The notes beneath the pieces are model-generated. The model did not search any database and was not told the origin of the DNA. It worked only from the letters and a program-made list of their open reading frames with translations. A program made the translations under genes and the position numbers. Positions 1 through 64,000 of a stretch of DNA of 64,000 bases are shown here, in pieces. Position 1 is the first letter of the stretch. Every line of letters begins with the position of its first letter. This DNA is from Lactobacillales bacterium. GTDB lineage: Bacteria > Bacillota_I > Bacilli_A > RF39 > UBA660. The stretch lies in contig SVAG01000002.1 of the NCBI GenBank assembly GCA_015059545.1, positions 1-64,000 of the forward strand, in the 5' to 3' direction.

Positions 1-37
1 AACCACCACCTAGATGCATATTAACACATTAAAAATA

Positions 38-73
38 CTTATACAAATGAACCTTTTACTATTTTTGTATAAG
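38..73. repeat. Inverted repeat at the left window edge
   Basis: Arms CTTATACAAA (38-47) and TTTGTATAAG (64-73) are perfect complements around a 16-nt loop. It may be the end structure of a gene lying to the left of the window; no gene is visible in 1-159. Confidence 0.35.
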
Positions 74-76
74 AAA

Positions 77-112
77 AAACAACAGATATTTTTTATCTGT
101 TGTTTATATTTT
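77..112 (-). terminator. Terminator of the Rnf operon
   Basis: Perfect 12-bp stem (77-88 with 94-105) and a 5-nt loop, with a T-rich run on both sides so that it could work in either direction. It lies about 55 nt past the last Rnf gene. The stretch 106-159 holds no gene. Confidence 0.75.
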
Positions 113-159
113 TAGTTTTCGTTTTTTATTATTTCAATTATTTTAAAATCTATGAAATT

Positions 160-429
160 TTATTTTTTTAAATTTTCTATATATTCTTCCATTTCTTTTA
201 ATTTATCTCCTCTTAGAGGTCTACATTTTTTATAACATTCTATATTATTTAACATTTCTTTAGCCATACCACTACATGAACCATAACCACATGCTCCACA
301 ATTATATCCAGGTAATCTTTTTAAATATTCTTCTTCTTTATCGTCTTTTTTATTTATAAATAAATCTGTAAGAACTAACATAATACCTAATAATAGAGCT
401 ACTGATGTAAGTATTATTATTCCTATCAT
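160..429 (-). CDS. rnfB: Truncated RnfB-like Fe-S membrane protein (89 aa)
   Basis: Electron-entry subunit of the Rnf complex in reduced form. Residues 3-24 are a membrane helix. They are followed by the RnfB-type Fe-S motif LPGYNCGACGYGSC with Cys44, 47 and 52 and then Cys65 and Cys69, the usual single [4Fe-4S] domain. RnfB is normally about 260-330 aa and carries a C-terminal ferredoxin-like domain with two more clusters; that part is absent here. Translation past the stop gives only 15 Cys-free residues before a second stop, so a recent frameshift is not visible. Its ATG overlaps the TGA of the 43-aa gene before it, and AAGGAGG lies 6 nt upstream. It is the last gene of the operon. The family is clear; whether it does the full RnfB job is open. 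Confidence 0.8.
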   Translation of the reverse strand: MIGIIILTSVALLLGIMLVLTDLFINKKDDKEEEYLKRLPGYNCGACGYGSCSGMAKEMLNNIECYKKCRPLRGDKLKEMEEYIENLKK

Positions 430-557
430 TTTCTATCCTCCTTATATAAATTGCATCCCATACAATTTTTGCAATCCCTTTTACATCCATTCTTACTTGT
501 TAAATAAATTGTAAGAATAGCAAGTAAAATTATTAATATAAATGGTATTAATATCAT
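426..557 (-). CDS. 43-aa Cys-rich single-pass membrane protein in the Rnf operon
   Basis: The ATG (557-555) overlaps the rnfA stop as ATGA, and its TGA overlaps the rnfB ATG as ATGA, so it is translationally coupled on both sides. Residues 2-19 form a hydrophobic helix. A basic tail follows with four cysteines, CKRDCKNCMGC (Cys25, 29, 32, 35), spaced C-x3-C-x2-C-x2-C, which could hold an Fe-S cluster or a metal. The topology is like that of FeoB-associated Cys-rich proteins, but the position between rnfA and a shortened rnfB suggests it may replace part of the missing RnfB ferredoxin region. I do not recognise it as a named family. The reading frame and coupling are directly visible; the role is inferred. 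Confidence 0.75.
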   Translation of the reverse strand: MILIPFILIILLAILTIYLTSKNGCKRDCKNCMGCNLYKEDRK

Positions 558-1117
558 ACATATCTAGAAAATAATAGTGCCATAATAGCTGCAGTTATTA
601 AAGCTATTGGATATCCTTTGAATGGTTCTGGTATACTACTATTATTTATTTTTTCTCTCATACTTGAAAATAAATATATTACTAAAGTAAATCCTAAACT
701 ACTTGATATACTATAAACTAACATTTCTACAAATGTAAAATTATTTGTTATATTAAGAAGTACTATTCCAAGTACAGCACAGTTTGTAGTTATAAGTGGT
801 AAATATATACCTAACATTTTATGTATGGATTTTAAATATCTTTTAAGTAATATTTCTAGTAATTGAACAAATGCCGCAATTACAAGCACAAACAATACTG
901 TTTTTAAATATTCTGTATTAGTTGGTACTAATAAATAATGATATAAAAGGAATGTTATTATGCTTGATAGTGTTACTACAATCATTACTGATAATCCCAT
1001 TGATATAGCACTTTTTCTTGTATTAGAAGTTCCTACAAAAGGACATATTCCTAAGAATTTTGTTAAAATAACATTTTCAGTTAATAAGGCTGTAATAAAT
1101 ATATTAACGAGATTCAC
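554..1117 (-). CDS. rnfA: RnfA membrane subunit
   Basis: Integral-membrane subunit of the Rnf ferredoxin:NAD+ oxidoreductase, about six helices, 187 aa against a usual ~190. RnfA and RnfE form the inverted-topology pair that holds an intramembrane cluster; the conserved motifs ENVILTKFLGICPFVGTS near the N terminus and LPLITTNCAVLG (Cys near residue 113) carry the expected ligands. The start codon is GTG at 1117, with AAAGGAGG lying inside the end of rnfE, so the two genes overlap by 14 nt. The downstream 43-aa gene starts on its stop codon. Assignment is secure from sequence and from gene order. Confidence 0.95.
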   Translation of the reverse strand: MNLVNIFITALLTENVILTKFLGICPFVGTSNTRKSAISMGLSVMIVVTLSSIITFLLYHYLLVPTNTEYLKTVLFVLVIAAFVQLLEILLKRYLKSIHKMLGIYLPLITTNCAVLGIVLLNITNNFTFVEMLVYSISSSLGFTLVIYLFSSMREKINNSSIPEPFKGYPIALITAAIMALLFSRYV

Positions 1118-1742
1118 GTTTTTTACCTCCTTTTATAAAATTGAATAATGCGATTAAAAGTCCTAATGTTAGAAAAGCTCCTGCTGGTGTTGTAAGTATT
1201 TGCATAGGAAATAAAGTGTTATCTTCAAATACTTTATAAACAGCTTTATAACCAGTTAAATTACTTATTGAACTCATTAAAGTTAATCTATTATTTCCAA
1301 ATACTTCTCTAAATAAAGCAATTATCATAAGTACAAATGTATAACCTAATCCTACACCTATAGCATCTTTAAAACTTGTTCTAATATTAGATTTAGATGC
1401 GACTGATAAAGCTCTACCTAATACTATACAGTTTACTACTATTAAAGGTAGATATATACCAAGTACATCATATAATGGTTTTACATAATGTTCTAATAAT
1501 AGTTCAAGGATTGTAACAAATGTAGCTATTATAAGTATATATACTGGTACTTCTACATTTTTAGGTACAATTTTTTTTATTAGTGATACTGTTATATTTG
1601 AAAATACAAGTACTATTATTACACATATACCCATAAGATAAGCATTTTCAAATTTTGTTGTAACTGCAAGTGTTGAACAAAGTCCTAATAATAATACTAA
1701 TACCGGATTTTCTTTGAATATACCGTTTAATATTGTTTTCAT
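1104..1742 (-). CDS. rnfE: RnfE membrane subunit
   Basis: Paralogue of RnfA, 212 aa, about six membrane helices. The motif ENPVLVLLLGLCSTLAVTTKFEN near the N terminus and YLPLIVVNCIVLGRAL in the middle are the RnfE counterparts of the RnfA cluster-binding segments. It sits in the membrane core that couples electron flow to Na+ or H+ transport. A strong AAAGGAG precedes the ATG, and the 29-aa ORF x lies directly upstream. The C terminus is basic (KGGKKRESR) and overlaps the GTG start of rnfA. Confidence 0.94.
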   Translation of the reverse strand: MKTILNGIFKENPVLVLLLGLCSTLAVTTKFENAYLMGICVIIVLVFSNITVSLIKKIVPKNVEVPVYILIIATFVTILELLLEHYVKPLYDVLGIYLPLIVVNCIVLGRALSVASKSNIRTSFKDAIGVGLGYTFVLMIIALFREVFGNNRLTLMSSISNLTGYKAVYKVFEDNTLFPMQILTTPAGAFLTLGLLIALFNFIKGGKKRESR

Positions 1743-1755
1743 TATTTACTCCTTT

Positions 1756-1845
1756 CTAACCTATCATAGTTCTTACTATAACTAGTAATATAGAACAGAT
1801 TAAAGCTGTTACTGTTAAAACAATTATTCCACTATATTTTTTCAT
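1756..1845 (-). CDS. 29-aa single-helix membrane micro-protein between rnfD-G and rnfE
   Basis: Small ORF of 29 codons plus TAG. It starts 1 nt after the stop of the RnfD-RnfG gene, with GGAGAG in the end of that gene as ribosome site, and ends 13 nt before the rnfE start. Two Lys at the N terminus are followed by a single hydrophobic helix (GIIVLTVTALICSILLVIV) and a short Arg-containing tail. It resembles the N-terminal anchor helix of RnfG, which is missing as a separate gene because the RnfG domain is fused to RnfD. It may be a leftover RnfG anchor kept as a subunit, or an unrelated small subunit. No named family recognised. Confidence 0.65.
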   Translation of the reverse strand: MKKYSGIIVLTVTALICSILLVIVRTMIG

Positions 1846-1846
1846 A

Positions 1847-3262
1847 TTATCTCTCCATATCTGTTAATACATTATTAACTAATTTCTTTAATGCACTTGA
1901 TGAAATAGTTGCTCCTGATACAGTATCAACTTCTTCTATATTTTCTTGATTATTTATTAATTTATTTATGTAATTAGAATCTTCTACTAATTTATAATAA
2001 GATGGTGTTTCATTATGTTCTAATATTTCTATATTTGTTATTTTAGCATTAGTTATATATAATTTAGCTTTTATTGGCCCACCATTACCTTTTTGTGTAG
2101 CTATATAATAATTATCTGTTTTTTCTATAATATTAAAATTAGTATCAGTTTGTTCTTTATTATATTTATTTCCTATATTTATACTTATACCTACTATTAA
2201 AGCTATACATATTAATAAAGGTATTATTATTTTATCAATAGCAATTTTACTACTTGAACCTATTTTATCTAACAACATTACAAACATATTCATTGTAAGT
2301 ATTGATGTTAAAACTCCTTCTGGAGCACTTGTATTAAATCTAAACAGAACTGTAAGTATTCCTAAAAATAAAGCATATATAATTTGTCCTACACTTGTTG
2401 TTGGACTAGTTACTGGATCTGTTGCCATAAAGACTGCTCCAAATAATAATCCTCCACTTAATATATGGAATAATGGATACCAAATACCAAAATCATTTAT
2501 ACTACCAATTATGTATGTCATTATAAATACGGTTCCTACATATATAACTGGTATTTTCCATTTTATTACTCTTTTAAACATTAAATAGAAGAATGCTAAT
2601 ATAATTAAGAATGAACATGTTTCTCCTACACTACCTGGTACCATACCAAAAAAGAAATCTTCTAGTGTTCCATATGGTTCTACTAATGTTTCATAACTTC
2701 CTATTCCTTCTTGTAATTTAACATTTGTAAGTGGTGTAGCACTCCCTATTGTATCTAATTCATATTTATTTATATATCCACCATTTGTATTTATTATAGA
2801 TGAATATGTACTTACTACAAACAAACATCCTATTAATGCGGGATTAAATATATTTTTACCAAATCCACCATATATCATTTTTCCTATTATAGTTGCTACG
2901 AAACAACCAAATACTAATATTTCTAATGGTGTATTAAGTGGTAATACTAAACTTACAAAAAGTCCTGGTATTAAGCTAAATGAATTTTTTATGTAATTAA
3001 TTAATTCATTTTTTCTTTTCTTTAAAAAGATATATGCATATAGTGTTTCTACTATAAATGTTGTTATTGTTCCTATAAAAACAAATATTAATGGATAAAA
3101 CATTCCATAAAGATCAGTTTTATCATTTAAATATAAAACTATACCATTTTTATAAAAAGAAAATAATATAATTGGTATTAATGCGATTAATAAATTATTC
3201 ATTATTTTATGTGTACTATTTTTGCTTTTTACAAATGGACCTTTTAATATATTAAATTTCAT
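1847..3262 (-). CDS. rnfD: RnfD-RnfG fusion protein
   Basis: 471-aa fusion of two Rnf subunits that are normally separate. Residues 1-360 are RnfD: about eight to ten membrane helices, with the flavinylation-type motif GSATPLT near residues 173-179. A last helix (~357-373) leads into a C-terminal FMN_bind domain of RnfG type (~385-471) with the covalent-flavin motif DTVSGATISS (~446-455). Both FMN attachment threonines are therefore on one chain. The RnfG part is short, about 90 residues. It starts on the rnfC stop (TAATG) with GGTGAAA as ribosome site. No ApbE flavin transferase is in the window. The fusion is uninterrupted in frame. Confidence 0.92.
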   Translation of the reverse strand: MKFNILKGPFVKSKNSTHKIMNNLLIALIPIILFSFYKNGIVLYLNDKTDLYGMFYPLIFVFIGTITTFIVETLYAYIFLKKRKNELINYIKNSFSLIPGLFVSLVLPLNTPLEILVFGCFVATIIGKMIYGGFGKNIFNPALIGCLFVVSTYSSIINTNGGYINKYELDTIGSATPLTNVKLQEGIGSYETLVEPYGTLEDFFFGMVPGSVGETCSFLIILAFFYLMFKRVIKWKIPVIYVGTVFIMTYIIGSINDFGIWYPLFHILSGGLLFGAVFMATDPVTSPTTSVGQIIYALFLGILTVLFRFNTSAPEGVLTSILTMNMFVMLLDKIGSSSKIAIDKIIIPLLICIALIVGISINIGNKYNKEQTDTNFNIIEKTDNYYIATQKGNGGPIKAKLYITNAKITNIEILEHNETPSYYKLVEDSNYINKLINNQENIEEVDTVSGATISSSALKKLVNNVLTDMER

Positions 3263-4485
3263 TATTTCACCTTTTTCTTAGCTTTTCTTAAATATTCTCT
3301 TAAATTTATTTTTGAAGGACATATAAATGAACATATACCACATTCTATACATCTACCTACATTAAGTCTTTTTAGTTCATCCTTATCATTTATATTATCT
3401 TTTACTAAAACAGGACATATTTTAGCTGGACAATTATCACTACATTTACCACATCTTAAACAAGTTATAGCATCTTCTTCTTTTACATCTTTTAAAGCAA
3501 TTACAGAATTTAAATTATTAGATATTATAAATTCATCACTAGATACAGATTCTCCCATCATAGGTCCACCTGTAATAAGGGTTATTTCATCATTATTATA
3601 ATCTTTAAATACTTCTTTTAATTCTTTAAATTCTGTTCCTATTTTAACTTTTACATTAGTAGAATTTTTAAAATCACCTGATAAAGTTACTACTTTTTCT
3701 ATTAATGGTTTATTAAATTTTAATGATTCATATATAGCATATATAGTAGATACATTACTTACAATGATATTTTTTTCTATTGGTAATTTTTTATAATCTG
3801 TATGTTTTATATATCTAACTAATGATTTTTCCCATCCCATTGGATATAAATTAGGTACTTCTACTAATTTAATATTATTATTTTTTCTAGTAAATGGAAT
3901 AACTTTTTCTTTTAATAACCTATTTCCTACTTTAATAGCAATAATTATTTCATCTAGTTTATATATTTTATTTATTATTTTTAGTGCTTCTACTACTTCT
4001 TTAGTATGATTAAATAAATTATTGTAATCTGCTGTTATATATGGTTCACATTCTACAGCATTTATAATTAATGTTTTTGCTTCATCTGTATTATATTTTA
4101 TATATGTAGGAAATCCAGCTCCACCAAGTCCTACTATTCCGTTATTTTTTAAATTTTCTATAAATTCATCTTTAGTTATTTTTTTGATATCTTGTTCTTT
4201 ATATTTTTCTTTTTCTTTAAAATCATTTTCTATTTTAAGAAATTTACATTTTTTATTTTGATAATCTAACTTTTCTACAATATCTACAATTTTTCCACTT
4301 ACACTACTATGTATAAACGTATCAAATTTAGTTTTTAATATTTTTTCACCTTTTAATACTTTATCATCTACTTCTTTTAACATTTCATTTTCATCTATTT
4401 TAAAATAAACATATTTTGGATTCAAATATTCTTCTATTTTATTCATTGTTTGTTTTTTGCATTTAGTAAGTCTTATTCCCATCAT
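3262..4485 (-). CDS. rnfC: RnfC, NADH-binding Fe-S subunit
   Basis: Peripheral subunit that passes electrons to NAD+. The motif GLGGAGFPTYIK (about residue 120 from the chosen start) is the NuoF/RnfC nucleotide-FMN fold, and two C-terminal cluster motifs, CLRCGKCSDNCP and CIECGICSFICP, bind two [4Fe-4S] centres. I place the start at 4485 (407 aa, slightly short for RnfC) because GGTGAT lies 6 nt upstream. A longer in-frame start at 4533 would run through the candidate promoter. It is the first gene of the operon. RnfD-G starts on its stop codon. Confidence 0.93.
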   Translation of the reverse strand: MMGIRLTKCKKQTMNKIEEYLNPKYVYFKIDENEMLKEVDDKVLKGEKILKTKFDTFIHSSVSGKIVDIVEKLDYQNKKCKFLKIENDFKEKEKYKEQDIKKITKDEFIENLKNNGIVGLGGAGFPTYIKYNTDEAKTLIINAVECEPYITADYNNLFNHTKEVVEALKIINKIYKLDEIIIAIKVGNRLLKEKVIPFTRKNNNIKLVEVPNLYPMGWEKSLVRYIKHTDYKKLPIEKNIIVSNVSTIYAIYESLKFNKPLIEKVVTLSGDFKNSTNVKVKIGTEFKELKEVFKDYNNDEITLITGGPMMGESVSSDEFIISNNLNSVIALKDVKEEDAITCLRCGKCSDNCPAKICPVLVKDNINDKDELKRLNVGRCIECGICSFICPSKINLREYLRKAKKKVK

Positions 4486-4503
4486 ATAATTATCACCATA
4501 ATA

Positions 4504-4533
4504 ATTATACTCTAAATATACTATAAAAATCAA
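4504..4533 (-). promoter_or_regulatory. Candidate promoter of the Rnf operon
   Basis: TTGATT (4533-4528) and TATAAT (4509-4504) with an 18-nt spacer, about 19 nt before the rnfC ATG at 4485. The leader would be only about 12 nt long. It supports the shorter rnfC start. Confidence 0.55.
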
Positions 4534-4544
4534 TTAAAGAAAGT

Positions 4545-4573
4545 AAAATAAAAAAATAGTTTTTCAACTATTT
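4545..4573 (-). terminator. Terminator after the fibre operon lipoprotein
   Basis: Stem AAATAGTT/AACTATTT (4554-4561, 4566-4573) with a 4-nt loop and a T-rich run on the minus strand. The TAG stop of the lipoprotein lies in the stem. A near-identical 23-nt copy stands at 11682-11704 at the other end of the operon. Confidence 0.8.
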
Positions 4574-4975
4574 TAATATTTCATATTCAACTTTATGTGC
4601 TTTATCTAAATTCATATCTACATTACTTGTTATTTCTCTTGTTTCTCCTGCTGGTACTACTCCTCCTACATATCCTTGTAGCGTTACTATTGTATTTCCT
4701 TCTTTATCTTTTACATATATGTTAAATATTCTTACTTCTTTATCTTCTTTTGTTGGATTTGTTACTGCTGTTACTAATGTTGCTCCATTTTTTGTTGATA
4801 CTAATGATGTGTTTGTTAATTTTAATCCTTCTACTTCTTTATCTTCTATTACACCTTCATTTGTGTTATATGTTTTCTTTTCTTCTTTTGGTTCTTCTTT
4901 TTTATTACATCCACATCCTGTTATTATTCCTACACTTAATAACATTACTAAACTTATTATTATTTTCTTTTTCAT
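4568..4975 (-). CDS. Secreted lipoprotein (FxLYD-like)
   Basis: 135 aa. A lipoprotein signal peptide ends in the lipobox IITGC (Cys21), followed by a charged Lys/Glu linker (~24-45) and a beta-rich domain (~48-135) with the pattern of FxLYD or DUF-type extracellular Ig-like domains (TNTSLVSTKNGATLVTAV, then GYVGGVVPAGETREI). Expected to be lipid-anchored on the outer face of the membrane. It is the last gene of the fibre operon, 20 nt after the preceding fibre gene, with AAAGAGGT as ribosome site. A role in anchoring or assembling the fibre proteins is inferred from position only. Confidence 0.7.
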   Translation of the reverse strand: MKKKIIISLVMLLSVGIITGCGCNKKEEPKEEKKTYNTNEGVIEDKEVEGLKLTNTSLVSTKNGATLVTAVTNPTKEDKEVRIFNIYVKDKEGNTIVTLQGYVGGVVPAGETREITSNVDMNLDKAHKVEYEILK

Positions 4976-4995
4976 TTTATTACCTCTTTTCTTTT

Positions 4996-5802
4996 TTAAG
5001 CTGTTCTTTTGTACATATAAACTGTTATGTATGAATCTAGTATACTAAATGATGAGCCACTTCCTGTACTTCCTGAGTTAGAAGTTGAAGCTGCTCCTGT
5101 AGTCATTGCTGGTACTGTATGTGTATGAGCCCCACTTGATGATATTGAAAATGATGGAACTGAAATACTTCCAGTTACACTATGTGAGTGTGCACCAGCT
5201 GATGCAATGACTTGATTTTTTTTATTGTGTCCATTCCACCATCCAGAATTAGCTTTTATAAGATATCCAGCTGTATATATAGCTGTATCTGAATAATTAA
5301 CTAAAGCTGTACCTCCTACATCAAATGAATGACTATGCCCTCCAGCTGAACCAGAAGTAACCGATATTCCAGATACTGTTTTTGCAGATGTTGAATGAGT
5401 ATGAGCTCCACTTGATGATATTGTTGTAGCTGGTGTTGCATGTGTATGACTTATAGTATGTGTATGTGATGGTAAATGTGAAGTTGTTAATGTTACAGTA
5501 CTTGCACCTCCTGTTGAAGATGCAGTCCCTGTTGTTCCTCTTAAAGTTCTATTTGTTCCATATGCTTCCCATGTACCTCCATATTTAGTTGCTATTTTCG
5601 CTGCTGTATTTTCATCACTAGATGTTGTTATATAAATACTTCCTATAGGATAATTTTTTAAAAAAACATTTTTCTCTATATTATTTAATTTAGATATTAT
5701 AGTATCTATTTCTGCTTCTATTTCTGAATCAGCAAATACTATTAATGGAATATTAAATATTAATATTGTCAAAAAGTATAAAATTATATTTTTTATTTTC
5801 AT
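4996..5802 (-). CDS. Secreted phage tail-collar/fibre-tip protein A
   Basis: 268 aa. A signal peptide (hydrophobic 4-23, likely cleaved after FA at ~24) is followed by a short amphipathic helix (~28-47, possible coiled coil). The rest (~50-268) is a phage tail-collar/short-tail-fibre domain: YPIGSIYIT, GGTWEAYG, LRGTTGT, LPSHTH and four G-x-H-x-H blocks such as SGAHTHS, ending in YITVYMYKR. In T4 gp12 and related tips, H-x-H pairs bind metal along a trimer axis. Flanks are nearly identical to the next two genes, but the inner stretch (~145-200) is different. No other phage genes are near. Probably a surface-exposed, trimeric binding protein. Confidence 0.8.
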   Translation of the reverse strand: MKIKNIILYFLTILIFNIPLIVFADSEIEAEIDTIISKLNNIEKNVFLKNYPIGSIYITTSSDENTAAKIATKYGGTWEAYGTNRTLRGTTGTASSTGGASTVTLTTSHLPSHTHTISHTHATPATTISSSGAHTHSTSAKTVSGISVTSGSAGGHSHSFDVGGTALVNYSDTAIYTAGYLIKANSGWWNGHNKKNQVIASAGAHSHSVTGSISVPSFSISSSGAHTHTVPAMTTGAASTSNSGSTGSGSSFSILDSYITVYMYKRTA

Positions 5803-5812
5803 ACTTACTCTC

Positions 5813-6619
5813 CTAACTAACTCTTTTATACATGTATACTGTTATGTATGGGTCTAGCACGCTAAATGAACCTCCACTTCCTGTACTTCCCGAATTACTA
5901 GTAGAAGCTGCTCCTGTAGTCATTGCAGGTACTGTATGTGTATGAGCTCCGCTCGATGATATACTAAGCGCTGGTATTGTAACAGAACCAGTTACACTAT
6001 GAGTATGAGCTCCAGCCGATGAAATACTGGCATTTGATTTATTTGCACCTAACCAAAACGAATATGAATCTGTCGTTCCTTGAAACCCATAAGCATAACT
6101 TAAAAATGTAGTGTTAGCTCCAACTATGATTATTGTTCCACCTTCTGAATATGAATGAGTATGAGCTCCTGCTGATGCTAACTTTAATGAACTAAGAGAT
6201 AAATTTTTGGCAGCAGCAGAATGAGTATGAGCTCCACTTGATGATATTGTTGTAGCTGGTGTTGCATGTGTATGACTTATACTATGTGTATGCGATGGTA
6301 AATGTGAAGTTGTTAATGTTACAGTATTTGCACCTCCTGTTGAAGATACAGTCCCTGTTGTTCCTCTTAAAACTCTATTTGTTCCATATGCTTCCCATGT
6401 ACCTCCATACTTAGTTGCTATTTTCGCTGCTGTATTTTCATCACTAGATGTTGTTATATAAATACTTCCTATAGGATGATTGTTTAAAAATAAATTATCA
6501 TCTAATGTTTCTATTTTAGAAAGTAAACTATCATAATTAGCCTTAATCGTTTCGAGCGATAATACAGAAAATGGAAAGCATAAGATTAAAATAACTATTA
6601 ATTTAAAAAATTTTTTCAT
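5813..6619 (-). CDS. Secreted phage tail-collar/fibre-tip protein B
   Basis: 268 aa, same architecture as its downstream neighbour: signal peptide (~1-21), short helix (~25-46), then the tail-collar fold with HPIGSIYIT, LRGTTGT, LPSHTHSISHTH, repeated SGAHTHS blocks and the C-terminal DPYITVYMYKR. The first 65 residues of the collar and the last ~60 match proteins A and C almost perfectly, while the central part (~150-200, with an aromatic segment YSFWLG) does not. It has AAAGGAGG upstream, lies 14 nt after the giant prepilin gene and 10 nt before protein A, and so is co-transcribed with both. Confidence 0.8.
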   Translation of the reverse strand: MKKFFKLIVILILCFPFSVLSLETIKANYDSLLSKIETLDDNLFLNNHPIGSIYITTSSDENTAAKIATKYGGTWEAYGTNRVLRGTTGTVSSTGGANTVTLTTSHLPSHTHSISHTHATPATTISSSGAHTHSAAAKNLSLSSLKLASAGAHTHSYSEGGTIIIVGANTTFLSYAYGFQGTTDSYSFWLGANKSNASISSAGAHTHSVTGSVTIPALSISSSGAHTHTVPAMTTGAASTSNSGSTGSGGSFSVLDPYITVYMYKRVS

Positions 6620-6633
6620 TCCTGTACCTCCTT

Positions 6634-9600
6634 TTAACTAACTCTTTTATACATATATACAGTTATATATGGATCTAATACACTAAATGATCCACCACTT
6701 CCTGTACTTCCTGAATTACTAGTAGAAGCTGCTCCTGTAGTCATTGCTGGTACTGTATGTTTATGAGCTCCACTTGAAGCAATTGAAAGTGTTCCTGATG
6801 AAATTGTTCCTGAAATTGAATGTTCATGTCCTCCTCCTGATGCAGTTTTTGAAGAAACATTCTTATTAACATTATACCAATATCCACCTAAATTTGTATT
6901 TACATAACCTAATTCATAACCTTGTCCACTTGAACAAGTTGTAGTATCTATTCCAATAAAAAGTGAATCTGAACCTGTTGATAATCCATGTGTATGAGAA
7001 CCAGTTGAATTAGAAGTTAATGAATAAGATGCTGTTCCTGTACCAGTCGAATGAGTATGAGCTCCACTTGATGATATTGTTGTAGCTGGTGTTGCATGTG
7101 TATGGCTTATACTATGTGTATGCGATGGTAAATATGAAGTTGTTAATGTTACAGTACTTGCACCTCCTGTTGAAGATGCAGTCCCTGTTGTTCCTCTTAA
7201 AACCCTATTAGTTCCAAATGCTTCCCATGTTCCTCCATATTTACTTGCTATTTTCGCTGCTGTATTTTCATCACTAGCAATAGTTATATAAATACTTCCT
7301 ATAGGATGACTAGCAAGAAATTGATTATTTACTAATTCTGTATATTTATTATTTAATAAAGTATATATATTATTATAGAATTTTTCTAATTCAGATGATG
7401 ATAATGTATATTCTGTAGAATTACCTATAGTATCAGTTATTTTTAATTTAACTGTACTAGCATGTAAACTATTAAATGTATAACTAGAACTTGTACTTTC
7501 AACATAACTTGTTCCATCTATACTATAATAATATTTGTTTAATCCTGATTCTTTATCTGTACAACTCATTTTTACAGTCATACTACTTAATGTATAAGCT
7601 GATATTGTATTTGTACATGATGGAGCTGTTGTATCTATTCCACTTACTGTTTGACTACTTCCTGTTACATAGTTTGTTCCATCATTTACTCTTGCAATAA
7701 TTGTTCCATTTGATGTAAATGTTATTGCTCCACTATATGTCTTAAATGTTGTTCCTCCATCTAAACTATATTCATGTGTATATTTATTATCTGTATCTTT
7801 ATAGTCAATCGTTACTGTTTTACTTTTTGCCCATCCTTCTGGTGTTACTGTATATGTTGGAGCTGATATTGTAGTTGTTGCAATACTTTGCACACTACTA
7901 TCTAAATAATTTTTACTATTTAAACCATTATTTGTGTATGTTTTATTTATTACTCTTGTTTTTATTTTATATGTTCCACTTGTTAAATTATTAAATGTAT
8001 AACTATTTGTTGTTTGAATACTTGTCCATGTTGTTCCTCCGTCTTTACTAAATTGATATCCATAGATTCCTGATTCACTATCTGTTCCGCTTGCTACTAC
8101 TGTTATACTCTTACTTGTTCTTGTATAAGAGAATGTACTACTTGTTGGGGCTGTTGTATCTATACTTGTTATTGTTTGACTACTTCCTGTTACATAGTTT
8201 ACTCCATCTGTTATTCTTCCTATTATTGTTCCATTTGATGTAAATGTTACTTCACTACTATATGTTTTAAATGTTGTTCCTCCATCTAAACTGTATTCTA
8301 ACGTTCCTGATGGACATCCACTTGGATTTGTTATTTTTACTTTCTTACTTTGCGCCCATCCTGATGATGGTGTTATTGTATATGTCGGAGCACATAGTGC
8401 TGTTGTTGATACATTATATGTACTACTATCTAAGTAGTTTAAACTATTTATTCCCTCATTTTGATATGTTCCATTTACTGTTCTTACCTTTAATTTATAA
8501 GATCCTGTTTTTATATTACTAAATGTATATGTTTTTCCTGTTTGAATACTTGTCCATGTTGCTCCATCATCTTTACTAAATTGATATCCATAGATTCCTG
8601 ATTCACTATCTGTTCCACTTGCTGTTATTGTTATACTCTTTGTTGTCATTTCATATGTTAAACTACTCTTTGTTGGTTTTGTTCTATCTATTTGTGTTAT
8701 GCTTTGACTTGTTCCTGATACATAGTTTGTTCCATCGTTTACTCTTGCGATTACTGTTCCAGCACTTGTAAATTCTACTCCTTGTTTATATAACTCAAAA
8801 CTTTCTCCTCCATCTAAGCTATACTCATTCGTATATCCTGTTGGATATGTTATTGTTACTACTTTACTTTGTGACCATCCTGTTTTATCTATCGCATATA
8901 TTGGTTTTGTTATTTCTGTTGTTGGTACTGCTTCTGATATACTGTCTTTTGAGTTTAAACTATTTATTCCTTCATTCTTATATGTATTATTTATTACTTT
9001 TACTTTTATTGTATATGTTCCTGTTGTTAGTTTATCAAACGTATATGTTTTTCCCGTTTGGATACTTGTCCATGTTGCTCCATTATCTTTACTAAATTGA
9101 TATCCGTAGATTCCTGATTCTGTATCTTCTCCACTTGCTGTTACTGTTATACTCTTACTTGTTTTTGTGTATGTAAATGTTGCACTTGTTGGCGCTGTTC
9201 TATCTATATTTGTTACTGTTTGACTACTTCCTGTTACATAGTTTGTTCCATCATTTACTCTTGCGATTACTGTTCCAGCACTTGTAAATTCTATCGCACT
9301 ACTATATGTTTTAAATGTTGTTCCACTATCTATACTATATTCGTTTGTATATCCACTTGGATATGTTATGGTTACTTTTTTACTTTGTGCCCATCCTGTT
9401 TTATTTATCGCATATGTTGGTACATCTATTTTTGTTGTTTCTATACTTTGGGTATCACTTGCTTTTGAATTTAAACTATTTATTCCTTCATTGTTGTATG
9501 TATTATTTATTACTTTTACTTTTACTTTATAAGTTCCTGTTGTTAGTTTATCAAATGTATATGTTTTTCCTGTTTGAATACTTGTCCATGTTACCCCATC

Positions 9601-11640
9601 GTCTTTACTAAATTGATATCCATAGATTCCTGATTCACTATCTGTTCCACTTGCGATTACTGTTATACTCTTACTTGTTTTTGTATATGTAAATGTTGCG
9701 CTTGTTGGAGCTGTTCTATCTATATTTGTTACTGTTTGACTACTTCCTGTTACATAGTTTGTTCCATCATTTACTCTTGCGATTACTGTTCCTTCACTTG
9801 TAAATTCTATCGCACTACTATATGTTTTAAATGTTGTTCCACTATCTATACTATATTCATTTGTATATCCACTTGGATATGTTATCGTTACTTTCTTACT
9901 TTGTGACCATCCTGTTTTATTTATTGCATATGTTGGTACATCTATTGTTGTTGTTGCTATACTTTCTGTACTACTATCTTTCGAGTTTAAATTATTTATT
10001 CCTTCATTATTATATGTATTATTTATTACTTTTACTTTTACTTTATATGTTCCTGTTTTTAGTTTATCGAATGTATATGTTTTTCCTGTTTGAATACTTG
10101 TCCATGTTGCTCCATCATCTTTACTGAATTGATATCCATATATTCCTGATTCACTATCTGTTCCACTTGCTGTTACTGTTATACTCTTACTTGTTTTTGT
10201 ATATGTAAATGTTGCACTTGTTGGCGCTGTTCTATCTATATTTGTTACTGTTTGACTACTTCCTGTTACATAGTTTACTCCATCGTTTACTCTTGCAATT
10301 ACTGTTCCGTTTTCTTTAAATTCTATTGCTTGTTCATATTTAGTGAATTTTTCTCCACCATCTATACTATATTCGTTTGTATATCCATTTGGATATGTGA
10401 TTGTTACTTTTTTACTTTGTGCCCATCCTGTTTTATTTATCGCATATGTTGGTACATCTATTTTTGTTGTTTCTATACTTTCTGTTGTACTTTCTTTTGA
10501 ATTTAAACTATTTATACCTTCATTTTCATATGTATTATTTATTACTTTTACTTTTATTTTATATATTCCTGTTTTTAAGTTTTCAAATGTATATATGTTT
10601 TCTTTTTGGATACTTGTCCATGTTGCTCCATCATCTTTACTGAATTGATATCCATATATTCCTGATTCATTATCTACTGCATTTGCCGTTACTTTTATAC
10701 TCTTACTTGTTTTTGTATACGTAAATGTTGCGCTTGTTGGAGCTGTTCTATCTATATTTGCTACTGTTTGACTTGAACTTGTTACATAGTTTACTCCATC
10801 ATTTACTCTTGCGATTACTGTTCCGTTTTCTTTAAATTCTATTGCTTTTTCATATTTGTTAAATTTTTCTCCACTATCTATACTATATTCATGTTCATAT
10901 TGATTTTTTTCATCTTGATAATCTATTGTCACTACTTTACTTTGTGCCCATCCTGTTTTATCAATTAAATATATTGGTGTATTTATTGTTTTTGTTTTTA
11001 TTTTATCTTCTATTTTTGTTTCTATATTATTTCTATTTACTATTATTATTTCGACTTTATATTCTGTTTCATTTTTTAATCCTTCAAATATTACTTGTCC
11101 ATACTTTCCTTCTATTATTTTTTCTTTTCCATCTATTTTTACTTTATATTCTTTTATTCCTGATTCTGGATCTATTCCTAATTCTTCTTCTATTGTTACT
11201 GTTATACTTTTTGATGTACTTGATAAATGATATTTACTTTTATCTACTTTTGCTGCTGTATTATCTACTTTATAACATTCATCTATTTTTGCTATTTTTA
11301 ATTTCTTTATTGGTCCATTTACGCAATATTCTTTATCTTTTATAAAGTATGCTTCTATTTCTCCATCTTTTTCTATAAATCTTCCGCTTTCAAAATTATC
11401 TTTTAATTCTAATTTTGTTATATCTATTCCATCTTCTGGAATATCATCTATATCATTTTCCATCATGTAGTATTCTATTTCACCTGATGCTATTACTACA
11501 CTTGATTTTACTGATTCTCTTTTTGAACTTTCTACTATATTTATTGTTATTGGTACAGCTATTACTGCCACTAGTCCTATTATTACTATGACTGCTAATA
11601 ATTCTATTAGTGTAAATCCTCTTTTATTTTGTGATTTCAT
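6634..11640 (-). CDS. Giant prepilin-like adhesin with Ig-type repeats and phage tail-collar tip
   Basis: 1668 aa. The N terminus is a type IV prepilin or pseudopilin: basic leader ending in G8, then F9-TLIELLAVIVIIGLVAV with the mature Glu5 (E13), followed by a helical spine to ~60 and a short globular part to ~125. A half unit (~130-215) leads into seven repeats of ~172 aa from about residue 219 to ~1390. Each is a pair of beta-sandwich-like modules (xPTYAINKTGWAQSKKVTI... then DRTAPTSATFTYTKTSKSITV...ESGIYGYQFSKD). Residues ~1441-1668 are a tail-collar domain like that of the two downstream genes. Such N-terminal motifs need a prepilin peptidase and a pilus machine; none is in the window. 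Expected to be a long stalk carrying a receptor-binding tip away from the cell. First gene of the operon. Confidence 0.85.
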   Translation of the reverse strand: MKSQNKRGFTLIELLAVIVIIGLVAVIAVPITINIVESSKRESVKSSVVIASGEIEYYMMENDIDDIPEDGIDITKLELKDNFESGRFIEKDGEIEAYFIKDKEYCVNGPIKKLKIAKIDECYKVDNTAAKVDKSKYHLSSTSKSITVTIEEELGIDPESGIKEYKVKIDGKEKIIEGKYGQVIFEGLKNETEYKVEIIIVNRNNIETKIEDKIKTKTINTPIYLIDKTGWAQSKVVTIDYQDEKNQYEHEYSIDSGEKFNKYEKAIEFKENGTVIARVNDGVNYVTSSSQTVANIDRTAPTSATFTYTKTSKSIKVTANAVDNESGIYGYQFSKDDGATWTSIQKENIYTFENLKTGIYKIKVKVINNTYENEGINSLNSKESTTESIETTKIDVPTYAINKTGWAQSKKVTITYPNGYTNEYSIDGGEKFTKYEQAIEFKENGTVIARVNDGVNYVTGSSQTVTNIDRTAPTSATFTYTKTSKSITVTASGTDSESGIYGYQFSKDDGATWTSIQTGKTYTFDKLKTGTYKVKVKVINNTYNNEGINNLNSKDSSTESIATTTIDVPTYAINKTGWSQSKKVTITYPSGYTNEYSIDSGTTFKTYSSAIEFTSEGTVIARVNDGTNYVTGSSQTVTNIDRTAPTSATFTYTKTSKSITVIASGTDSESGIYGYQFSKDDGVTWTSIQTGKTYTFDKLTTGTYKVKVKVINNTYNNEGINSLNSKASDTQSIETTKIDVPTYAINKTGWAQSKKVTITYPSGYTNEYSIDSGTTFKTYSSAIEFTSAGTVIARVNDGTNYVTGSSQTVTNIDRTAPTSATFTYTKTSKSITVTASGEDTESGIYGYQFSKDNGATWTSIQTGKTYTFDKLTTGTYTIKVKVINNTYKNEGINSLNSKDSISEAVPTTEITKPIYAIDKTGWSQSKVVTITYPTGYTNEYSLDGGESFELYKQGVEFTSAGTVIARVNDGTNYVSGTSQSITQIDRTKPTKSSLTYEMTTKSITITASGTDSESGIYGYQFSKDDGATWTSIQTGKTYTFSNIKTGSYKLKVRTVNGTYQNEGINSLNYLDSSTYNVSTTALCAPTYTITPSSGWAQSKKVKITNPSGCPSGTLEYSLDGGTTFKTYSSEVTFTSNGTIIGRITDGVNYVTGSSQTITSIDTTAPTSSTFSYTRTSKSITVVASGTDSESGIYGYQFSKDGGTTWTSIQTTNSYTFNNLTSGTYKIKTRVINKTYTNNGLNSKNYLDSSVQSIATTTISAPTYTVTPEGWAKSKTVTIDYKDTDNKYTHEYSLDGGTTFKTYSGAITFTSNGTIIARVNDGTNYVTGSSQTVSGIDTTAPSCTNTISAYTLSSMTVKMSCTDKESGLNKYYYSIDGTSYVESTSSSYTFNSLHASTVKLKITDTIGNSTEYTLSSSELEKFYNNIYTLLNNKYTELVNNQFLASHPIGSIYITIASDENTAAKIASKYGGTWEAFGTNRVLRGTTGTASSTGGASTVTLTTSYLPSHTHSISHTHATPATTISSSGAHTHSTGTGTASYSLTSNSTGSHTHGLSTGSDSLFIGIDTTTCSSGQGYELGYVNTNLGGYWYNVNKNVSSKTASGGGHEHSISGTISSGTLSIASSGAHKHTVPAMTTGAASTSNSGSTGSGGSFSVLDPYITVYMYKRVS
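7590..10990 (-). repeat. Seven in-frame ~516-bp direct repeats in the giant adhesin gene
   Basis: Repeat boundaries taken at the PTYAINKTGW motif fall near 10984, 10459, 9943, 9427, 8911, 8394 and 7868, so the period is 516 nt (172 codons) for the central units and 517-526 nt at the ends. Units 2-4 are almost identical at the DNA level, the outer ones more diverged. This is what unequal crossing-over inside the gene would leave, and copy number may vary between strains. Confidence 0.9.
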
Positions 11641-11669
11641 ACTTTACACTCCCTTTACTATACATAACA

Positions 11670-11698
11670 ATTATATATTAAAAAAAATAGTTTTTCAA
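11670..11698 (-). promoter_or_regulatory. Candidate promoter of the fibre operon
   Basis: TTGAAA (11698-11693) and TATAAT (11675-11670), spacer 17 nt. The -35 element is inside the hairpin of the terminator of the upstream gene. The ribosome site AAAGGGAGTG precedes the ATG at 11640. Confidence 0.6.
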
Positions 11699-11704
11699 CT
11701 ATTT
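11681..11704 (-). terminator. Terminator of the 102-aa membrane protein gene
   Basis: Stem AAATAGTT/AACTATTT (11685-11692, 11697-11704) followed on the minus strand by a run of T. The TAA of the gene lies in the stem. The same 23-nt sequence occurs at the far end of the fibre operon. Confidence 0.8.
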
Positions 11705-12011
11705 ATTTTCCTCTTTTAAAGAAATATTTTACTAAATAAACTTCTAGAGATACAAAGACTGCTAATAACATCCACATTAATATTTCATATAATAATCCAT
11801 TAGCATATTTACCTAACATACTAAATAATGATGTTGGAATATATTCATTTACAATTTTGTTTACTTCTGGAACTATTTTAAAATGATCTCCTATAAAGTG
11901 TAAAATTCTAAAGAATATTTCTATTATTCCTAATAAATAAACTACATTTTTATAATCTCTAAAGAAACAAGCAGCTACAATAATTAATACTAATATAATA
12001 ATTAAATCCAT
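11703..12011 (-). CDS. Small membrane protein of unknown function
   Basis: 102 aa, not recognised. Three hydrophobic segments: residues 3-16, a weaker one at ~24-40, and a long one at ~74-95, ending in a basic tail (KYFFKRGK). A start at 12011 is backed by AGGTAGGTG upstream. It is a single transcription unit ending in its own terminator just before the fibre operon promoter. Function cannot be inferred from sequence; nearness to the fibre genes is the only hint. Confidence 0.6.
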   Translation of the reverse strand: MDLIIILVLIIVAACFFRDYKNVVYLLGIIEIFFRILHFIGDHFKIVPEVNKIVNEYIPTSLFSMLGKYANGLLYEILMWMLLAVFVSLEVYLVKYFFKRGK

Positions 12012-12049
12012 ACGACACCTACCTTGTAATAATTATAACATATTAATTA

Positions 12050-12075
12050 AAAAAAAAGAAGTTTTTTCTTCTTTT
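12050..12075 (-). terminator. Terminator after the 344-aa membrane-anchored protein
   Basis: Stem AAAAGAAG/CTTCTTTT (12054-12061, 12068-12075) with a T-rich run on the minus strand, starting at the last codon of the gene. Confidence 0.7.
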
Positions 12076-13108
12076 ATTTTATAACATATATACTATCTGC
12101 ATTTATCACTTTTGTAGTATTATCTTCAAATGTTATTGTTTCTTTAATAGGATCATAATTTTCATCTTCTGTTAATCCTTTATTTGTAGTAGTTGTTTTT
12201 GTAACTTTTTTATCACTTACAAGAACTACATTATATTTTATTTCTTCAGTACTATAATCCAGTGTTAATTTATATAATTTATCATTAGAAATTATATAAT
12301 AATGAACTTTATAATATTCTAATTCTAAATATTTCGATTCATCATCTATTGGTTCATCTTTTACTAAATAAATTTTATCTGCTTTAAAATCTTTATTTTT
12401 ATATTTTATTGTTTCTTTTAAAAATATTTCTTGAATTGTACCATCTTTAAAAATTAAAATATTTCCATTAAGACTTTCTAAATAAATACTATAATCTTTT
12501 TTTCCTATAGTAACTTTTTTACTTTCATCATAATCAAAACTTCTTATTTCACCATTTTCTAAAACAACAGCTAAATTAGATGGTCCACAACCTTCACTAA
12601 ATGTTGTATCAACATGAAATGTAATATTTATGATTTTTTCTTTTGTATCTAATTTATTAAATACAATTTTTCCTTTTTCAAAATTCTTATCTTCTTCATC
12701 TATTATTGTATAGAAAACTTCATTATTCTCATTAATAGCTAAAATTGGTGTTTCACCACATAATTCATTATACGTAAATGATTTAATATTTCCTGTTAAT
12801 CCTGTAATATTAAATTGAGTATTTTTAGATTTTGCTTTTAAATTTTTATTTTCTATATAAAAAGTTGCATTTTCATATTTTGTTTCTTTAGTTTGATATA
12901 CTAATGAAAAATCAATCTCTGATTTTTGAAAATTATAATATTCTCTAGTCTCAGTTACTTTATCTTCTGTTTCTTCTATTTTTGTTTCTTCTTTTTGTTC
13001 CTTTTTTGGTTCTTCTTGTTTATTTAAAACAACAAATATTATAACTCCTACTAATAAAATAATTATTCCTATTAAAAACACTATTAATTTATTCTTTTTT
13101 TCTTCCAT
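12074..13108 (-). CDS. Membrane-anchored extracellular protein of unknown function
   Basis: 344 aa, not recognised. One N-terminal anchor helix (~8-28), a strongly charged Lys/Glu linker (~31-55), then ~290 residues of alternating beta-strand-like segments (for example NNEVFYTI, NGEIRSFDYDE, DGTIQEIF, NDKLYKLTL), which could be a small beta-propeller. Two cysteine-containing spots (ELCGET and EGCGPS) could form a disulfide. Predicted to face outside. It has its own terminator, and TATAAT-like boxes lie in the 100 bp upstream. Confidence 0.6.
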   Translation of the reverse strand: MEEKKNKLIVFLIGIIILLVGVIIFVVLNKQEEPKKEQKEETKIEETEDKVTETREYYNFQKSEIDFSLVYQTKETKYENATFYIENKNLKAKSKNTQFNITGLTGNIKSFTYNELCGETPILAINENNEVFYTIIDEEDKNFEKGKIVFNKLDTKEKIINITFHVDTTFSEGCGPSNLAVVLENGEIRSFDYDESKKVTIGKKDYSIYLESLNGNILIFKDGTIQEIFLKETIKYKNKDFKADKIYLVKDEPIDDESKYLELEYYKVHYYIISNDKLYKLTLDYSTEEIKYNVVLVSDKKVTKTTTTNKGLTEDENYDPIKETITFEDNTTKVINADSIYVIK

Positions 13109-13200
13109 TTTTATCCTCTCCTTACTATTAATACAATTATATCATTATAATCCTTGCAAAAATATTAAAAAAAATTAAAATTACATTTATTTACATAAAA

Positions 13201-13230
13201 AAAGAAAAAATTATATAATTTCTTCTTTTA
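13201..13230 (-). terminator. Terminator of the suf operon
   Basis: AT-rich stem of about 14 bp made by the last codons of sufS and the following bases, followed by a run of T on the minus strand. The sufS stop lies in the stem. Confidence 0.6.
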
Positions 13231-14404
13231 TTTTTGGATTTTTTAATACTTCTACTAATTTATCTATTTCTTCTTTTGTATTATAAAAAGAAAGTGAAGC
13301 TCTACAAGTATTTTTAATACCTATTTCTTCTTTCAATGTTTTTGTACAATGATTACCTGCTCTTACACATATATTATATTTATTTAAATATATTGCTAGG
13401 TCTTGAGCAAATATATCTTTTATATTAAAAGTTATAATAGCACTTTCAGTATTTTTATTTATAATAATTATTTCTTTAACTTCTTCTAATCTTTTAATAG
13501 CGTATTTTTTTAATTCTTTTTCATATTTTTCTATATTTTCTATACCAATATTATTTATATATTCAATTACTTTACCAAATCCGATTATTCCAGCAATATT
13601 TTGTGTTCCTGCTTCTAGTAAATATGGTATTTCATTATATATTCTTACAACATCACTTGTATATGATGAATTCATTCCACCACCATATATAATTGGTCTT
13701 ATATTATTTAATAATTCTTCTTTACCATATAAAATTCCAACTCCTGTTGGACCATACATTTTATGAGATGAAAAAGCTAAAAAATCGATATCTAAATCTT
13801 GTACATCTGTTTTAGTATGAGCTATACTTTGTGCGGCATCTCCAACTACTAATATATTGTTTTTATGAGCTAATTCTATTATTTCTTTTATTGGTCTTAT
13901 ATCTCCTACTACATTTGTAATTAAAGCTATACTAATTACTTTAGTATTTTCTGTTATACATTTTTTTAAATTATCTATTGTTAAATTTAAGTTTTCATCT
14001 AAATCTACATACTTAATTTTTAAATTTAATTCATCTTTTAATTCAAACCAAGGAAGAATATTAGAAGCATGTTCAGATTTTGTAAGTATTACCTCATCAT
14101 TTTCTTTTAAATAATATTTAAAATATCCAAATATTATTTTATTAAGTGAATCTGTTGTTCCACTTGTAAAAATTATTTCTTTTCTACTTTTAGCATTTAT
14201 AAAATCTTTTACTAGGTCTCTCGTTTTTTCTAATTTTTCATCTACTTTTAGACTAATATCATAATCTCCTCTATGGGCATTTGCGCTATAGTTATCATAA
14301 TAATCACTTATAGTTTCAGCTAATATTTTTGGTTTTAAGGAAGTTGCTCCATTATCAAAATATATTAAATTTTGTTTTAATAAAGGAAAATCTTCTCTAT
14401 TCAT
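13211..14404 (-). CDS. sufS: SufS cysteine desulfurase
   Basis: 397-aa PLP enzyme that takes sulfur from cysteine for Fe-S cluster assembly. Visible features: the N-terminal IYFDNGATSLKP segment, the PLP-binding VVGDAAQS and SSHK motif (Lys215), and the catalytic RAGNHC loop with Cys353, the group II (SufS) type. It is the last of three suf genes, 4 nt after sufB/D, with GGAGGTGAAA overlapping the end of that gene. No sufU or sufE is present next to it, so its sulfur-transfer partner is not visible. Confidence 0.95.
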   Translation of the reverse strand: MNREDFPLLKQNLIYFDNGATSLKPKILAETISDYYDNYSANAHRGDYDISLKVDEKLEKTRDLVKDFINAKSRKEIIFTSGTTDSLNKIIFGYFKYYLKENDEVILTKSEHASNILPWFELKDELNLKIKYVDLDENLNLTIDNLKKCITENTKVISIALITNVVGDIRPIKEIIELAHKNNILVVGDAAQSIAHTKTDVQDLDIDFLAFSSHKMYGPTGVGILYGKEELLNNIRPIIYGGGMNSSYTSDVVRIYNEIPYLLEAGTQNIAGIIGFGKVIEYINNIGIENIEKYEKELKKYAIKRLEEVKEIIIINKNTESAIITFNIKDIFAQDLAIYLNKYNICVRAGNHCTKTLKEEIGIKNTCRASLSFYNTKEEIDKLVEVLKNPKIKEEII

Positions 14405-14408
14405 TATT

Positions 14409-15197
14409 TCACCTCCAATACATATTTATAATTTCATCTAATTTCTTTTTATTTTTTATATCTACATTTAAAAATCCTTTTATAAGTAAATTTAAAGCTT
14501 TTTCTTCAGTAATACCTCTACTCATTAAATAGAATAATTCACTATCACTAAATTTTCCTATTAGAGCAGAATGATTTGCTTCTACATCATTTTCATCTAT
14601 TATTAATATAGGATTTATAGTACATTTTTTATCATTTAAATTAATTATTCTATTATTTTGATTTACTATACAATTTTTTATTCCATTATATACCATTCCA
14701 GTAACATTAAATTTAGTTTTTCCATTTAATAAATTAACTGCTTTATTATTTAAATTACTAATAGTGTTTTTACACATATGATATACAACTATATCTAAAT
14801 CTTGTTTATCTTTTGATATAGAATTATAGTTATAATTTATTTCGGCATTTTCTCCATTTAAATATATAACATCTAATTCTTTTACTTTATTACAATTATA
14901 AAATTTATTAACTAATGTATTACTATTTGTATCTAAATAGTATTTATATTGTACTTTTATTTTTTCTTCACATCTAAGTTCATATAATTTAAAATTTATA
15001 TTTTCTTTTACTTTTATGCATATATCTAATTTAGATTCTTCTTTATTATTATATTCAATTATTAAACTAGTACTTTTTAAAACATTTATTTCTATTTTTG
15101 TAATATCAAAAATATCTTGTTTTTCTATTACTTTTATATCTAATGATGAATTAGTATTAAGTGTTACTGAATCACCATTTACTATTATTTTATTCAT
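14409..15197 (-). CDS. Short SufB/SufD-family scaffold protein
   Basis: 262 aa. The C-terminal half keeps the SufB/D signature: TINPILIIDENDVEANHSALIGK, then LFYLMSRGITEEKALNLLIKGFL (~215-250). The middle is a run of short beta-strands as in the SufB/D beta-helix. Real SufB is ~465 aa and SufD ~400, so the N-terminal domain is missing. It is the only SufB/D gene in the operon; presumably a homodimer with SufC, as in the minimal SMS-type systems. It starts 1 nt after sufC. Whether it is nearer SufB or SufD cannot be decided by eye. Confidence 0.85.
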   Translation of the reverse strand: MNKIIVNGDSVTLNTNSSLDIKVIEKQDIFDITKIEINVLKSTSLIIEYNNKEESKLDICIKVKENINFKLYELRCEEKIKVQYKYYLDTNSNTLVNKFYNCNKVKELDVIYLNGENAEINYNYNSISKDKQDLDIVVYHMCKNTISNLNNKAVNLLNGKTKFNVTGMVYNGIKNCIVNQNNRIINLNDKKCTINPILIIDENDVEANHSALIGKFSDSELFYLMSRGITEEKALNLLIKGFLNVDIKNKKKLDEIINMYWR

Positions 15198-15198
15198 T

Positions 15199-15966
15199 TT
15201 AAATTTTTTCCTCTACTTTAAATTCATTAGTTTCTAAAAATTTATTATATCCGTTTTTTTCTATTTCTTTTACTAGTTCAAAAGTTCCAGTTTCTACGAT
15301 TTTACCATCTATCATTATATGAATATAATCTGGTTTTATGTAATCAAGTAATCTCTTATAATGAGTTATTAATAAAACACTAGCATTTGTTTTATTTTTA
15401 TATTCTTCTACTTTTTCTCCAACTATTTTTAAACTATCAACATCAAGCCCAGAATCTATTTCATCTAATATAACAGTATTAGGTTTTAAAATATACATTT
15501 GAAGTATTTCATTTTTCTTTCTTTCTCCACCACTAAATCCTTTATTAACTGATCTATGTATCATTTCTTTATCCATATTTAAGTTTTCTGTTTCACTATT
15601 TATTTCTTTTATAAACTGCATTAATTTAAAGTCTTTTCCTTCTTTTACAGAACGTGCTGTTCTTAAAAAATCTGCATTTGTCACTCCATCTATACTTGGT
15701 GGCATTTGAAGACCTAAAAATATACCTAAACGAGCTCTTTCATCTACTGTTAAATCATTTATTAGTTTATCATCAAAATATATTGATCCTTCTATTATTT
15801 TATAGTTAGTATCTCCCATTATAACTTTTGATAAAGTTGATTTACCTGTTCCATTTGGTCCCATAATAGCATGAGTTTCTCCTGATTTAATTGTTAGATT
15901 AAAATCATTTAATATTATTTTATTTTCTACACTTACTTTTAAGTTTTCTATTTTTAATATATGCAT
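15199..15966 (-). CDS. sufC: SufC ABC ATPase
   Basis: 255-aa ATPase of the Suf scaffold complex. Walker A GPNGTGKS (36-43), signature FSGGE (144-148) with the SufC-typical continuation RKKNEILQM, and Walker B VILDE (165-169) followed by DSGLDVDSL. GGAG lies 8 nt before the ATG. First gene of sufC-sufB/D-sufS. Family assignment is firm. Confidence 0.95.
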   Translation of the reverse strand: MHILKIENLKVSVENKIILNDFNLTIKSGETHAIMGPNGTGKSTLSKVIMGDTNYKIIEGSIYFDDKLINDLTVDERARLGIFLGLQMPPSIDGVTNADFLRTARSVKEGKDFKLMQFIKEINSETENLNMDKEMIHRSVNKGFSGGERKKNEILQMYILKPNTVILDEIDSGLDVDSLKIVGEKVEEYKNKTNASVLLITHYKRLLDYIKPDYIHIMIDGKIVETGTFELVKEIEKNGYNKFLETNEFKVEEKI

Positions 15967-16020
15967 ATTATCAACTCCATTTTATATTTTATCATTTTTT
16001 TATCTTTTTTTGAATAAAAA

Positions 16021-16078
16021 AGGTCTTTTTTTCTAATTATATAATAGAATATTCGCAGATATTCACAAAAAAAGACTA
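16021..16078 (-). terminator. Long terminator after the DUF3419-like gene
   Basis: Outer stem GTCTTTTTTT (16078-16069) with AAAAAAAGAC (about 16031-16022) encloses a smaller GAATAT/ATATTC hairpin; a run of T follows on the minus strand. Confidence 0.6.
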
Positions 16079-17035
16079 TTATTTAGTCTTTTTATATATT
16101 AAAATACTATCTCTTATATTTTTTGAAGCTTCAAATTTTAAATTTTGTATTCCTTCAAAAGCAATAATTTCTAAGTTTCCAATAATACTTCTTACTTCCT
16201 CTAAATTATATATAAGTGGTATTTTATTAAAGTCATATCTTTCACAAAAATCATATAAATAACTTACAATAATTATTCCATCTTCATTTAATTTAGTAGA
16301 AAGGTCTATTATTATTTTTTTTAGACATTCTAAATGATCTTTTTTAAAAATCGTTTCAAGATATTGAGCTATATTAGATAACATAATAATATCATATTTT
16401 TTAGTTAAGGTTTGCGCTAATTCTTTTATGTTTTTTCGATAAAAATATGGTTCTAAAGTTAATTTTTCTTTTAATAATTCGTAAGTTTCTTTTTCTAAAT
16501 ATGAATTTGATTTTTTTATTACTCTTAGTGGTTCTTCATCTTTTGAAAATAATGATGATGTTCTAATATCAATTCCTGTATTTTCTATATACAAACTATC
16601 CCAAAATAGTTTAGTATCACCTATTAGATATGGAGTTATTTTTCTATATAATTCAATATTAAATGCTTTATTATTCTTTTTAAATGTTTTTGGATAATCA
16701 TCATAACAAAAAAATTCTAAAAATTCTTCATATGTTAAAGCTTTGATTGCTGCTTTTTTAAGTTCATAGTAATATTTAGTAAATGGATTTATATCAAAAT
16801 AGTCTACACTTTTAACATTTTCTAATTCTAGATTTATTGCATGATCACCACTTGCTCCTATAGTAAGTATGTCTTTATCTTCTAAATCTAATTTACTATA
16901 ATAACCTTTTATATTTTCTGTAGAAAATGGATATATATGATTAAACATATTATATATACTATCATCTACTGAATAATTAAATAATTCACTTATTAGTATT
17001 TGAGCATTCATTATATCAAGTTCTAGTTTATTCAT
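16079..17035 (-). CDS. DUF3419-like SAM-dependent transferase, copy 1
   Basis: 318 aa. Rossmann-type SAM-binding start ILTIGASGDHAINLELENVKSVDYFDINP (~55-85), followed by the family's ELKKAAIKALTYEEFLEFF helix (~90-108) and a later strand YDIIMLSNIAQYL (~215). This pattern is that of DUF3419 proteins, which include BtaA, an enzyme moving the 3-amino-3-carboxypropyl group of SAM. Substrate unknown. A second member lies at 48975 in this window, sharing the GD motif, the LK-AAIK-L-EE helix and FWDSL. Single gene with a strong GGAGGG and its own terminator. A plain methyltransferase role is possible. Confidence 0.65.
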   Translation of the reverse strand: MNKLELDIMNAQILISELFNYSVDDSIYNMFNHIYPFSTENIKGYYSKLDLEDKDILTIGASGDHAINLELENVKSVDYFDINPFTKYYYELKKAAIKALTYEEFLEFFCYDDYPKTFKKNNKAFNIELYRKITPYLIGDTKLFWDSLYIENTGIDIRTSSLFSKDEEPLRVIKKSNSYLEKETYELLKEKLTLEPYFYRKNIKELAQTLTKKYDIIMLSNIAQYLETIFKKDHLECLKKIIIDLSTKLNEDGIIIVSYLYDFCERYDFNKIPLIYNLEEVRSIIGNLEIIAFEGIQNLKFEASKNIRDSILIYKKTK

Positions 17036-17116
17036 ATTATCCCTCCAAATAGTAGTTATTATATCATATTTATTTTTTATTGAAAATAGTATATAATAAT
17101 TTTGGAGAGTGATAAA

Positions 17117-17482
17117 ATGAATTGTATTTTTTGTAAAATTATAAATGGTGAAATACCTTGTTATAAGTTATATGAAGATGATTTAGTATTATGTTTTTTA
17201 GATGTTAATCCTGATTCTGATGGACACTGTTTAATCATACCTAAAGAACATTATTTAGATTTAGATGATATAAGTGAAGATGTTTTAAATCATATTATGA
17301 AAGTTGCTAAAAAAATTAAAAAATTATTAGAAGATAAATTAAATATTGATGGACTTACCCTAATTCAAAATAATGGTGATGTTCAAGAAGTAAAACATTA
17401 TCATTTACATTTAAAACCATATTATAATGAAAATCTAGAATTAATGAATATTGAAGATGTATATAAAAAGATAACAGAATAA
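17117..17482 (+). CDS. HIT-family nucleotide hydrolase
   Basis: 121 aa from the ATG at 17117; a TTG 15 nt earlier is in frame but lies on the ribosome site (TGGAGAG). HIT fold of the HINT type: CIFCKIINGEIP at the N terminus, then the histidine triad HYHLHLKP (~94-101). Such proteins hydrolyse AMP-lysine or other nucleotide phosphoramidates, including aminoacyl-AMP; the exact substrate cannot be told. One of few plus-strand genes here. A TATAAT lies at 17092-17097. Its stop is in the loop of its terminator. Confidence 0.9.
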   Translation: MNCIFCKIINGEIPCYKLYEDDLVLCFLDVNPDSDGHCLIIPKEHYLDLDDISEDVLNHIMKVAKKIKKLLEDKLNIDGLTLIQNNGDVQEVKHYHLHLKPYYNENLELMNIEDVYKKITE

Positions 17483-17499
17483 CTGTTATCTTTTATTAT
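17466..17499 (+). terminator. Terminator of the HIT gene
   Basis: Perfect 12-bp stem (17466-17477 with 17483-17494), 5-nt loop, then TTTTATT. The stop codon is in the loop. Confidence 0.85.
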
Positions 17500-17500
17500 G

Positions 17501-17526
17501 AAAAAAAAGCAATTATTTAATTGCTT
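17501..17526 (-). terminator. Terminator of rpsO-pnp
   Basis: Stem AAGCAAT.../...ATTGCTT (17507-17515, 17518-17526) with eight T on the minus strand. Lies back-to-back with the HIT terminator. Confidence 0.8.
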
Positions 17527-19648
17527 CTTTTCTTGATAAGTTAAGTCTTCCTTTTTTATCATATCCTTGTGATTTAACTAAAATTTCATCTCCAACTTTA
17601 ACTACATCGCTTGGTTTTTCTACTCTTTCTTGTGCAAGTTGTGAAACATGTACTAATCCTTCACATCCTGGCCATAATTCTACAAAACATCCAAAGTCTT
17701 CTACTTTAACAACTTTACCTTTATATATTACTCCTTCTTCTACTTCTCTTACGATATCTTTAATCATATTAGCAGTAGCTTCTATTACATCTTTATCCAT
17801 ATGATAGATTGTAACTGTACCATCATCTGCAAGATCTACTTTAACAGCATTTTGATCATTTACAGAAGTTACATTACTACAATCAAGAATAATCTTAGTA
17901 ATTGTATCTCCACCTCTACCAATAACATCTTTAATCTTATCTGGATTAATTGTAAATATCATTGTTTTTGGTGCATATTTACTTACTTCTTTTCTAGGTT
18001 CAGCTATTTGTGCTTCCATAACATCAAGAATTTCCATACGAGCATCTTTTGCTTGAGCTAATGCTTCTTTTAAAATTTCTTTTGTTATACCTTTTATTTT
18101 AATATCCATTTGTAGTGAACAAATACCTTTTCTTGTTCCACCTACTTTGAAGTCCATATCTCCTAAGTGATCTTCCATACCTTGAATATCTGTTAATATT
18201 GTATAGTCATTACCATCTGTTGAAGTGATAAGTCCCATAGCAATTCCAGCTACTGGTGCTTTTATAGGAACACCTGCTGCCATTAAACTCATACATCCAG
18301 CACAGATAGTTGCTTGTGATGATGATCCATTTGATTCTAATATTTCAGATACTACACGTACTGTATATGGAAATTCTTCTTCAGAAGGCATTACTTGTTT
18401 TAAACATCTTTCACCTAATGCTCCATGTCCTATTTCTCTTCTACCAGGACTTCCATATCTTCCTGTTTCTCCTACTGAGAATTGTGGAAAGTTATAATGT
18501 AACATAAAGTGTTTTTCTGCTTCTAAACTAATTCCATCTAATACTTGATATTCATTTAAAGCTCCAAGTGTTGTAACTGCAAGTGCTTGAGTTTCTCCTC
18601 TTGTAAATAAAGCTGATCCGTGTGTTCTTGGAAGTAAATCAATATCTGTTGAAAGTGGTCTAATTTCTGTCATACTTCTTCCATCAGCTCTAGTTTTTTC
18701 ATTAACTGTGATAGCTCTAAATATATCATATTCTAATGATTCTAATACTAATTTAACTTTTGTAATTAATACATTTAATTCTTCTTTATCTAGTGAAGCA
18801 TTTTCTTCTTCGTATTTAGTTACTACTTCTTCTTTTACAGTATCAATAGCATTATATTTTTCTAATTTTCCTTTGATACGCATTGCAGCGTCTAATTTAT
18901 CTTTTGCAAGTTCTTTAATTTCTTCTTTTAATGAATCTTCTATTTCAAGTTTTTCATATTCCATTTTTTCTTGTCCAACTTCAGACATAATTTTTTCTTG
19001 GAATTTACATAATTCTTTTACTGCTTCATGTCCAAACATTAATGCTTCTAACATATCTTCTTCAGTAACTTCTTTTGATCCTGCTTCAACCATATTAATA
19101 GCATTTTTTGTTCCTGCAACGATTAAATCGATATCTGATGCTTCTAATTCAGCTGGAGTTGGGTTAATAATAAATTCTCCATTTACTCTACCTACTTTAA
19201 CTCCTGCGATTGGTCCATCAAATGGTATTTTTGAAATACTTGTTGAAAGTGATGATCCAAACATAGCTGTAAGTTCTGGTGTATAATCATTATCTACTGA
19301 TAATACTGTATTTACAACTTGTACTTCATTTCTGAAATCTTCTGGGAACATTGGTCTCATTGGTCTATCAATCATACGTGCTGCAAGTGTTGCTGCATCT
19401 GTTGGTCTACCTTCTCTTTTTATAAATCCACCTGGTATTTTACCTACAGAATATAATTTTTCTTGATATAAAACCATTAATGGGAAAAAGTCAGATAATA
19501 TATTAGCATTTTTAGATACAACTGCTGTTGATAATATTACTGTATCTCCATATCTAACTAATACTGCACCATGAGCTTGTTTAGCAAGTTCTCCTGTTTC
19601 TACTACTAATTTTCTTCCTCTAAAATCTAATTCAAATGTTTTTTTCAT
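17513..19648 (-). CDS. pnp: Polynucleotide phosphorylase
   Basis: 711 aa, full length. 3'-5' phosphorolytic exoribonuclease of mRNA decay. Two RNase PH-like cores (N-terminal [20 protein letters not shown]; second core with [12 protein letters not shown] and [20 protein letters not shown]), then a KH domain with VIGRGGDTI (~565) and a C-terminal S1 domain ([23 protein letters not shown]). It follows rpsO, the usual arrangement, with a hairpin in the 52-nt gap. Ribosome site AGAGGT. Confidence 0.98.
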
Positions 19649-19664
19649 AATTACCTCTTTCTAT

Positions 19665-19691
19665 AAATAAAGACACTTAAAATAAGTGTCT
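19665..19691 (-). promoter_or_regulatory. Hairpin between rpsO and pnp
   Basis: Perfect 9-bp stem AGACACTTA/TAAGTGTCT (19671-19679, 19683-19691), 3-nt loop, followed by TTTATTTAT on the minus strand. In enteric bacteria the rpsO-pnp gap holds a leaky terminator and an RNase III site controlling pnp; this hairpin is placed to do the same, which is an inference. Confidence 0.6.
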
Positions 19692-19700
19692 ACTTTCAAA

Positions 19701-19970
19701 TTATTTTCTAAGTCCAAGACTAGCAATTAATTCTCTATAACGAGTAACATCTTTACTTAATAAGTATTTTTGTAAACTACGTCTTTGACCTACTTTTTTA
19801 AGAAGTCCTCTTCTTGAATGGAAATCATGTTTATGTTCTTTTAAATGTTCTGTTAATTCATTGATTTCTGCTGTTAAAATAGCTATTTGAACTTCTGGTG
19901 AACCTGTATCTCCTTCAGTTCTAGCATATTTTTTAATAATTTCTTCTTTTTTAGCTTTTGTTAATGCCAT
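19701..19970 (-). CDS. rpsO: Ribosomal protein S15
   Basis: 89 aa, full length. Small-subunit protein that binds 16S rRNA early in assembly. Motifs [29 protein letters not shown] and [18 protein letters not shown] are S15 hallmarks. Strong AAAGGAG before the ATG. Leader of about 75 nt with a hairpin, see the leader entry. Confidence 0.99.
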
Positions 19971-20046
19971 ATTAATTCTCCTTTCAAATATTTATTCGCT
20001 TATACCTAGATAAAAGTTGGAGACTCTCAAATCCAAGAATAAGTAC
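19971..20046 (-). promoter_or_regulatory. rpsO leader, possible S15 autoregulation site
   Basis: The leader between the promoter and rpsO contains the complementary pieces TTGGA and TCCAA (about 20016-20036) around a GA-rich loop. S15 represses its own mRNA in many bacteria through such leader structures, which differ between lineages. I cannot assign this one to a known class. Confidence 0.4.
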
Positions 20047-20052
20047 AATATA

Positions 20053-20081
20053 AATATACACTATTTTTTATACTTTTGCAA
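20053..20081 (-). promoter_or_regulatory. Promoter of rpsO-pnp
   Basis: TTGCAA (20081-20076) and TATATT (20058-20053) with a 17-nt spacer, about 85 nt before rpsO and just after the tRNA-Lys terminator. Confidence 0.65.
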
Positions 20082-20089
20082 GTATTATA

Positions 20090-20113
20090 ATAAAAAAAGG
20101 AATAAATTCCTTT
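20090..20113 (-). terminator. Terminator of tRNA-Lys
   Basis: Stem AAAGGAAT/ATTCCTTT (20096-20103, 20106-20113), then TTTTTTTATT on the minus strand. Confidence 0.75.
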
Positions 20114-20123
20114 ATTTAACATA

Positions 20124-20200
20124 TGGTGTCCCCTCAGGGATTCGAACCCTGGACCCCGAGATTAAGAGTCACGTGCTCTAGCCAACTGAGCTAAGGAGAC
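20124..20200 (-). tRNA. tRNA-Lys(CTT)
   Basis: 77 nt with encoded CCA. Cloverleaf: acceptor GTCTCCT/AGGGGAC, D arm GCTC...GAGC, anticodon loop CTCTTAA (anticodon CTT at 20166-20164), T arm CAGGG-TTCGAAT-CCCTG. The anticodon stem has one T-T mismatch. CTT reads AAG, a rare Lys codon in so AT-rich a genome. Confidence 0.93.
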
Positions 20201-20325
20201 AATTTAACAACAAAATAATTATACCATATATTAAATAAATTTCAATATTATTTAATTAATTTTTTTATTACATTTTTATAAATAATATATTTATTATAAT
20301 AATATTATTTTATTTTGATAATATT

Positions 20326-20349
20326 AAAACTAACTAATAAGTTAGTTTT
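20326..20349 (-). terminator. Terminator of the Tim44-like operon
   Basis: Stem AAAACTAAC/GTTAGTTTT (20326-20334, 20341-20349), loop 6 nt, followed by an AT-rich but broken T run. The rest of 20201-20325 is AT-rich with no gene seen. Confidence 0.6.
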
Positions 20350-20358
20350 ATATCTTAT

Positions 20359-21096
20359 TTATTTTAATTCATAATCATAATATTGTTCTATTAATTCTTG
20401 CTTGCTCATTACCCAATCATGTTTATTTGATATTATGATTGAATCACAATATTTACATTTATTTGAAGCACTATTTGTTATTTCTGCTCCACAATTTGGA
20501 CAATATTTATTAATTTCATTATCATTATCATTTTTTATAAATGTAATATTACAATTTTTAAATAGAGTATCCCCATTATTTCCTGAAATAAAATTATTTT
20601 TTTTATCAGTTATATATTCAATACAAGAAATTAATAAATTTATTGTTATAATAACATTATTATTTTCTTTTCTTACATCTATTATTTTAAAATTGTGAAA
20701 ATCTAATGCTTTTACTACCTTTTTCTGTTTTTTTTGTTTTAACATTTCTATTTGACTTATATACATATTATATAATTCATCAGTTAAACAAATTCTTAAT
20801 TCTTCTTCATCAAATGATGTTTCTGCTTTTTGTATTTTTTTATATAACTTAGAAATTTGAATTTCAAATTTTTTTTCATCAAAATCTGGAATTATATTTT
20901 TAATTACTTCTATATTTACTGTTTTAAATTGATTTAAAAGTTTTCTTTTTTGAAACTTACTAATTATTATTCCAGCAATAGTAACTAATATAATTATCCA
21001 TGGTATTAATGCGCCTAATTCATCGAATGAAAAATCACTTAATCCGTATAAACACAATATAAATGATATAAATCCAAATATTAATAATTTATCCAT
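20359..21096 (-). CDS. Tim44-like zinc-ribbon membrane protein 4
   Basis: 245 aa. Two N-terminal helices (~3-20 and ~30-47), a Tim44-like alpha/beta domain (~80-165; SFDEEELRICLTDELYNMYISQIEML) and a C-terminal zinc ribbon CPNCG...CKYC (~200-220). The Tim44-like fold is a membrane-associated domain related to NTF2; its bacterial role is unclear. Last of four tandem relatives; it starts 1 nt after the third gene. All four end in W-(V/I)-(M/L)-(S/T) or a similar segment after the ribbon, showing shared origin. Confidence 0.7.
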   Translation of the reverse strand: MDKLLIFGFISFILCLYGLSDFSFDELGALIPWIIILVTIAGIIISKFQKRKLLNQFKTVNIEVIKNIIPDFDEKKFEIQISKLYKKIQKAETSFDEEELRICLTDELYNMYISQIEMLKQKKQKKVVKALDFHNFKIIDVRKENNNVIITINLLISCIEYITDKKNNFISGNNGDTLFKNCNITFIKNDNDNEINKYCPNCGAEITNSASNKCKYCDSIIISNKHDWVMSKQELIEQYYDYELK

Positions 21097-21097
21097 T

Positions 21098-21619
21098 TTA
21101 TTTCATCTCCGTTAATATCCATTCATAGTCTTCTAAATTATAAATTGTTCCACAATATTCACATTTACCGCTATTATTAACATCCATATTAGATCCACAA
21201 CTAGGACACTTTCTTGCTTCTGGTTGTGTACTTGTATTTTTATTTTTTTCAAATGTTAAATAATTTGTTTTTTCTATTCTATCTACATCATTTCCATTTA
21301 CTGTTTTTTTTGTTTCTTTATCTATTCTATAATCTACATATCTTGATGTTAAATTTACTTTAACTATATATTTATCTTCTGTTTCTTCATAATCCATAAT
21401 ATATGAATTTTTAACATTTATCATATCATACATTTGAATTAAATTTTCTTCGTTTAATCTATCTAATTTTTCTTTTAATTTATTATATACAGCATCATTT
21501 ACAAAATGATCTATAGTTTCAAGTTCATTAAATGTAAGTGCTAAATGTATTTTAACAAATACATTATCTACATATGAAATAAATTTACTTTCTTCTAATA
21601 CATTACTTATATCTTTCAC
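21098..21619 (-). CDS. Tim44-like zinc-ribbon protein 3, no membrane helix
   Basis: 173 aa. Same Tim44-like domain (~10-120) and zinc ribbon CPSCG...CEYC (~138-158) as its three neighbours, but no membrane segment, so it is the soluble member. It carries a short polar linker (NKNTSTQPEAR) before the ribbon. Gaps of 12 nt upstream and 1 nt downstream show it is part of the same operon. It may pair with the membrane-bound members; this is inference. Confidence 0.65.
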   Translation of the reverse strand: MKDISNVLEESKFISYVDNVFVKIHLALTFNELETIDHFVNDAVYNKLKEKLDRLNEENLIQMYDMINVKNSYIMDYEETEDKYIVKVNLTSRYVDYRIDKETKKTVNGNDVDRIEKTNYLTFEKNKNTSTQPEARKCPSCGSNMDVNNSGKCEYCGTIYNLEDYEWILTEMK

Positions 21620-21631
21620 TTTAACACCTCT

Positions 21632-22447
21632 TTAATATTGACTTAATACTTCTTTTTTGCTCATTATCCAATTATTACTGTCTGATATGATTACTGAATT
21701 ACAATATTCACATTTATTTGATTCATTATTTGTTATTTTTGCGCCACAATTTGGACATTTTTTTAAACTAGACCTTTTTATATATTTTATAAAAGTCATT
21801 TCATATTCATAAGTCGTACTTATTTCATTATCACCTTTAACAACTTCTTTAGTATCTCTATTAATTATATAATCATTACATTCTATTTCAACAATTACTT
21901 TCAAAATAATATTTTGTTGATTTTTTTTAACGTCAATTATAAAAAATTCTTCTAATTCAAAATTTTTCATAATATTTTGTTGATTTTTTATTTCTAAGGT
22001 TTCCAATTGAGCTTTATACATATTAAACATTTCATCTGTTATATATTTTCTAAGTTCTTCATAATCAAAATTCATCCATGCCTTTTGAATATTTTTATAT
22101 ATATTAAAAATTTCATTTTTAATTTGTGTCTCACTTAAATTAATTTTTTTTGCTAATTTTTTACTTTTATTTTTCTTTTCTTCATATTCCTTTATTACAT
22201 TATCTCGTAGTTTTTTAAAATAAATTGCAGCTACTACCATTATAATTACTACAGCAATAACTTCAAATCCTGTTAATTCATCACTTCCACCACCTGATGA
22301 TGATATACTTGAACCAGATGATGAACTGCCTCCACTACTATAAGATCCTCCAAAACCTGAATCTGCTTTAACAATTAAATTTGTTTGAAACGTAAATATA
22401 AATAGTAATATTATTACTACTAAACTTATTAATTTCTTTTTCTTCAT
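21632..22447 (-). CDS. Tim44-like zinc-ribbon membrane protein 2 with Gly/Ser-rich outer segment
   Basis: 271 aa. Signal-like helix (~6-25, possible cleavage after KA), a Gly/Ser-rich extracellular stretch (~31-55), a second helix (FEVIAVVIIMVVAAIYF, ~61-77), a basic coiled part, the Tim44-like domain (~110-215) and a C-terminal zinc ribbon CPNCG...CEYC. The order secreted Gly/Ser patch-helix-Tim44 is known in bacterial Tim44-domain proteins. Second gene of the operon. Confidence 0.7.
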   Translation of the reverse strand: MKKKKLISLVVIILLFIFTFQTNLIVKADSGFGGSYSSGGSSSSGSSISSSGGGSDELTGFEVIAVVIIMVVAAIYFKKLRDNVIKEYEEKKNKSKKLAKKINLSETQIKNEIFNIYKNIQKAWMNFDYEELRKYITDEMFNMYKAQLETLEIKNQQNIMKNFELEEFFIIDVKKNQQNIILKVIVEIECNDYIINRDTKEVVKGDNEISTTYEYEMTFIKYIKRSSLKKCPNCGAKITNNESNKCEYCNSVIISDSNNWIMSKKEVLSQY

Positions 22448-22466
22448 ATTTTACTCCTTATCTAAA

Positions 22467-23285
22467 TTACTTTAATATTTTATTTTTACCTAATAATACA
22501 ATTTTAGATAATACTAATTTATGTTCATCTATTATTACTCTAGTATTACAATAATTACAATTATTAGTTGCTTCTCCAATTATTTTAGAACCACAGTTTG
22601 GACATATTTTTTCTTTATTTTCTATACTTTTTACAAATGTCATTTTATAGTGATTAAAATCTTTTTTATTTTGACTACTGTCTACTATTTCATTTGTATT
22701 TATATTCTTTATATATTCTTTACTTTCTAATGAAATATCCATATCAAAATATATTTTATTATCTTCTTTAAATGCATTTATAAGATAAGAATCAATATAC
22801 TCAATACCCTCTACTATTTTTTGTTGATTTTTTGTTTTTAATAAATTAATTTGAGCTATCAATAAATTATAAAATTCGTCTGTTACATAGTTTCTTAATT
22901 CATCCAAATTATTATTATTGCATGCATTTTCAATATTTTTATATATTTCAAATGTTTCTATCTTTAAATTTTCTATATTTCCGTTTTCTATATAGTATAA
23001 TACTTCATCTAATGATAAAGATTCTTTAATATAATTATCAATTATTTCATCATCAATTACTGAAGTTGTAAATAATTTTATAATTCCTTTAATACCATAT
23101 ACTCCATTGGTATAACGTCTTAATGATTCACATAAAAAAACAAATGAAATGGAAATAATTAAAAATACTAATGAGCAAGTTAAATCTGTTATATTGTCTC
23201 CATAAACTAAATAAATTATTCCGCAAATTGATATAAAAAACATAATAATTAACATTATTCTAGTTTTTATAATTCCTGACTTCAT
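22467..23285 (-). CDS. Tim44-like zinc-ribbon membrane protein 1
   Basis: 272 aa, first gene of the four. Two membrane helices (~9-28, ~35-53), a ~45-residue insert with IDDEIIDNYIKESLSLDEVLYYIENG that the others lack, then the Tim44-like domain (~105-210) and the zinc ribbon CPNCG...CNYC. GGTGG precedes the ATG, and TATAAT lies ~20 nt further up. Function not known. Confidence 0.68.
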   Translation of the reverse strand: MKSGIIKTRIMLIIMFFISICGIIYLVYGDNITDLTCSLVFLIISISFVFLCESLRRYTNGVYGIKGIIKLFTTSVIDDEIIDNYIKESLSLDEVLYYIENGNIENLKIETFEIYKNIENACNNNNLDELRNYVTDEFYNLLIAQINLLKTKNQQKIVEGIEYIDSYLINAFKEDNKIYFDMDISLESKEYIKNINTNEIVDSSQNKKDFNHYKMTFVKSIENKEKICPNCGSKIIGEATNNCNYCNTRVIIDEHKLVLSKIVLLGKNKILK

Positions 23286-23310
23286 CTTACCACCTATTAT
23301 AATTATACCA

Positions 23311-23342
23311 TAAAAAAAACTTAATTTTGTTAAATTAAGTTT
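23311..23342 (-). terminator. Terminator of gltX
   Basis: Perfect 11-bp stem (23317-23327, 23332-23342), 4-nt loop, T run on the minus strand. The gltX stop is at the loop. Confidence 0.8.
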
Positions 23343-24982
23343 ATTCTTTTTAATATTCTTGTCTTTCCTAGTAATTTTAATATTTCATATAAATCTGGTG
23401 TCATGCTTGATGTTGTTACTACTACTCTAATTACTGTTGAAACATCTGCTACATTTCCTTTAAAATTATCTGGATTTTCTTTATATTCTTTCATATTAGA
23501 TGCATATCCTAGTTCTTCAGATAATTTTTTTACTTTATTAAACCATGTATCTTTATCATCTGATTCATCATAATATTTTTCCATATATGTATTTAATATT
23601 AGTTTTATTTCATCTTTGTCAGTTATATTTTGAAAATCATATTCTTTTTCTTTTGTATCAAATAATTCATCATACATATACCATATTTGTGGTTTAATAC
23701 CTTTATAATTTTCATAATCTTTTCTAGGTTTTTTTTGTTCTCTTTCAATATTTAAAATATTAATAGTATATTCTTTATATTTAGTTATTAATTCGAAAAA
23801 TTCTTTATCATAAGTTTTAGCCCAATTACTTAATCTATCATAAACTTCTATAGCACTTAATTTACTTATAAAGTTTTTAGATATATTATTTAATTTTTCC
23901 ATATCATAAAGTGCTCCACCCGTTGCGGACATTTTTTTAGGACTAAATGTAAAATCTAAATATGTTTTATCTGGATTTTTATCATGCCATTCTTCATAAT
24001 TAGAATTGATTATTGTCATAAGTGATTCAATAACTGCTTCTTGAGGATATCCATTTTCTTCGTAGTAGCTCATTGTAGCTTCTGGGTCTTTTCTTTTGCT
24101 TAATTTTCTTACACTATTTCCTTCTTTTTTTACAATTAATGGTGTATGAATATATTTAGGTGCCTTAGCATCAAATGCTTTAAATAATTCTATATGAACT
24201 GGAACTGATGGTAGCCATTCTTCACCTCTTACAACATGTGTTGTATGCATTAAATAATCATCTACAAAATGAGCAAAATGATATGTTGGTAATTTATCAT
24301 TTGATTTCATTATTACGATATCTTGATCATTTTCTGGAAGTGACAATGTTCCTCTAACTAAATCATCAAAGAAAAATCTTTTTTCATTATCTCCTAGTGA
24401 TTTAAATCTAATTACATATTCTTCTCCATTTTTAATCTTTTCTATTTTTTCATCTATACTTAAATTTCTACATTTAGCATATCTTCCATAATAACCTATT
24501 CTTGATTTATATTTTTCTTGTTTTGTTCTCATTTCATCTAGTTCTTCTTTTTTACAAAAACAAGGATAAGCTCTATCTATTTCTATTAAATGTTTAATAA
24601 ATGTATGATATATTTCTTTTCTTTTACTTTGAATATATGGGCCATAATTACCAATAACTTCATCATTAAATTCATATTCATCTGGTGTTACATTATAATA
24701 ATTTAATGTTGTCATTATAAGTTCTACTGCTTCCTTTACTTCTCTTTTTTGATCTGTATCTTCATTTCTTAAATAAAATATACCTTTTGAATTATGAGCC
24801 AATACTTTATCAATTATTGCTTGATAAAATCCCCCTAAATGCATAAATCCAGTTGGACTTGGTGCAAAACGTGTTACTTTAGCCCCTTCTTCTAAATTAC
24901 GAGCTGGGTACATATTTTTATAATCTTCTATAGTTTTTGTAATATCTGGAAATATAATGTTTGCTAAATCTTTATTTGTCAT
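23330..24982 (-). CDS. gltX: Glutamyl-tRNA synthetase
   Basis: 550 aa, class I aminoacyl-tRNA synthetase. FAPSPTGFMHLGG (HIGH-type motif, ~42-54), NEDTDQ, and the KMSKS-type KLSKRKDP (~293). The C-terminal region (~360-550) is longer and different from that of the common ~485-aa bacterial GltX; this long form occurs in several low-GC Firmicutes. No gatCAB or second gltX is in the window, so whether it also charges tRNA-Gln cannot be told. Single gene, ribosome site AGGGAG, own terminator. Confidence 0.95.
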   Translation of the reverse strand: MTNKDLANIIFPDITKTIEDYKNMYPARNLEEGAKVTRFAPSPTGFMHLGGFYQAIIDKVLAHNSKGIFYLRNEDTDQKREVKEAVELIMTTLNYYNVTPDEYEFNDEVIGNYGPYIQSKRKEIYHTFIKHLIEIDRAYPCFCKKEELDEMRTKQEKYKSRIGYYGRYAKCRNLSIDEKIEKIKNGEEYVIRFKSLGDNEKRFFFDDLVRGTLSLPENDQDIVIMKSNDKLPTYHFAHFVDDYLMHTTHVVRGEEWLPSVPVHIELFKAFDAKAPKYIHTPLIVKKEGNSVRKLSKRKDPEATMSYYEENGYPQEAVIESLMTIINSNYEEWHDKNPDKTYLDFTFSPKKMSATGGALYDMEKLNNISKNFISKLSAIEVYDRLSNWAKTYDKEFFELITKYKEYTINILNIEREQKKPRKDYENYKGIKPQIWYMYDELFDTKEKEYDFQNITDKDEIKLILNTYMEKYYDESDDKDTWFNKVKKLSEELGYASNMKEYKENPDNFKGNVADVSTVIRVVVTTSSMTPDLYEILKLLGKTRILKRINLI

Positions 24983-25070
24983 TTTTATCTCTCCCTTAAC
25001 TCAAATAATTATACCATGTTTTTTTTATTTTGTATATTTATAAATATTAATTTATATTATATTCATAAAA

Positions 25071-25106
25071 AAAGAGGATCATTTAATTTTATAATTAAAC
25101 ACCTCT
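25071..25106 (-). terminator. Terminator of the alcohol dehydrogenase gene
   Basis: Imperfect stem AGAGG-TTTAATT/AATTAAA-CCTCT (about 25074-25106), then seven T on the minus strand. Confidence 0.7.
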
Positions 25107-25133
25107 AACTATAATAGTATTCTATATACAGTA

Positions 25134-26156
25134 TTACTTATTTGGATCAACTAATATTTTGATTAATTCACTTGAACCTGATGTTAATTCTTCATATGAT
25201 TTTTGAACTTCATCAAATCCTACTGTTTTTGATACAAATTGTAAAGCATCTATTTGTTTTCTACTCATTAATTCTATACATGTTTTAAATTCATCTTTTG
25301 TATAAGCAATTGCTCCTTTTAAAGTTATTTCTCTCATAACTGCTACTACAGTTGGAATTGTTATTGGTGTTGGTGAAACTCCTACTAATATAACTGTAGC
25401 ACCTGGCTTAACTGCCATTAAAGATGTTGATACTGCTCCTGCATTTCCACAACATTCTATTACTACATCAAATCCTTCATTTACTTCAGTAAGTAAATTT
25501 TTTATTATATCTTGATCTGCTTTGAAGTATTTATCGGCTACTCCTAATTTAACAGCATTATTTCCTCTTGCATCATTTACTTCTGAAATTGCTACAAAAC
25601 TAGCTCCTTCTTTTTTAGCAAACATTGCTGCTGTAAGACCGATTATTCCTCCACCTATTACAAGTACTTTATCTCCTACTTTAATATCTGCTAAATGTAT
25701 TGCGTGAAGTGATACTGCAACAGGTTCTACCATAGCAACTTCTTCATCTGTAATATTTGTTGGTACTTTAATAACCATATCACTTCTTACATTTATTTTA
25801 TGTGTTAATCCACCTGGATTAGCAACTGATAATCCTACTGCATCATTCCATGTTTGTAAACAAAATTGTGCATTTCCACTTAAGCAAGCACTACAATGTC
25901 CACATGGACTTATTGGTAAAGCTGTTACTCTATCTCCAACTTTTAAATCACTTCTATCCCCTGGATCTATTACTTTACCACAAAACTCATGTCCCATAAC
26001 TACACCTACAGGATTTCCCATTTCCCAGTTATGTATATCTGAACCACATATTCCTGATTTAGTAATTTCCATCATTACTTTTCCTGGTTCTTTTTTTGGT
26101 TCTTCTATTTCTTTTATTTCAAATTCTTTTACACCTTTTAAAGCTACACATTTCAT
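25134..26156 (-). CDS. Zinc-dependent medium-chain dehydrogenase
   Basis: 340 aa. Catalytic zinc site GICGSDIHNW...GHEFCG (Cys ~38, His-Glu ~61), structural zinc lobe PCGHCSACLSGNAQFC (~88-103), Rossmann motif VLVIGGGIIGLTAAMFAKKEGA (~165-185). Closest in pattern to the sorbitol/threonine/butanediol dehydrogenase group, which oxidise secondary alcohols with NAD(P)+. The substrate cannot be told. Single gene. With pta next door it may belong to fermentation, but the two have separate terminators. Confidence 0.88.
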   Translation of the reverse strand: MKCVALKGVKEFEIKEIEEPKKEPGKVMMEITKSGICGSDIHNWEMGNPVGVVMGHEFCGKVIDPGDRSDLKVGDRVTALPISPCGHCSACLSGNAQFCLQTWNDAVGLSVANPGGLTHKINVRSDMVIKVPTNITDEEVAMVEPVAVSLHAIHLADIKVGDKVLVIGGGIIGLTAAMFAKKEGASFVAISEVNDARGNNAVKLGVADKYFKADQDIIKNLLTEVNEGFDVVIECCGNAGAVSTSLMAVKPGATVILVGVSPTPITIPTVVAVMREITLKGAIAYTKDEFKTCIELMSRKQIDALQFVSKTVGFDEVQKSYEELTSGSSELIKILVDPNK

Positions 26157-26197
26157 ATTATCCCTACTTTCTTTTTTATTATATCATTTTTTATAAT

Positions 26198-26227
26198 AAA
26201 AAAAGCAAATTAATTTCGTAATTTACT
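26198..26227 (-). terminator. Terminator of pta
   Basis: Stem AAAG-AAATTA/TAATTT-CTTT (about 26201-26228) with one mismatch and a T run on the minus strand. Confidence 0.65.
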
Positions 26228-26239
26228 TTTGTTTACACT

Positions 26240-27220
26240 TTAATCTTCACATTGAACAACTGTTATAGCAATTGCTCCAACTATATCATCTACATTACAT
26301 CCTCTTGATAAATCATTAATAGGTTTTTTTATTCCTTGAGTAATTGGTCCATATGCTTTTGCATTTGCAAGTCTTTCTACTAATTTATATCCAATATTTC
26401 CTGCATCTAAATCCGGGAATATAAGTACATTAGCTCTACCTGCTACAAAGCTATCACTAGCTTTTATTTTTGCTACTTCCTTATCTATAGCAGCATCTAA
26501 TTGTAATTCTCCATCAAGTAAAAATTCTGAGTTTTTCTTAGCTATTTTAGTTGCTTCTACTACTTTATTAACATCATCATGTGTTGCACTTCCTTTTGTA
26601 GAATGTGATAACATAGCAACAATTGGTTCAGCTCCAACTAATTCTTTAAAACTTTTAGCTGATTCCATTGCTATACAAGCAAGTTCATTAGCATTTGGAT
26701 TTTGATTTAACCCGCAATCAGAAAATATAAATGCTCCATTATATCCGTATTCTTTATTTGGCACATCCATAAGGAAAAATGCCGAAACTAATTCACAGTT
26801 TTCTTTTGTCTTAATTATTTGTAATGCAGGTCTTAATGTATTTGCTGATGAATGACAAGCTCCTGATACTACACCATCTGCTAATCCTTCTTTTACTAGC
26901 ATACAAGCATAATACATATAATCATTTAATAATAATTCTCTAGCTTGTTCTTTTTCTATTTTTCTAAGTACTGATAATTTTTCTATTAAATTTTGTGTTA
27001 ATTCTGATGTTTTAGGATCAATTACTTTTATATTATCTAAATTAACACTTCTATTTTCTTTTTTTATTTCATCTATATTACCTAATAATATTATATTAGC
27101 TATTCCTTCATTAACAGCAATTTCACCAGCTTTTACTACTCTTTCATCCATAAATTCTGGAAGTACTATTGTTTTATTTTTTAATCTTGCTTTTTCTTTT
27201 ATATTTTCTATTATATTCAT
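26240..27220 (-). CDS. pta: Phosphate acetyltransferase
   Basis: 326 aa, the short single-domain form. Converts acetyl-CoA and phosphate to acetyl-phosphate. Motifs TIVLPEFMDERVVKA near the start, GLADGVVSGACHSSA (~113), and the C-terminal ANVLIFPDLDAGNIGYKLVERLA and GP(I)TQGIKKPINDLSRGC are typical. ATP formation needs an acetate kinase, not in this window. Ribosome site AGAGGTG. Confidence 0.96.
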   Translation of the reverse strand: MNIIENIKEKARLKNKTIVLPEFMDERVVKAGEIAVNEGIANIILLGNIDEIKKENRSVNLDNIKVIDPKTSELTQNLIEKLSVLRKIEKEQARELLLNDYMYYACMLVKEGLADGVVSGACHSSANTLRPALQIIKTKENCELVSAFFLMDVPNKEYGYNGAFIFSDCGLNQNPNANELACIAMESAKSFKELVGAEPIVAMLSHSTKGSATHDDVNKVVEATKIAKKNSEFLLDGELQLDAAIDKEVAKIKASDSFVAGRANVLIFPDLDAGNIGYKLVERLANAKAYGPITQGIKKPINDLSRGCNVDDIVGAIAITVVQCED

Positions 27221-27263
27221 AACACACCTCTATTATAATTTTACTTTATTTTTAATATTTAAA

Positions 27264-27291
27264 CAAGAAAAAAACAAATATTATTTGTTTT
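27264..27291 (-). terminator. Terminator of the LiaF-like membrane gene
   Basis: Stem AAAACAAAT/ATTTGTTTT (27271-27279, 27283-27291), 3-nt loop; followed by TTTCTTG on the minus strand. The gene stop is in the loop. Confidence 0.6.
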
Positions 27292-27601
27292 CTTTACTAT
27301 TTAATATAAATTGTACTCCAAGTACTATTAATAACACTGGAATTGATAGTCTTAAAACTAATTCAAAATCTAAAATATTTTGACAACATAATAATAAAAT
27401 AATTCCTATTATAATTCCTACTGTATTAGCAAATATATTTTTTTTCATAATTACATTTATTAAACATGGAATTATAATTACAAGTGTCCACCATCCATCA
27501 AATAAAAGATTTATATTTGTTATTTCTAAAATATTTAAACTTGTTACTACACCTACTATTATAAGGAGAATTCCCCATACTATATTACTTACTCTATTCA
27601 T
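27281..27601 (-). CDS. Small membrane protein, LiaF/DUF5668-like
   Basis: 106 aa from the ATG at 27601, chosen because GAGAGG lies just upstream; in-frame ATGs further up overlap the previous gene. Four short hydrophobic segments. The stretch GILLIIVGVV...LFDGWWTLVIIIPCLI is the pattern of the membrane part of LiaF and DUF5668 proteins, here without the LiaF C-terminal domain. Possibly a cell-envelope stress protein; weak. It follows the TtcA-like gene without a gap. Confidence 0.6.
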   Translation of the reverse strand: MNRVSNIVWGILLIIVGVVTSLNILEITNINLLFDGWWTLVIIIPCLINVIMKKNIFANTVGIIIGIILLLCCQNILDFELVLRLSIPVLLIVLGVQFILNSKENK

Positions 27602-27605
27602 ATTA

Positions 27606-28427
27606 CTACCTCTCATATTCATCTAAAAATGAATGTTTTTCTTTATTTTTTGTATATCCTAATATACAATTTAAATTAACATTATCGATACTTTTAAATA
27701 AGTTATCATCTACATTAGGATTGTTTTTTTTCATATTTTTTATTAAATTTTTCATTTCTATTCTTTTACTATCTTCTTCTTTTTTACTTACACCTTCTGT
27801 AAATCTACAAGCACAATTAATAAATTTTAAATTATTACTTTTACTCCATGATATAATGTCTTCTTCTTTTACTAGATAAAGTGGTCTAATAAGTTCTAAA
27901 CCAGGAAAATTATCACTATGAAGTTTTGGCATCATTGTTTTTACTTCTGATCCATAAAACATTGAAAGAAGTGTTGTTTCTATTACATCATTGAAGTGAT
28001 GTCCTAAAGCTATTTTATTACATCCTAATTCTTTAGCTCTATTATATAAACATCCTCTTCTCATTCTAGCACATAAATAACATGGACTTTTTTCTACATC
28101 TTTTACTACATCAAATATATTTGATTCAAATACTTCGATATTTATATTTAATCTTTTAGCGTTTTCTAGTATTAAATCCATATTTTCTTTATTATATCCA
28201 GGATTCATAATTACATAGTGTGCTTCAAAAGGAAATTTACCATGTTTTATTAATTCTTCTATACATTTAGCAAGCAAATAAGAATCTTTTCCTCCACTTA
28301 TACAAACCATAATTTTATCATTTTCTTTTATAAGTTCATATTCACTTACGGCTTTTACAAATCTACTCCATATTTCTTTACGATATTTTTTTATTATCGA
28401 TCTTTCTATTTCTTTATATTCTTCCAT
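27606..28427 (-). CDS. TtcA-family tRNA thiolation enzyme
   Basis: 273 aa. PP-loop ATPase SGGKDS (44-49), the CYLCARMRRG pair (Cys ~116 and ~119) and the later CACRF cysteine, which together bind the [4Fe-4S] cluster of TtcA/TtuA enzymes, and GHHFNDVIETTLL. These enzymes put sulfur on tRNA bases (2-thiocytidine at position 32 for TtcA). The exact base cannot be read from the sequence. AGGAG precedes the ATG. The Suf genes in the window could supply the cluster. Confidence 0.85.
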   Translation of the reverse strand: MEEYKEIERSIIKKYRKEIWSRFVKAVSEYELIKENDKIMVCISGGKDSYLLAKCIEELIKHGKFPFEAHYVIMNPGYNKENMDLILENAKRLNINIEVFESNIFDVVKDVEKSPCYLCARMRRGCLYNRAKELGCNKIALGHHFNDVIETTLLSMFYGSEVKTMMPKLHSDNFPGLELIRPLYLVKEEDIISWSKSNNLKFINCACRFTEGVSKKEEDSKRIEMKNLIKNMKKNNPNVDDNLFKSIDNVNLNCILGYTKNKEKHSFLDEYER

Positions 28428-28512
28428 TTCAAACTCCTATAAAATATTTCTATTTTATTATATCATTTTCTTTTTACTTTTACATCAAATATTATCATTT
28501 TTAAAATAATAA

Positions 28513-28540
28513 TTGACAATTATTTTATTAATAGTATAAT
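28513..28540 (+). promoter_or_regulatory. Consensus promoter of the 41-aa ORF
   Basis: TTGACA (28513-28518) and TATAAT (28535-28540), both perfect consensus, spacer 16 nt. One of the best-matching promoters in the window. Confidence 0.8.
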
Positions 28541-28561
28541 ACCTTTTAAAGGAGGATTTTT

Positions 28562-28687
28562 ATGGGTGGAGGCGGAGGCGGAACTGGTAGTCCTGTTACA
28601 ATAAATAAAAATAAACAAAAAAAATTAAGTTTATTTAAAAATATTTTAAAAGATAATAAAATTAAAATTAAAAATAAATCTAAATAA
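28562..28687 (+). CDS. 41-aa Gly-patch, Lys-rich small protein
   Basis: This ORF has every sign of a real, strongly expressed gene: consensus promoter, AAAGGAGG 6 nt before the ATG, and a terminator 4 nt after the TAA. The protein begins M-GGGGGG-TGSPVT and continues as a basic, Lys/Asn/Ile-rich tail (about 15 Lys of 41 residues) without acidic patches or a membrane helix. A basic tail suggests nucleic acid or membrane-surface binding; this is only inference. Alternatives are a small structural protein, or an RNA whose reading frame is secondary. It stands alone between two minus-strand genes in a 314-nt gap. Not a family I recognise. Confidence 0.72.
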   Translation: MGGGGGGTGSPVTINKNKQKKLSLFKNILKDNKIKIKNKSK

Positions 28688-28691
28688 AACA

Positions 28692-28723
28692 AAAACATTG
28701 TAAATTTTTAACAATGTTTTTTT
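28692..28723 (+). terminator. Terminator of the 41-aa ORF, shared with pepC
   Basis: Perfect 10-bp stem AAAACATTGT/ACAATGTTTT (28692-28701, 28711-28720) with T runs on both sides, so it can also end pepC transcription from the other strand. Confidence 0.8.
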
Positions 28724-28741
28724 AGTAATTTTTTAATAAAA

Positions 28742-30037
28742 TCAATCTATTTTAGCATCCCATTTATTTATTTTTATTGGTTTTCTATTTAGAATTTCAA
28801 TTGTTTTTGAGTCTAAATATTTCTTATTAATGACTGCTACATATACATACTTGTTTACCCAATCATCATCAGCAATATAATCACCTTTTACACCATATTT
28901 ATCTCCCCAACTATTTTCTATTTTCCATTTAATTGGTTTATCATCAATTGTTTTAACTCCAGTAAATATCATACAATGTTGTCCTGTTCTACCATTAGTT
29001 TTAATAATATCATTATGTTCTAATCTTAAATTAACATCAAATATATCACTATATCTATCCATTGTATCTATCCATATTCCTTCAATTCTTTTTGAGGTAG
29101 TTGAACTATAAAAATAAACTGGTTCTCCATCTTTTAATTGATTAATCATTGATTCTTTCAATTTTTCATTTTCTATTATTAAAACTTTTAAATCTTCGGT
29201 ACCACTTACTTGAGAAGTGTCTTCTAATTGATATAGATTATTATATTTATATTTATCATCTATATAACAACCAATTTCTACATAATCATTTAATAAATCT
29301 ATTCCTATATATTTTTCATAAAATTGTTTAGGTGTTAAATTTTTATCAATATGATATTTACCATCTTTATCCATATATTCAAAATCAAACATTTCAGAAG
29401 GAATACCATATAAACTAGATATAATTTTATATGCATCATTTATATATTTATCTTTTATTTCATCAGTATTTATATTTTCTTTTTCTATTTCTAAATAAAA
29501 TTTTCTTAATAATCTGGATAATATTTGATTAACCTCATATGTATTTGATGATTGATATGTTTCTGGAAAAATATCTTTAGGTACAATACCATATTTATCT
29601 ATTAAATGTGCAAATTGAGTAAACCATCCTCCATCATAAATACCATCTTTTAATATATCAGATACATATCTATCATACAAATCTTTACCTTCACTTTTAT
29701 ATTCAAGAATATTTTCTAATTTTTTATTAAATCGTTCCAATTTATCATAAAAAGCAATATAACTTCCAGATAATTCAAAATTTTTTAAATTACATTTTTC
29801 AATTACTTTTTCTCTTAATATATTAAGATTTGCAAATGACCAACAACGTCCAGTAAATTTTTGATCAGTAATTCCATGAGTTTCAATATTAATATTGAAT
29901 TGTGAACTAATTTGTGTATCTTTATCGGTTATTAAATCAACTAATTGAACCTTATTCAACATCCTATTTAAAACTTTATTTTTTTTATCATTTTCATAAA
30001 ATTTTTTTAATTCATTTAATTTTTCTTTTTTTAGCAT
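28742..30037 (-). CDS. pepC: Aminopeptidase C (bleomycin hydrolase family)
   Basis: 431 aa from the ATG at 30037; the TTG 12 nt earlier lies in the TTGGAGG ribosome site. Papain-fold C1B cysteine aminopeptidase, cytoplasmic hexamer in known members. Catalytic Cys in GRCWSFANLN (~65), His in GQHCMIFTGV (~365), Asn in ENSWGD (~385). Takes N-terminal residues off peptides. A 12-bp perfect inverted repeat ends just before the ribosome site. Confidence 0.93.
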   Translation of the reverse strand: MLKKEKLNELKKFYENDKKNKVLNRMLNKVQLVDLITDKDTQISSQFNINIETHGITDQKFTGRCWSFANLNILREKVIEKCNLKNFELSGSYIAFYDKLERFNKKLENILEYKSEGKDLYDRYVSDILKDGIYDGGWFTQFAHLIDKYGIVPKDIFPETYQSSNTYEVNQILSRLLRKFYLEIEKENINTDEIKDKYINDAYKIISSLYGIPSEMFDFEYMDKDGKYHIDKNLTPKQFYEKYIGIDLLNDYVEIGCYIDDKYKYNNLYQLEDTSQVSGTEDLKVLIIENEKLKESMINQLKDGEPVYFYSSTTSKRIEGIWIDTMDRYSDIFDVNLRLEHNDIIKTNGRTGQHCMIFTGVKTIDDKPIKWKIENSWGDKYGVKGDYIADDDWVNKYVYVAVINKKYLDSKTIEILNRKPIKINKWDAKID

Positions 30038-30048
30038 ATTTTCCTCCA

Positions 30049-30074
30049 ATTATATAAAAACTTTTTTATATAAT
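30049..30074 (-). promoter_or_regulatory. Inverted repeat next to the pepC ribosome site
   Basis: Arms ATTATATAAAAA and TTTTTATATAAT (30049-30060, 30063-30074), 2-nt centre. On the mRNA it would fold directly against TGGAGG; on DNA it could be a repressor site. No T run follows on the minus strand, so it is not a good terminator for leuA. Confidence 0.45.
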
Positions 30075-30081
30075 CATTATA

Positions 30082-31245
30082 TCATTTTCTTTTTACTTTT
30101 ACATTACCTATTATAATTTTTCTTATATTATCATCATCTATTGTTTTATTTGTTTCTAAATATTCTTTTATTTTTATAACTATTTCATCTATATTATCTA
30201 AATATTCTTCTAGATTTAATTCTTTCATTTTATTTATAATTGCATGTTTTCCTGAATGGATTCCAATTACTATATTATCATTATTAATTCCTAAATCATC
30301 TGTATTTATTATTTCATATGTACTTTTATTTTTAAGTACTCCATGTTGATGTATTCCTGCTTCATGTTTAAAGGCATTTTCTCCTACAATTGGTTTATTT
30401 CTTTGAACAATTGATCCTGTAATATCTACTAATAATTTACTAGAATTAATTATTTCTTTTATATCAATATTTGTATCAGCATTATAGTAATCATTTCTTA
30501 TTTTTAAAGCCATTACTATTTCTTCAAGTGCAGCATTACCAGCCCTTTCACCTATTCCATTTACTGTACATTCTACTTGAGTTACACCATTTTTTATTGC
30601 TTCTAATGTATTAGCAACTCCAAGTCCTAAATCATTATGACAATGTGTTGATAAAGTAATTGTATCTATATTAGGTACATTATTTTTAATATATTCTATT
30701 ATTTCTTTATATTCTGTTGGTGTTATATAACCTACTGTATCTGGAATATTTATAGTAGTTGCTCCACTATTTATTGCTTCTTTTATAACACTCACCATAA
30801 ACTCTTTTTCTGTTCTAGTAGCATCTTCTAATGAAAATTCTATATCATCACATAAGCTTTTAGCATATTTAACCATTTCTTTTACTTTATTTAATACTTG
30901 TTGTTCTGTCATATTAAGTTTATTTTCCATATGTATTTTTGAAGTAGCTATAAATACGTGTATTCTTTTCTTTTTAGCAAACCTTAGTGATTCGTATGCT
31001 TTATCTATATCATCTTTATTTAAACGAGCAAGTGATGTAATAATAGGTTTTGTAACATTTTTAGATATTTCTTCTATAGCTTTTAAGTCTTTTGGACTAC
31101 TTGCTGCAAATCCTGCTTCAATAACATCTACATTTAATCTTTCTAATTGGCGAGCAAACTCTACTTTTTCTTCTAATGTCATACTACATCTTGGAGATTG
31201 TTCTCCATCTCTTAACGTTGTATCAAATACTTTAATCGTTTTCAT
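30082..31245 (-). CDS. leuA: Isopropylmalate synthase family protein lacking the regulatory domain
   Basis: 387 aa. TIM-barrel of the HMGL-like family: FDTTLRDGEQSPR (7-19), GATTINIPDTVGY, STHCHNDLGLGVAN (~200), and the signature VNGIGERAGNAALEE. IPM synthases are usually ~510 aa with a C-terminal leucine-binding domain; here it ends ~120 residues early, after a short subdomain. Homocitrate or citramalate synthase is possible, but the Leu-rich leader peptide and attenuator upstream favour leucine synthesis. No leuB, leuC or leuD is in the window. AGGAGG before the ATG. Confidence 0.85.
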   Translation of the reverse strand: MKTIKVFDTTLRDGEQSPRCSMTLEEKVEFARQLERLNVDVIEAGFAASSPKDLKAIEEISKNVTKPIITSLARLNKDDIDKAYESLRFAKKKRIHVFIATSKIHMENKLNMTEQQVLNKVKEMVKYAKSLCDDIEFSLEDATRTEKEFMVSVIKEAINSGATTINIPDTVGYITPTEYKEIIEYIKNNVPNIDTITLSTHCHNDLGLGVANTLEAIKNGVTQVECTVNGIGERAGNAALEEIVMALKIRNDYYNADTNIDIKEIINSSKLLVDITGSIVQRNKPIVGENAFKHEAGIHQHGVLKNKSTYEIINTDDLGINNDNIVIGIHSGKHAIINKMKELNLEEYLDNIDEIVIKIKEYLETNKTIDDDNIRKIIIGNVKVKRK

Positions 31246-31260
31246 AAAATTCCTCCTATC

Positions 31261-31299
31261 AAAAAAAGGTCCTAATATTATAGAAATATTAAGACCTTT
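31261..31299 (-). terminator. Attenuator terminator of leuA
   Basis: 15-bp stem (31265-31279, 31285-31299) with a single G-U pair, loop 5 nt, then seven T on the minus strand, ending 16 nt before the leuA ATG. It lies between the leader peptide and leuA. Confidence 0.85.
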
Positions 31300-31339
31300 A
31301 TATATTAAAATATTAACATCACAAATAAGCCTTATATTT

Positions 31340-31399
31340 CTAATAGAAAAATAAAGCTAGGAGTAAAGTATTAACGTTATATAAATTATATTTTTTCAT
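31340..31399 (-). CDS. Leucine leader peptide (19 aa)
   Basis: ATG at 31399 with AAAGGAGGG 6 nt upstream, ending in TAG at 31342-31340. The peptide contains TLLLALFFY, with Leu codons TTA, CTC, CTA and TTA close together; CTC and CTA are rare in this genome. It is followed by the attenuator terminator. This is the layout of transcription attenuation by a stalled ribosome. A pairing that would act as antiterminator is likely in the 40 nt between (TTAATATT and related pieces), but I cannot fold it reliably by hand. Confidence 0.75.
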   Translation of the reverse strand: MKKYNLYNVNTLLLALFFY

Positions 31400-31424
31400 A
31401 AATACCCTCCTTTGTGTTAAATAA

Positions 31425-31452
31425 AGTATAACACTTTAAATATTTTTGTCAA
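31425..31452 (-). promoter_or_regulatory. Promoter of the leu leader and leuA
   Basis: TTGACA (31452-31447) and TATACT (31430-31425), spacer 16 nt, with TG one base before the -10 (extended -10). It points away from the GH3 gene, whose own promoter must lie in the remaining AT-rich 31453-31516. Confidence 0.75.
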
Positions 31453-31516
31453 TATTATTTATTATTATAATATTCATAATTATTTAATAGTTTAATAAAA
31501 TTAATTAGGTGAATTT

Positions 31517-32869
31517 ATGAAAAAAAGATTTTTATTTATTATGTGTTTTTGTCTTTTAATGATTGGAATTTCTTTAAATATTAATTTAAAAGATAAAGAT
31601 AAAATTAATAATTTAACTGGTAAAGTTTTAAATATTAATAATGAAAATGTTACTATTCAAGATGATGAAGATATTATTTATACTTTTAATATTAAAAAAC
31701 ATGATATTGATGTTGGTGATAAGATAATAATTAAATATACTGGTGTTATTGATAAAAATAATCATAAACAACATTGTAAAGTAATTAATTATAATGAAAC
31801 TAAAGAAACTATTGAAGAAAATGGTATTCCTACTAGTTATTTAGATGATGGTATTTTTAGTGATTATTATGTTATGGCTTATAATAAACTTAAAACTTTA
31901 TCATTAGATGAAAAAATTGGTCAATTATTATTAGTTAGATATCCTGATAATAATCAAATTGAAGATTTAAAAAAATATAAATTTAGTGGATTTGTATTTT
32001 ATGAAAAAGATTTTAAAGATAAAACTAAAAATGAAGTTATAAATATGATAGAAAATTTAGAAAAAAATTCTAGTATTCCTTTACTTACTAGTGTTGATGA
32101 AGAAGGTGGTAAAATTATTAGAATAAGTAGTAATTCTAATTTAATAGATACTCCTTTTAAATCTCCTAGTGAACTTTATAATAATGGTGGTTTTACTAAA
32201 ATTAAAGAAGATACTAAATATAAAAGTGAAATATTACATTCACTTGGACTTAATGTTAATTTAGCTCCTGTTGTTGATGTTTCAACTAATTCTAATGATT
32301 ATATATATGAAAGAACTTTAAAACAAGATACTAATAAAGTTTCAGATTACGCAAAAACTGTTATTGAAGCTAGTAAAGGTACAAATGTATCATACGTATT
32401 AAAACACTTTCCTGGATATGGAAATAATAGTGATACTCATATTAGTAGTTCTACTTCATCAAAATCTTATGAAGATTTATTAAAATATGATATACCACCT
32501 TTTAAATCAGGTATTGATGTGGGTGCTGAAGCTATATTAGTTAGTCATAATATCGTAAGTAGTATTGATAGTTCTAGTCCTGCTTCTTTATCTATAAATA
32601 ATCATAATATACTTAGAGATGATTTAAATTTTACTGGTGTTATTTTAGCTGATGATTTAGATATGGGTGCATTAGATAATATATCTAATAAATCATTAAA
32701 AGCTTTATTAGCTGGTAATAATTTAATTATTACAACTGATTATAAAGAAAGTTTTAATGAAATTAAGAGTGCAATTAATAATAATGAACTAAGTGAAGAT
32801 ACTATTGATAAATTAGTATTTAAAGTATTAGCATGGAAATATTATAAAGGATTATTTTTATCAAAATAA
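31517..32869 (+). CDS. Glycoside hydrolase family 3, NagZ-like
   Basis: 450 aa. N-terminal signal or anchor helix (~4-22), a small beta domain (~30-95, OB-like), then the GH3 barrel: DEEGGKIIR (~194), the KHFPGYGNNSDTH loop (~296-308) corresponding to the NagZ KHFPGHG...DTH motif with one His replaced by Tyr, and nucleophile Asp in LADDLDMGAL (~378). NagZ-type enzymes take N-acetylglucosamine from peptidoglycan pieces. The anchor suggests it acts outside the membrane. Plus strand, single gene. GGTGAA precedes the ATG. Confidence 0.85.
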   Translation: MKKRFLFIMCFCLLMIGISLNINLKDKDKINNLTGKVLNINNENVTIQDDEDIIYTFNIKKHDIDVGDKIIIKYTGVIDKNNHKQHCKVINYNETKETIEENGIPTSYLDDGIFSDYYVMAYNKLKTLSLDEKIGQLLLVRYPDNNQIEDLKKYKFSGFVFYEKDFKDKTKNEVINMIENLEKNSSIPLLTSVDEEGGKIIRISSNSNLIDTPFKSPSELYNNGGFTKIKEDTKYKSEILHSLGLNVNLAPVVDVSTNSNDYIYERTLKQDTNKVSDYAKTVIEASKGTNVSYVLKHFPGYGNNSDTHISSSTSSKSYEDLLKYDIPPFKSGIDVGAEAILVSHNIVSSIDSSSPASLSINNHNILRDDLNFTGVILADDLDMGALDNISNKSLKALLAGNNLIITTDYKESFNEIKSAINNNELSEDTIDKLVFKVLAWKYYKGLFLSK

Positions 32870-32892
32870 AAAATCACATAAGTGATTTTTTT
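32868..32892 (+). terminator. Shared terminator of the GH3 gene and map
   Basis: Stem AAAAATCAC/GTGATTTTT (32869-32877, 32882-32890) with T runs both ways; it lies between two convergent genes. Confidence 0.75.
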
Positions 32893-33643
32893 AGTCTAAT
32901 CTTGGAGTTAATATTTCATAACCATCTTTTGTTACTAATATTGTATGTTCATAATGAGCAGATGGTAATCCATCATCTGTTTTTATTGTCCAGTTATCAT
33001 CCATCATATAAATATATCTTGAGCCTAAATTAAGCATTGGTTCTATACATATTACCATTCCTTCTTTTAATTTAGGTCCTTCTCCTTTTTTACCATAATT
33101 TGGTACATCAGGATCTTCATGCATATCTGTTCCTATACCATGACCACATAATTCTCTTATTACTCCTAAATTATGTTTTTTAGCATACTCTTCTACTGCA
33201 TTTGATATATCTCCTATATGATTACCAGGTTTTACTTGTTTTATCCCTTCATAAAGTGCTTTTTCTGTATGTTCCATTAAATATTTCTTTTTAGGACTTA
33301 TTTCTCCCACTTGATATGTCCATGCTGCATCTCCTTGATATCCCTTATATCCTATAACCATATCTATTGTTATAATATCGCCATTTTTTAATTTTCTATT
33401 GCTTGGTATTCCATGAACTACTTCATCATTTACACTTGTACAAAGTGTTGCTGGAAATCCTTCATAACCTAAACAAGATGGTACTCCATCATGTTCTATA
33501 ATAAAATCATAAGCTAATTTATCTAATTCTTTTGTTGTTATACCTGCTTTTATAAATGGTTCTAAATATTTATGTGTTAATGATACTAAATGACCTGCTT
33601 TACGCATTAATTCTATTTCATTTTCATTCTTTATACTTATCAT
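32891..33643 (-). CDS. map: Methionine aminopeptidase type I
   Basis: 250 aa. Removes the N-terminal Met from new proteins. Metal ligands are visible: Asp in TIDMVIG (~96) and GDAAWT (~107), His in GHGIGTDMHE (~171), Glu in CIEPM (~203) and YEHT (~233). VNDEVVHGIPS is the type I substrate loop. There is no zinc-finger extension. Single gene with AAAGAGGTT upstream. Confidence 0.96.
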   Translation of the reverse strand: MISIKNENEIELMRKAGHLVSLTHKYLEPFIKAGITTKELDKLAYDFIIEHDGVPSCLGYEGFPATLCTSVNDEVVHGIPSNRKLKNGDIITIDMVIGYKGYQGDAAWTYQVGEISPKKKYLMEHTEKALYEGIKQVKPGNHIGDISNAVEEYAKKHNLGVIRELCGHGIGTDMHEDPDVPNYGKKGEGPKLKEGMVICIEPMLNLGSRYIYMMDDNWTIKTDDGLPSAHYEHTILVTKDGYEILTPRLD

Positions 33644-33691
33644 AATAACCTCTTTTCAATTATTATTTTATCATTTTTATTTATTAATTGT

Positions 33692-34726
33692 CTACTTTAT
33701 TTTTTGTTTATTTTTTTCATTAATAGTATCTGATATAACTTTTAAATCTTCATAAATATAATTATATCCTTCTATTAATAATCCTTCATTAGCATTTAAT
33801 AATTGAACTATTCTTTCACATGAATTTTTATATTCTTTTTTTGTATATGTTTCATCTATATCTTTTTCTAATATTATTTGTTCAAATAAATTGTCATAAT
33901 CACAATCACTTAATAAATTCATACTAGATAACATTTTTAATTCAAAAATTCCATATCCATTAATTATATTAGCATAGTCTTTATCTAAAATTCTTAATAG
34001 TGACATATTAGTAATATCATAAATATATAATTTTTCTTCATCTCTTATTAAATTTACTGCATGATTACCTATTTGTTTTTCTATAAAATTATATAATGGT
34101 TTTATTATTTCTTTTTGTTCATTTTTTTGACTCTTTTTTTTGATTTTTGGTTTATATTGAACTTTATATTCTTCTTTATTATTTGGAAATTTGCATAATA
34201 TTATTGATGATTTTATATTTTTCATATGTAAAAAATCATTTAATAAATCTGCATAATTTAAACATACACCATTACCATTTGCTACATCTAATGCTTGTAA
34301 TCCTTTAATTGATGTATTTTCTAATTCTTGATATGTATGTTCACCTGTTACAGAAAAATATCCATTCCACAAAAGATAAGTAACATAAATACATAAATCT
34401 AAAGGATTAGTTATATTTAAATAAGTTGCTAATTCTGAATATGTATATAATACATTATAATAATTTTCTAATACTGTTTCATAATTTTTAATTTCTTCAT
34501 CTGTTTGATCTTTTGTATCCATAAGTAACCATACATCAATAAAATTAAAAGAAAACTTAGTTTTTACCATCATATCTAAAATAGTATTAAAATTATTTTT
34601 TATAAATTTTTTATCATTAGCTTGATAAGCATCACTGATTGCTTTTAAACATAGTATTTTTTTATCTCTTCTACTTAATTCAATTTTTTCTTCTTCAATT
34701 TTTTCATTTCCATGCTTTTTATACAT
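33692..34726 (-). CDS. Transglutaminase-like (papain-fold) protein
   Basis: 344 aa from the ATG at 34726, chosen for AAGGGGTG upstream; earlier in-frame codons run into the promoter. The Cys-His-Asp set of the transglutaminase core can be read as GVCLNYADLLNDFL (~165), GNHAVNLI (~240) and YIYDITN (~256). N-terminal ~140 residues are helical. No signal peptide, so cytoplasmic. The protein is probably a peptidase or protein-modifying enzyme; substrate unknown. It is driven by a perfect-consensus promoter. Confidence 0.65.
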   Translation of the reverse strand: MYKKHGNEKIEEEKIELSRRDKKILCLKAISDAYQANDKKFIKNNFNTILDMMVKTKFSFNFIDVWLLMDTKDQTDEEIKNYETVLENYYNVLYTYSELATYLNITNPLDLCIYVTYLLWNGYFSVTGEHTYQELENTSIKGLQALDVANGNGVCLNYADLLNDFLHMKNIKSSIILCKFPNNKEEYKVQYKPKIKKKSQKNEQKEIIKPLYNFIEKQIGNHAVNLIRDEEKLYIYDITNMSLLRILDKDYANIINGYGIFELKMLSSMNLLSDCDYDNLFEQIILEKDIDETYTKKEYKNSCERIVQLLNANEGLLIEGYNYIYEDLKVISDTINEKNKQKIK

Positions 34727-34754
34727 ATAAAACACCCCTTTTTTAACAGAAGAT

Positions 34755-34783
34755 ATTATATATTTCAAAACACTTTTTGTCAA
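34755..34783 (-). promoter_or_regulatory. Consensus promoter of the transglutaminase-like gene
   Basis: TTGACA (34783-34778) and TATAAT (34760-34755), spacer 17 nt: an exact match to the sigma-A consensus. It begins right at the T run of the tRNA-Met terminator. Confidence 0.85.
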
Positions 34784-34806
34784 CAAAAAAACAACCTAAG
34801 TTGTTT
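34784..34806 (-). terminator. Terminator of tRNA-Met
   Basis: Stem AAACAAC/GTTGTTT (34789-34795, 34100-type right arm at 34800-34806), loop 4 nt, T run on the minus strand running into TTGACA of the next promoter. Confidence 0.7.
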
Positions 34807-34815
34807 ATTTCTATA

Positions 34816-34892
34816 TGGTAGCGAGAAAGAGATTCGAACTCTTGACCTATCGGGTATGAACCGATTGCTCTAGCCAGCTGAGCTATCTCGCC
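34816..34892 (-). tRNA. tRNA-Met(CAT), elongator
   Basis: 77 nt with encoded CCA. Acceptor GGCGAGA/TCTCGCT with a first G-T pair, D arm GCTC...GAGC, anticodon stem ATCGG/CCGAT with loop TTCATAC (anticodon at 34858-34856), T arm AGAG-TTCGAAT-CTCT region. The G1-T72 pair and overall sequence match the Bacillus-type elongator tRNA-Met; the initiator would have a mismatched first pair and three G-C pairs in the anticodon stem. Confidence 0.9.
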
Positions 34893-34972
34893 ATCTGAAG
34901 AACAAATTAATTATAACAAATTTGTTTTCATTTGACAATACCTTTTTTTATTTATATTACATTTTTTTATTT

Positions 34973-35365
34973 TTATACATTATGTAATGATAAATGTTTT
35001 CTTTTATGTTTTACTTCACGTAATTCACTTATTTTATTTTCTTTATAATTTATTGTCTTATAAATTTTATATAATCTATGTTTAGAAACAAATCCAATTT
35101 TTAATTCTTTTTCAGTTAGATAATCTTTTATATCAATACATCTTTCAACATATAATTCTTTTTCTTCTACTTCACTACTTGATGATCTATATTTAGAATG
35201 TGTAAATATTTCTTCATAATTATATTGCCATGAATTGCAAAGTCCAGGAATCTTTCTTAAGATGAATTTATTATTTTCTGGAATATGTTCATAACTTGAT
35301 TCTGTCTTATTTATTATACTCATTTGTCCAATTGTTAATTCTTTTATGTTATAAAAACCCAACAT
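34973..35365 (-). CDS. Hypothetical protein, 130 aa
   Basis: Not recognised. Soluble, charged, no signal peptide; a short Ser-run (RSSSSEVEEKE, ~58-68) and a basic C terminus (REVKHKRKHLSLHNV). Composition is in line with neighbours. Ribosome site AAAAGGGAAA is moderate. It follows the 126-aa membrane gene by 18 nt and may be co-transcribed with it. Confidence 0.5.
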   Translation of the reverse strand: MLGFYNIKELTIGQMSIINKTESSYEHIPENNKFILRKIPGLCNSWQYNYEEIFTHSKYRSSSSEVEEKELYVERCIDIKDYLTEKELKIGFVSKHRLYKIYKTINYKENKISELREVKHKRKHLSLHNV

Positions 35366-35383
35366 CTTTTTTCCCTTTTCTTC

Positions 35384-35764
35384 CTATTTTAATTTTTTAT
35401 CAAGTAGTTTTTTCAATTTTTCTACTTTATCAAATTCCATATTATGTGTTACTTTAATAATTGATTTATACATCATATTAAATCTTATCATTACACCTAT
35501 AAATGTTAAGAATATTACTAATGCTCCTAAAACATATAAATCTAATATTAAGAAATAGATTCCAATAGAAAATCCTACTAATACTATTAGATATAATATC
35601 AATGCAACTAATTTATTTTTCATTTGTAATTCTAATATTGTTACTTTAGATTTTAAATATTTTATTTGATCATCTTTATTTAAACTATCAATAACATTAT
35701 TATATACTATTTCACTTTTGCTTTTTTCATCCCCATTTATTCTTATATCTATTTTTTCAGTCAT
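35384..35764 (-). CDS. Hypothetical two-helix membrane protein, 126 aa
   Basis: Not recognised. Charged N-terminal part (1-48), two hydrophobic helices (~51-70 and ~74-92) joined by a short turn, and a basic helical tail ending in VEKLKKLLDKKLK. It looks like a small hairpin-anchored cytoplasmic protein. GGGGG lies 8 nt before the ATG. It follows lepB by about 55 nt. Confidence 0.55.
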   Translation of the reverse strand: MTEKIDIRINGDEKSKSEIVYNNVIDSLNKDDQIKYLKSKVTILELQMKNKLVALILYLIVLVGFSIGIYFLILDLYVLGALVIFLTFIGVMIRFNMMYKSIIKVTHNMEFDKVEKLKKLLDKKLK

Positions 35765-35819
35765 ATCTATTCCCCCATAACTTGATTATTTATTATATCA
35801 TATTTTTATATTATTTCAA

Positions 35820-36308
35820 CTATTTTACACTACCAAATCTATCAAATGGGAAAAGGGCTATATCACTTACACCTTCTAAATCATTTTTGCTTATAAATCC
35901 TATCATTCTACTATCTGTTGAATTATCTCTATTATCTCCCATAACAAAATAATATCCTTTTGGTATTTTTTTATCTATTTCAAAATCAGATGTTTCTGTA
36001 TTTCTTTTAAATCTTTCTTTTACATATTTTCCATTAACATATAATTTATTATCTTTATATTCAATATGTTCACCAGGTAATCCTATTATTCTTTTTATTA
36101 ATTTACTATTATTATAATTAAGTACTACTATATCAAATCTTTTATATTTTTGATCATATTTTTTTAGTAGTAATATTTCATTATCTTTTAGTGTTGGATA
36201 CATTGAATTTCCATCTACTTGTACTGGAGTTACTATAAACATTCTAATTAAAACTACTACTACTATTATAATCACATAAGGTATTAATTCTTTTATAAAA
36301 TTTTTCAT
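35820..36308 (-). CDS. lepB: Signal peptidase I
   Basis: 162 aa, Bacillus SipS type with a single N-terminal helix (~10-27). Catalytic Ser35 in GNSMYPTL and Lys72 in LIKRIIGLPGE, plus GDNRDNSTDSR near the C terminus. Cuts signal peptides of exported proteins, presumably including the two secreted collar proteins in this window. No ribosome site is visible before the ATG, only TTTTTGTTAAT from the rplS terminator, so translation may be weak or coupled. Confidence 0.95.
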   Translation of the reverse strand: MKNFIKELIPYVIIIVVVVLIRMFIVTPVQVDGNSMYPTLKDNEILLLKKYDQKYKRFDIVVLNYNNSKLIKRIIGLPGEHIEYKDNKLYVNGKYVKERFKRNTETSDFEIDKKIPKGYYFVMGDNRDNSTDSRMIGFISKNDLEGVSDIALFPFDRFGSVK

Positions 36309-36310
36309 AT

Positions 36311-36339
36311 TAACAAAAATAAGGCCTATGCAGCCTTAT
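36311..36339 (-). terminator. Terminator or attenuator between rplS and lepB
   Basis: Stem ATAAGGC/GCCTTAT (36319-36325, 36333-36339), 7-nt loop containing the rplS stop, followed by TTTTTG on the minus strand. With only 17 nt between genes, read-through probably supplies lepB. Confidence 0.65.
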
Positions 36340-36676
36340 CTCTTCTTTCTTTGATTTTTGGTTGGCTAACTAAGTTTCTAATATAACCTAATTTAGCTTG
36401 TCTTACTTTACCTTTTCTAATAACTTCAATTGAATCAATAAGTGGTGTATTCATAGGGAAAGTTCTTTCAACCCCAATACCTTGTGATTTTTTTCTAACA
36501 ATAAAGTTTTTAGAAATTCCTGATCCTTGAATAGACATTACAAGTCCTTCGAAAGCTTGAATTCTTTCTTTGTTTCCTTCTTTGATTTTGTAGTTAACTT
36601 TTACAGTATCTCCTACACGGAATTCTGGAAGATCAGTTCTGATTTGGTTTTTAGTAATTTGTTCTACCTTATTCAT
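36326..36676 (-). CDS. rplS: Ribosomal protein L19
   Basis: 116 aa, full length. Sits at the 30S-50S interface. Motifs [27 protein letters not shown] and [18 protein letters not shown] are L19 hallmarks. GAGGAAG lies ~8 nt before the ATG. Leader of about 65 nt. The usual trmD-rimM neighbours are absent here. Confidence 0.99.
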
Positions 36677-36749
36677 CTTTACGCTTCCTCTCTATATTAT
36701 TTTTGTTTACATGATCATAAGATATACTCAGCGGATCAACAACTACTTA

Positions 36750-36778
36750 ATTTTATCACATAAATTGTAAAAATACAA
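36750..36778 (-). promoter_or_regulatory. Promoter of rplS
   Basis: TTGTAT (36778-36773) and TAAAAT (36755-36750), spacer 17 nt, ~75 nt before the ATG. The leader contains GATCCGCTGAG and could carry L19-leader type control, which I cannot show by eye. Confidence 0.5.
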
Positions 36779-36862
36779 CAACAAAGTGTTATTTTTTAGT
36801 AATTTTATAATAAATTTATATTAAATTATATAATATACAAATTATATTACTTTTTTGATATG

Positions 36863-37825
36863 TTAATATTTTCTTTTTTTTGTTTTTTCTATATCATTTT
36901 CTACTAACAGAATTTTTTGTTGTAACAATTGAATTTTATTTAACAATGTTTCTTTTTCTTTTTCTAATTCATCTTTTTTATTATAGAGCATTTCCAATTT
37001 TTCATCTTGATTAGAAAATATTATATCTTCTAAACAAAGCCCGATAAGTCTTAATTTAGAATCAATTTGTTCTAATTTTATTTTTCCTACACTTCTAATA
37101 TTTTTTAAACCTTTTACACCTATTTTAGTAAAATCATTCAAACAACATATGTTACTTCTCCACAATAATCTTTCAAGAGAAACATCTAATCCTAATTCAG
37201 AAATATTCAAATTCATTTTTTCTTCATAAGATAATTTTTCTAATTCACTATAATCAATTATTTTATTAGGAGTTAATTCTAATTCAAAATCTTTTAATTT
37301 TTTTTCTATTTTTTTACATGTATCTTCATTTATTCCACTAAATTCACAAAGTTCATCGCATGTCATTTTAACTAAATCACCAACTTTGTTTATACCTTTT
37401 GAAAATAAAATATTAGAGATATAACCTGGTAGATGTAATACCCAAATACTTGTATTAAGAGTTTCATCCTCATAATCAGCTATTTTTTTATTAGTGACAA
37501 TTTGATACTTAATTTTATTTCTAGCTTTTCTTAATATATTATAAACATTTGATAATGAAATGTTATATTTTTTTGCTATATCAGTTAAAGTATAGCAATT
37601 TTCATCACATTTAATATTATATGCTTTTCTAAAAACATCTACTTCTATTTCATTTAATGTACCAACAAATACCTTTGTTTCATCATAAAAATCATCAACC
37701 AATTTTTCTAATTGATAAAATTTCTCTTGATTTAAATTTTTTTCTTCCTCATTAGCATAAAATAAATTTATCTTTAAATCCTCAATTAATTTGTTAACCA
37801 CAAAGTCTCTACTTAAACTTTCCAT
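36863..37825 (-). CDS. Sigma-region-4-like protein with two RNA polymerase alpha-CTD-like domains
   Basis: 320 aa. Residues ~55-112 look like sigma-70 region 4: a helix, then YTLTDIAKKYNISLSNVYNILRKARNKIK. Two copies of the helix-hairpin-helix fold of the RNA polymerase alpha C-terminal domain follow: LHLPGYISNILFSKGINKVGDLVKMT...INEDTCKKIEKKL (~127-182) and ISELGLDVSLERLLWRSNICCLNDFTKIG...VGKIKLEQIDSKLRLIGLCL (~200-262). The end (~268-320) is a coiled coil. There is no sigma region 2, so it is not a full sigma factor. Likely a DNA-binding regulator touching RNA polymerase. AAAGGGGG precedes the ATG. Single gene. Confidence 0.75.
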   Translation of the reverse strand: MESLSRDFVVNKLIEDLKINLFYANEEEKNLNQEKFYQLEKLVDDFYDETKVFVGTLNEIEVDVFRKAYNIKCDENCYTLTDIAKKYNISLSNVYNILRKARNKIKYQIVTNKKIADYEDETLNTSIWVLHLPGYISNILFSKGINKVGDLVKMTCDELCEFSGINEDTCKKIEKKLKDFELELTPNKIIDYSELEKLSYEEKMNLNISELGLDVSLERLLWRSNICCLNDFTKIGVKGLKNIRSVGKIKLEQIDSKLRLIGLCLEDIIFSNQDEKLEMLYNKKDELEKEKETLLNKIQLLQQKILLVENDIEKTKKRKY

Positions 37826-37855
37826 TTTTATATTTTCCCCCTTTAATTTCGTGAT

Positions 37856-37884
37856 ATTCTAACATTAATAAGTATTTTTGTCAA
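37856..37884 (-). promoter_or_regulatory. Promoter of the sigma4/alpha-CTD gene
   Basis: TTGACA (37884-37879) and TAGAAT (37861-37856), spacer 17 nt, with TG one base before the -10. The ATG is about 30 nt downstream. Confidence 0.7.
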
Positions 37885-37999
37885 ATTTATCTTATTTGAA
37901 TATAGCAAATTTAATATTAGAAAATAAAATATAATATTTCACATAATTTATTTTAAAATTTAAAACGCTAATTATATTTATATTTAAAATAATGATGTT

Positions 38000-39169
38000 T
38001 TATTTAACTTTTTTGTTATCAAATATTTCAATAGCGCATTCTAATTCTTTATCTATACCATCTTTATAATCTTCTAATGTTTTTTTAGAATAATAGTCAG
38101 GTTCAAATATTTGTGGTATAAATAATTTTTTATTTCGCTTTAATTCTTTAAATTTTTCTTTTGTATCAGCATATTTAAAATTTTCATATTTATATGTAGT
38201 ATCCATATAAAAATATTTATTACATATTGGTATAATAAATTTATCATATTTAATTGAAGGTGCATTACCAAAACAATTTAAAGATGTACCTATATTAGTT
38301 CCAACAAATTTACTATCTATATTTTTTAAATCTAAAATTGCAAATCTACCTCCAGAAAATACATATTCATCTACTAACGTTATAACTTCTTTGTTTTTTA
38401 AAAATTCTATTAAAGGATTTATAATTGCAGAATTTCCACCTTGATTTCCTCTTATATCAACGATAAATTTATTTATATTTAATTCTGATGATATCTTATT
38501 TATTTCTTCTACAAAATTAATCATTTGATTTTCATATTCTTCTCTACACATATTATAAACAATATGCATTTTATCATTTATTATATGATAAGAGTAATTA
38601 CTTCTCGGTTTATTTATTTTAATTAATGATTCTTCACTTTTTGTAAATTGCTTATTAATTATTTCATTATCTTTTTTTAATGTAAATTCAAATTCATCTT
38701 TAGTTGAATCAATTGATGGTAATGATTTTAGCTTAATACCATTATATAATATAGTTTCTATCGGATATATTAAATACTCTTTTGTAGAATATGCAATCAT
38801 ATTTTTTATTTCATCTATTAATACATTTATATCAATTCCATTTATTTTTAAAACTTCACTATATAATAGTTCTTTATTATCTTCACTTGTTCTAATAATA
38901 TATACTTTATTATCTATATATTTAAATCTAAGAGGTAAATTAAAATCAGCTTCATACCATATTAATTTAGTATGAGAATCATATATACCAAATATTTTTT
39001 TTATAATAACATTAGTATAATAATAGAAGTCATAATCATTATTAATATTATTTTCTTTAAAAATCTTATCAATATATTCATCTAATTCTTCTTTTGTAAT
39101 ATTAAAATACATATCAATATGATTTTTTTCTATTAAATTTAATATATCATTTAATTTATTTCTATACAT
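38000..39169 (-). CDS. Cytoplasmic S41-type (tail-specific) peptidase-like protein
   Basis: 389 aa. A C-terminal S41 core with FIVDIRGNQGGNS (~240-252) and LVDEYVFSGGRFA (~275-287), in which the Ser of FSGGR is the candidate nucleophile. N-terminal helical part as in S41 peptidases; I see no PDZ domain and no signal peptide, unusual for this family. FGNAPSI near 310 may line the active site. It lies 8 nt after the COG2509-type flavoprotein gene. Activity is likely but not certain. Confidence 0.65.
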   Translation of the reverse strand: MYRNKLNDILNLIEKNHIDMYFNITKEELDEYIDKIFKENNINNDYDFYYYTNVIIKKIFGIYDSHTKLIWYEADFNLPLRFKYIDNKVYIIRTSEDNKELLYSEVLKINGIDINVLIDEIKNMIAYSTKEYLIYPIETILYNGIKLKSLPSIDSTKDEFEFTLKKDNEIINKQFTKSEESLIKINKPRSNYSYHIINDKMHIVYNMCREEYENQMINFVEEINKISSELNINKFIVDIRGNQGGNSAIINPLIEFLKNKEVITLVDEYVFSGGRFAILDLKNIDSKFVGTNIGTSLNCFGNAPSIKYDKFIIPICNKYFYMDTTYKYENFKYADTKEKFKELKRNKKLFIPQIFEPDYYSKKTLEDYKDGIDKELECAIEIFDNKKVK

Positions 39170-39177
39170 ATATTCAC

Positions 39178-40755
39178 CTACTTATTTTTATAAATAGAAG
39201 CTATTATTTCTACTACTTTAAGTCCATCAATAGCTGATGTTGTTATACCTCCTGCGTATCCAGCACCTTCTCCAATTGGATATATTCCTTTTATATTAGA
39301 ATTAAATATTTCATCTCTTTCTATTCTAACTGGTGAAGATGTTCTACTTTCTACACCTGCTAATATAGCATCATCTCTATTAAATCCTTTTATTTTAGTA
39401 TCATAATAATCTATTGCTTCTTTTAAAGATTCGTTTATATATTCTGGAAATATTTTATTTATATCAGCAAATGTATAATTACCTTTTATAGAAGGTTCAA
39501 ATCCAAATTTTGTTGATACTTTATTTTCCTTATAATCTTTAAATAATTGTACTGGTATTAATCCATTACCTAAATTATAGGTTTTTTCTTCTAATTTTCT
39601 TTGAAATTCTATTCCATCTAATGGATTAAATCCATAATCTTCTGGTGTTACTGTAACAACTATTGCACTATTAGCACACTTAGTATCACGAGCGTGATTA
39701 CTCATTCCATTTATAGCTAATCTATTTTCTTCACTTGATGCATTTACAACATATCCACCAGGACACATACAAAATGAATATACACCTCTATTATTAGATG
39801 CTTTATAAGTTAATTTATAACTTGCTACATCTATTTCAACATTTCCATATTGACTTTTATTTATCATATCTTGTGGATGTTCAATTCTAACTCCTACTGC
39901 AAATGGTTTTGGATTCATTAAAATATTATTTTCATATAACATTTTAAATGTATCTCTTGCAGAATGTCCTATCGCAAGTATTAATATATCTGTATCAATT
40001 TCTTCTTTATCATTTAAAATAATACTTTTAATATTATTATCTTCTATTTTAATATCAGTTAATGTTGTATTAAATCTAAATGTTCCATTCATTTCTATTA
40101 TTTTATTTCTCATATTTATAATTACATTTCTTAAAACATCTGTTCCAATATGAGGTTTATTTTTATATAAAATATTAGAGTCTGCTCCATTTTCTACAAA
40201 TATTTTAAATACTTCTTTACATCTTCCTTCTTTATCTTTTACTAAAGTATTTAATTTTCCATCACTAAATGTTCCAGCTCCACCTTCTCCAAATTGAACA
40301 TTAGAGTTTTTATTTAATATTCCTTTATTCCAAAATTCTTCTACACTTTTTACTCTATCTTCTATTTTTTCTCCACGTTCTATTATAAGTGGTTTATATC
40401 CTAATTTAGCAAGATAATATCCAGAAAATAATCCAGCTGGTCCACTTCCTATAATAACAGGTCTTTTATTTAATTCATTTGTTCCTGTTACTTTTATTTC
40501 ATATTCTTTTTCCTCTATCTTTAATATATCATTTGATTTATTTTTTCTTAATATTAATTCTTCGTTTAATATTTCACAATCTACTTCATATATATAATAT
40601 ATTTCTGGTTTCTTTCTAGCATCTATACTTTCTTTATTTATCTTTATACTTTTAATATCAGTTTCTTTTATATTTAATTTTTTTGCTACTTTTTTAGTTA
40701 TATTTTCTATACTAGATTCATTATATAGTACTTTTACTTGTCTTACTCTTATCAT
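39178..40755 (-). CDS. FAD-dependent dehydrogenase, COG2509 type
   Basis: 525 aa. An N-terminal ~95-residue domain, then an FAD-binding Rossmann fold PVIIGSGPAGLFSGYYLAKLGYKPLIIERG (~99-128), FGEGGAGTFSDGKL (~156-170), and a C-terminal GIYPIGEGAGYAGGITTSAIDGLK (~495-518) that closes the FAD site. Typical length and layout for these uncharacterised flavoproteins; substrate unknown. It overlaps the previous flavoprotein gene by 4 nt (ATGA), so the two are made together. Confidence 0.88.
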   Translation of the reverse strand: MIRVRQVKVLYNESSIENITKKVAKKLNIKETDIKSIKINKESIDARKKPEIYYIYEVDCEILNEELILRKNKSNDILKIEEKEYEIKVTGTNELNKRPVIIGSGPAGLFSGYYLAKLGYKPLIIERGEKIEDRVKSVEEFWNKGILNKNSNVQFGEGGAGTFSDGKLNTLVKDKEGRCKEVFKIFVENGADSNILYKNKPHIGTDVLRNVIINMRNKIIEMNGTFRFNTTLTDIKIEDNNIKSIILNDKEEIDTDILILAIGHSARDTFKMLYENNILMNPKPFAVGVRIEHPQDMINKSQYGNVEIDVASYKLTYKASNNRGVYSFCMCPGGYVVNASSEENRLAINGMSNHARDTKCANSAIVVTVTPEDYGFNPLDGIEFQRKLEEKTYNLGNGLIPVQLFKDYKENKVSTKFGFEPSIKGNYTFADINKIFPEYINESLKEAIDYYDTKIKGFNRDDAILAGVESRTSSPVRIERDEIFNSNIKGIYPIGEGAGYAGGITTSAIDGLKVVEIIASIYKNK

Positions 40756-41942
40756 ATATTTTCACCTGCTAATATAGCGCTTATAGTAGAAGCTGTTATA
40801 TTATATCCACCACATAATCCATCTATATCTAAAAGTTCTCCTATTACATATAAATTTTTTATTTTTTTAGTTTCCATAGTACTTGTATTTATCTCATTTA
40901 GATTAAGTCCTCCACTACATACTTGAGCACATTCATAATCATTAGTATCAATTATATCTACATTAAAATTAATTAAATTATTATAAAGTATTTGTTTTTC
41001 TTTTTCAGCTAATTCATTAAATGTTTTAAATTCATTTATATTTGATTCTTTTAATATTACTTTTACTAATTTATAATTTATTATTCCTTCTAATAATTCT
41101 AATATGTTTCTGTTTTTAAGAAGATTATTTCTATCAATCATAAATTTTTCTATATCAGTTACAAATGGTAAAAAATTTATTTTAATTGATTCTTTATTAT
41201 TTTTATCTAACCCTCTTTTTAATCTACCACTTAAATTAAATATACATATTCCACTTAATCCATAGTTAGTAAGTTGTAGTTCACCTATTTCTTCTTTAAT
41301 AAATTTATTATTTTCATATAGACTTACTTTAGCATCTACTCTAATACCATTCCATTCTTTAAAATATGATCCTTTTCCTTTTAATTGAACTAGTGATGGT
41401 AATGGTTTTATTATATCTAAATTTAATTTATTAAGTAATTTATATCCTATTCCATCTGATCCCGTTTTTGGAGCTGCTTTTGATCCTGTACTTATTATTA
41501 CTTTATCAAATTCTAAATCATTATTAATAATAAATTTATCATTTTTTATTTCTATATTTTCTACTAAATAATCTGTTATTACTTTTATATTATTTAATTC
41601 TAATTCTTTAAGTAATGATTCTTTCATACTATCTGCTCTATTTGAATATGGATAATAATATCCATTTTTTATTTTAGGTATTATTCCTATACTATTATAA
41701 AAATTAATTACTTTTTCTATATTTTCTTCAGTTATTATTTCTTTTAATAAATCTTTATTTTCTGAATTATAATTACTAATATCTTGATTACTATTAAAGT
41801 AATTACATCTACCATTACCTGTTAATAATAATTTTTTAAGTAAATTACTATTTCTTTCTAATATTGTTACTTCATTATTTTTAGATGCATATATAGAAGC
41901 TATTACTCCTGATATTCCTCCACCTATAACTACAACTTTCAT
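40752..41942 (-). CDS. HI0933/BaiN-family flavoprotein
   Basis: 396 aa. FAD motif VVVIGGGISGVIASIYASKNNEVTILERN (~3-31), LLLTGNGRCNYFN (~38-50) and the C-terminal CSGGLNLNEINTSTMETKK...YVIGELLDIDGLCGGYN, all typical of the COG2081 group. Members include BaiN, linked to bile-acid 7-dehydroxylation in a gut Clostridium, but most have no known substrate. First gene of the flavoprotein operon; GTAGGTGA before the ATG. Confidence 0.9.
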   Translation of the reverse strand: MKVVVIGGGISGVIASIYASKNNEVTILERNSNLLKKLLLTGNGRCNYFNSNQDISNYNSENKDLLKEIITEENIEKVINFYNSIGIIPKIKNGYYYPYSNRADSMKESLLKELELNNIKVITDYLVENIEIKNDKFIINNDLEFDKVIISTGSKAAPKTGSDGIGYKLLNKLNLDIIKPLPSLVQLKGKGSYFKEWNGIRVDAKVSLYENNKFIKEEIGELQLTNYGLSGICIFNLSGRLKRGLDKNNKESIKINFLPFVTDIEKFMIDRNNLLKNRNILELLEGIINYKLVKVILKESNINEFKTFNELAEKEKQILYNNLINFNVDIIDTNDYECAQVCSGGLNLNEINTSTMETKKIKNLYVIGELLDIDGLCGGYNITASTISAILAGENI

Positions 41943-42007
41943 AAAATCACCTACTTTATTATATCATATATATTATTTAATTTCATATATTATTATAAGG
42001 TGATTTA

Positions 42008-43360
42008 ATGGATAAAATTAAAACTAATTCTAATGAAGTTAAGAGTGGTGATACTTTTATTGCTTTAAAAGGTTTTAAAGAAGATGGACATAAGTATATA
42101 GAAGATGCGATTAAAAATGGTGCAACTAAAATAATATGTGAATATGGTGATTATGATACAGATACTATAATAGTTCCTAATACTAAAGATTATTTAAATG
42201 AATATTTAGATAATAATTATTCTTGTTTATTTAATAATTTAAAAATAATTGGTATTACTGGTACTAATGGAAAAACAACTACAGCTTTTATAACACATAA
42301 TATGTTAAATAAATTAGGTTTTAAAAGTGCTTATATAGGAACAATTGGTTTTTATATTAATGGAGATTTTATTAAAGATTTAAATAATACTACTCCTGAT
42401 ACATTAACTTTATATAAATTAATTAAAGAAGCTTATGATAATGATTGTAAATATATTGTTATGGAAGTTAGTAGTCATTCTTTAGATATGAATAGATTAT
42501 CTTCTATTAAATTAGATATTGCTTTATTTACTAATTTAACACAGGATCATTTAGATTATCATAAAGATATGGATAATTATTTAAATTCTAAATTAAAAAT
42601 AATTGATTATTTAAAAGATGATGGTGTTTTAATTGTTAATAATGATTCTGAATATTCTAAATACTTTAATTTTAAAAATAAAAAAAGTATTGGATTTAAT
42701 ACTTCTACTTATCAAGTAACTAATTATATAAATTCTAAAGATTTAATTAATTTTAAATATAATGATAATGAATATTCAGTAAAAATAAATTTAAAATCTA
42801 AATTTAATGTTTATAATTATATGTCTTCTCTATCTATATTAAATAGTTTAGGAATTAGTAATGAAGATATTATAAGTGTATCTTCATTAATAGATGCTCC
42901 ACCTGGTAGAATGGAAACAATTATTTATAAAAACAATTATATTATTATTGATTATGCTCATACTCCTGATGCAGTTGAAAAAATAATAAGTGCAGCAAAA
43001 GAAACTTTTGATAAAAAAATTATTACTATTGTAGGTTGTGGTGGAAATAGAGATAAAACAAAAAGACCTATCATGGGTCGTATTTCAACTACTTTAAGTG
43101 ATTATGTTATATTTACAAGTGATAATCCTAGATATGAAGATCCTAAAAGTATTATAGATGATATTGTAAATACTTTAGAAAATGATAATTATGAAATTAT
43201 TGTTGATAGAAAGGAAGCTATTTTAAATACAATTAAAAATTTAGATAATTCTTGTTTATTAATACTTGGTAAAGGTCATGAAGATTATCAAATAATTAAT
43301 AACGAAAAAATTCATTTTAGTGATAAAGAAATTGTACTTGATTATATAAATAAAAACTAA
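42008..43360 (+). CDS. murE: UDP-MurNAc-tripeptide synthetase
   Basis: 450 aa, adds the third amino acid of the peptidoglycan stem. P-loop GITGTNGKTTT (~84-94), MEVSSHSLDMNRL (~155), the AHTPDAVE segment and the substrate motif DNPRYEDP (~376). DNPR is the form seen in enzymes adding meso-diaminopimelate, while lysine-adding ones differ, so a DAP-type wall is likely. The N-terminal domain is shorter than usual. Not in the ftsI-mraY cluster at 59 kb. Ribosome site AAGGTGA; plus strand. Confidence 0.93.
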   Translation: MDKIKTNSNEVKSGDTFIALKGFKEDGHKYIEDAIKNGATKIICEYGDYDTDTIIVPNTKDYLNEYLDNNYSCLFNNLKIIGITGTNGKTTTAFITHNMLNKLGFKSAYIGTIGFYINGDFIKDLNNTTPDTLTLYKLIKEAYDNDCKYIVMEVSSHSLDMNRLSSIKLDIALFTNLTQDHLDYHKDMDNYLNSKLKIIDYLKDDGVLIVNNDSEYSKYFNFKNKKSIGFNTSTYQVTNYINSKDLINFKYNDNEYSVKINLKSKFNVYNYMSSLSILNSLGISNEDIISVSSLIDAPPGRMETIIYKNNYIIIDYAHTPDAVEKIISAAKETFDKKIITIVGCGGNRDKTKRPIMGRISTTLSDYVIFTSDNPRYEDPKSIIDDIVNTLENDNYEIIVDRKEAILNTIKNLDNSCLLILGKGHEDYQIINNEKIHFSDKEIVLDYINKN

Positions 43361-43377
43361 AAAGTTTTTATTTTTTT
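43352..43377 (+). terminator. Terminator of murE
   Basis: Stem AAAAACT/AGTTTTT (43352-43358, 43363-43369), 4-nt loop, then seven T. The end of the convergent PHP gene lies in it. Confidence 0.7.
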
Positions 43378-44213
43378 AGTTTATTTAAAATAGATAACTC
43401 TTTTATTTTTAAATTATTATTTATACCTGTTCCTATTTCTATATCTGGTTTTACAAAAGGGCCATGATAATCTGTTCCTCCACTTATAAGTAAATTATAT
43501 TTATTAGCAATATCTAAATATAATTTTATTTCTTCTTCTGTATGACTACTATGATATACTTCTATTCCTTGAAGTCCATAAATACACATTTCTTTAATTA
43601 GAGTTAATAATTCTTTTTCATTTAATTCTAATGTTTTAGGATGTGCAAGTACAGGAATACCACCTGCATTTAAAATTAGTTCTATACATTCTGTGTAAGG
43701 TATTCCTTTACTTGTTTTTCTAGTTTTAGCATATGCATCATTTAAATACTTATCAAAAGCTTCTTTTATAGAACTTACATATCCATATTTAACCATAAGA
43801 TGAGCTATATCAGGTCTACCCAAATTATGATTTTGATTTAACATATTTAATATATCTTCTGTATTAAAGATAATATCATAATCTTTTTTTATTCTTGAAA
43901 GTAATGTTATTACAGAATATAAACTATTATTTTTTAATATTTCCATTTTTTCATTTAATTCTTTATTATTTATATCTATACCATATCCTAAAATATGCAT
44001 TCTACCTTTATCTACTTTAGCTGATAATTCTATTCCTGTTATATAATTAATATTATAATTTTTTACTATTTTCATTACTTCTTTATTACCTAAAAGTGTA
44101 TCATGATCTGTTATAGAAAAAGTATTAATATTATTTTTTATAGCTAGTTCAATTAAATTTTTAGGTGTTAATTCTCCATCTGAAAAAGTACTATGAGTGT
44201 GTAAATCTATCAT
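43368..44213 (-). CDS. PHP-domain phosphoesterase
   Basis: 281 aa. Metal-binding histidines in DLHTHSTFSDGELTP (3-17), TDHDTLLG (~37-44), ELSAK and, at the end, HPKTLE and GGTDYHGP (~246-253). This is the RNase AM/YciV (3',5'-nucleotide bisphosphatase) subgroup of PHP enzymes, which clear pAp or trim 5' ends of RNA. It overlaps the MBL gene by 4 nt, and so is in the coaE-coaD-MBL-PHP operon. Confidence 0.88.
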   Translation of the reverse strand: MIDLHTHSTFSDGELTPKNLIELAIKNNINTFSITDHDTLLGNKEVMKIVKNYNINYITGIELSAKVDKGRMHILGYGIDINNKELNEKMEILKNNSLYSVITLLSRIKKDYDIIFNTEDILNMLNQNHNLGRPDIAHLMVKYGYVSSIKEAFDKYLNDAYAKTRKTSKGIPYTECIELILNAGGIPVLAHPKTLELNEKELLTLIKEMCIYGLQGIEVYHSSHTEEEIKLYLDIANKYNLLISGGTDYHGPFVKPDIEIGTGINNNLKIKELSILNKLKK

Positions 44214-45034
44214 TTCTTTTTACCTACTATTTTTAATATTTTTCCTTCTTCTGCAACTATGGTATTTGGAAATATTTGTTTCGCTTCTTCTAAATATTTT
44301 TCTTTTTCTATTTCTGGATAAAAATGTGTTAATACAAGTTGCTTTACGTTAGATTGCTTTGCTATTGTTGCTGCTTCATATGCATATAGATGGTTATCAG
44401 AATTCTTTATTTGTCCTTTTAAAAATGTTGATTCACAAAGTAATATATCAGCTTCTTTTGATAATTCTATTAGACTATTATCCTCAAATCCAGTATCAGC
44501 TGAATATACAAATATATTTTCATTTTCTTTTAATCTAGCAGAATATGTATTTATTTGATGAGGATTTTCACTAAATGTTATTTCTATATCATCAATATTG
44601 ATTATAGAATCTTCATCATATTCTAAAAATTCCATATAATGTTCTTTACCAAAGTTCATTAAGAAATGATAATCTTCTATTTCTTTTTTTACTGTTCTAA
44701 ATGAACCCCATCCATCTTCATTTGTATAGTCTTCACTTACTTCATAATAATCAGTTTTTGGAATATATACTTTTATTCTTTTATTTATAAAACCTAATCT
44801 GTGATTAATATATGAAGCATATCCTAGTGATAATAATTCAGCATAATGATCTTTATGTAAATGACTTATTATGATTGTTAAATTATTTAAATCTGTAGCC
44901 ATATTCATATTTCTTGATATACCATTACCACAATCAAGTAAAATATTGCTATCATTACTTTTTACTAAATAACCAACACAATTTTTATCTCCTTTACAAT
45001 ATGGAGATACACTACCTAATATTTTTATTTCCAT
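44210..45034 (-). CDS. MBL-fold hydrolase, RNase Z-like
   Basis: 274 aa. Metallo-beta-lactamase fold with NILLDCGNGI, zinc motif HLHKDH (~58-63), YSADTGFEDNSLI and a late HFYPE His. The layout resembles RNase Z/ElaC-like phosphodiesterases, though the exact substrate is not known. Starts inside the end of coaD (23-nt overlap) with AAGGTGA as ribosome site. Confidence 0.8.
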   Translation of the reverse strand: MEIKILGSVSPYCKGDKNCVGYLVKSNDSNILLDCGNGISRNMNMATDLNNLTIIISHLHKDHYAELLSLGYASYINHRLGFINKRIKVYIPKTDYYEVSEDYTNEDGWGSFRTVKKEIEDYHFLMNFGKEHYMEFLEYDEDSIINIDDIEITFSENPHQINTYSARLKENENIFVYSADTGFEDNSLIELSKEADILLCESTFLKGQIKNSDNHLYAYEAATIAKQSNVKQLVLTHFYPEIEKEKYLEEAKQIFPNTIVAEEGKILKIVGKKK

Positions 45035-45524
45035 ATTCTTTCACCTTTACTTTTTCTTTCATTTCTTCTTTTACAATATCATCCACATATAAACTTATAT
45101 CTTTTCCTAATCTAAATACTTCTTTTACCATACTGGATGATATAAATTGATATTTATTATCAGCAAACAAACATATTGTATTTACTTTATTATTACTTAT
45201 TTGTTTATTTATATTAGCAAGACCTATTTCATAATCAAAATCACTTAATCCTCTTAATCCTCTTATAATTGCACTACATTCCATTATCTCTGCAACATCT
45301 ACTGCAGCTTTTTCTTCGCATATTATTTTTACATTATCATAATCTTCATATATTTTTTTCATAATATTTAATCTTTCTTCCATTGTAAAGAAACCATCTT
45401 TTTTATTTGGATTTATAAGTATTGCGACTACTACTTCATCAAATAATTGACTTGCTTGATTTATAATATCCATATGTCCTCTTGTTATAGGATCAAAACT
45501 ACCTGTGTATAATACTTTTGTCAT
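45012..45524 (-). CDS. coaD: Phosphopantetheine adenylyltransferase
   Basis: 170 aa from the ATG at 45524; a GTG 9 nt upstream is in frame but sits on the AAGGTGAG ribosome site. Nucleotidyltransferase motif YTGSFDPITRGH (6-17) and the C-terminal FISSSMVKEVFRLG (~127-140). Fourth step of CoA synthesis. It overlaps coaE, the next enzyme of the pathway, by 26 nt. Confidence 0.96.
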   Translation of the reverse strand: MTKVLYTGSFDPITRGHMDIINQASQLFDEVVVAILINPNKKDGFFTMEERLNIMKKIYEDYDNVKIICEEKAAVDVAEIMECSAIIRGLRGLSDFDYEIGLANINKQISNNKVNTICLFADNKYQFISSSMVKEVFRLGKDISLYVDDIVKEEMKEKVKVKEYGNKNIR

Positions 45525-46068
45525 ATATTTCACTCACCTTTTTCTTTGTCTTTTCTTCTTCTATATTTTCTATAATATAATCAAAACCTTCTTCATTTAA
45601 TTGATAAGAATAATCTCTTTTCATAAATTGTTCTTTTGTTATATTATCTCTTTTGGTTGCTCTTTGTAATCTAACATTAAATGGAGCATCTACTAATATA
45701 TTTAAATCACTTCTATTAAAATATTTTGTTTCTTTAAGAAATAGATAATCTAATATAATTATTTTATCTTTATTCTTTTTTATAATCTTATCTATTATTT
45801 TTTCCATGTAATACCATGTAACTTCTTTTAAATATTTCATCTTTCTTTCATTATTAAATACAATATAACCTAATTTTTTTCTATCTATTTTATTTAAAGT
45901 TAATATATCTCCTAATATTAATAATTGATCTTTTACTTCTTCTAATTCTAATACTTTATGGGCAATTTTATCTACATCTAAATATATAGTATTTTCATTA
46001 TATTCTTTGATTATATTTGATATATAACTTTTACCACTTCCACTTTTTCCTACAATACAAATTAACAT
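45499..46068 (-). CDS. coaE: Dephospho-CoA kinase
   Basis: 189 aa. P-loop GKSGSGKS (7-14), YLDVDKIAHKVL (~32) and R-D-N-IT-KEQFMKRD (~142-155), the CoaE pattern. Last step of CoA synthesis. First gene of coaE-coaD-MBL-PHP. The two CoA genes overlap in different frames, which couples their translation. GAGAGGTGA before the ATG; TATAAT-like box ~20 nt further up. Confidence 0.92.
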   Translation of the reverse strand: MLICIVGKSGSGKSYISNIIKEYNENTIYLDVDKIAHKVLELEEVKDQLLILGDILTLNKIDRKKLGYIVFNNERKMKYLKEVTWYYMEKIIDKIIKKNKDKIIILDYLFLKETKYFNRSDLNILVDAPFNVRLQRATKRDNITKEQFMKRDYSYQLNEEGFDYIIENIEEEKTKKKVSEIYDKSIIHR

Positions 46069-46155
46069 TTTATCACCTCTCTACTTGCATTATACTAAAA
46101 TTTTTAATATAATTAAAATACATATTATTTATGTTAGATATAACTGGAGGTTATT

Positions 46156-47046
46156 ATGAATATTAATTTTGAATTATATAGAGTTTTTTATTCTGTTGCG
46201 AATAATAAAAATATTACTAAAGCAAGTCAAGAACTTATGATAAGTCAACCTGCTGTTAGTAAATCAATAAAAAATCTAGAAGATCAATTAGGTGGTAAAC
46301 TTTTTTCTAGAACTAGAAAAGGTGTTACTTTAACTGAAGAAGGAGAACAATTTTATAAATATATAAAACAAGCAATAGAATATATTAATAATGCTCAAAA
46401 CAAATTTACTGATTTAATTAATTTAGAAGTTGGTACTATAAATATAGGTATTGGTACTACTCTAACTAAAGAAATATTAATTCCTTATTTAGAAGAATTT
46501 CATAGATTATATCCTAAAATAGATATTCAAATTCATACTGATATTACAAATAGATTGTTTTCTAAATTAAATGATGGATTAATTGATTTAGTAATTTTAA
46601 ATATGCCATATAAAGTAAATAATGATATTGAACTTAAAACAATAAAAACACTACAAGATTGTTTTGTAGTTGGAGAAAATTATAAATATTTAAAAGATAA
46701 AAAGTTAAAACTTGAAGAATTAAATAATTATCCTTTAATTCTTTTATCAAAATTAAGTAACACAAGACATTTTATTGATGATTTCTGTCTTAAAAACAAT
46801 GTTACACTAAATCCTCATATGAATTTATCTAGTTATTCATTAGTTGTCGAATTTACTAAAATAGGATTTGGTATTGGATATGCGACTGAAGAATATATTA
46901 AAGAAGATTTAAAAAACAAAAAATTATTTAAATTAGATGTAGAACCTAAATTACCTAAAAGAGAAGTTGCATTAGCCTACTCTAAAAGAAATACTCCAAG
47001 TTTTAGTAGTAAAAAATTAATTGAGATTATATTAAAAAATAATTAG
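46156..47046 (+). CDS. LysR-family transcriptional regulator
   Basis: 296 aa. N-terminal winged helix-turn-helix (FYSVANNKNITKASQELMISQPAVSKSIKNLEDQLG, ~8-45) and a C-terminal periplasmic-binding-like effector domain (~90-290). LysR regulators often act on a neighbour, but here the upstream neighbour is coaE in divergent orientation and the downstream one is the convergent MATE operon. Target and effector unknown. TGGAGG before the ATG. Confidence 0.92.
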   Translation: MNINFELYRVFYSVANNKNITKASQELMISQPAVSKSIKNLEDQLGGKLFSRTRKGVTLTEEGEQFYKYIKQAIEYINNAQNKFTDLINLEVGTINIGIGTTLTKEILIPYLEEFHRLYPKIDIQIHTDITNRLFSKLNDGLIDLVILNMPYKVNNDIELKTIKTLQDCFVVGENYKYLKDKKLKLEELNNYPLILLSKLSNTRHFIDDFCLKNNVTLNPHMNLSSYSLVVEFTKIGFGIGYATEEYIKEDLKNKKLFKLDVEPKLPKREVALAYSKRNTPSFSSKKLIEIILKNN

Positions 47047-47066
47047 ATTTTATCTAATTATTTTTT
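47036..47066 (+). terminator. Shared terminator of the LysR gene and the MATE operon
   Basis: Perfect 12-bp stem AAAATAATTAGA/TCTAATTATTTT (47036-47047, 47053-47064), 5-nt loop, T runs both ways. Both genes stop inside it. Confidence 0.8.
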
Positions 47067-48240
47067 CTATATAGCCTTTTTTATTAACTTTATAATTTAG
47101 CTTAAATATAATACTTGTTGTTATAAATTGATAGATACTAGAACAACATTGACCTATTCCTGTACAAAATGGTGTTTTTAAAAATGATAAAAAAGTTCTT
47201 AATGTTGATGCTACAAATTTATTTGATGTTATTTTTATAGCTGAATATTCTAGTTGTAAGAAACATGTTTTTAATCTATAAATTGGATATATCATAAAAT
47301 TAACTAATTCAAATGCTAAATATATAAATGTTAATTTTATATCTAATGTATAAAAATTCCACATTATAATAAACATTAAAAATACTGATAATAATATTAC
47401 TACTAATAATTTATATCCATTTTTTCTATGTTCTAGATAATTAAATTTACCTTTACTTATATCTATTTTAGCAACCGTACTAATAGCATCAAATGCATCC
47501 CATTGTGTATCTGTTATTAAAGCTACAAAATTTAATGCCATCATATATTCCTGTCCATATTGTATAGCATTACTAAGACCAAACAAGAAAATTATAAAGA
47601 AGAAAATATTATTTACTATATCAACAGAATCATATTTAATACACTTAATTATATTTATATTAAATTTAAATTTATCAAATTCTCTTATTAACATTATGAC
47701 TACACATATTAAAATTGATAATAATGTTGTTATTATAATATAAGTTTGATTTTTAAATATTAGAGATGAAACTATTAAAACAACAAAGTTTAGTAAATTT
47801 AATATAATTGTATATATATTAGCAAGTTTATTTTTTTCTTCATAATATAATTTTTCTAAGATGAGTGCGAATATCAATTGAATATATAATTGAATTACAG
47901 AATATAAACCAAATGTATGATATATATTTGGATCCATATTCATAAAATTTATATATGAATCTATATTAATAGCTATAAATCCAAAAACAATAAATCCAAT
48001 TATAATACCTAAAACTATTCCAGACATAACAACATTTTTATCTTTATCTTTTTCTTTTGAAATATTTGCTCCTACTCCAAATATTGATTTCATTAATGCA
48101 TATATGAATTGTATCGGATATGTAAGTGAAAAAACATTTATTAGATTTTCATCAACTAATATACCTAATAAAAACCATGATATGATTGGAATAAATGAAA
48201 ATATTGCTGCATCTAAACTTACTCTTAATAATCTTTTCAT
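47050..48240 (-). CDS. MATE-like multidrug/flippase-type transporter
   Basis: 396 aa, about ten to twelve membrane helices, with the overall pattern of MATE exporters: paired helices with short loops and the N-terminal IISWFLLGILVDE...INVFSLTYPIQFIYALMKSIFGVGANI. Shorter than usual MATE proteins (~450 aa). Last of four tightly spaced genes that include a DUF3419-like enzyme, so it may export the product. AAGGAG lies in the end of the preceding gene. Confidence 0.72.
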   Translation of the reverse strand: MKRLLRVSLDAAIFSFIPIISWFLLGILVDENLINVFSLTYPIQFIYALMKSIFGVGANISKEKDKDKNVVMSGIVLGIIIGFIVFGFIAINIDSYINFMNMDPNIYHTFGLYSVIQLYIQLIFALILEKLYYEEKNKLANIYTIILNLLNFVVLIVSSLIFKNQTYIIITTLLSILICVVIMLIREFDKFKFNINIIKCIKYDSVDIVNNIFFFIIFLFGLSNAIQYGQEYMMALNFVALITDTQWDAFDAISTVAKIDISKGKFNYLEHRKNGYKLLVVILLSVFLMFIIMWNFYTLDIKLTFIYLAFELVNFMIYPIYRLKTCFLQLEYSAIKITSNKFVASTLRTFLSFLKTPFCTGIGQCCSSIYQFITTSIIFKLNYKVNKKGYIEKIIR

Positions 48241-48241
48241 A

Positions 48242-48970
48242 TTAATACTCCTTAACTTTATTTTTAGAAATAATATATTCAGGTATTATACAAGTTGGTA
48301 CTACAATATCTTTTACTTTTAAAGCCATTTCTTTTAAGTCATCCATATTACCAGTTGGATTACTTGCTCCTAATGACTTTAAGTCTTTATCTAAAAATAT
48401 ATAATTAACATTACCTACCATTGCTTTATTTCCAAAATAAAGTGTTACTGTTTGTTTAGTTACATTAAAAAGTAAAAAAGTAGTATGATTATAAATATCT
48501 ATCTTATGTATAAATGAATTTTTTTCTAATAAAATATCATTGTTATCTATATACTCTATTAATTCATTAACATCTTTTTTATTCATATCCAAATAATAAT
48601 AAAAATCTTCTGGTTTTTCCATTTTATGTTCTTCAAAATGTTTTATAAAAAATTCTTCATTAAATGGTTCTAAACTATCATTATAATTTATAGCTTCTTT
48701 TTTGTCTAAATCTATACATAAGTATTCAAATAATCCTATTTTAATTATCAAATAATTTATATTATTATATTTAATTTTTTTAATTTCATCTATACTATCA
48801 AACATATTAAATTCTAGTGAACTATTAATTAAGAATCTATAAAAATCTTGCCAAATTTGAGAATAATTCCTCATATTATTCATAATTTCTTCAACAGTTA
48901 TTCCTTCATGATTTTTAAAATATAAATTAAATAATTCTTTTTGTTTTTGATTCCATTCTAAAGTTTCCAT
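48242..48970 (-). CDS. Hypothetical protein in the DUF3419/MATE operon, 242 aa
   Basis: Not recognised. Soluble, acidic; N-terminal helical part (1-60) and a beta-rich C-terminal half, ending in VPTCIIPEYIISKNKVKEY. No signal peptide or helix. Gaps of 4 nt before and 1 nt after show that it is translated with the DUF3419-like enzyme and the transporter. It may be a partner or a second biosynthetic enzyme. Confidence 0.6.
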   Translation of the reverse strand: METLEWNQKQKELFNLYFKNHEGITVEEIMNNMRNYSQIWQDFYRFLINSSLEFNMFDSIDEIKKIKYNNINYLIIKIGLFEYLCIDLDKKEAINYNDSLEPFNEEFFIKHFEEHKMEKPEDFYYYLDMNKKDVNELIEYIDNNDILLEKNSFIHKIDIYNHTTFLLFNVTKQTVTLYFGNKAMVGNVNYIFLDKDLKSLGASNPTGNMDDLKEMALKVKDIVVPTCIIPEYIISKNKVKEY

Positions 48971-48974
48971 AAAA

Positions 48975-49799
48975 TCACTTCCTCTTATAAACCATTACTC
49001 CTGATTTGCTGTTTTCAAAATTATCAAAAGTATAATCGTTTTCATTAAAGAAATTTCTAATATTTTCTGTTATTTCATAAAAATATGTTAATATTATTCC
49101 TTTTTCACTTAAATTAAATTTATCTAATAATTTTTTATATTCAATTTTATCTACATAATTTATTATATTAGATAAATAAATTATATCATATTCTTTACTG
49201 TACAAATTATTTAAATTTAATATATTTCCAGTGTATGTGTTAATGTTTACGCTATCTATCATACTTTTTAATCTATTATAATTTTCTTCTTTTAAATAAA
49301 TATTTTCTTCTATTATTGTTTTTTTACTCATAAATTCACTTGAAAACAATGTTGAATTATATATATCATACCAATCAAAATAATTAAATAATGAATCCCA
49401 AAATTCTTTATTTTCTTTATTTAATTCTTGTCTTATTAAATCATATAAATCATCATATATTTCTTTAGTTGTTGGTGATTCAAAAAATAAATCTATATAT
49501 TCTTCTCTATTTAATCTTTTAATAGCAGCTAGTTTCAAAAATAAAAAATACTTTGGAAAAGTGCTTATATCAAAAGCATCAATATTTATTATTCCTTCTA
49601 AAATACTATTTATTATTTGATCACCCGAAGATATTACTGTTAATATTTTTTTATTATTTTTTAAATATTTATTTATATTACTTAATCTTTCATTTGAACT
49701 TTTATAAATAACTGAATGATCATGAAAAGTACTAGTACTTGATATATTTGAATATGATCTTCCGACTATTTTTTGAGCTAATGTAATATCATCTTGCAT
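48975..49799 (-). CDS. DUF3419-like SAM-dependent transferase, copy 2
   Basis: 274 aa from the ATG at 49799 (GGAG about 10 nt upstream; the GTG at 49808 is too close to it). SAM site ILTVISSGDQIINSILEGIINIDAFDIS (~50-78) and the family helix LKLAAIKRLNREEYIDLFF (~88-106), FWDSLFNYF, and YDIIYLSNIINYVDK (~207). It is a relative of the 16079 gene but diverged. The family includes BtaA (3-amino-3-carboxypropyl transfer to lipid). Second gene of a four-gene operon with a transporter. Confidence 0.65.
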   Translation of the reverse strand: MQDDITLAQKIVGRSYSNISSTSTFHDHSVIYKSSNERLSNINKYLKNNKKILTVISSGDQIINSILEGIINIDAFDISTFPKYFLFLKLAAIKRLNREEYIDLFFESPTTKEIYDDLYDLIRQELNKENKEFWDSLFNYFDWYDIYNSTLFSSEFMSKKTIIEENIYLKEENYNRLKSMIDSVNINTYTGNILNLNNLYSKEYDIIYLSNIINYVDKIEYKKLLDKFNLSEKGIILTYFYEITENIRNFFNENDYTFDNFENSKSGVMVYKRK

Positions 49800-49829
49800 A
49801 AACTTCACACTCCGAGTTTTTATTATAAT

Positions 49830-50489
49830 TTATCTTTTTTTCTTCATATTTTTTCTTTTAGATTTTTCAATTTTTTTTTGATTTTCTTCTTTTGTTGTTT
49901 CTCGATCTAATGTATTTAAATATATTTTTAAATCCTCTATTGTATCTAATGATATACTAGTATCACCATCTTCTTCATAAAACCATTTTAAATCACTAAT
50001 TAGTTCTTTTAGATTACCATATCTATGATTTTTTAAAGAATTATAGTAAAACATATATACACTATTTAAATTTCTAATATTACTTCTTATTAAATAATTT
50101 ATATCCTTTATTAATTCTTCATCTTCAATCAATTTAATTTGTAAATTTGATGATTTTTCTTTTTTTTCTATTACATAACAATATTCATCCATTTCTGCAT
50201 CATATAAAGTATAACTATCACAAATGATTTTTCCAGTAATATCAAATTTTTTTGTTTCATTAGGAATAATACATATTCCATCTAAATAATGTTCAAAACT
50301 TTGCATACTATTATCTAAAATAAACGCATTAAATTTATTATAAAATGGAAAATATCCAGATAATACATATTTATCTTCAACTAGTATACCTTCAACATAA
50401 AAATCCTTTTTTACACTTATATAGGCATAAATATTATTATCTTTTATAATTTCAAAATATCTATTCTTAATTTTGTTATTATTTGTCAT
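49830..50489 (-). CDS. Hypothetical protein, first gene of the DUF3419/MATE operon
   Basis: 219 aa, not recognised. Beta-rich N-terminal two thirds (for example YISVKKDFYVEGILVEDKYVLSGYFPFYNK), helical middle (~125-165) and a very basic tail (EKSKRKNMKKKR). No signal peptide. It is 21 nt ahead of the DUF3419-like gene. AAAGGTGAG before the ATG. The basic tail could bind membrane or RNA. Confidence 0.55.
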   Translation of the reverse strand: MTNNNKIKNRYFEIIKDNNIYAYISVKKDFYVEGILVEDKYVLSGYFPFYNKFNAFILDNSMQSFEHYLDGICIIPNETKKFDITGKIICDSYTLYDAEMDEYCYVIEKKEKSSNLQIKLIEDEELIKDINYLIRSNIRNLNSVYMFYYNSLKNHRYGNLKELISDLKWFYEEDGDTSISLDTIEDLKIYLNTLDRETTKEENQKKIEKSKRKNMKKKR

Positions 50490-50642
50490 AATCTCACCTT
50501 TATTTTTCTATGTAATAATTATTATCTAAAATAAATTTTCTATATAAAATAAGTAATTAATGAATATTATAACACATTTTTATATTTAATTGACTTTTTT
50601 CTTTATTTTATATATATTTATATTAGTGATAGGAGGATAATT

Positions 50643-52127
50643 ATGTATATAAATAATAAGATATTAATCGGAAAAAATGAAAATATAGAAACATATATTT
50701 TACCTGAAAAAGCTAATAGACATGGAATTATAACAGGTGCTAGTGGTAGTGGTAAAACTATTACTTTAAAAGTTATGGCTGAAAGTTTTTCAGATGCATC
50801 TGTTCCAGTATTTTTAGTTGATGTTAAAGGTGATTTAGCTGGAATGTGCATTAAAGGTGAAATGAATGAAAATATAGAAAAAAGAGTTAATAATTTAAAT
50901 TTAGAAGGATTTGAATTAAAAAATTACCCTACTCATTTTTGGGATGTTTATGGAGAATCTGGTCATCCTATTAGAACAACTGTATCTAACATAGGTGCTA
51001 AATTACTTTCTCGTATGCTTAATTTAACTGATGCTCAAGAAGGTGTTTTAACTATTATATTTAAAATAGCTGAAGATGAAAAATTAGAGATTGTTGATTT
51101 AAAAGATTTAAGAGCAATGCTTACTTATGTTGGTGATAAAAGAAAAGAATATACTTTAAATTATGGAAATATTACTTTACAAAGTATTGGTGCGATCCAA
51201 CGTAATTTACTTTCTTTAGAAGAAGAAGGTGGAGATTATTTCTTTGGTAAACCTGAATTTAATATAAAAGATTTTATGAAATATAATAGTGCTGATGGTA
51301 GAGGTTTTATAAATGTATTACATGCAGCTACTTTATTTAAGAAACCTACACTGTATGCTACATTCCTACTTTGGTTACTTGATTCACTTTATAATGAGAT
51401 GCCAGAAGTTGGTGATTTAGATAAACCTAAATTAGTATTCTTTATTGATGAAGCTCACCTACTTTTCTCTGAAATGCCAGATCATATGATTAAAAATATT
51501 ATAAGCATTGTTAAATTAATTCGTTCTAAAGGAATTGGTCTTTATTTTATATCTCAAAGTCCTAGTGATATACCAGATGAAATATTATCACAACTTGGAA
51601 ATAGAGTTCAACATGTTTTAAGATATTATACTAAGAGTGATGCTAAAGCTATTAAAGCAGCTTGTGATTCATTTAGAGAAAATCCAAACTTTAATACAGA
51701 AGACACTATTAAAGAATTAGAAACTGGTGAGGCATTAGTTTCATTCCAAAATGAAAATGGTGAACCTTCAATTGTAGAAAAAGTAACTATCTTACCTCCA
51801 CAAAGTAAAATGGGAACAATTGATGATGAAACAAGAAATAATGTTATAAAATCAGATATGTTCTATCAAAAATATGAAAACAAAATTGATAATGAATCTG
51901 CTTTTGAAAAAATAAATGATAATAAAATAATGGAAGAAAAAGTTGTTAATGAAGAAACAAGGGTACTTAAAAAAGATGGTGAAGAAATTAAAACAACAAA
52001 GACAACTACTACTAAGAAAAAGAAAAAAAGTAGCATTGAAAAAGCTACTAATAAGGTTACTAATTCTGCTTTAAATACACTTGGTAGAAAAATAGGAAAT
52101 TCAATTTTTAAAGGATTATTTAAGTAA
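50643..52127 (+). CDS. HerA-like ATPase, DUF853 (YjgR) family
   Basis: 494 aa. P-loop GASGSGKT (33-40), FLVDVKGDLAGM (~57), Walker B LVFFIDEAHLLFSEMPDHM (~260-278), and GIGLYFISQSPSDIPDEILSQLGNRVQH, which are DUF853 hallmarks. Related to the archaeal HerA DNA-translocating ATPases; the role in bacteria is not settled. C-terminal ~90 residues are a charged Lys/Thr-rich tail. AGGAGG before the ATG. It ends convergent with, and overlapping by 12 nt, the ORF6N gene. Confidence 0.88.
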   Translation: MYINNKILIGKNENIETYILPEKANRHGIITGASGSGKTITLKVMAESFSDASVPVFLVDVKGDLAGMCIKGEMNENIEKRVNNLNLEGFELKNYPTHFWDVYGESGHPIRTTVSNIGAKLLSRMLNLTDAQEGVLTIIFKIAEDEKLEIVDLKDLRAMLTYVGDKRKEYTLNYGNITLQSIGAIQRNLLSLEEEGGDYFFGKPEFNIKDFMKYNSADGRGFINVLHAATLFKKPTLYATFLLWLLDSLYNEMPEVGDLDKPKLVFFIDEAHLLFSEMPDHMIKNIISIVKLIRSKGIGLYFISQSPSDIPDEILSQLGNRVQHVLRYYTKSDAKAIKAACDSFRENPNFNTEDTIKELETGEALVSFQNENGEPSIVEKVTILPPQSKMGTIDDETRNNVIKSDMFYQKYENKIDNESAFEKINDNKIMEEKVVNEETRVLKKDGEEIKTTKTTTTKKKKKSSIEKATNKVTNSALNTLGRKIGNSIFKGLFK

Positions 52128-52137
52128 TCCTTTTATT
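52107..52137. terminator. Shared terminator in the overlap of two convergent genes
   Basis: Stem AAAGGATTA/TAATCCTTT (52110-52118, 52125-52133), loop 6 nt, T runs both ways. Both the HerA-like and the ORF6N gene stop in it. Confidence 0.75.
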
Positions 52138-53000
52138 TTATCTAATAATAATTCTTTTACTATATTCTCTTCTATTATATTTATAGAAAATGTTTTATTT
52201 CCTATATAATTTATAGATGCTCCTAAATGATAAAATAAATTTTCATCTAATATAATATATCTATCATGGAATGTATTATCATATATTATTTTTAAATTAT
52301 CATATTGTTTATTATATTTTTCTATATCTATTTCTTTTATTAAGTTATTTTTTCTTGTTATTAATATTACTTTTCTTTTTACATTTGAAATTATATCTAA
52401 TAATTTTTTATCCGCATATGAATCTATAATTATAATATTTTCTTTACTTTCATTTAATATATCTATTATCTTAGAATAAGCATCATATATTTGTCCATTA
52501 AAATATATTTCATTTTTTAATTTTCTCTCTTCTAGTTTATCAAATGATTCTTGTAATAATTTTATATCATTATCATGTTCTAATACTAATCTATTAATAT
52601 ACTGTTGTTCTATTAGATTATTTGATATGTATTTTCTCATTATCACAAATGCGTCCATTATTCTTATGCTTACTTCTTCAGCAATTGAAGTTCTAAGTAC
52701 AGATGATAACATAGCTACACCTTGTTCTGTAAATACATATGGTAAATATTTACTGTAATGACCTTGTTCTAATTCTAAGGTCCCAAATTGGGACCTTAGA
52801 ATGTTATCATATTCTTCTTTAGTTAATTTAAATGCAAATCTTTCTGGAAATCGTTTAATGTGCCTTTTTACAGCTTGATTAATTGTTTTTGTACCATTTT
52901 TACATCCATATAATTTAGCTAAATCACTATCTAACATTACTTGTTTTCCTCTTATTTCATATATCATATTTTCTATTTTTTCTTCTACTATTTGATTCAT
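52116..53000 (-). CDS. ORF6N-domain protein with PLD-like C-terminal part, copy 1
   Basis: 294 aa. ORF6N DNA-binding domain (~10-90; EIRGKQVMLDSDLAKLYG, RFPERFAFKLT, KYLPYVFTEQGVAMLSSVL), a helical middle (~120-165) and a C-terminal domain (~170-294) with IIIIDSYADKKLLDII and HDRYIILDENLFYHLGASINYIGNK, a phospholipase-D-like pattern with the His-Asp-Arg box. ORF6N proteins are common in phages and mobile islands, but this form is also chromosomal. The coding sequence holds a perfect 14-bp inverted repeat. A paralogue lies at 57900. Single gene with AAAGGAGAG. Confidence 0.85.
   Translation of the reverse strand: MNQIVEEKIENMIYEIRGKQVMLDSDLAKLYGCKNGTKTINQAVKRHIKRFPERFAFKLTKEEYDNILRSQFGTLELEQGHYSKYLPYVFTEQGVAMLSSVLRTSIAEEVSIRIMDAFVIMRKYISNNLIEQQYINRLVLEHDNDIKLLQESFDKLEERKLKNEIYFNGQIYDAYSKIIDILNESKENIIIIDSYADKKLLDIISNVKRKVILITRKNNLIKEIDIEKYNKQYDNLKIIYDNTFHDRYIILDENLFYHLGASINYIGNKTFSINIIEENIVKELLLDKIKGLLK
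52773..52801. repeat. Perfect inverted repeat inside ORF6N gene 1
   Basis: Arms TTCTAAGGTCCCAA (52773-52786) and its exact complement (52788-52801) around a single central base. It encodes LRSQFGTLE, just before the conserved KYLPYVFTE segment. No other coding sequence in the window shows so strong a palindrome, apart from the paralogue. Confidence 0.9.
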
Positions 53001-53079
53001 TTAACTCTCCTTTATAAATTAATAATATATCTTCTAATATTAATTTACTCTATATCTTTTATAAATCCTTTTAAATAAC

Positions 53080-53106
53080 AAAAAAAAGACTAAAACTAGT
53101 CTTTTT
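53080..53106 (-). terminator. Terminator of the MazG-like gene
   Basis: Perfect 10-bp stem AAAAAGACTA/TAGTCTTTTT (53083-53092, 53097-53106), 4-nt loop holding the stop codon, T run on the minus strand. Confidence 0.8.
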
Positions 53107-53416
53107 TTATAACATTTTCTAAAAATATTTTTTCATTAAATGAACCTCTTTTTTTTGATTTAGTTTTAGCTACTTCTATTACTTTATCAAGTGATTCACC
53201 TTCTAGGGTTGCTAATGAAGAAATGACTTCTAACATATCTGCTAATTCTTCTATTCGATCATTTCCTTTTGAATTTAATACTTCATTATATTCTTCATAT
53301 AATTTTTTTTCTAATTCTTTTTTATATTCTTCATCTGTTAATATTCTTGTTATTGGTTCTTCTCCATTATTTTTAATTATTTCTGGTATTTTATCTCTTA
53401 CTAATTTTTGATACAT
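53096..53416 (-). CDS. MazG-like nucleotide pyrophosphohydrolase
   Basis: 106 aa. YQKLVRDKIPEIIKNNGE at the N terminus and the EE-x3-E/EELADMLEVISSLA helix (~42 and ~56-70), which provides the Mg ligands of all-alpha NTP pyrophosphatases. This small form is widespread; it may clean up odd nucleotides. The ribosome site is poor (AAAGGA is ~14 nt away). It follows the 393-aa gene by 32 nt. Confidence 0.82.
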   Translation of the reverse strand: MYQKLVRDKIPEIIKNNGEEPITRILTDEEYKKELEKKLYEEYNEVLNSKGNDRIEELADMLEVISSLATLEGESLDKVIEVAKTKSKKRGSFNEKIFLENVIKKD

Positions 53417-53448
53417 ATTATTTTAATCCTTTCATTATCATAATCAAT

Positions 53449-54630
53449 TTATCTCATCTTCATTATTTTTTTATGTATATTTCCAAATGTATCTTCTTTA
53501 TTCTTTTCATACATTTTTATTTTTTCATTAATATATACTTCTACTAAAGGTGACGAAATATCTAATAATTCTACATTTCCCTTTTCTTTATTAATTACGA
53601 TTGGTGAATCAACTCTTATATTCCAACCTCTTTTTAAATATTCATAATAGTCTCCAATACTTAACAAATTACAAGTAGAAATTGTTTTATCTATACAAGT
53701 TTCTACTTTAGCAAAACCACAACATCTCATTAAAATTTCACTAAAATCATTATTACATATTTCAATAATCTTATTTAATTCATCGTTTGGATTTAAAGTA
53801 TATTTTTGAAGTTTTTCAAAAAAATCATAAAATGAAGCTTCTGCACTTAATACTCCACATATAAATTTAATAACTTTTGGGTCATATGTAACTAATTCAT
53901 TATCATAAATAGTTTTCATTTTAAGTCTTCCAATATATTCATCATAATCAAATTTGTTAACGCATTCTTCATTTTTTATTTTTAACTTTTTATTTATATA
54001 ATATGAAGTATCAGTTATATTGTAATTATTATCAAAAGACCATTTTACTCTATCAAATGCATATGAAAGATTTGTCTCATTATGTCCATATCCAGTATTA
54101 TATAAATCTCCTAATGGAGTAATATACCATGCATTTGGCAAATAACGCTTATCTAATTCATTATCTAAAGAATAAATAATCTTTACACGTTTTATTTCTT
54201 TTAATGCCTGTGATATTTGAATACATATATTATTCCATTTTTCTTTTTGTAATGGGAAACATGGTATTAAAATTTTTAATATTTTTTGATATTCACTCAA
54301 TAAACAATTTATATCATGTTCAGATAATTCTAATGATTGTTCATAATATTTTAAACTTCCTAATTCCTCATAAATAATTTTTTCATATTCCGAATATTTA
54401 TCATAGCTAAAATCAGAATTTAACATCTTATTTAATTCTTCAAATCTTTCTAATGATAAGTTTTTTATAATAAAATTTATATTTTTTATTTCTTCAAATA
54501 TATTTCTATATTTTATAAAAAAATCAATTGATAATTTTTTATATAATAATGGTGGATCTAATAATTTATTATTTTTACTTAAAATATAAAATTCTTGAGG
54601 ATTTTCTAATTCTTTATGATATTTAATCAT
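53449..54630 (-). CDS. Hypothetical protein, 393 aa
   Basis: Not recognised. Soluble, mostly helical N-terminal half (~20-150), then a stretch YLPNAWYITPLGDLYNTGYGHNETNL (~183-208) that looks like a ligand or catalytic loop, and a Cys-containing helical part (MRCCGFAKVETCIDKTISTC, ~305-325) with five Cys. No signal peptide. Four or five close Cys could bind a metal. It has its own promoter region and is followed by the MazG-like gene. Confidence 0.5.
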   Translation of the reverse strand: MIKYHKELENPQEFYILSKNNKLLDPPLLYKKLSIDFFIKYRNIFEEIKNINFIIKNLSLERFEELNKMLNSDFSYDKYSEYEKIIYEELGSLKYYEQSLELSEHDINCLLSEYQKILKILIPCFPLQKEKWNNICIQISQALKEIKRVKIIYSLDNELDKRYLPNAWYITPLGDLYNTGYGHNETNLSYAFDRVKWSFDNNYNITDTSYYINKKLKIKNEECVNKFDYDEYIGRLKMKTIYDNELVTYDPKVIKFICGVLSAEASFYDFFEKLQKYTLNPNDELNKIIEICNNDFSEILMRCCGFAKVETCIDKTISTCNLLSIGDYYEYLKRGWNIRVDSPIVINKEKGNVELLDISSPLVEVYINEKIKMYEKNKEDTFGNIHKKIMKMR

Positions 54631-54692
54631 ACTATCACACTTTCATATAAAATATATTTTTTATACTATCATATAAATATACAAATGTAAAT

Positions 54693-54719
54693 AAAAGTAG
54701 ATATCAATTATCTACTTTT
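54693..54719 (-). terminator. Terminator of the XRE-DUF4097 operon
   Basis: Perfect 11-bp stem AAAAGTAGATA/TATCTACTTTT (54693-54703, 54709-54719), 5-nt loop with the stop codon in it, AT-rich tail on the minus strand. Confidence 0.75.
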
Positions 54720-55591
54720 ATATCACCTAAATCATTTTTAATTTCTAAAGTCACATCTGCATCTCTATAATTATTATTTATTTTTTCTTTTCCTAAATCT
54801 GTTTCTACATCTATATATACATTTTCTATATTATCTATTTCAATATCTCCTAAATCACTTTTAATTTTTGAATCTTTAGTTAATACTACATTATCTAGTT
54901 CTATATCTCCACAATCATTACTAATATTCAAATAACTATCAATATTTTTTATTTCAATATCTCCAAGATTATTTTCAGCAGTTATTTCATTAACTTCTTT
55001 AATTTTTATATCTCCTGCAGATACTTCTATATTTGCAGTATTAGCTTTAGTTATATTTACATTTCCTAAATCATTTTTTACTTTTATATTATTTGCATCT
55101 AATACTTTTATATCACCAAAATTTTCTTCTATTTTTATATTAGCATTCGTAAATTCTTCTATTTCTATATTACCAAAATTATTTTCTATATTAATTTTAT
55201 TTGAATAATTTTTTGGTAAATAAATTTCTACTTTTGATATAAGTGTATTAATACAGAAAAATTTACATTTTTTTGCTTTTACATTTATATCTAATATACC
55301 ATTACTATTATTAATATTACTATTTTTTTCTTCATTATATATTAATACTTTTATTTGTTCTTCTCCACTATTTTTTACATAAATATTACCTGCTTCTACA
55401 TTAATATTTATTTCATTCATATTATTATCATATATTTCTTCTATTTCTAATTTTTCACTTACACCTTTATATGTTTTAAACATTTTAAAATTAATTGTAT
55501 TATTCATTAATAAAATCATAACAGTTATAACAGAAATTACTATGATAGATAATAAAATAATTAAAAATATTGTTAATGTTTTATTTTTCAT
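54704..55591 (-). CDS. DUF4097-type membrane-anchored beta-helix protein
   Basis: 295 aa from the ATG at 55591, the one with good spacing to AGAGGTG; two more start codons lie 6 and 9 nt up. One anchor helix (~6-28), then at least seven degenerate ~20-residue turns of the form I-x-NxxGDI-x-I-x-N (~140-295), as in DUF4097 right-handed beta-helix proteins. Exposed outside. It starts inside the XRE regulator gene, and XRE-DUF4097 pairs are a known arrangement in Firmicutes, thought to sense envelope stress. Confidence 0.82.
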   Translation of the reverse strand: MKNKTLTIFLIILLSIIVISVITVMILLMNNTINFKMFKTYKGVSEKLEIEEIYDNNMNEININVEAGNIYVKNSGEEQIKVLIYNEEKNSNINNSNGILDINVKAKKCKFFCINTLISKVEIYLPKNYSNKINIENNFGNIEIEEFTNANIKIEENFGDIKVLDANNIKVKNDLGNVNITKANTANIEVSAGDIKIKEVNEITAENNLGDIEIKNIDSYLNISNDCGDIELDNVVLTKDSKIKSDLGDIEIDNIENVYIDVETDLGKEKINNNYRDADVTLEIKNDLGDIKVDN

Positions 55592-56210
55592 TTTCATCAC
55601 CTCTTAATGAAATTATTAATTTAATTATTTGCATTATTAATGCATATACTATCCATATTAACCATGTGATATGCCATGCCATTGTTATAAAGCTTATAAA
55701 TAAATATATTATTAATGTAATTAATGATAACACATTATCTATTTGTTTTATAAGCTTCTTTTCTTTTTTTTCTTTTTCTGTTTTTTCTTCTTTATAAACT
55801 ATACAAGTATATACTATAAAGAATGTTGCTACTCCAGAAATAAGTAAGAATCCTGCAGCAGCTATAACTGGATTTATCATAAGCACTGGTACTGAAATCA
55901 TAATCCAAGTAATTGCAATAAAATAACATAATACTCCTATTCCTATTCCTTTTGCTCTTTTTTTAGCAATTTCTTCTTTTTTTGAAGATAATTTTTCTTC
56001 TTTTATTTCTTCTTTTTTTCCTGTAAGTAATTCATCAGCTGTTATTCCATATAACTCACATAATGGAGCTATTTTATCAAAGTCTGGAGTACTTTGATCT
56101 GTTTCCCATTTAGAAATAGTTTGCCTTGATACATTTAATTTAAATGCTACTTCTTCTTGAGATAAATGTTCTTTTTTTCTTAAATTTAATAATCTTTCTC
56201 CTAAATTCAT
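55581..56210 (-). CDS. Membrane-bound XRE-family regulator
   Basis: 209 aa from the ATG at 56210 (AGGTGG 7 nt upstream; a GTG 9 nt earlier lies on it). HTH_3 domain (MNLGERLLNLRKKEHLSQEEVAFKLNVSRQTISKWE..., 1-65), charged linker (~68-90) and four membrane helices (~92-112, ~117-137, ~160-180, ~184-203). Links DNA binding to the membrane. An inverted repeat in its promoter region is a candidate own-operator. Overlaps the DUF4097 gene by 11 nt. Confidence 0.88.
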   Translation of the reverse strand: MNLGERLLNLRKKEHLSQEEVAFKLNVSRQTISKWETDQSTPDFDKIAPLCELYGITADELLTGKKEEIKEEKLSSKKEEIAKKRAKGIGIGVLCYFIAITWIMISVPVLMINPVIAAAGFLLISGVATFFIVYTCIVYKEEKTEKEKKEKKLIKQIDNVLSLITLIIYLFISFITMAWHITWLIWIVYALIMQIIKLIISLRGDENEK

Positions 56211-56260
56211 TCTTTCCACCTCACACCAAAATTATATTATTTTTATCGGTTGCACTCTAC

Positions 56261-56284
56261 CAATTTCACTTTGAAATTTGTCAA
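56261..56284 (-). promoter_or_regulatory. Candidate operator and promoter of the XRE gene
   Basis: TTGACA (56284-56279) is followed at once by the inverted repeat AATTTCA-CTT-TGAAATT (56262-56278) and then TAGAGT, a 19-nt spacer. A TATAAT lies further down at about 56230-56236. The palindrome sits just where a regulator would bind. Confidence 0.55.
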
Positions 56285-56310
56285 CTAAACTTAACATTTA
56301 CTAAATTATA

Positions 56311-56340
56311 ACACAAAAAACATTATTTTAATAATGTTTT
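56311..56340 (-). terminator. Terminator of the 127-aa membrane gene
   Basis: Perfect 11-bp stem AAAACATTATT/AATAATGTTTT (56317-56327, 56330-56340), 2-nt loop, TTTTGTG tail on the minus strand. Confidence 0.7.
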
Positions 56341-56722
56341 AATTAAAAGCAAGTTCTACATCTAATTCTTCATCTTGATATGCAATATATAAAAATATAA
56401 CTCCACTTAATGCAATTAACAAAGATCCTATTAATGATAATGTCACTAATTTTTTCTTTTTTAATGAATCATTTTCTTTTAAATTTTTGTAATCATCTAA
56501 TGAATCTTTTACAAAGTATAAATATACAATTATCAAAATAGAAAATATAAATATCATTATTTTTCTATATTTTTCTTTACTTATATTATCATTAAATAAA
56601 TAATATTTTTCTTCTAAAGAATTAGAATAAAAACTAAGTGCTATTATTCCAATATATATAATCCAAATAAAATCTTCAATTTTAATTTGTTCTAATTTTC
56701 TATTTAATTCATTATAATTCAT
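56339..56722 (-). CDS. Small membrane protein, 127 aa
   Basis: Not recognised. Three hydrophobic helices (~16-32, ~52-70, ~90-112) and an acidic C terminus (DEELDVELAFN). The ribosome site is not clear (AAATTTAAT before the ATG). It stands between the surface repeat gene and the XRE operon, with its own terminator. Function unknown. Confidence 0.5.
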   Translation of the reverse strand: MNYNELNRKLEQIKIEDFIWIIYIGIIALSFYSNSLEEKYYLFNDNISKEKYRKIMIFIFSILIIVYLYFVKDSLDDYKNLKENDSLKKKKLVTLSLIGSLLIALSGVIFLYIAYQDEELDVELAFN

Positions 56723-56755
56723 ATTAAATTTTATGAATTATATTATAATAAATAC

Positions 56756-56780
56756 TAAAAAAGTAAGCATTAAGCTTACT
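56756..56780 (-). terminator. Terminator of the Flg_new repeat gene
   Basis: Stem AGTAAGC/GCTTACT (56762-56768, 56774-56780), 5-nt loop, TTTTTTAG on the minus strand. Confidence 0.75.
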
Positions 56781-57840
56781 AATTTTCTTGACATTTAATT
56801 GTTTCTGTTTTTTTACATACATTACCACTTTTTGTATATCCGCTTGGACATCCTTTTGTAGTTACTTTCTTAACTGTTTTAACACACCAACTATGACCAC
56901 TACTATCTTTATAATCAACTTCAGCTGCTTCCCAAGTATCACATTGTCTTATACTTGCATCTTCTTTTGTAGCTAAATTAATACAATATGTTCCTGATCC
57001 ATACCAAGTATTATATGATATTGATCCACTTGGACAAGATGTTTTAGAAATCATATTTGTTGTAACTTCCTTAGTACATTTACTTCCATCACCAACAGGT
57101 GTACAATCTTTTGGACAAGTATATGGTTCTTTCCATGTAGCTTTAATAACCATATCTGTTGTAATTTTTGTTTCTTTAGTTATTTCATTTCCATCTTTAT
57201 CAACCCATCCAGCAAATTTAAATCCTTCTTTTGTTGGATTCATTGGTAATAAAATTATTTTACCATTTTCAATTATTATACTTCCAATTTTATTTCCACC
57301 ATCTGTATCAAATTTAATTTCTAATGTTTTTGCTTTTTCACTTATCCAGAATGCTTTTAATGTTGTATCTTCATCAAATGTAATATCTTCTGTTATAAGG
57401 TATCCATCTTCATTTACCCAACCTACAAATATATATCCTTCTTTTGTTGGTTCTACAGGCATTAAAATAACTGTTCCTTTTTCTATTATGATATCTTCGA
57501 TTTTATTTCCACCATCTGTATCATATGTAATTTTTGAAGTTTCAACATCATTACTAATCCATTTAGCTTTAAATGTTGTATCTTCTGTTATTTTTGTTCC
57601 TGTTGTTACAACTTTTCCTTTTTTATTTGTCCATCCAACAAATTTATATCCTTCTTTTTTAGGTTCATCTGGTAATTTTGTTATTTTTTTATCTTTTATT
57701 TCTATATTTTCAACTTCTGAACCACCGTCTGTATCAAGTTTAATAATGTATGTTTCTTGTCTATTAAGTAACAAGAATATTATAATACCTAAAAGTATTA
57801 ATATTGTGATTACAATTAAAGCAATCCACTTTTTCTTCAT
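56779..57840 (-). CDS. Surface protein with three Listeria-Bacteroides (Flg_new/InlB B) repeats
   Basis: 353 aa. N-terminal anchor helix (~4-24), then three ~67-residue repeats of the form LDTDGG-x-I-x-I...P-x-P-x-KEGY-x-FVGW...DTTFKAKW (~32-93, ~103-162, ~170-235), and a Cys-rich C-terminal domain (~240-353) with about twelve Cys, probably disulfide-bonded outside. Such repeats are found in cell-surface adhesins such as internalins. Strong AAAGGAGG. Single gene. Confidence 0.85.
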   Translation of the reverse strand: MKKKWIALIVITILILLGIIIFLLLNRQETYIIKLDTDGGSEVENIEIKDKKITKLPDEPKKEGYKFVGWTNKKGKVVTTGTKITEDTTFKAKWISNDVETSKITYDTDGGNKIEDIIIEKGTVILMPVEPTKEGYIFVGWVNEDGYLITEDITFDEDTTLKAFWISEKAKTLEIKFDTDGGNKIGSIIIENGKIILLPMNPTKEGFKFAGWVDKDGNEITKETKITTDMVIKATWKEPYTCPKDCTPVGDGSKCTKEVTTNMISKTSCPSGSISYNTWYGSGTYCINLATKEDASIRQCDTWEAAEVDYKDSSGHSWCVKTVKKVTTKGCPSGYTKSGNVCKKTETIKCQEN

Positions 57841-57899
57841 AAATAGTATCCTCCTTTTACTTATTTTACTATAACAATATTAAAAATTCAATAAGTAAA

Positions 57900-58754
57900 T
57901 TATTTTTGCCTTAAATGTTCAAGTATATTTTCTAGCAATTTTTTATCTTCTATTTTATTTATACTAAAACATTTCTTTCCTAAATCTTTAAAGGAGGCTC
58001 CTGAATGATATAATGTACTTCTATCTATTATAATAAATCTATCATGAAAATTATTATTTATTTTTATATTTAAATTATTATATTGTTCTTTATATTTTTC
58101 TATATCTTTATTATTGTATTTATTTGTTATTATTGTTACTTCTTTATCTAAAAAACTTATTATATCTAATATCTGTTTATCAATATAGTTATCTATTATT
58201 ATAATTTCTTCTTCTGCTTCTTTTAATATATCAACTAATAATGAATATGCATCATATATTTGTCCTTCAAAAAATATATGACTTTGTTTTTCTTTTTTAT
58301 CCAACGCTTCAAATAATTTATCTATCTTATTATCATGTTCTATATATTTAGTTTCTAAATTAGATATTCTTATTTCATAATTATTTACATATTTTTTTAA
58401 ATTAACAAAAGCTTCTACAATTCTTAAACTAGTTTTTATAGCTATTTCACTTTTTAAAATTCCAGCTAACATCGTTACTCCATATTCAGTAAATACATAA
58501 GGTAAATATTTACGATGTTGTCCTCTGCCATTTTTTAAGGTGAAATTTTTGCACCTTAAAAAATTATATTCTTCATTTGTTAATTGAAAACAATATTCTA
58601 ATGGAAATCTCTTAATATTGTTTTTTACATTTCTATTCAAATCTTTGGTTGAATAATTAAATAATTTAGCTAAATCACTATCTAACATTACTTGTTTTCC
58701 TCTTATTTCATATATTAAATTTTCTATTTTTTCTTTTTCCATGATATCATTCAT
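57900..58754 (-). CDS. ORF6N-domain protein with PLD-like C-terminal part, copy 2
   Basis: 284 aa from the ATG at 58754 (AGAGGTGA 7 nt upstream; longer in-frame start at 58787 lacks one). Same layout as the 52116 protein: ORF6N domain (EIRGKQVMLDSDLAKLF, KYLPYVFTEYGVTML), helical middle, C-terminal IIIIDNYIDKQILDII and HDRFIIIDRSTLYHSGASFKDLGKK. The inverted repeat also occurs here at the same place but with a different sequence. No obvious terminator follows. Confidence 0.84.
   Translation of the reverse strand: MNDIMEKEKIENLIYEIRGKQVMLDSDLAKLFNYSTKDLNRNVKNNIKRFPLEYCFQLTNEEYNFLRCKNFTLKNGRGQHRKYLPYVFTEYGVTMLAGILKSEIAIKTSLRIVEAFVNLKKYVNNYEIRISNLETKYIEHDNKIDKLFEALDKKEKQSHIFFEGQIYDAYSLLVDILKEAEEEIIIIDNYIDKQILDIISFLDKEVTIITNKYNNKDIEKYKEQYNNLNIKINNNFHDRFIIIDRSTLYHSGASFKDLGKKCFSINKIEDKKLLENILEHLRQK
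58531..58563. repeat. Perfect inverted repeat inside ORF6N gene 2
   Basis: Arms TTTTTTAAGGTG (58531-58542) and CACCTTAAAAAA (58552-58563), 9-nt centre. It encodes FLRCKNFTLKN, at the same point of the protein alignment as the palindrome of copy 1. Confidence 0.88.
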
Positions 58755-58801
58755 AAAATCACCTCTAAAACTAATATACTCTATCAATTTTAAGAATCCT
58801 T

Positions 58802-59893
58802 TTATTTTTGATATCTTGAAATATTAAGTATTATTCCCATACTACATAAAGTTATAAGTAAACTTGAGCCTCCATAACTTAAAAATGGAAGTGTTACTCC
58901 TGTTACTGGTATTAATCCTACTACTACCATTAAATTTAAAAGTGCCTGAAAAGATAGTCCAAAGATTATTCCAAATGCTAAAAATTTACCGAATGGCTCT
59001 TTTGAATTTTTTGCTATTTTAAGACCTCTTAATATAATTGTTAAAAATAAACTTGATACTATAAGTATTCCCATAAAACCAAATTCTTCACTTATAATCG
59101 AAAAAATAAAATCAGTTTGTGGTTCAGGAAGATAAAAATGTTTTTGCCTTGAATTTAGAAATCCATATCCAAATAAACCTCCTGGACCTATTGCATATAA
59201 ACTTTGAATTATTTGAAATCCACTACCTAATGGATCACTCCATGGATTTAAATATGATAATATTCTTTGTAATCTATAAGGTGCTACTATTATTAAACCC
59301 GTTATTCCAAGCAAACCAATCAATCCTAAATATAAAAAGAATTTTAAATTAACTCCTCCTACAAATAATAATCCTATTATAGTTACTATTATAATGAACC
59401 CTGTTCCAAAATCAGGTTGTAACATAATAAGTCCAAATATTAATAAAGTAATTAAAAGAATTGGTAGTACTCCTTTTTTTATGTTTTTTAATTCTTTATT
59501 ATTATTACTTAAATATTTAGATACAAATATTATGAGAGCTAGTTTAGCTGCTTCACTAGGTTGTATACCAAATGAACCTATTCCAAACCAACTACGGCTT
59601 CCATTTCTAACTGTACCTATTCCTGGTATTATAACTAATATAAGTAGAATAACTGTTATTAATAATAATAAATTAGATTTTTCAAAGTATATTTTATAAT
59701 TTATTTTACTTATTATCATCATTAAAACAATTCCTATTATTAAAAATAATCCTTGATTTTTTACAAATTTAAATGGATCATTAAATTTATATTCTGCCCA
59801 TACATAAGATGCCGAATAAACCATAATAACACCAAATATACTAATTGTTATAATTGAAATTAATAAAAGTATATCTATGTTATGTTTTTTCAT
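58802..59893 (-). CDS. ftsW: FtsW/SpoVE-type peptidoglycan polymerase
   Basis: 363 aa from the ATG at 59893, which overlaps the mraY stop as TTATGA and has GGAG 7 nt upstream. SEDS family, about ten membrane helices: VMVYSASYVWA near the N terminus, IPGIGTVRNGSRSWFGIGSFGIQPSEAAKLALI (~100-130), PDFGTG (~165), and PVTGVTLPFLSYGGSS (~325-340), the SEDS hallmarks. With the FtsI-type PBP upstream it forms the septal glycosyltransferase-transpeptidase pair. Confidence 0.94.
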   Translation of the reverse strand: MKKHNIDILLLISIITISIFGVIMVYSASYVWAEYKFNDPFKFVKNQGLFLIIGIVLMMIISKINYKIYFEKSNLLLLITVILLILVIIPGIGTVRNGSRSWFGIGSFGIQPSEAAKLALIIFVSKYLSNNNKELKNIKKGVLPILLITLLIFGLIMLQPDFGTGFIIIVTIIGLLFVGGVNLKFFLYLGLIGLLGITGLIIVAPYRLQRILSYLNPWSDPLGSGFQIIQSLYAIGPGGLFGYGFLNSRQKHFYLPEPQTDFIFSIISEEFGFMGILIVSSLFLTIILRGLKIAKNSKEPFGKFLAFGIIFGLSFQALLNLMVVVGLIPVTGVTLPFLSYGGSSLLITLCSMGIILNISRYQK

Positions 59894-60879
59894 AACCATA
59901 CTCCATATATAATAGCAAGCATTGATCCTATTAATCCTACTATCCAAAATAATTTAACAATATCTTTTTCATTCCATCCTAATTTTTCAAATGTATGATG
60001 TATTGGTGTCATTGGAAATATTCTTTTTTTAGTTAATTTATAATAATATCTTTGTATTAGACATGTTAATGTTTCTATTACAAATACTATACCAATTAGT
60101 ATTAATAATAATTCATGTCTTGATAATATAGCAAGTGTTCCTAAAGTAGCTCCTAATGATAAACTACCTGTATCGCCCATAAATATTTTAGCAGGATTTA
60201 CATTAAATACTAAAAACCCTAATATTCCACCTACTAATATAAAACAAAATAAAGCTATATCTTCATATCCTTCTAACCATCCTGTAGCATACATTATAAT
60301 TCCAAATGTAGATATAGCAATTACAGAAAGACCTCCCGCTAATCCATCTAATCCATCTGTTATATTTACAGCATTAGAAGTTGCAACTAAAACAAATAAT
60401 ATAAATAGTCCATAGAACCAACCAATATCCAATTTTAAATTAAGTGAATGTATCCAAAGTAATGGTTCATTATCTGCTTTTAAAAATAAATAGAAAAATA
60501 CAATTGCTATTATTATTTGTGATACTATTTTTTGTACTTCAGTTAGTCCTTTATTATTATTTCTTTTTATTATTAAATAGTCATCTAAAAAACCTATAAG
60601 GGCGTATGCTAAAAAGATTAATATTACAATTATAAAGTTGTATGTTAGTTCTATTTTATCTGTTAAATATAAAATTATTAGTGATACAATACTTGAAAAT
60701 ATAAATATTAATCCACCCATAGTTGGAGTTTTTGATTTACTACTATGTCTCTCTTCTAAATATATACTAAGTCTTTGATTAGCATGTTTTTTTAATATTG
60801 GTATTAATATAGTAGCAAATGTTACAGCAAGCAAAAATCCTATCATTAAAGCTAACACTGATTTTGTAAGTATTAACAT
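59890..60879 (-). CDS. mraY: Phospho-N-acetylmuramoyl-pentapeptide transferase
   Basis: 329 aa, ten-helix enzyme making lipid I. Motifs GGLIFI (~54), FLDDYLIIKRNNNKGL (~98), NAVNITDGLDGLAGG (~172), NPAKIFMGDTGSLSLG (~230) and PMTPIHHTFEKLGWNE (~292) are all MraY. Starts at 60879 with AGGAGGTTA formed by the end of the PBP gene. Between ftsI and ftsW, as in dcw clusters, but without murD, murF or murG here. Confidence 0.97.
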   Translation of the reverse strand: MLILTKSVLALMIGFLLAVTFATILIPILKKHANQRLSIYLEERHSSKSKTPTMGGLIFIFSSIVSLIILYLTDKIELTYNFIIVILIFLAYALIGFLDDYLIIKRNNNKGLTEVQKIVSQIIIAIVFFYLFLKADNEPLLWIHSLNLKLDIGWFYGLFILFVLVATSNAVNITDGLDGLAGGLSVIAISTFGIIMYATGWLEGYEDIALFCFILVGGILGFLVFNVNPAKIFMGDTGSLSLGATLGTLAILSRHELLLILIGIVFVIETLTCLIQRYYYKLTKKRIFPMTPIHHTFEKLGWNEKDIVKLFWIVGLIGSMLAIIYGVWL

Positions 60880-60880
60880 A

Positions 60881-62788
60881 TTAACCTCCTAACATTAGTT
60901 TAACTACTTCACCTTCATAAATTCTACTTCCACTACTAGGTGATTGATAAATTACTTTTTCTCCATTACCTGTATATTCTACTTTAAAACTCTTAAGTTC
61001 TTTAATAGCTTCTTCTAATGTTTTTCCTTCAACATTAGGTATAGTTACATATTTTTTATCATTAAAATTATATTTTTTTTCACTTGCACCATTTGGTTTT
61101 TCAATATCTAATATTCTAATTGCATCATTTAATACAGTTTTAGCAATAGGAGCTGCGATAGTTCCACCATATTGAGTTGCTCCTTTAGCATTATCAATTG
61201 CTATATAAACAACTACTTCTGGATCATTAGCTGGTAAAAATCCTATAAATGATACGATATAATTTCCTACCATATATCTTCCATCTTTTACTTTTTGAGC
61301 TGTTCCTGTTTTTCCACCTACTCTATATCCGTCTATAAAAGCAGGACGCCCTGTTCCATTTGTTACAACACTTTCTAAAGCATATCTTACTTTATTACTT
61401 GTATTTTCACTTATTACTTTTCTTACTATTTGTGGTTTATTTTCTAATATTACTGCGTTTGTTTCTGGTTCATTTATACTTTTTACAATATATGGTTTAT
61501 ATAATATTCCTCCATTAATTGCTGCACTTACTGCTGTTATTTGTTGTATTGGTGTTACACTAACACCTTGACCAAATGCTGTTGTAGCAAGTTCTACTGG
61601 TCCTACTCTATTTAAATTAAAAAGTATTCCTGTACTTTCTCCATTTATATCTATTCCTGTTTTTTTACCAAATCCAAATTTATTAATATAATCAAATAAT
61701 TTTTCTTTTCCTAGTTTTTGTCCAATTGTTACAAATCCTGGGTTACATGAGTTTTCTACAACTTGTAAATAAGTCTGAGAACCATGTCCACCGTGTTTCC
61801 AACATTTTATACGAGCATTTTCTACTTTTATACTACCTGAATCATGAAAGTGATCATTTTCTAAATCTATTAAATTTTCTTCTAAAGCACTAGAAAGTGA
61901 AATTATTTTAAATGTACTACCTGGTTCATATGTCATCCATACTGGTAAATTTCTATTTATTTCTTCAGTAGTATAATCTTTATATCTGCTTGGTGAAAAA
62001 TTAGGTCGTGATGATATTGCAAGTATCTCACCAGTTTTTGGATTCATTGCAATTCCAAGTGCTTGATCTGGATTATATTTAAGTACCGCATTATCAAGTT
62101 CTCTCTCAAGTGATTCTTGTAATTCATAATTTATAGTTAATGTCATATTCATACCATCTTGTGGTTTTTCATAACTTTCTTCTAATTCTAATTTATTTCC
62201 TTTAGCATCACTTGTATATTTAATTGATCCATATTCTCCTGTTAGATACTTATCATATGTAAGTTCTAATCCACTTAATCCTTGATTATCTATTCCAACA
62301 AATCCTAAAGTATGTGACATTAATTTATCATAAGGATAATATCTTTGTGATTCTTTTACTAAATATACACCATCTAGTTTTAAAGCATTTATTTTATCTG
62401 CTATATCAAATGATAATCTTCTACCTTCAGGATGTACTCTTTCTATTGATGTTCTTTTATTAACATGTTCATACATTTCTTTATATGATACATTTAAAAT
62501 ACTAGACAGTTCTTTTGCGACTACTTCTTTATTTTTTATTTGATTTGGTACAAGTACTAATGATACAGTTGTTTTATTATCCGCAAGCACTATTCCATTT
62601 GTATCATATATTTTTCCTCTATTTGATTCTATAGGTAAATTTCTATTCCATAAACTACTTGCTAAATTATTTAATTTACCATAACTTATAACTTGTATAT
62701 AAAACACTTTTATTATTACTAATATAAACATCATTACTATTAAAAATCCTATGATTTTTATTCTACTATGTATTGTCTTATAGAACAT
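60881..62788 (-). CDS. ftsI: FtsI/SpoVD-type penicillin-binding protein with PASTA domain
   Basis: 635 aa. N-terminal anchor helix (~10-32), PBP dimer domain (~45-220), transpeptidase with GSTFK (Ser near 290), SCN (~346) and KTGT (~494), and a single C-terminal PASTA domain (~575-635, IPNVEGKTLEEAIKELK). Class B PBP for septum formation, or the SpoVD relative. First gene of ftsI-mraY-ftsW. Ribosome site GGTGATA. Confidence 0.94.
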   Translation of the reverse strand: MFYKTIHSRIKIIGFLIVMMFILVIIKVFYIQVISYGKLNNLASSLWNRNLPIESNRGKIYDTNGIVLADNKTTVSLVLVPNQIKNKEVVAKELSSILNVSYKEMYEHVNKRTSIERVHPEGRRLSFDIADKINALKLDGVYLVKESQRYYPYDKLMSHTLGFVGIDNQGLSGLELTYDKYLTGEYGSIKYTSDAKGNKLELEESYEKPQDGMNMTLTINYELQESLERELDNAVLKYNPDQALGIAMNPKTGEILAISSRPNFSPSRYKDYTTEEINRNLPVWMTYEPGSTFKIISLSSALEENLIDLENDHFHDSGSIKVENARIKCWKHGGHGSQTYLQVVENSCNPGFVTIGQKLGKEKLFDYINKFGFGKKTGIDINGESTGILFNLNRVGPVELATTAFGQGVSVTPIQQITAVSAAINGGILYKPYIVKSINEPETNAVILENKPQIVRKVISENTSNKVRYALESVVTNGTGRPAFIDGYRVGGKTGTAQKVKDGRYMVGNYIVSFIGFLPANDPEVVVYIAIDNAKGATQYGGTIAAPIAKTVLNDAIRILDIEKPNGASEKKYNFNDKKYVTIPNVEGKTLEEAIKELKSFKVEYTGNGEKVIYQSPSSGSRIYEGEVVKLMLGG

Positions 62789-62810
62789 GTTATCACCAAT
62801 AAAGTATATG

Positions 62811-62837
62811 AAAAAAAAGATAAATTTATTATCTTTT
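62811..62837 (-). terminator. Terminator of the 179-aa membrane gene
   Basis: Stem AAAAGATAA/TTATCTTTT (62815-62823, 62829-62837), 5-nt loop, T run on the minus strand. Confidence 0.75.
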
Positions 62838-63376
62838 TACTTTTCAATAACTATATTATTATTTTTACTTTTCAAATAATCCATAGCTTCTTTTACATGT
62901 TGTTTAGATATAAAATATATTTTTACATTTTTTTCTATGTTTTTTCCTTTCAAATATAAATAATAATATCCTGGTCTTGCTTTTAAATAATTGTATCCTA
63001 AATGTAAATAAAGCATAGACTCAATATCATCTAATTTTAAAATATAAAAATCATTTGATGATATTACAAACACATGATTATCTCCTATATATAAACTTGA
63101 AAATTGTTTTGAATTACTATATTCTTTATCTAATTCTTCATAATTAGGTATATTAGTATAATTATTAATATTAATTTTATAATTTTTAATATTTATAAGT
63201 CCACTAATAAAATATACTAAACATGCGATTGACCATAACACTAAACATACTATTTTTCCAAACATTTCTACATCATCAGCTGATAAAATAACATATACTA
63301 CAATTATTTCAAATAAACATGATAATATAATTTTTAATAATCCTTTATTTCTTAATTTTTTAATTAATTTATTCAT
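62837..63376 (-). CDS. Small membrane protein, 179 aa
   Basis: Not recognised. Two hydrophobic helices (~15-33, ~40-60), then a beta-rich cytoplasmic part (~70-179) with FVISSNDFYILKLDDIESMLYLHLGYNYLKARPGYYYLYLKG, similar in feel to PH-like membrane-attached domains. It overlaps the preceding metallopeptidase-like gene by 8 nt and uses GGTGG in its end. Confidence 0.55.
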   Translation of the reverse strand: MNKLIKKLRNKGLLKIILSCLFEIIVVYVILSADDVEMFGKIVCLVLWSIACLVYFISGLINIKNYKININNYTNIPNYEELDKEYSNSKQFSSLYIGDNHVFVISSNDFYILKLDDIESMLYLHLGYNYLKARPGYYYLYLKGKNIEKNVKIYFISKQHVKEAMDYLKSKNNNIVIEK

Positions 63377-64000
63377 TATTTACCACCATTTTATATTTAT
63401 TTTTAAAATACTCTAAACTATCATTAAGTATTGTATTTCCATTTTCAAAGACTAAATTTTTATTTTTTACAAATTCAAAAAGTTCTTCATCAGACATATT
63501 TTCTCTTAAATATCTACCAACTATATGAAAGAAATGATAAGCATTGTATTCTTCTGTTTTAATATTTCCTTTTTTAAAATCTAAATCATTCATTTTAGGA
63601 AGATTTTCTTTATTTAAATACTTTTTTATATATTCTATAAAAATACCATTATTTAATTCATCATCTATTTCACCAGAAAAATTAGCAGCTAACGACTCAT
63701 CTAACCATACAATTCTATCAATATCAAATTTTTCATATATGTTTTTTTGAAATATAATATGAAATGTTTCATGAGCTAATGTTCTAAATTTTTTATTCAA
63801 ATTATCTTTATCTACTAAAATTTGTGCTTCTCCACCATAAAAACATCCTGTAGCCCATTCTGGTGGTAAACCTTCATTAGGAGCAATATATTTTATTCTA
63901 GTTAAAAAGTCTTTTCTATTATCAAAAAATGATCCTTTTAATTTTTTTAACAATTTATCTTCTTTAAAAAAATTTAAGTACTCTTTTAATTTGACAGTTG
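63369..64000 (-). CDS. Putative zinc metallopeptidase, 5' part outside the window
   Basis: At least 194 aa. The in-frame reading continues without a stop to position 64000 (further residues before the TTG at 63953, ending with ...KEYLNFFKEDK), so the true start is beyond the edge. Zinc site LAHETFHIIF (HExxH-type, about residue 60) and a possible third ligand Glu in WLDESLAANFSGE, 20-odd residues on, as in gluzincins (peptidase MA-like). No membrane helix in the visible part. It overlaps the 179-aa membrane protein gene. Confidence 0.65.
   Translation of the reverse strand, partial: TVKLKEYLNFFKEDKLLKKLKGSFFDNRKDFLTRIKYIAPNEGLPPEWATGCFYGGEAQILVDKDNLNKKFRTLAHETFHIIFQKNIYEKFDIDRIVWLDESLAANFSGEIDDELNNGIFIEYIKKYLNKENLPKMNDLDFKKGNIKTEEYNAYHFFHIVGRYLRENMSDEELFEFVKNKNLVFENGNTILNDSLEYFKNKYKMVVNNE

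Follow-up and report, generated by a model that had tools for sequence, protein, structure and literature searches.

The modular prepilin and its neighbours

The window is the whole stretch of 64,000 nucleotides that was analysed, from a contig of a Lactobacillales bacterium. It contains four contiguous genes, A, B, C and D, all on the minus strand at 4568–11640 and separated by spacers of 14, 10 and 20 nt. The initial annotation had placed an operon at 4545–11704; the operon was borne out, with limits that were somewhat too broad. Gene A (6634..11640, minus strand) encodes a 1668-aa modular prepilin. As delineated by Pfam and NCBIfam matches, repeat spacing, HxH motifs and a structure model, this protein consists, in order, of a class III signal peptide, a putative pilin module, seven Ig/FN3-like repeats of ~172 aa, an OmpL47-type domain, a helix-prone segment of ~30 aa and a tip made of a collar and a needle with six HxH motifs. 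Genes B (5813..6619) and C (4996..5802), both on the minus strand, each encode a secreted collar/needle tip of 268 aa, recognised by Gp10_C and PHROGs matches and, for B, by a structure model that includes an N-terminal helix. Gene D (P0004; 4568..4975, minus strand) encodes a 135-aa lipoprotein with a weak match over 49 columns (hhalign 86%, E 5e-6) to the profile of an anchored protein of ~120 aa encoded after the tips in relatives. Two downstream genes with the same tip behind signal peptides, and a lipoprotein as the last gene, had been described before and were recovered here, the tips by Gp10_C matches, and by eye both the IITGC lipobox of P0004 and the signal peptides that precede the tips of B and C. 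Genes A, B and C are the only ones in the whole genome with a Gp10_C match, and the neighbours on both flanks are of housekeeping type, as read by eye.

Gene A is preceded by a promoter-like site without poly-G, TTGAAA-17-TATAAT (11 of 12; 11670..11698, minus strand), although the region has 44 sites of this type where shuffles gave 53.7, which makes the promoter call weak evidence. Elsewhere in the window, at 20359–23285, lie four tandem genes of 173–272 aa with a common C-terminal zinc-ribbon-like motif, CPxCG then CxYC, identified by eye.

The N-terminus of the gene A protein has the prepilin motif that the initial annotation had read as G8|FTLIELL, with cleavage between Gly8 and Phe9 and with Glu13 as Glu5 of the mature form. 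This motif was matched by Pfam N_methyl (PF07963) at residues 5–28 (E 2.5e-7; 11554..11628, minus strand, E 4.0e-9, 37.1 bits) and by NCBIfam TIGR02532, and the protein has the Gly-1, Glu5 and hydrophobic alpha1 by which class III signal peptides of modular pilins are recognised. The model of the pilin module consists of a helix at residues 11–61 and three strands at 85–108, with a mean pLDDT of only 46–61 over the strands; in a fold search the 50 matches listed fell on the FN3-like domain (top E 1.3e-3). The non-pilin modules of A are the Ig-like repeats and Gp10_C. The count of seven ~172-aa repeats holds, with an IDRTAP-like motif at residues 296, 468, 640, 812, 984, 1160 and 1335, a spacing of 172–176 residues. 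Gp10_C (PF21939) was matched at residues 1444–1543 (E 1.2e-7), corresponding to 7009–7311 within a tip that spans 6637..7311 (minus strand) and has a split collar with an inserted needle.

The tips of B and C matched Gp10_C with E values of 4.5e-13 and 4.9e-13 and a PHROGs tail family at about 1e-19. A profile built from 72 tips matched T4 gp10 (E 4.3e-14), a cyanophage tail fibre (6e-8) and T4 gp37 (1.6e-4) in the PDB, while P0002 as a single query reached gp10 only at E 0.071. These matches support the tail-collar tip that had been assigned to the long protein. All three window tips have the same plan, in which a collar is followed by six HxH motifs around a central variable head (gaps of 6, 15, 21–22, head, 21) and by a return of the collar, so that the HxH needle is inserted between two collar parts. 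The HxH repetition thus stands as annotated, but GAHTHS itself, which had been called repeated, occurs once in the long protein, where the other sites are GSHTHG, GGHEHS and GAHKHT. At the DNA level, the tips of A, B and C are 94–97% identical over the first 86 codons, 52–55% in the middle and 82–89% in the last part, which indicates that the head varies on a retained scaffold.

In the single-chain model of B, mean pLDDT exceeds 90 both over residues 1–60, which comprise the helix and first collar part, and over the last block; the needle is poor (mean 72.4; pTM 0.42). Foldseek with the single-chain tip gave gp10 as the top matches (best E 0.065) and zero matches at E 0.001 or better, and VIA-align of the tip model with gp10 (2fkk) gave a middling Z of 6.0 (rmsd 3.4, 59 residues aligned, 30% identical). 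Judged from sequence, the tip combines a variable head with a needle of six HxH motifs, the needle being inserted into a split collar. Its description as phage-derived is supported by the remote homology to phage tail families and not by any close match, since tblastn of P0002 at 1e-5 detected no near phage donor among 50,697 phage records; a profile search of viral contigs for the tip gave two loci.

Pilus machinery and poly-G tracts

The source genome (1.19 Mb, 93.5% complete, 1.5% contaminated) encodes PilB (PF00437), PilC (PF00482) and prepilin peptidase (PF01478). The PilB-type ATPase match scored 422 bits, and the genes for PilC and for the one prepilin peptidase adjoin on contig C2. Absence of the peptidase had been named as an observation that would count against a pilus-like base, and its presence together with PilB and PilC removes this objection. 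No PilT was accepted, as a second T2SSE match (90 bits) was CpaF/VirB11-like by eye and a third (18.9 bits) fell below the cut-off in a frame with five stops.

N_methyl matches numbered 24 in this genome and ranged from 8 to 30 across five genomes of the genus, this one included. Within the stretches extracted, 20 of the 24 matches gave complete frames, 15 of 291 to 2348 aa and five of 119 to 143 aa; of the other four, three are truncated and one enters masked sequence. Repeats were visible by eye in the large prepilins that were printed in full. Other very large modular prepilins lie at C2:89516 (2348 aa), C11:199206 (1902 aa), C1:52382 (1808 aa) and C9:19293 (1183 aa), while a giant frame of 24,037 aa was rejected as an artefact that enters masked sequence. 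The major pilin may be a prepilin of 143 aa (C3:110516), as its size and ribosome site suggest.

One leader with a poly-G tract of 9–11 G was found at five places in the source genome, mostly near contig ends, against none for a reversed-pattern control. Four of the five leaders run into prepilin genes. The reading frame is kept with 9 G (C6:278, L039; C8:27548, L034) and lost with 10 or 11 G (C7:28849, L031; C1:52382, L040); the remaining copy (C4:11, L049) has 9 G and is cut by the contig end. The C8 copy has the pilin module and repeats of gene A itself and continues off the contig. Similar G-rich leaders were seen in relatives at L150 and L141.

Poly-G tracts were also found with tip genes. 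One related genome of 1.4 Mb (G135) has 19 tip matches, most of which combine, by eye, a signal anchor with a segment resembling NVQDAIDGTC, and a run of 8–12 G is present in 13 of the 20 distinct tip genes of G135 with a visible start. Where at least 100 nt of upstream sequence was available, eight of 14 tip genes have a G run, placed between TTGACA and a TATAAT-like hexamer. In total, 145 kb of G135 contain 19 runs of at least 8 G against about 0.06 expected from composition, a count that includes L110, a repeat of L053 (49 of 49 sampled 200-mers exact). Among other tip genes a run of at least 7 G was present in three of 50 (L057, L094 and L141). Tracts of 9–14 G between -35-like and -10-like hexamers were located at L053, L062, L070, L078, L122, L130, L151 and L152, all in G135, and at L057. 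The related prepilin and tip genes with poly-G are probably phase-variable, though the tracts may contain assembly errors. The window has no run of seven G, and with the 17-nt promoter-like spacer this makes its operon look constitutive.

Recurrence of the layout and relations of collars and heads

One profile scan of genome contigs detected 44 tip loci. Tips were carried by two of five genomes of the genus and by 14 of 145 of the family, the source genome included. A search for the same operon, as had been proposed, identified 11 operons with secreted tips downstream of a long tip protein: the window, G108 (L133), L054–L057, L063, L065, L066, L068 and L075, the ten beyond the window being from Bacilli/Firmicutes MAGs and one relative. 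These operons were selected, from part of the loci, by this very layout, and their number is therefore not independent support for it. Six of the 11 have two secreted tips and five have one; a small anchored protein corresponding to D lies downstream in seven. The initial annotation had called B and C secreted 'tip variants'; they are secreted tips, and 'variants' is possibly the wrong word, as the layout elsewhere suggests partner chains.

The 5′ end of gene A lies beyond the contig edge in seven of the 11 operons. Among the four complete A proteins, the prepilin base is present only in the window. The three others (G108, L057 and L075) gave no N_methyl match; by eye they start with a signal-type N-terminus, and they further contain InlB-type repeats and a domain for which no family match was convincing. 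The design therefore does not depend on a pilus. This alternative base may resemble TasA/CalY, but the three proteins had no match to that family in Pfam, NCBIfam or the PDB, and the label was set aside. Beside the G108 operon, tandem secreted proteins of ~195 aa (L133:14305–16001; two complete, one cut) align to the N-terminal domain of the A proteins, with 20 and 22% identity to that of L075, and possibly represent a family of surface or filament subunits, with no convincing HMM match.

Pilin-collar fusions with no partner gene in view were found in G001 (three with the motif), G111 (L150) and G146 (L147), where the sequence extends well past the gene only for L135 and L147 and the contigs of L136, L138 and L150 end 0.15–0.5 kb downstream. 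In G001, one more copy is interrupted right after the pilin motif and another (L134) has a degenerate motif. These stand-alone proteins and the A proteins with partners were not told apart by a simple heptad score, although the helical segment of the former is longer by eye.

Collars and heads were compared in 28 chains. One tip alignment left out 17 of 86 tips (L013, L079, L085–L088, L090–L092, L094, L119 and L145), which are duplicates of the window or belong to loci that seem phage-like or distant. On the collar tree, changes of the A label numbered five against 8.9 in shuffles (2 of 500 as low), those of B seven against 8.9 (54 of 500) and those of C five against 5.5 (186 of 500), and the three labels jointly required nine changes against 12.8 (4 of 200). 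Thus the B and C labels were not clustered beyond shuffles among these 28 chains; nor do the A chains form one clade, and the collars of the window and G108 group by operon. By identity, the nearest collar was in another operon for 21 of the 28 chains and was of the same class in 20 of these 21.

Heads showed a different relation in clade II (L054–L057, L066 and L068), where the nearest head was in the same operon for 13 of 13 chains, compared with 16 of 28 overall. Heads of A and B in these six operons, four of which come from one MAG (CASPVX), were 62.2% identical within and 19.2% between operons, while their collars were 59.7% identical within operons and 60.3% between operons from A to A. 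The real pairing of clade II heads was the best of 720, and head lengths also matched (p 0.006). Heads did not match by operon in clade I (p 0.67 and 0.33, with only six pairings), and clade III consists of two operons only (p 1). In a test across all 11 operons, which mixes clades, 20,000 random pairings never equalled the real one on either measure. The combination of same-class collars between operons with matched heads in clade II suggests, at the level of sequence comparison, that anchored and secreted chains co-assemble. Gene conversion restricted to the head could also produce this matching and would itself need a reason.

A candidate surface adhesin

The operon very probably encodes a surface adhesin with a tail-type tip. 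The prepilin peptidase would cleave the pilin module of A, which PilB/PilC would then load into a type IV filament; alternatively, A would stay in the membrane at the filament foot. Display of this A on a pilus is somewhat more likely than not. The seven Ig-like repeats would serve as a spacer, and the C-terminus would be one of the chains that build a collar of T4 gp10/gp37 type, with a variable head and with an HxH needle stabilised by metal. B and C, once secreted, would be two more chains with the same collar and needle register, which join the single A chain via helix and collar so that the trimeric fold (A:B:C) is completed outside the cell. The lipoprotein D may aid the capture or folding of the secreted chains at the membrane, and the ligand of the head would be a host glycan or protein, or the surface of another bacterium. 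Hetero-assembly of anchored and secreted chains is the leading but tentative proposal, and the same reserve applies to the scheme as a whole, with A as a modular minor pilin, an A:B:C hetero-trimer as tip, D as helper and a ligand-binding head.

An A:B:C tip would explain the secreted tips beside the long protein, the common HxH register in the window and the helix-prone segment before the collar, which was modelled for B and seen by eye in the other chains. Against hetero-assembly, the collars of the window and G108 cluster by operon, as duplication or gene conversion explains, the middle parts of the window tips are only 33–42% identical, and five of the 11 operons have a single secreted tip. 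Three independent homotrimers would instead place A3 at the pilus tip or surface, with B and C as free soluble trimers acting as decoys, bridging factors or separately retained adhesins. The needle of T4 gp37 is described as a homotrimer (PMC6957217), the partnerless pilin-collar proteins of G001, G111 and G146 indicate that a pilin-anchored homotrimer is feasible, and the model gives B a helix and collar of its own. However, homotrimers leave unexplained the matched heads of clade II on class-specific collars and the repeated pairing of long and secreted proteins, the latter in operons chosen by that pairing, and we regard them as somewhat less likely than hetero-assembly.

The pilin module may also be a mere membrane anchor or stop-transfer helix, so that A is never polymerised and stands as a surface stalk. 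The non-pilin N-terminus of the same-layout proteins in G108, L057 and L075, read by eye as signal-type, fits such a stalk, and 24 prepilin motifs in 1.19 Mb are many for one pilus; Gly-1, Glu5 and alpha1 alongside the PilB/PilC/PilD set argue against it and make it an improbable reading. The collar homology to phage tail families would also accord with tips that serve no purpose in the host and are left over, or were captured, from the tail-fibre genes of a prophage. This reading was rejected as extremely improbable on gene context and recurrence: the neighbours on both sides are housekeeping-type by eye, the genes have signal peptides and a prepilin base, the layout is retained across species, no near phage match was found among the 50,697 records, and loci that are phage-like by eye, such as L145, differ.

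The initial annotation knew of no named system with this combination, but modular pilins (PMC8179133) and pilus tips with operon-encoded secreted partners (PMC9565799) have both been described. The S74 domain is a phage-fibre chaperone domain. Within the modular pilins, a class of more than 1,200 proteins and 264 architectures, S74 is given as a peptidase module, the most extreme multi-domain protein has 860 residues, and the grafted binding module is predicted to lie at the filament tip, according to the two sources (PMC8179133 for class size and length; PMC8179133 and PMC9934059 for S74 and tip location). With PilB, PilC, prepilin peptidase and 24 prepilin motifs in the genome, A fits this class (PMC8179133). 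Like the described members (S. sanguinis PilB/PilC; PMC8179133, PMC9934059), A has a class III signal peptide, a putative pilin module and a grafted module; it differs in its 1668 aa, seven repeats, tail-collar/needle tip and adjoining secreted tip genes. The text covered on modular pilins made no mention of a tail-collar tip, of secreted tip genes or of a swapped base, and these features appear new relative to that class.

T4 gp37 is described as a trimer with a needle inserted in a collar and seven irons along the needle (PMC6957217). The window tips resemble this needle and the collars of gp10 and gp12 (PDB 2fkk, 2xgf) in the split collar, inserted HxH needle and distal head, but they are host-encoded on a pilin or signal peptide, have six HxH motifs against seven iron sites and possibly form a hetero-trimer. 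In CofB-CofJ and TcpB-TcpF, an operon-encoded secreted protein is presented on a minor-pilin tip (PMC9565799). By gene order and by signal peptides read by eye, B and C may likewise be operon-encoded secreted partners of the putative minor pilin A. The secreted protein there binds a pilin trimer via an N-terminal signal, whereas B and C would share the collar fold of the A tip. Among open-licence PMC records, searched by titles and abstract beginnings, no report of a pilin-collar fusion or its poly-G switching was found, and the literature search gave no paper on adhesins of this kind in the small-genome Bacilli lineage.

Taken further, and with more doubt than the assembly scheme itself, these Bacilli may have made a phage tail-fibre tip into an adhesin that is a split hetero-trimer, with one chain on a swappable base, be it a type IV pilin or another anchor, and two secreted chains that complete a metal-locked needle outside the cell. 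Chain identity would stay with the collars, while heads would be exchanged in matched sets; poly-G would switch related genes for pilins and tips on and off, giving the bacterium itself a receptor-binding repertoire like that of phages. If true, phage receptor-binding tips have been reused by bacteria as pilus or surface adhesins, secreted partners complete a three-chain fold extracellularly, and naturally variable heads are held on a stable trimeric scaffold. For this small-genome lineage of Bacilli, these genes are a likely attachment repertoire.
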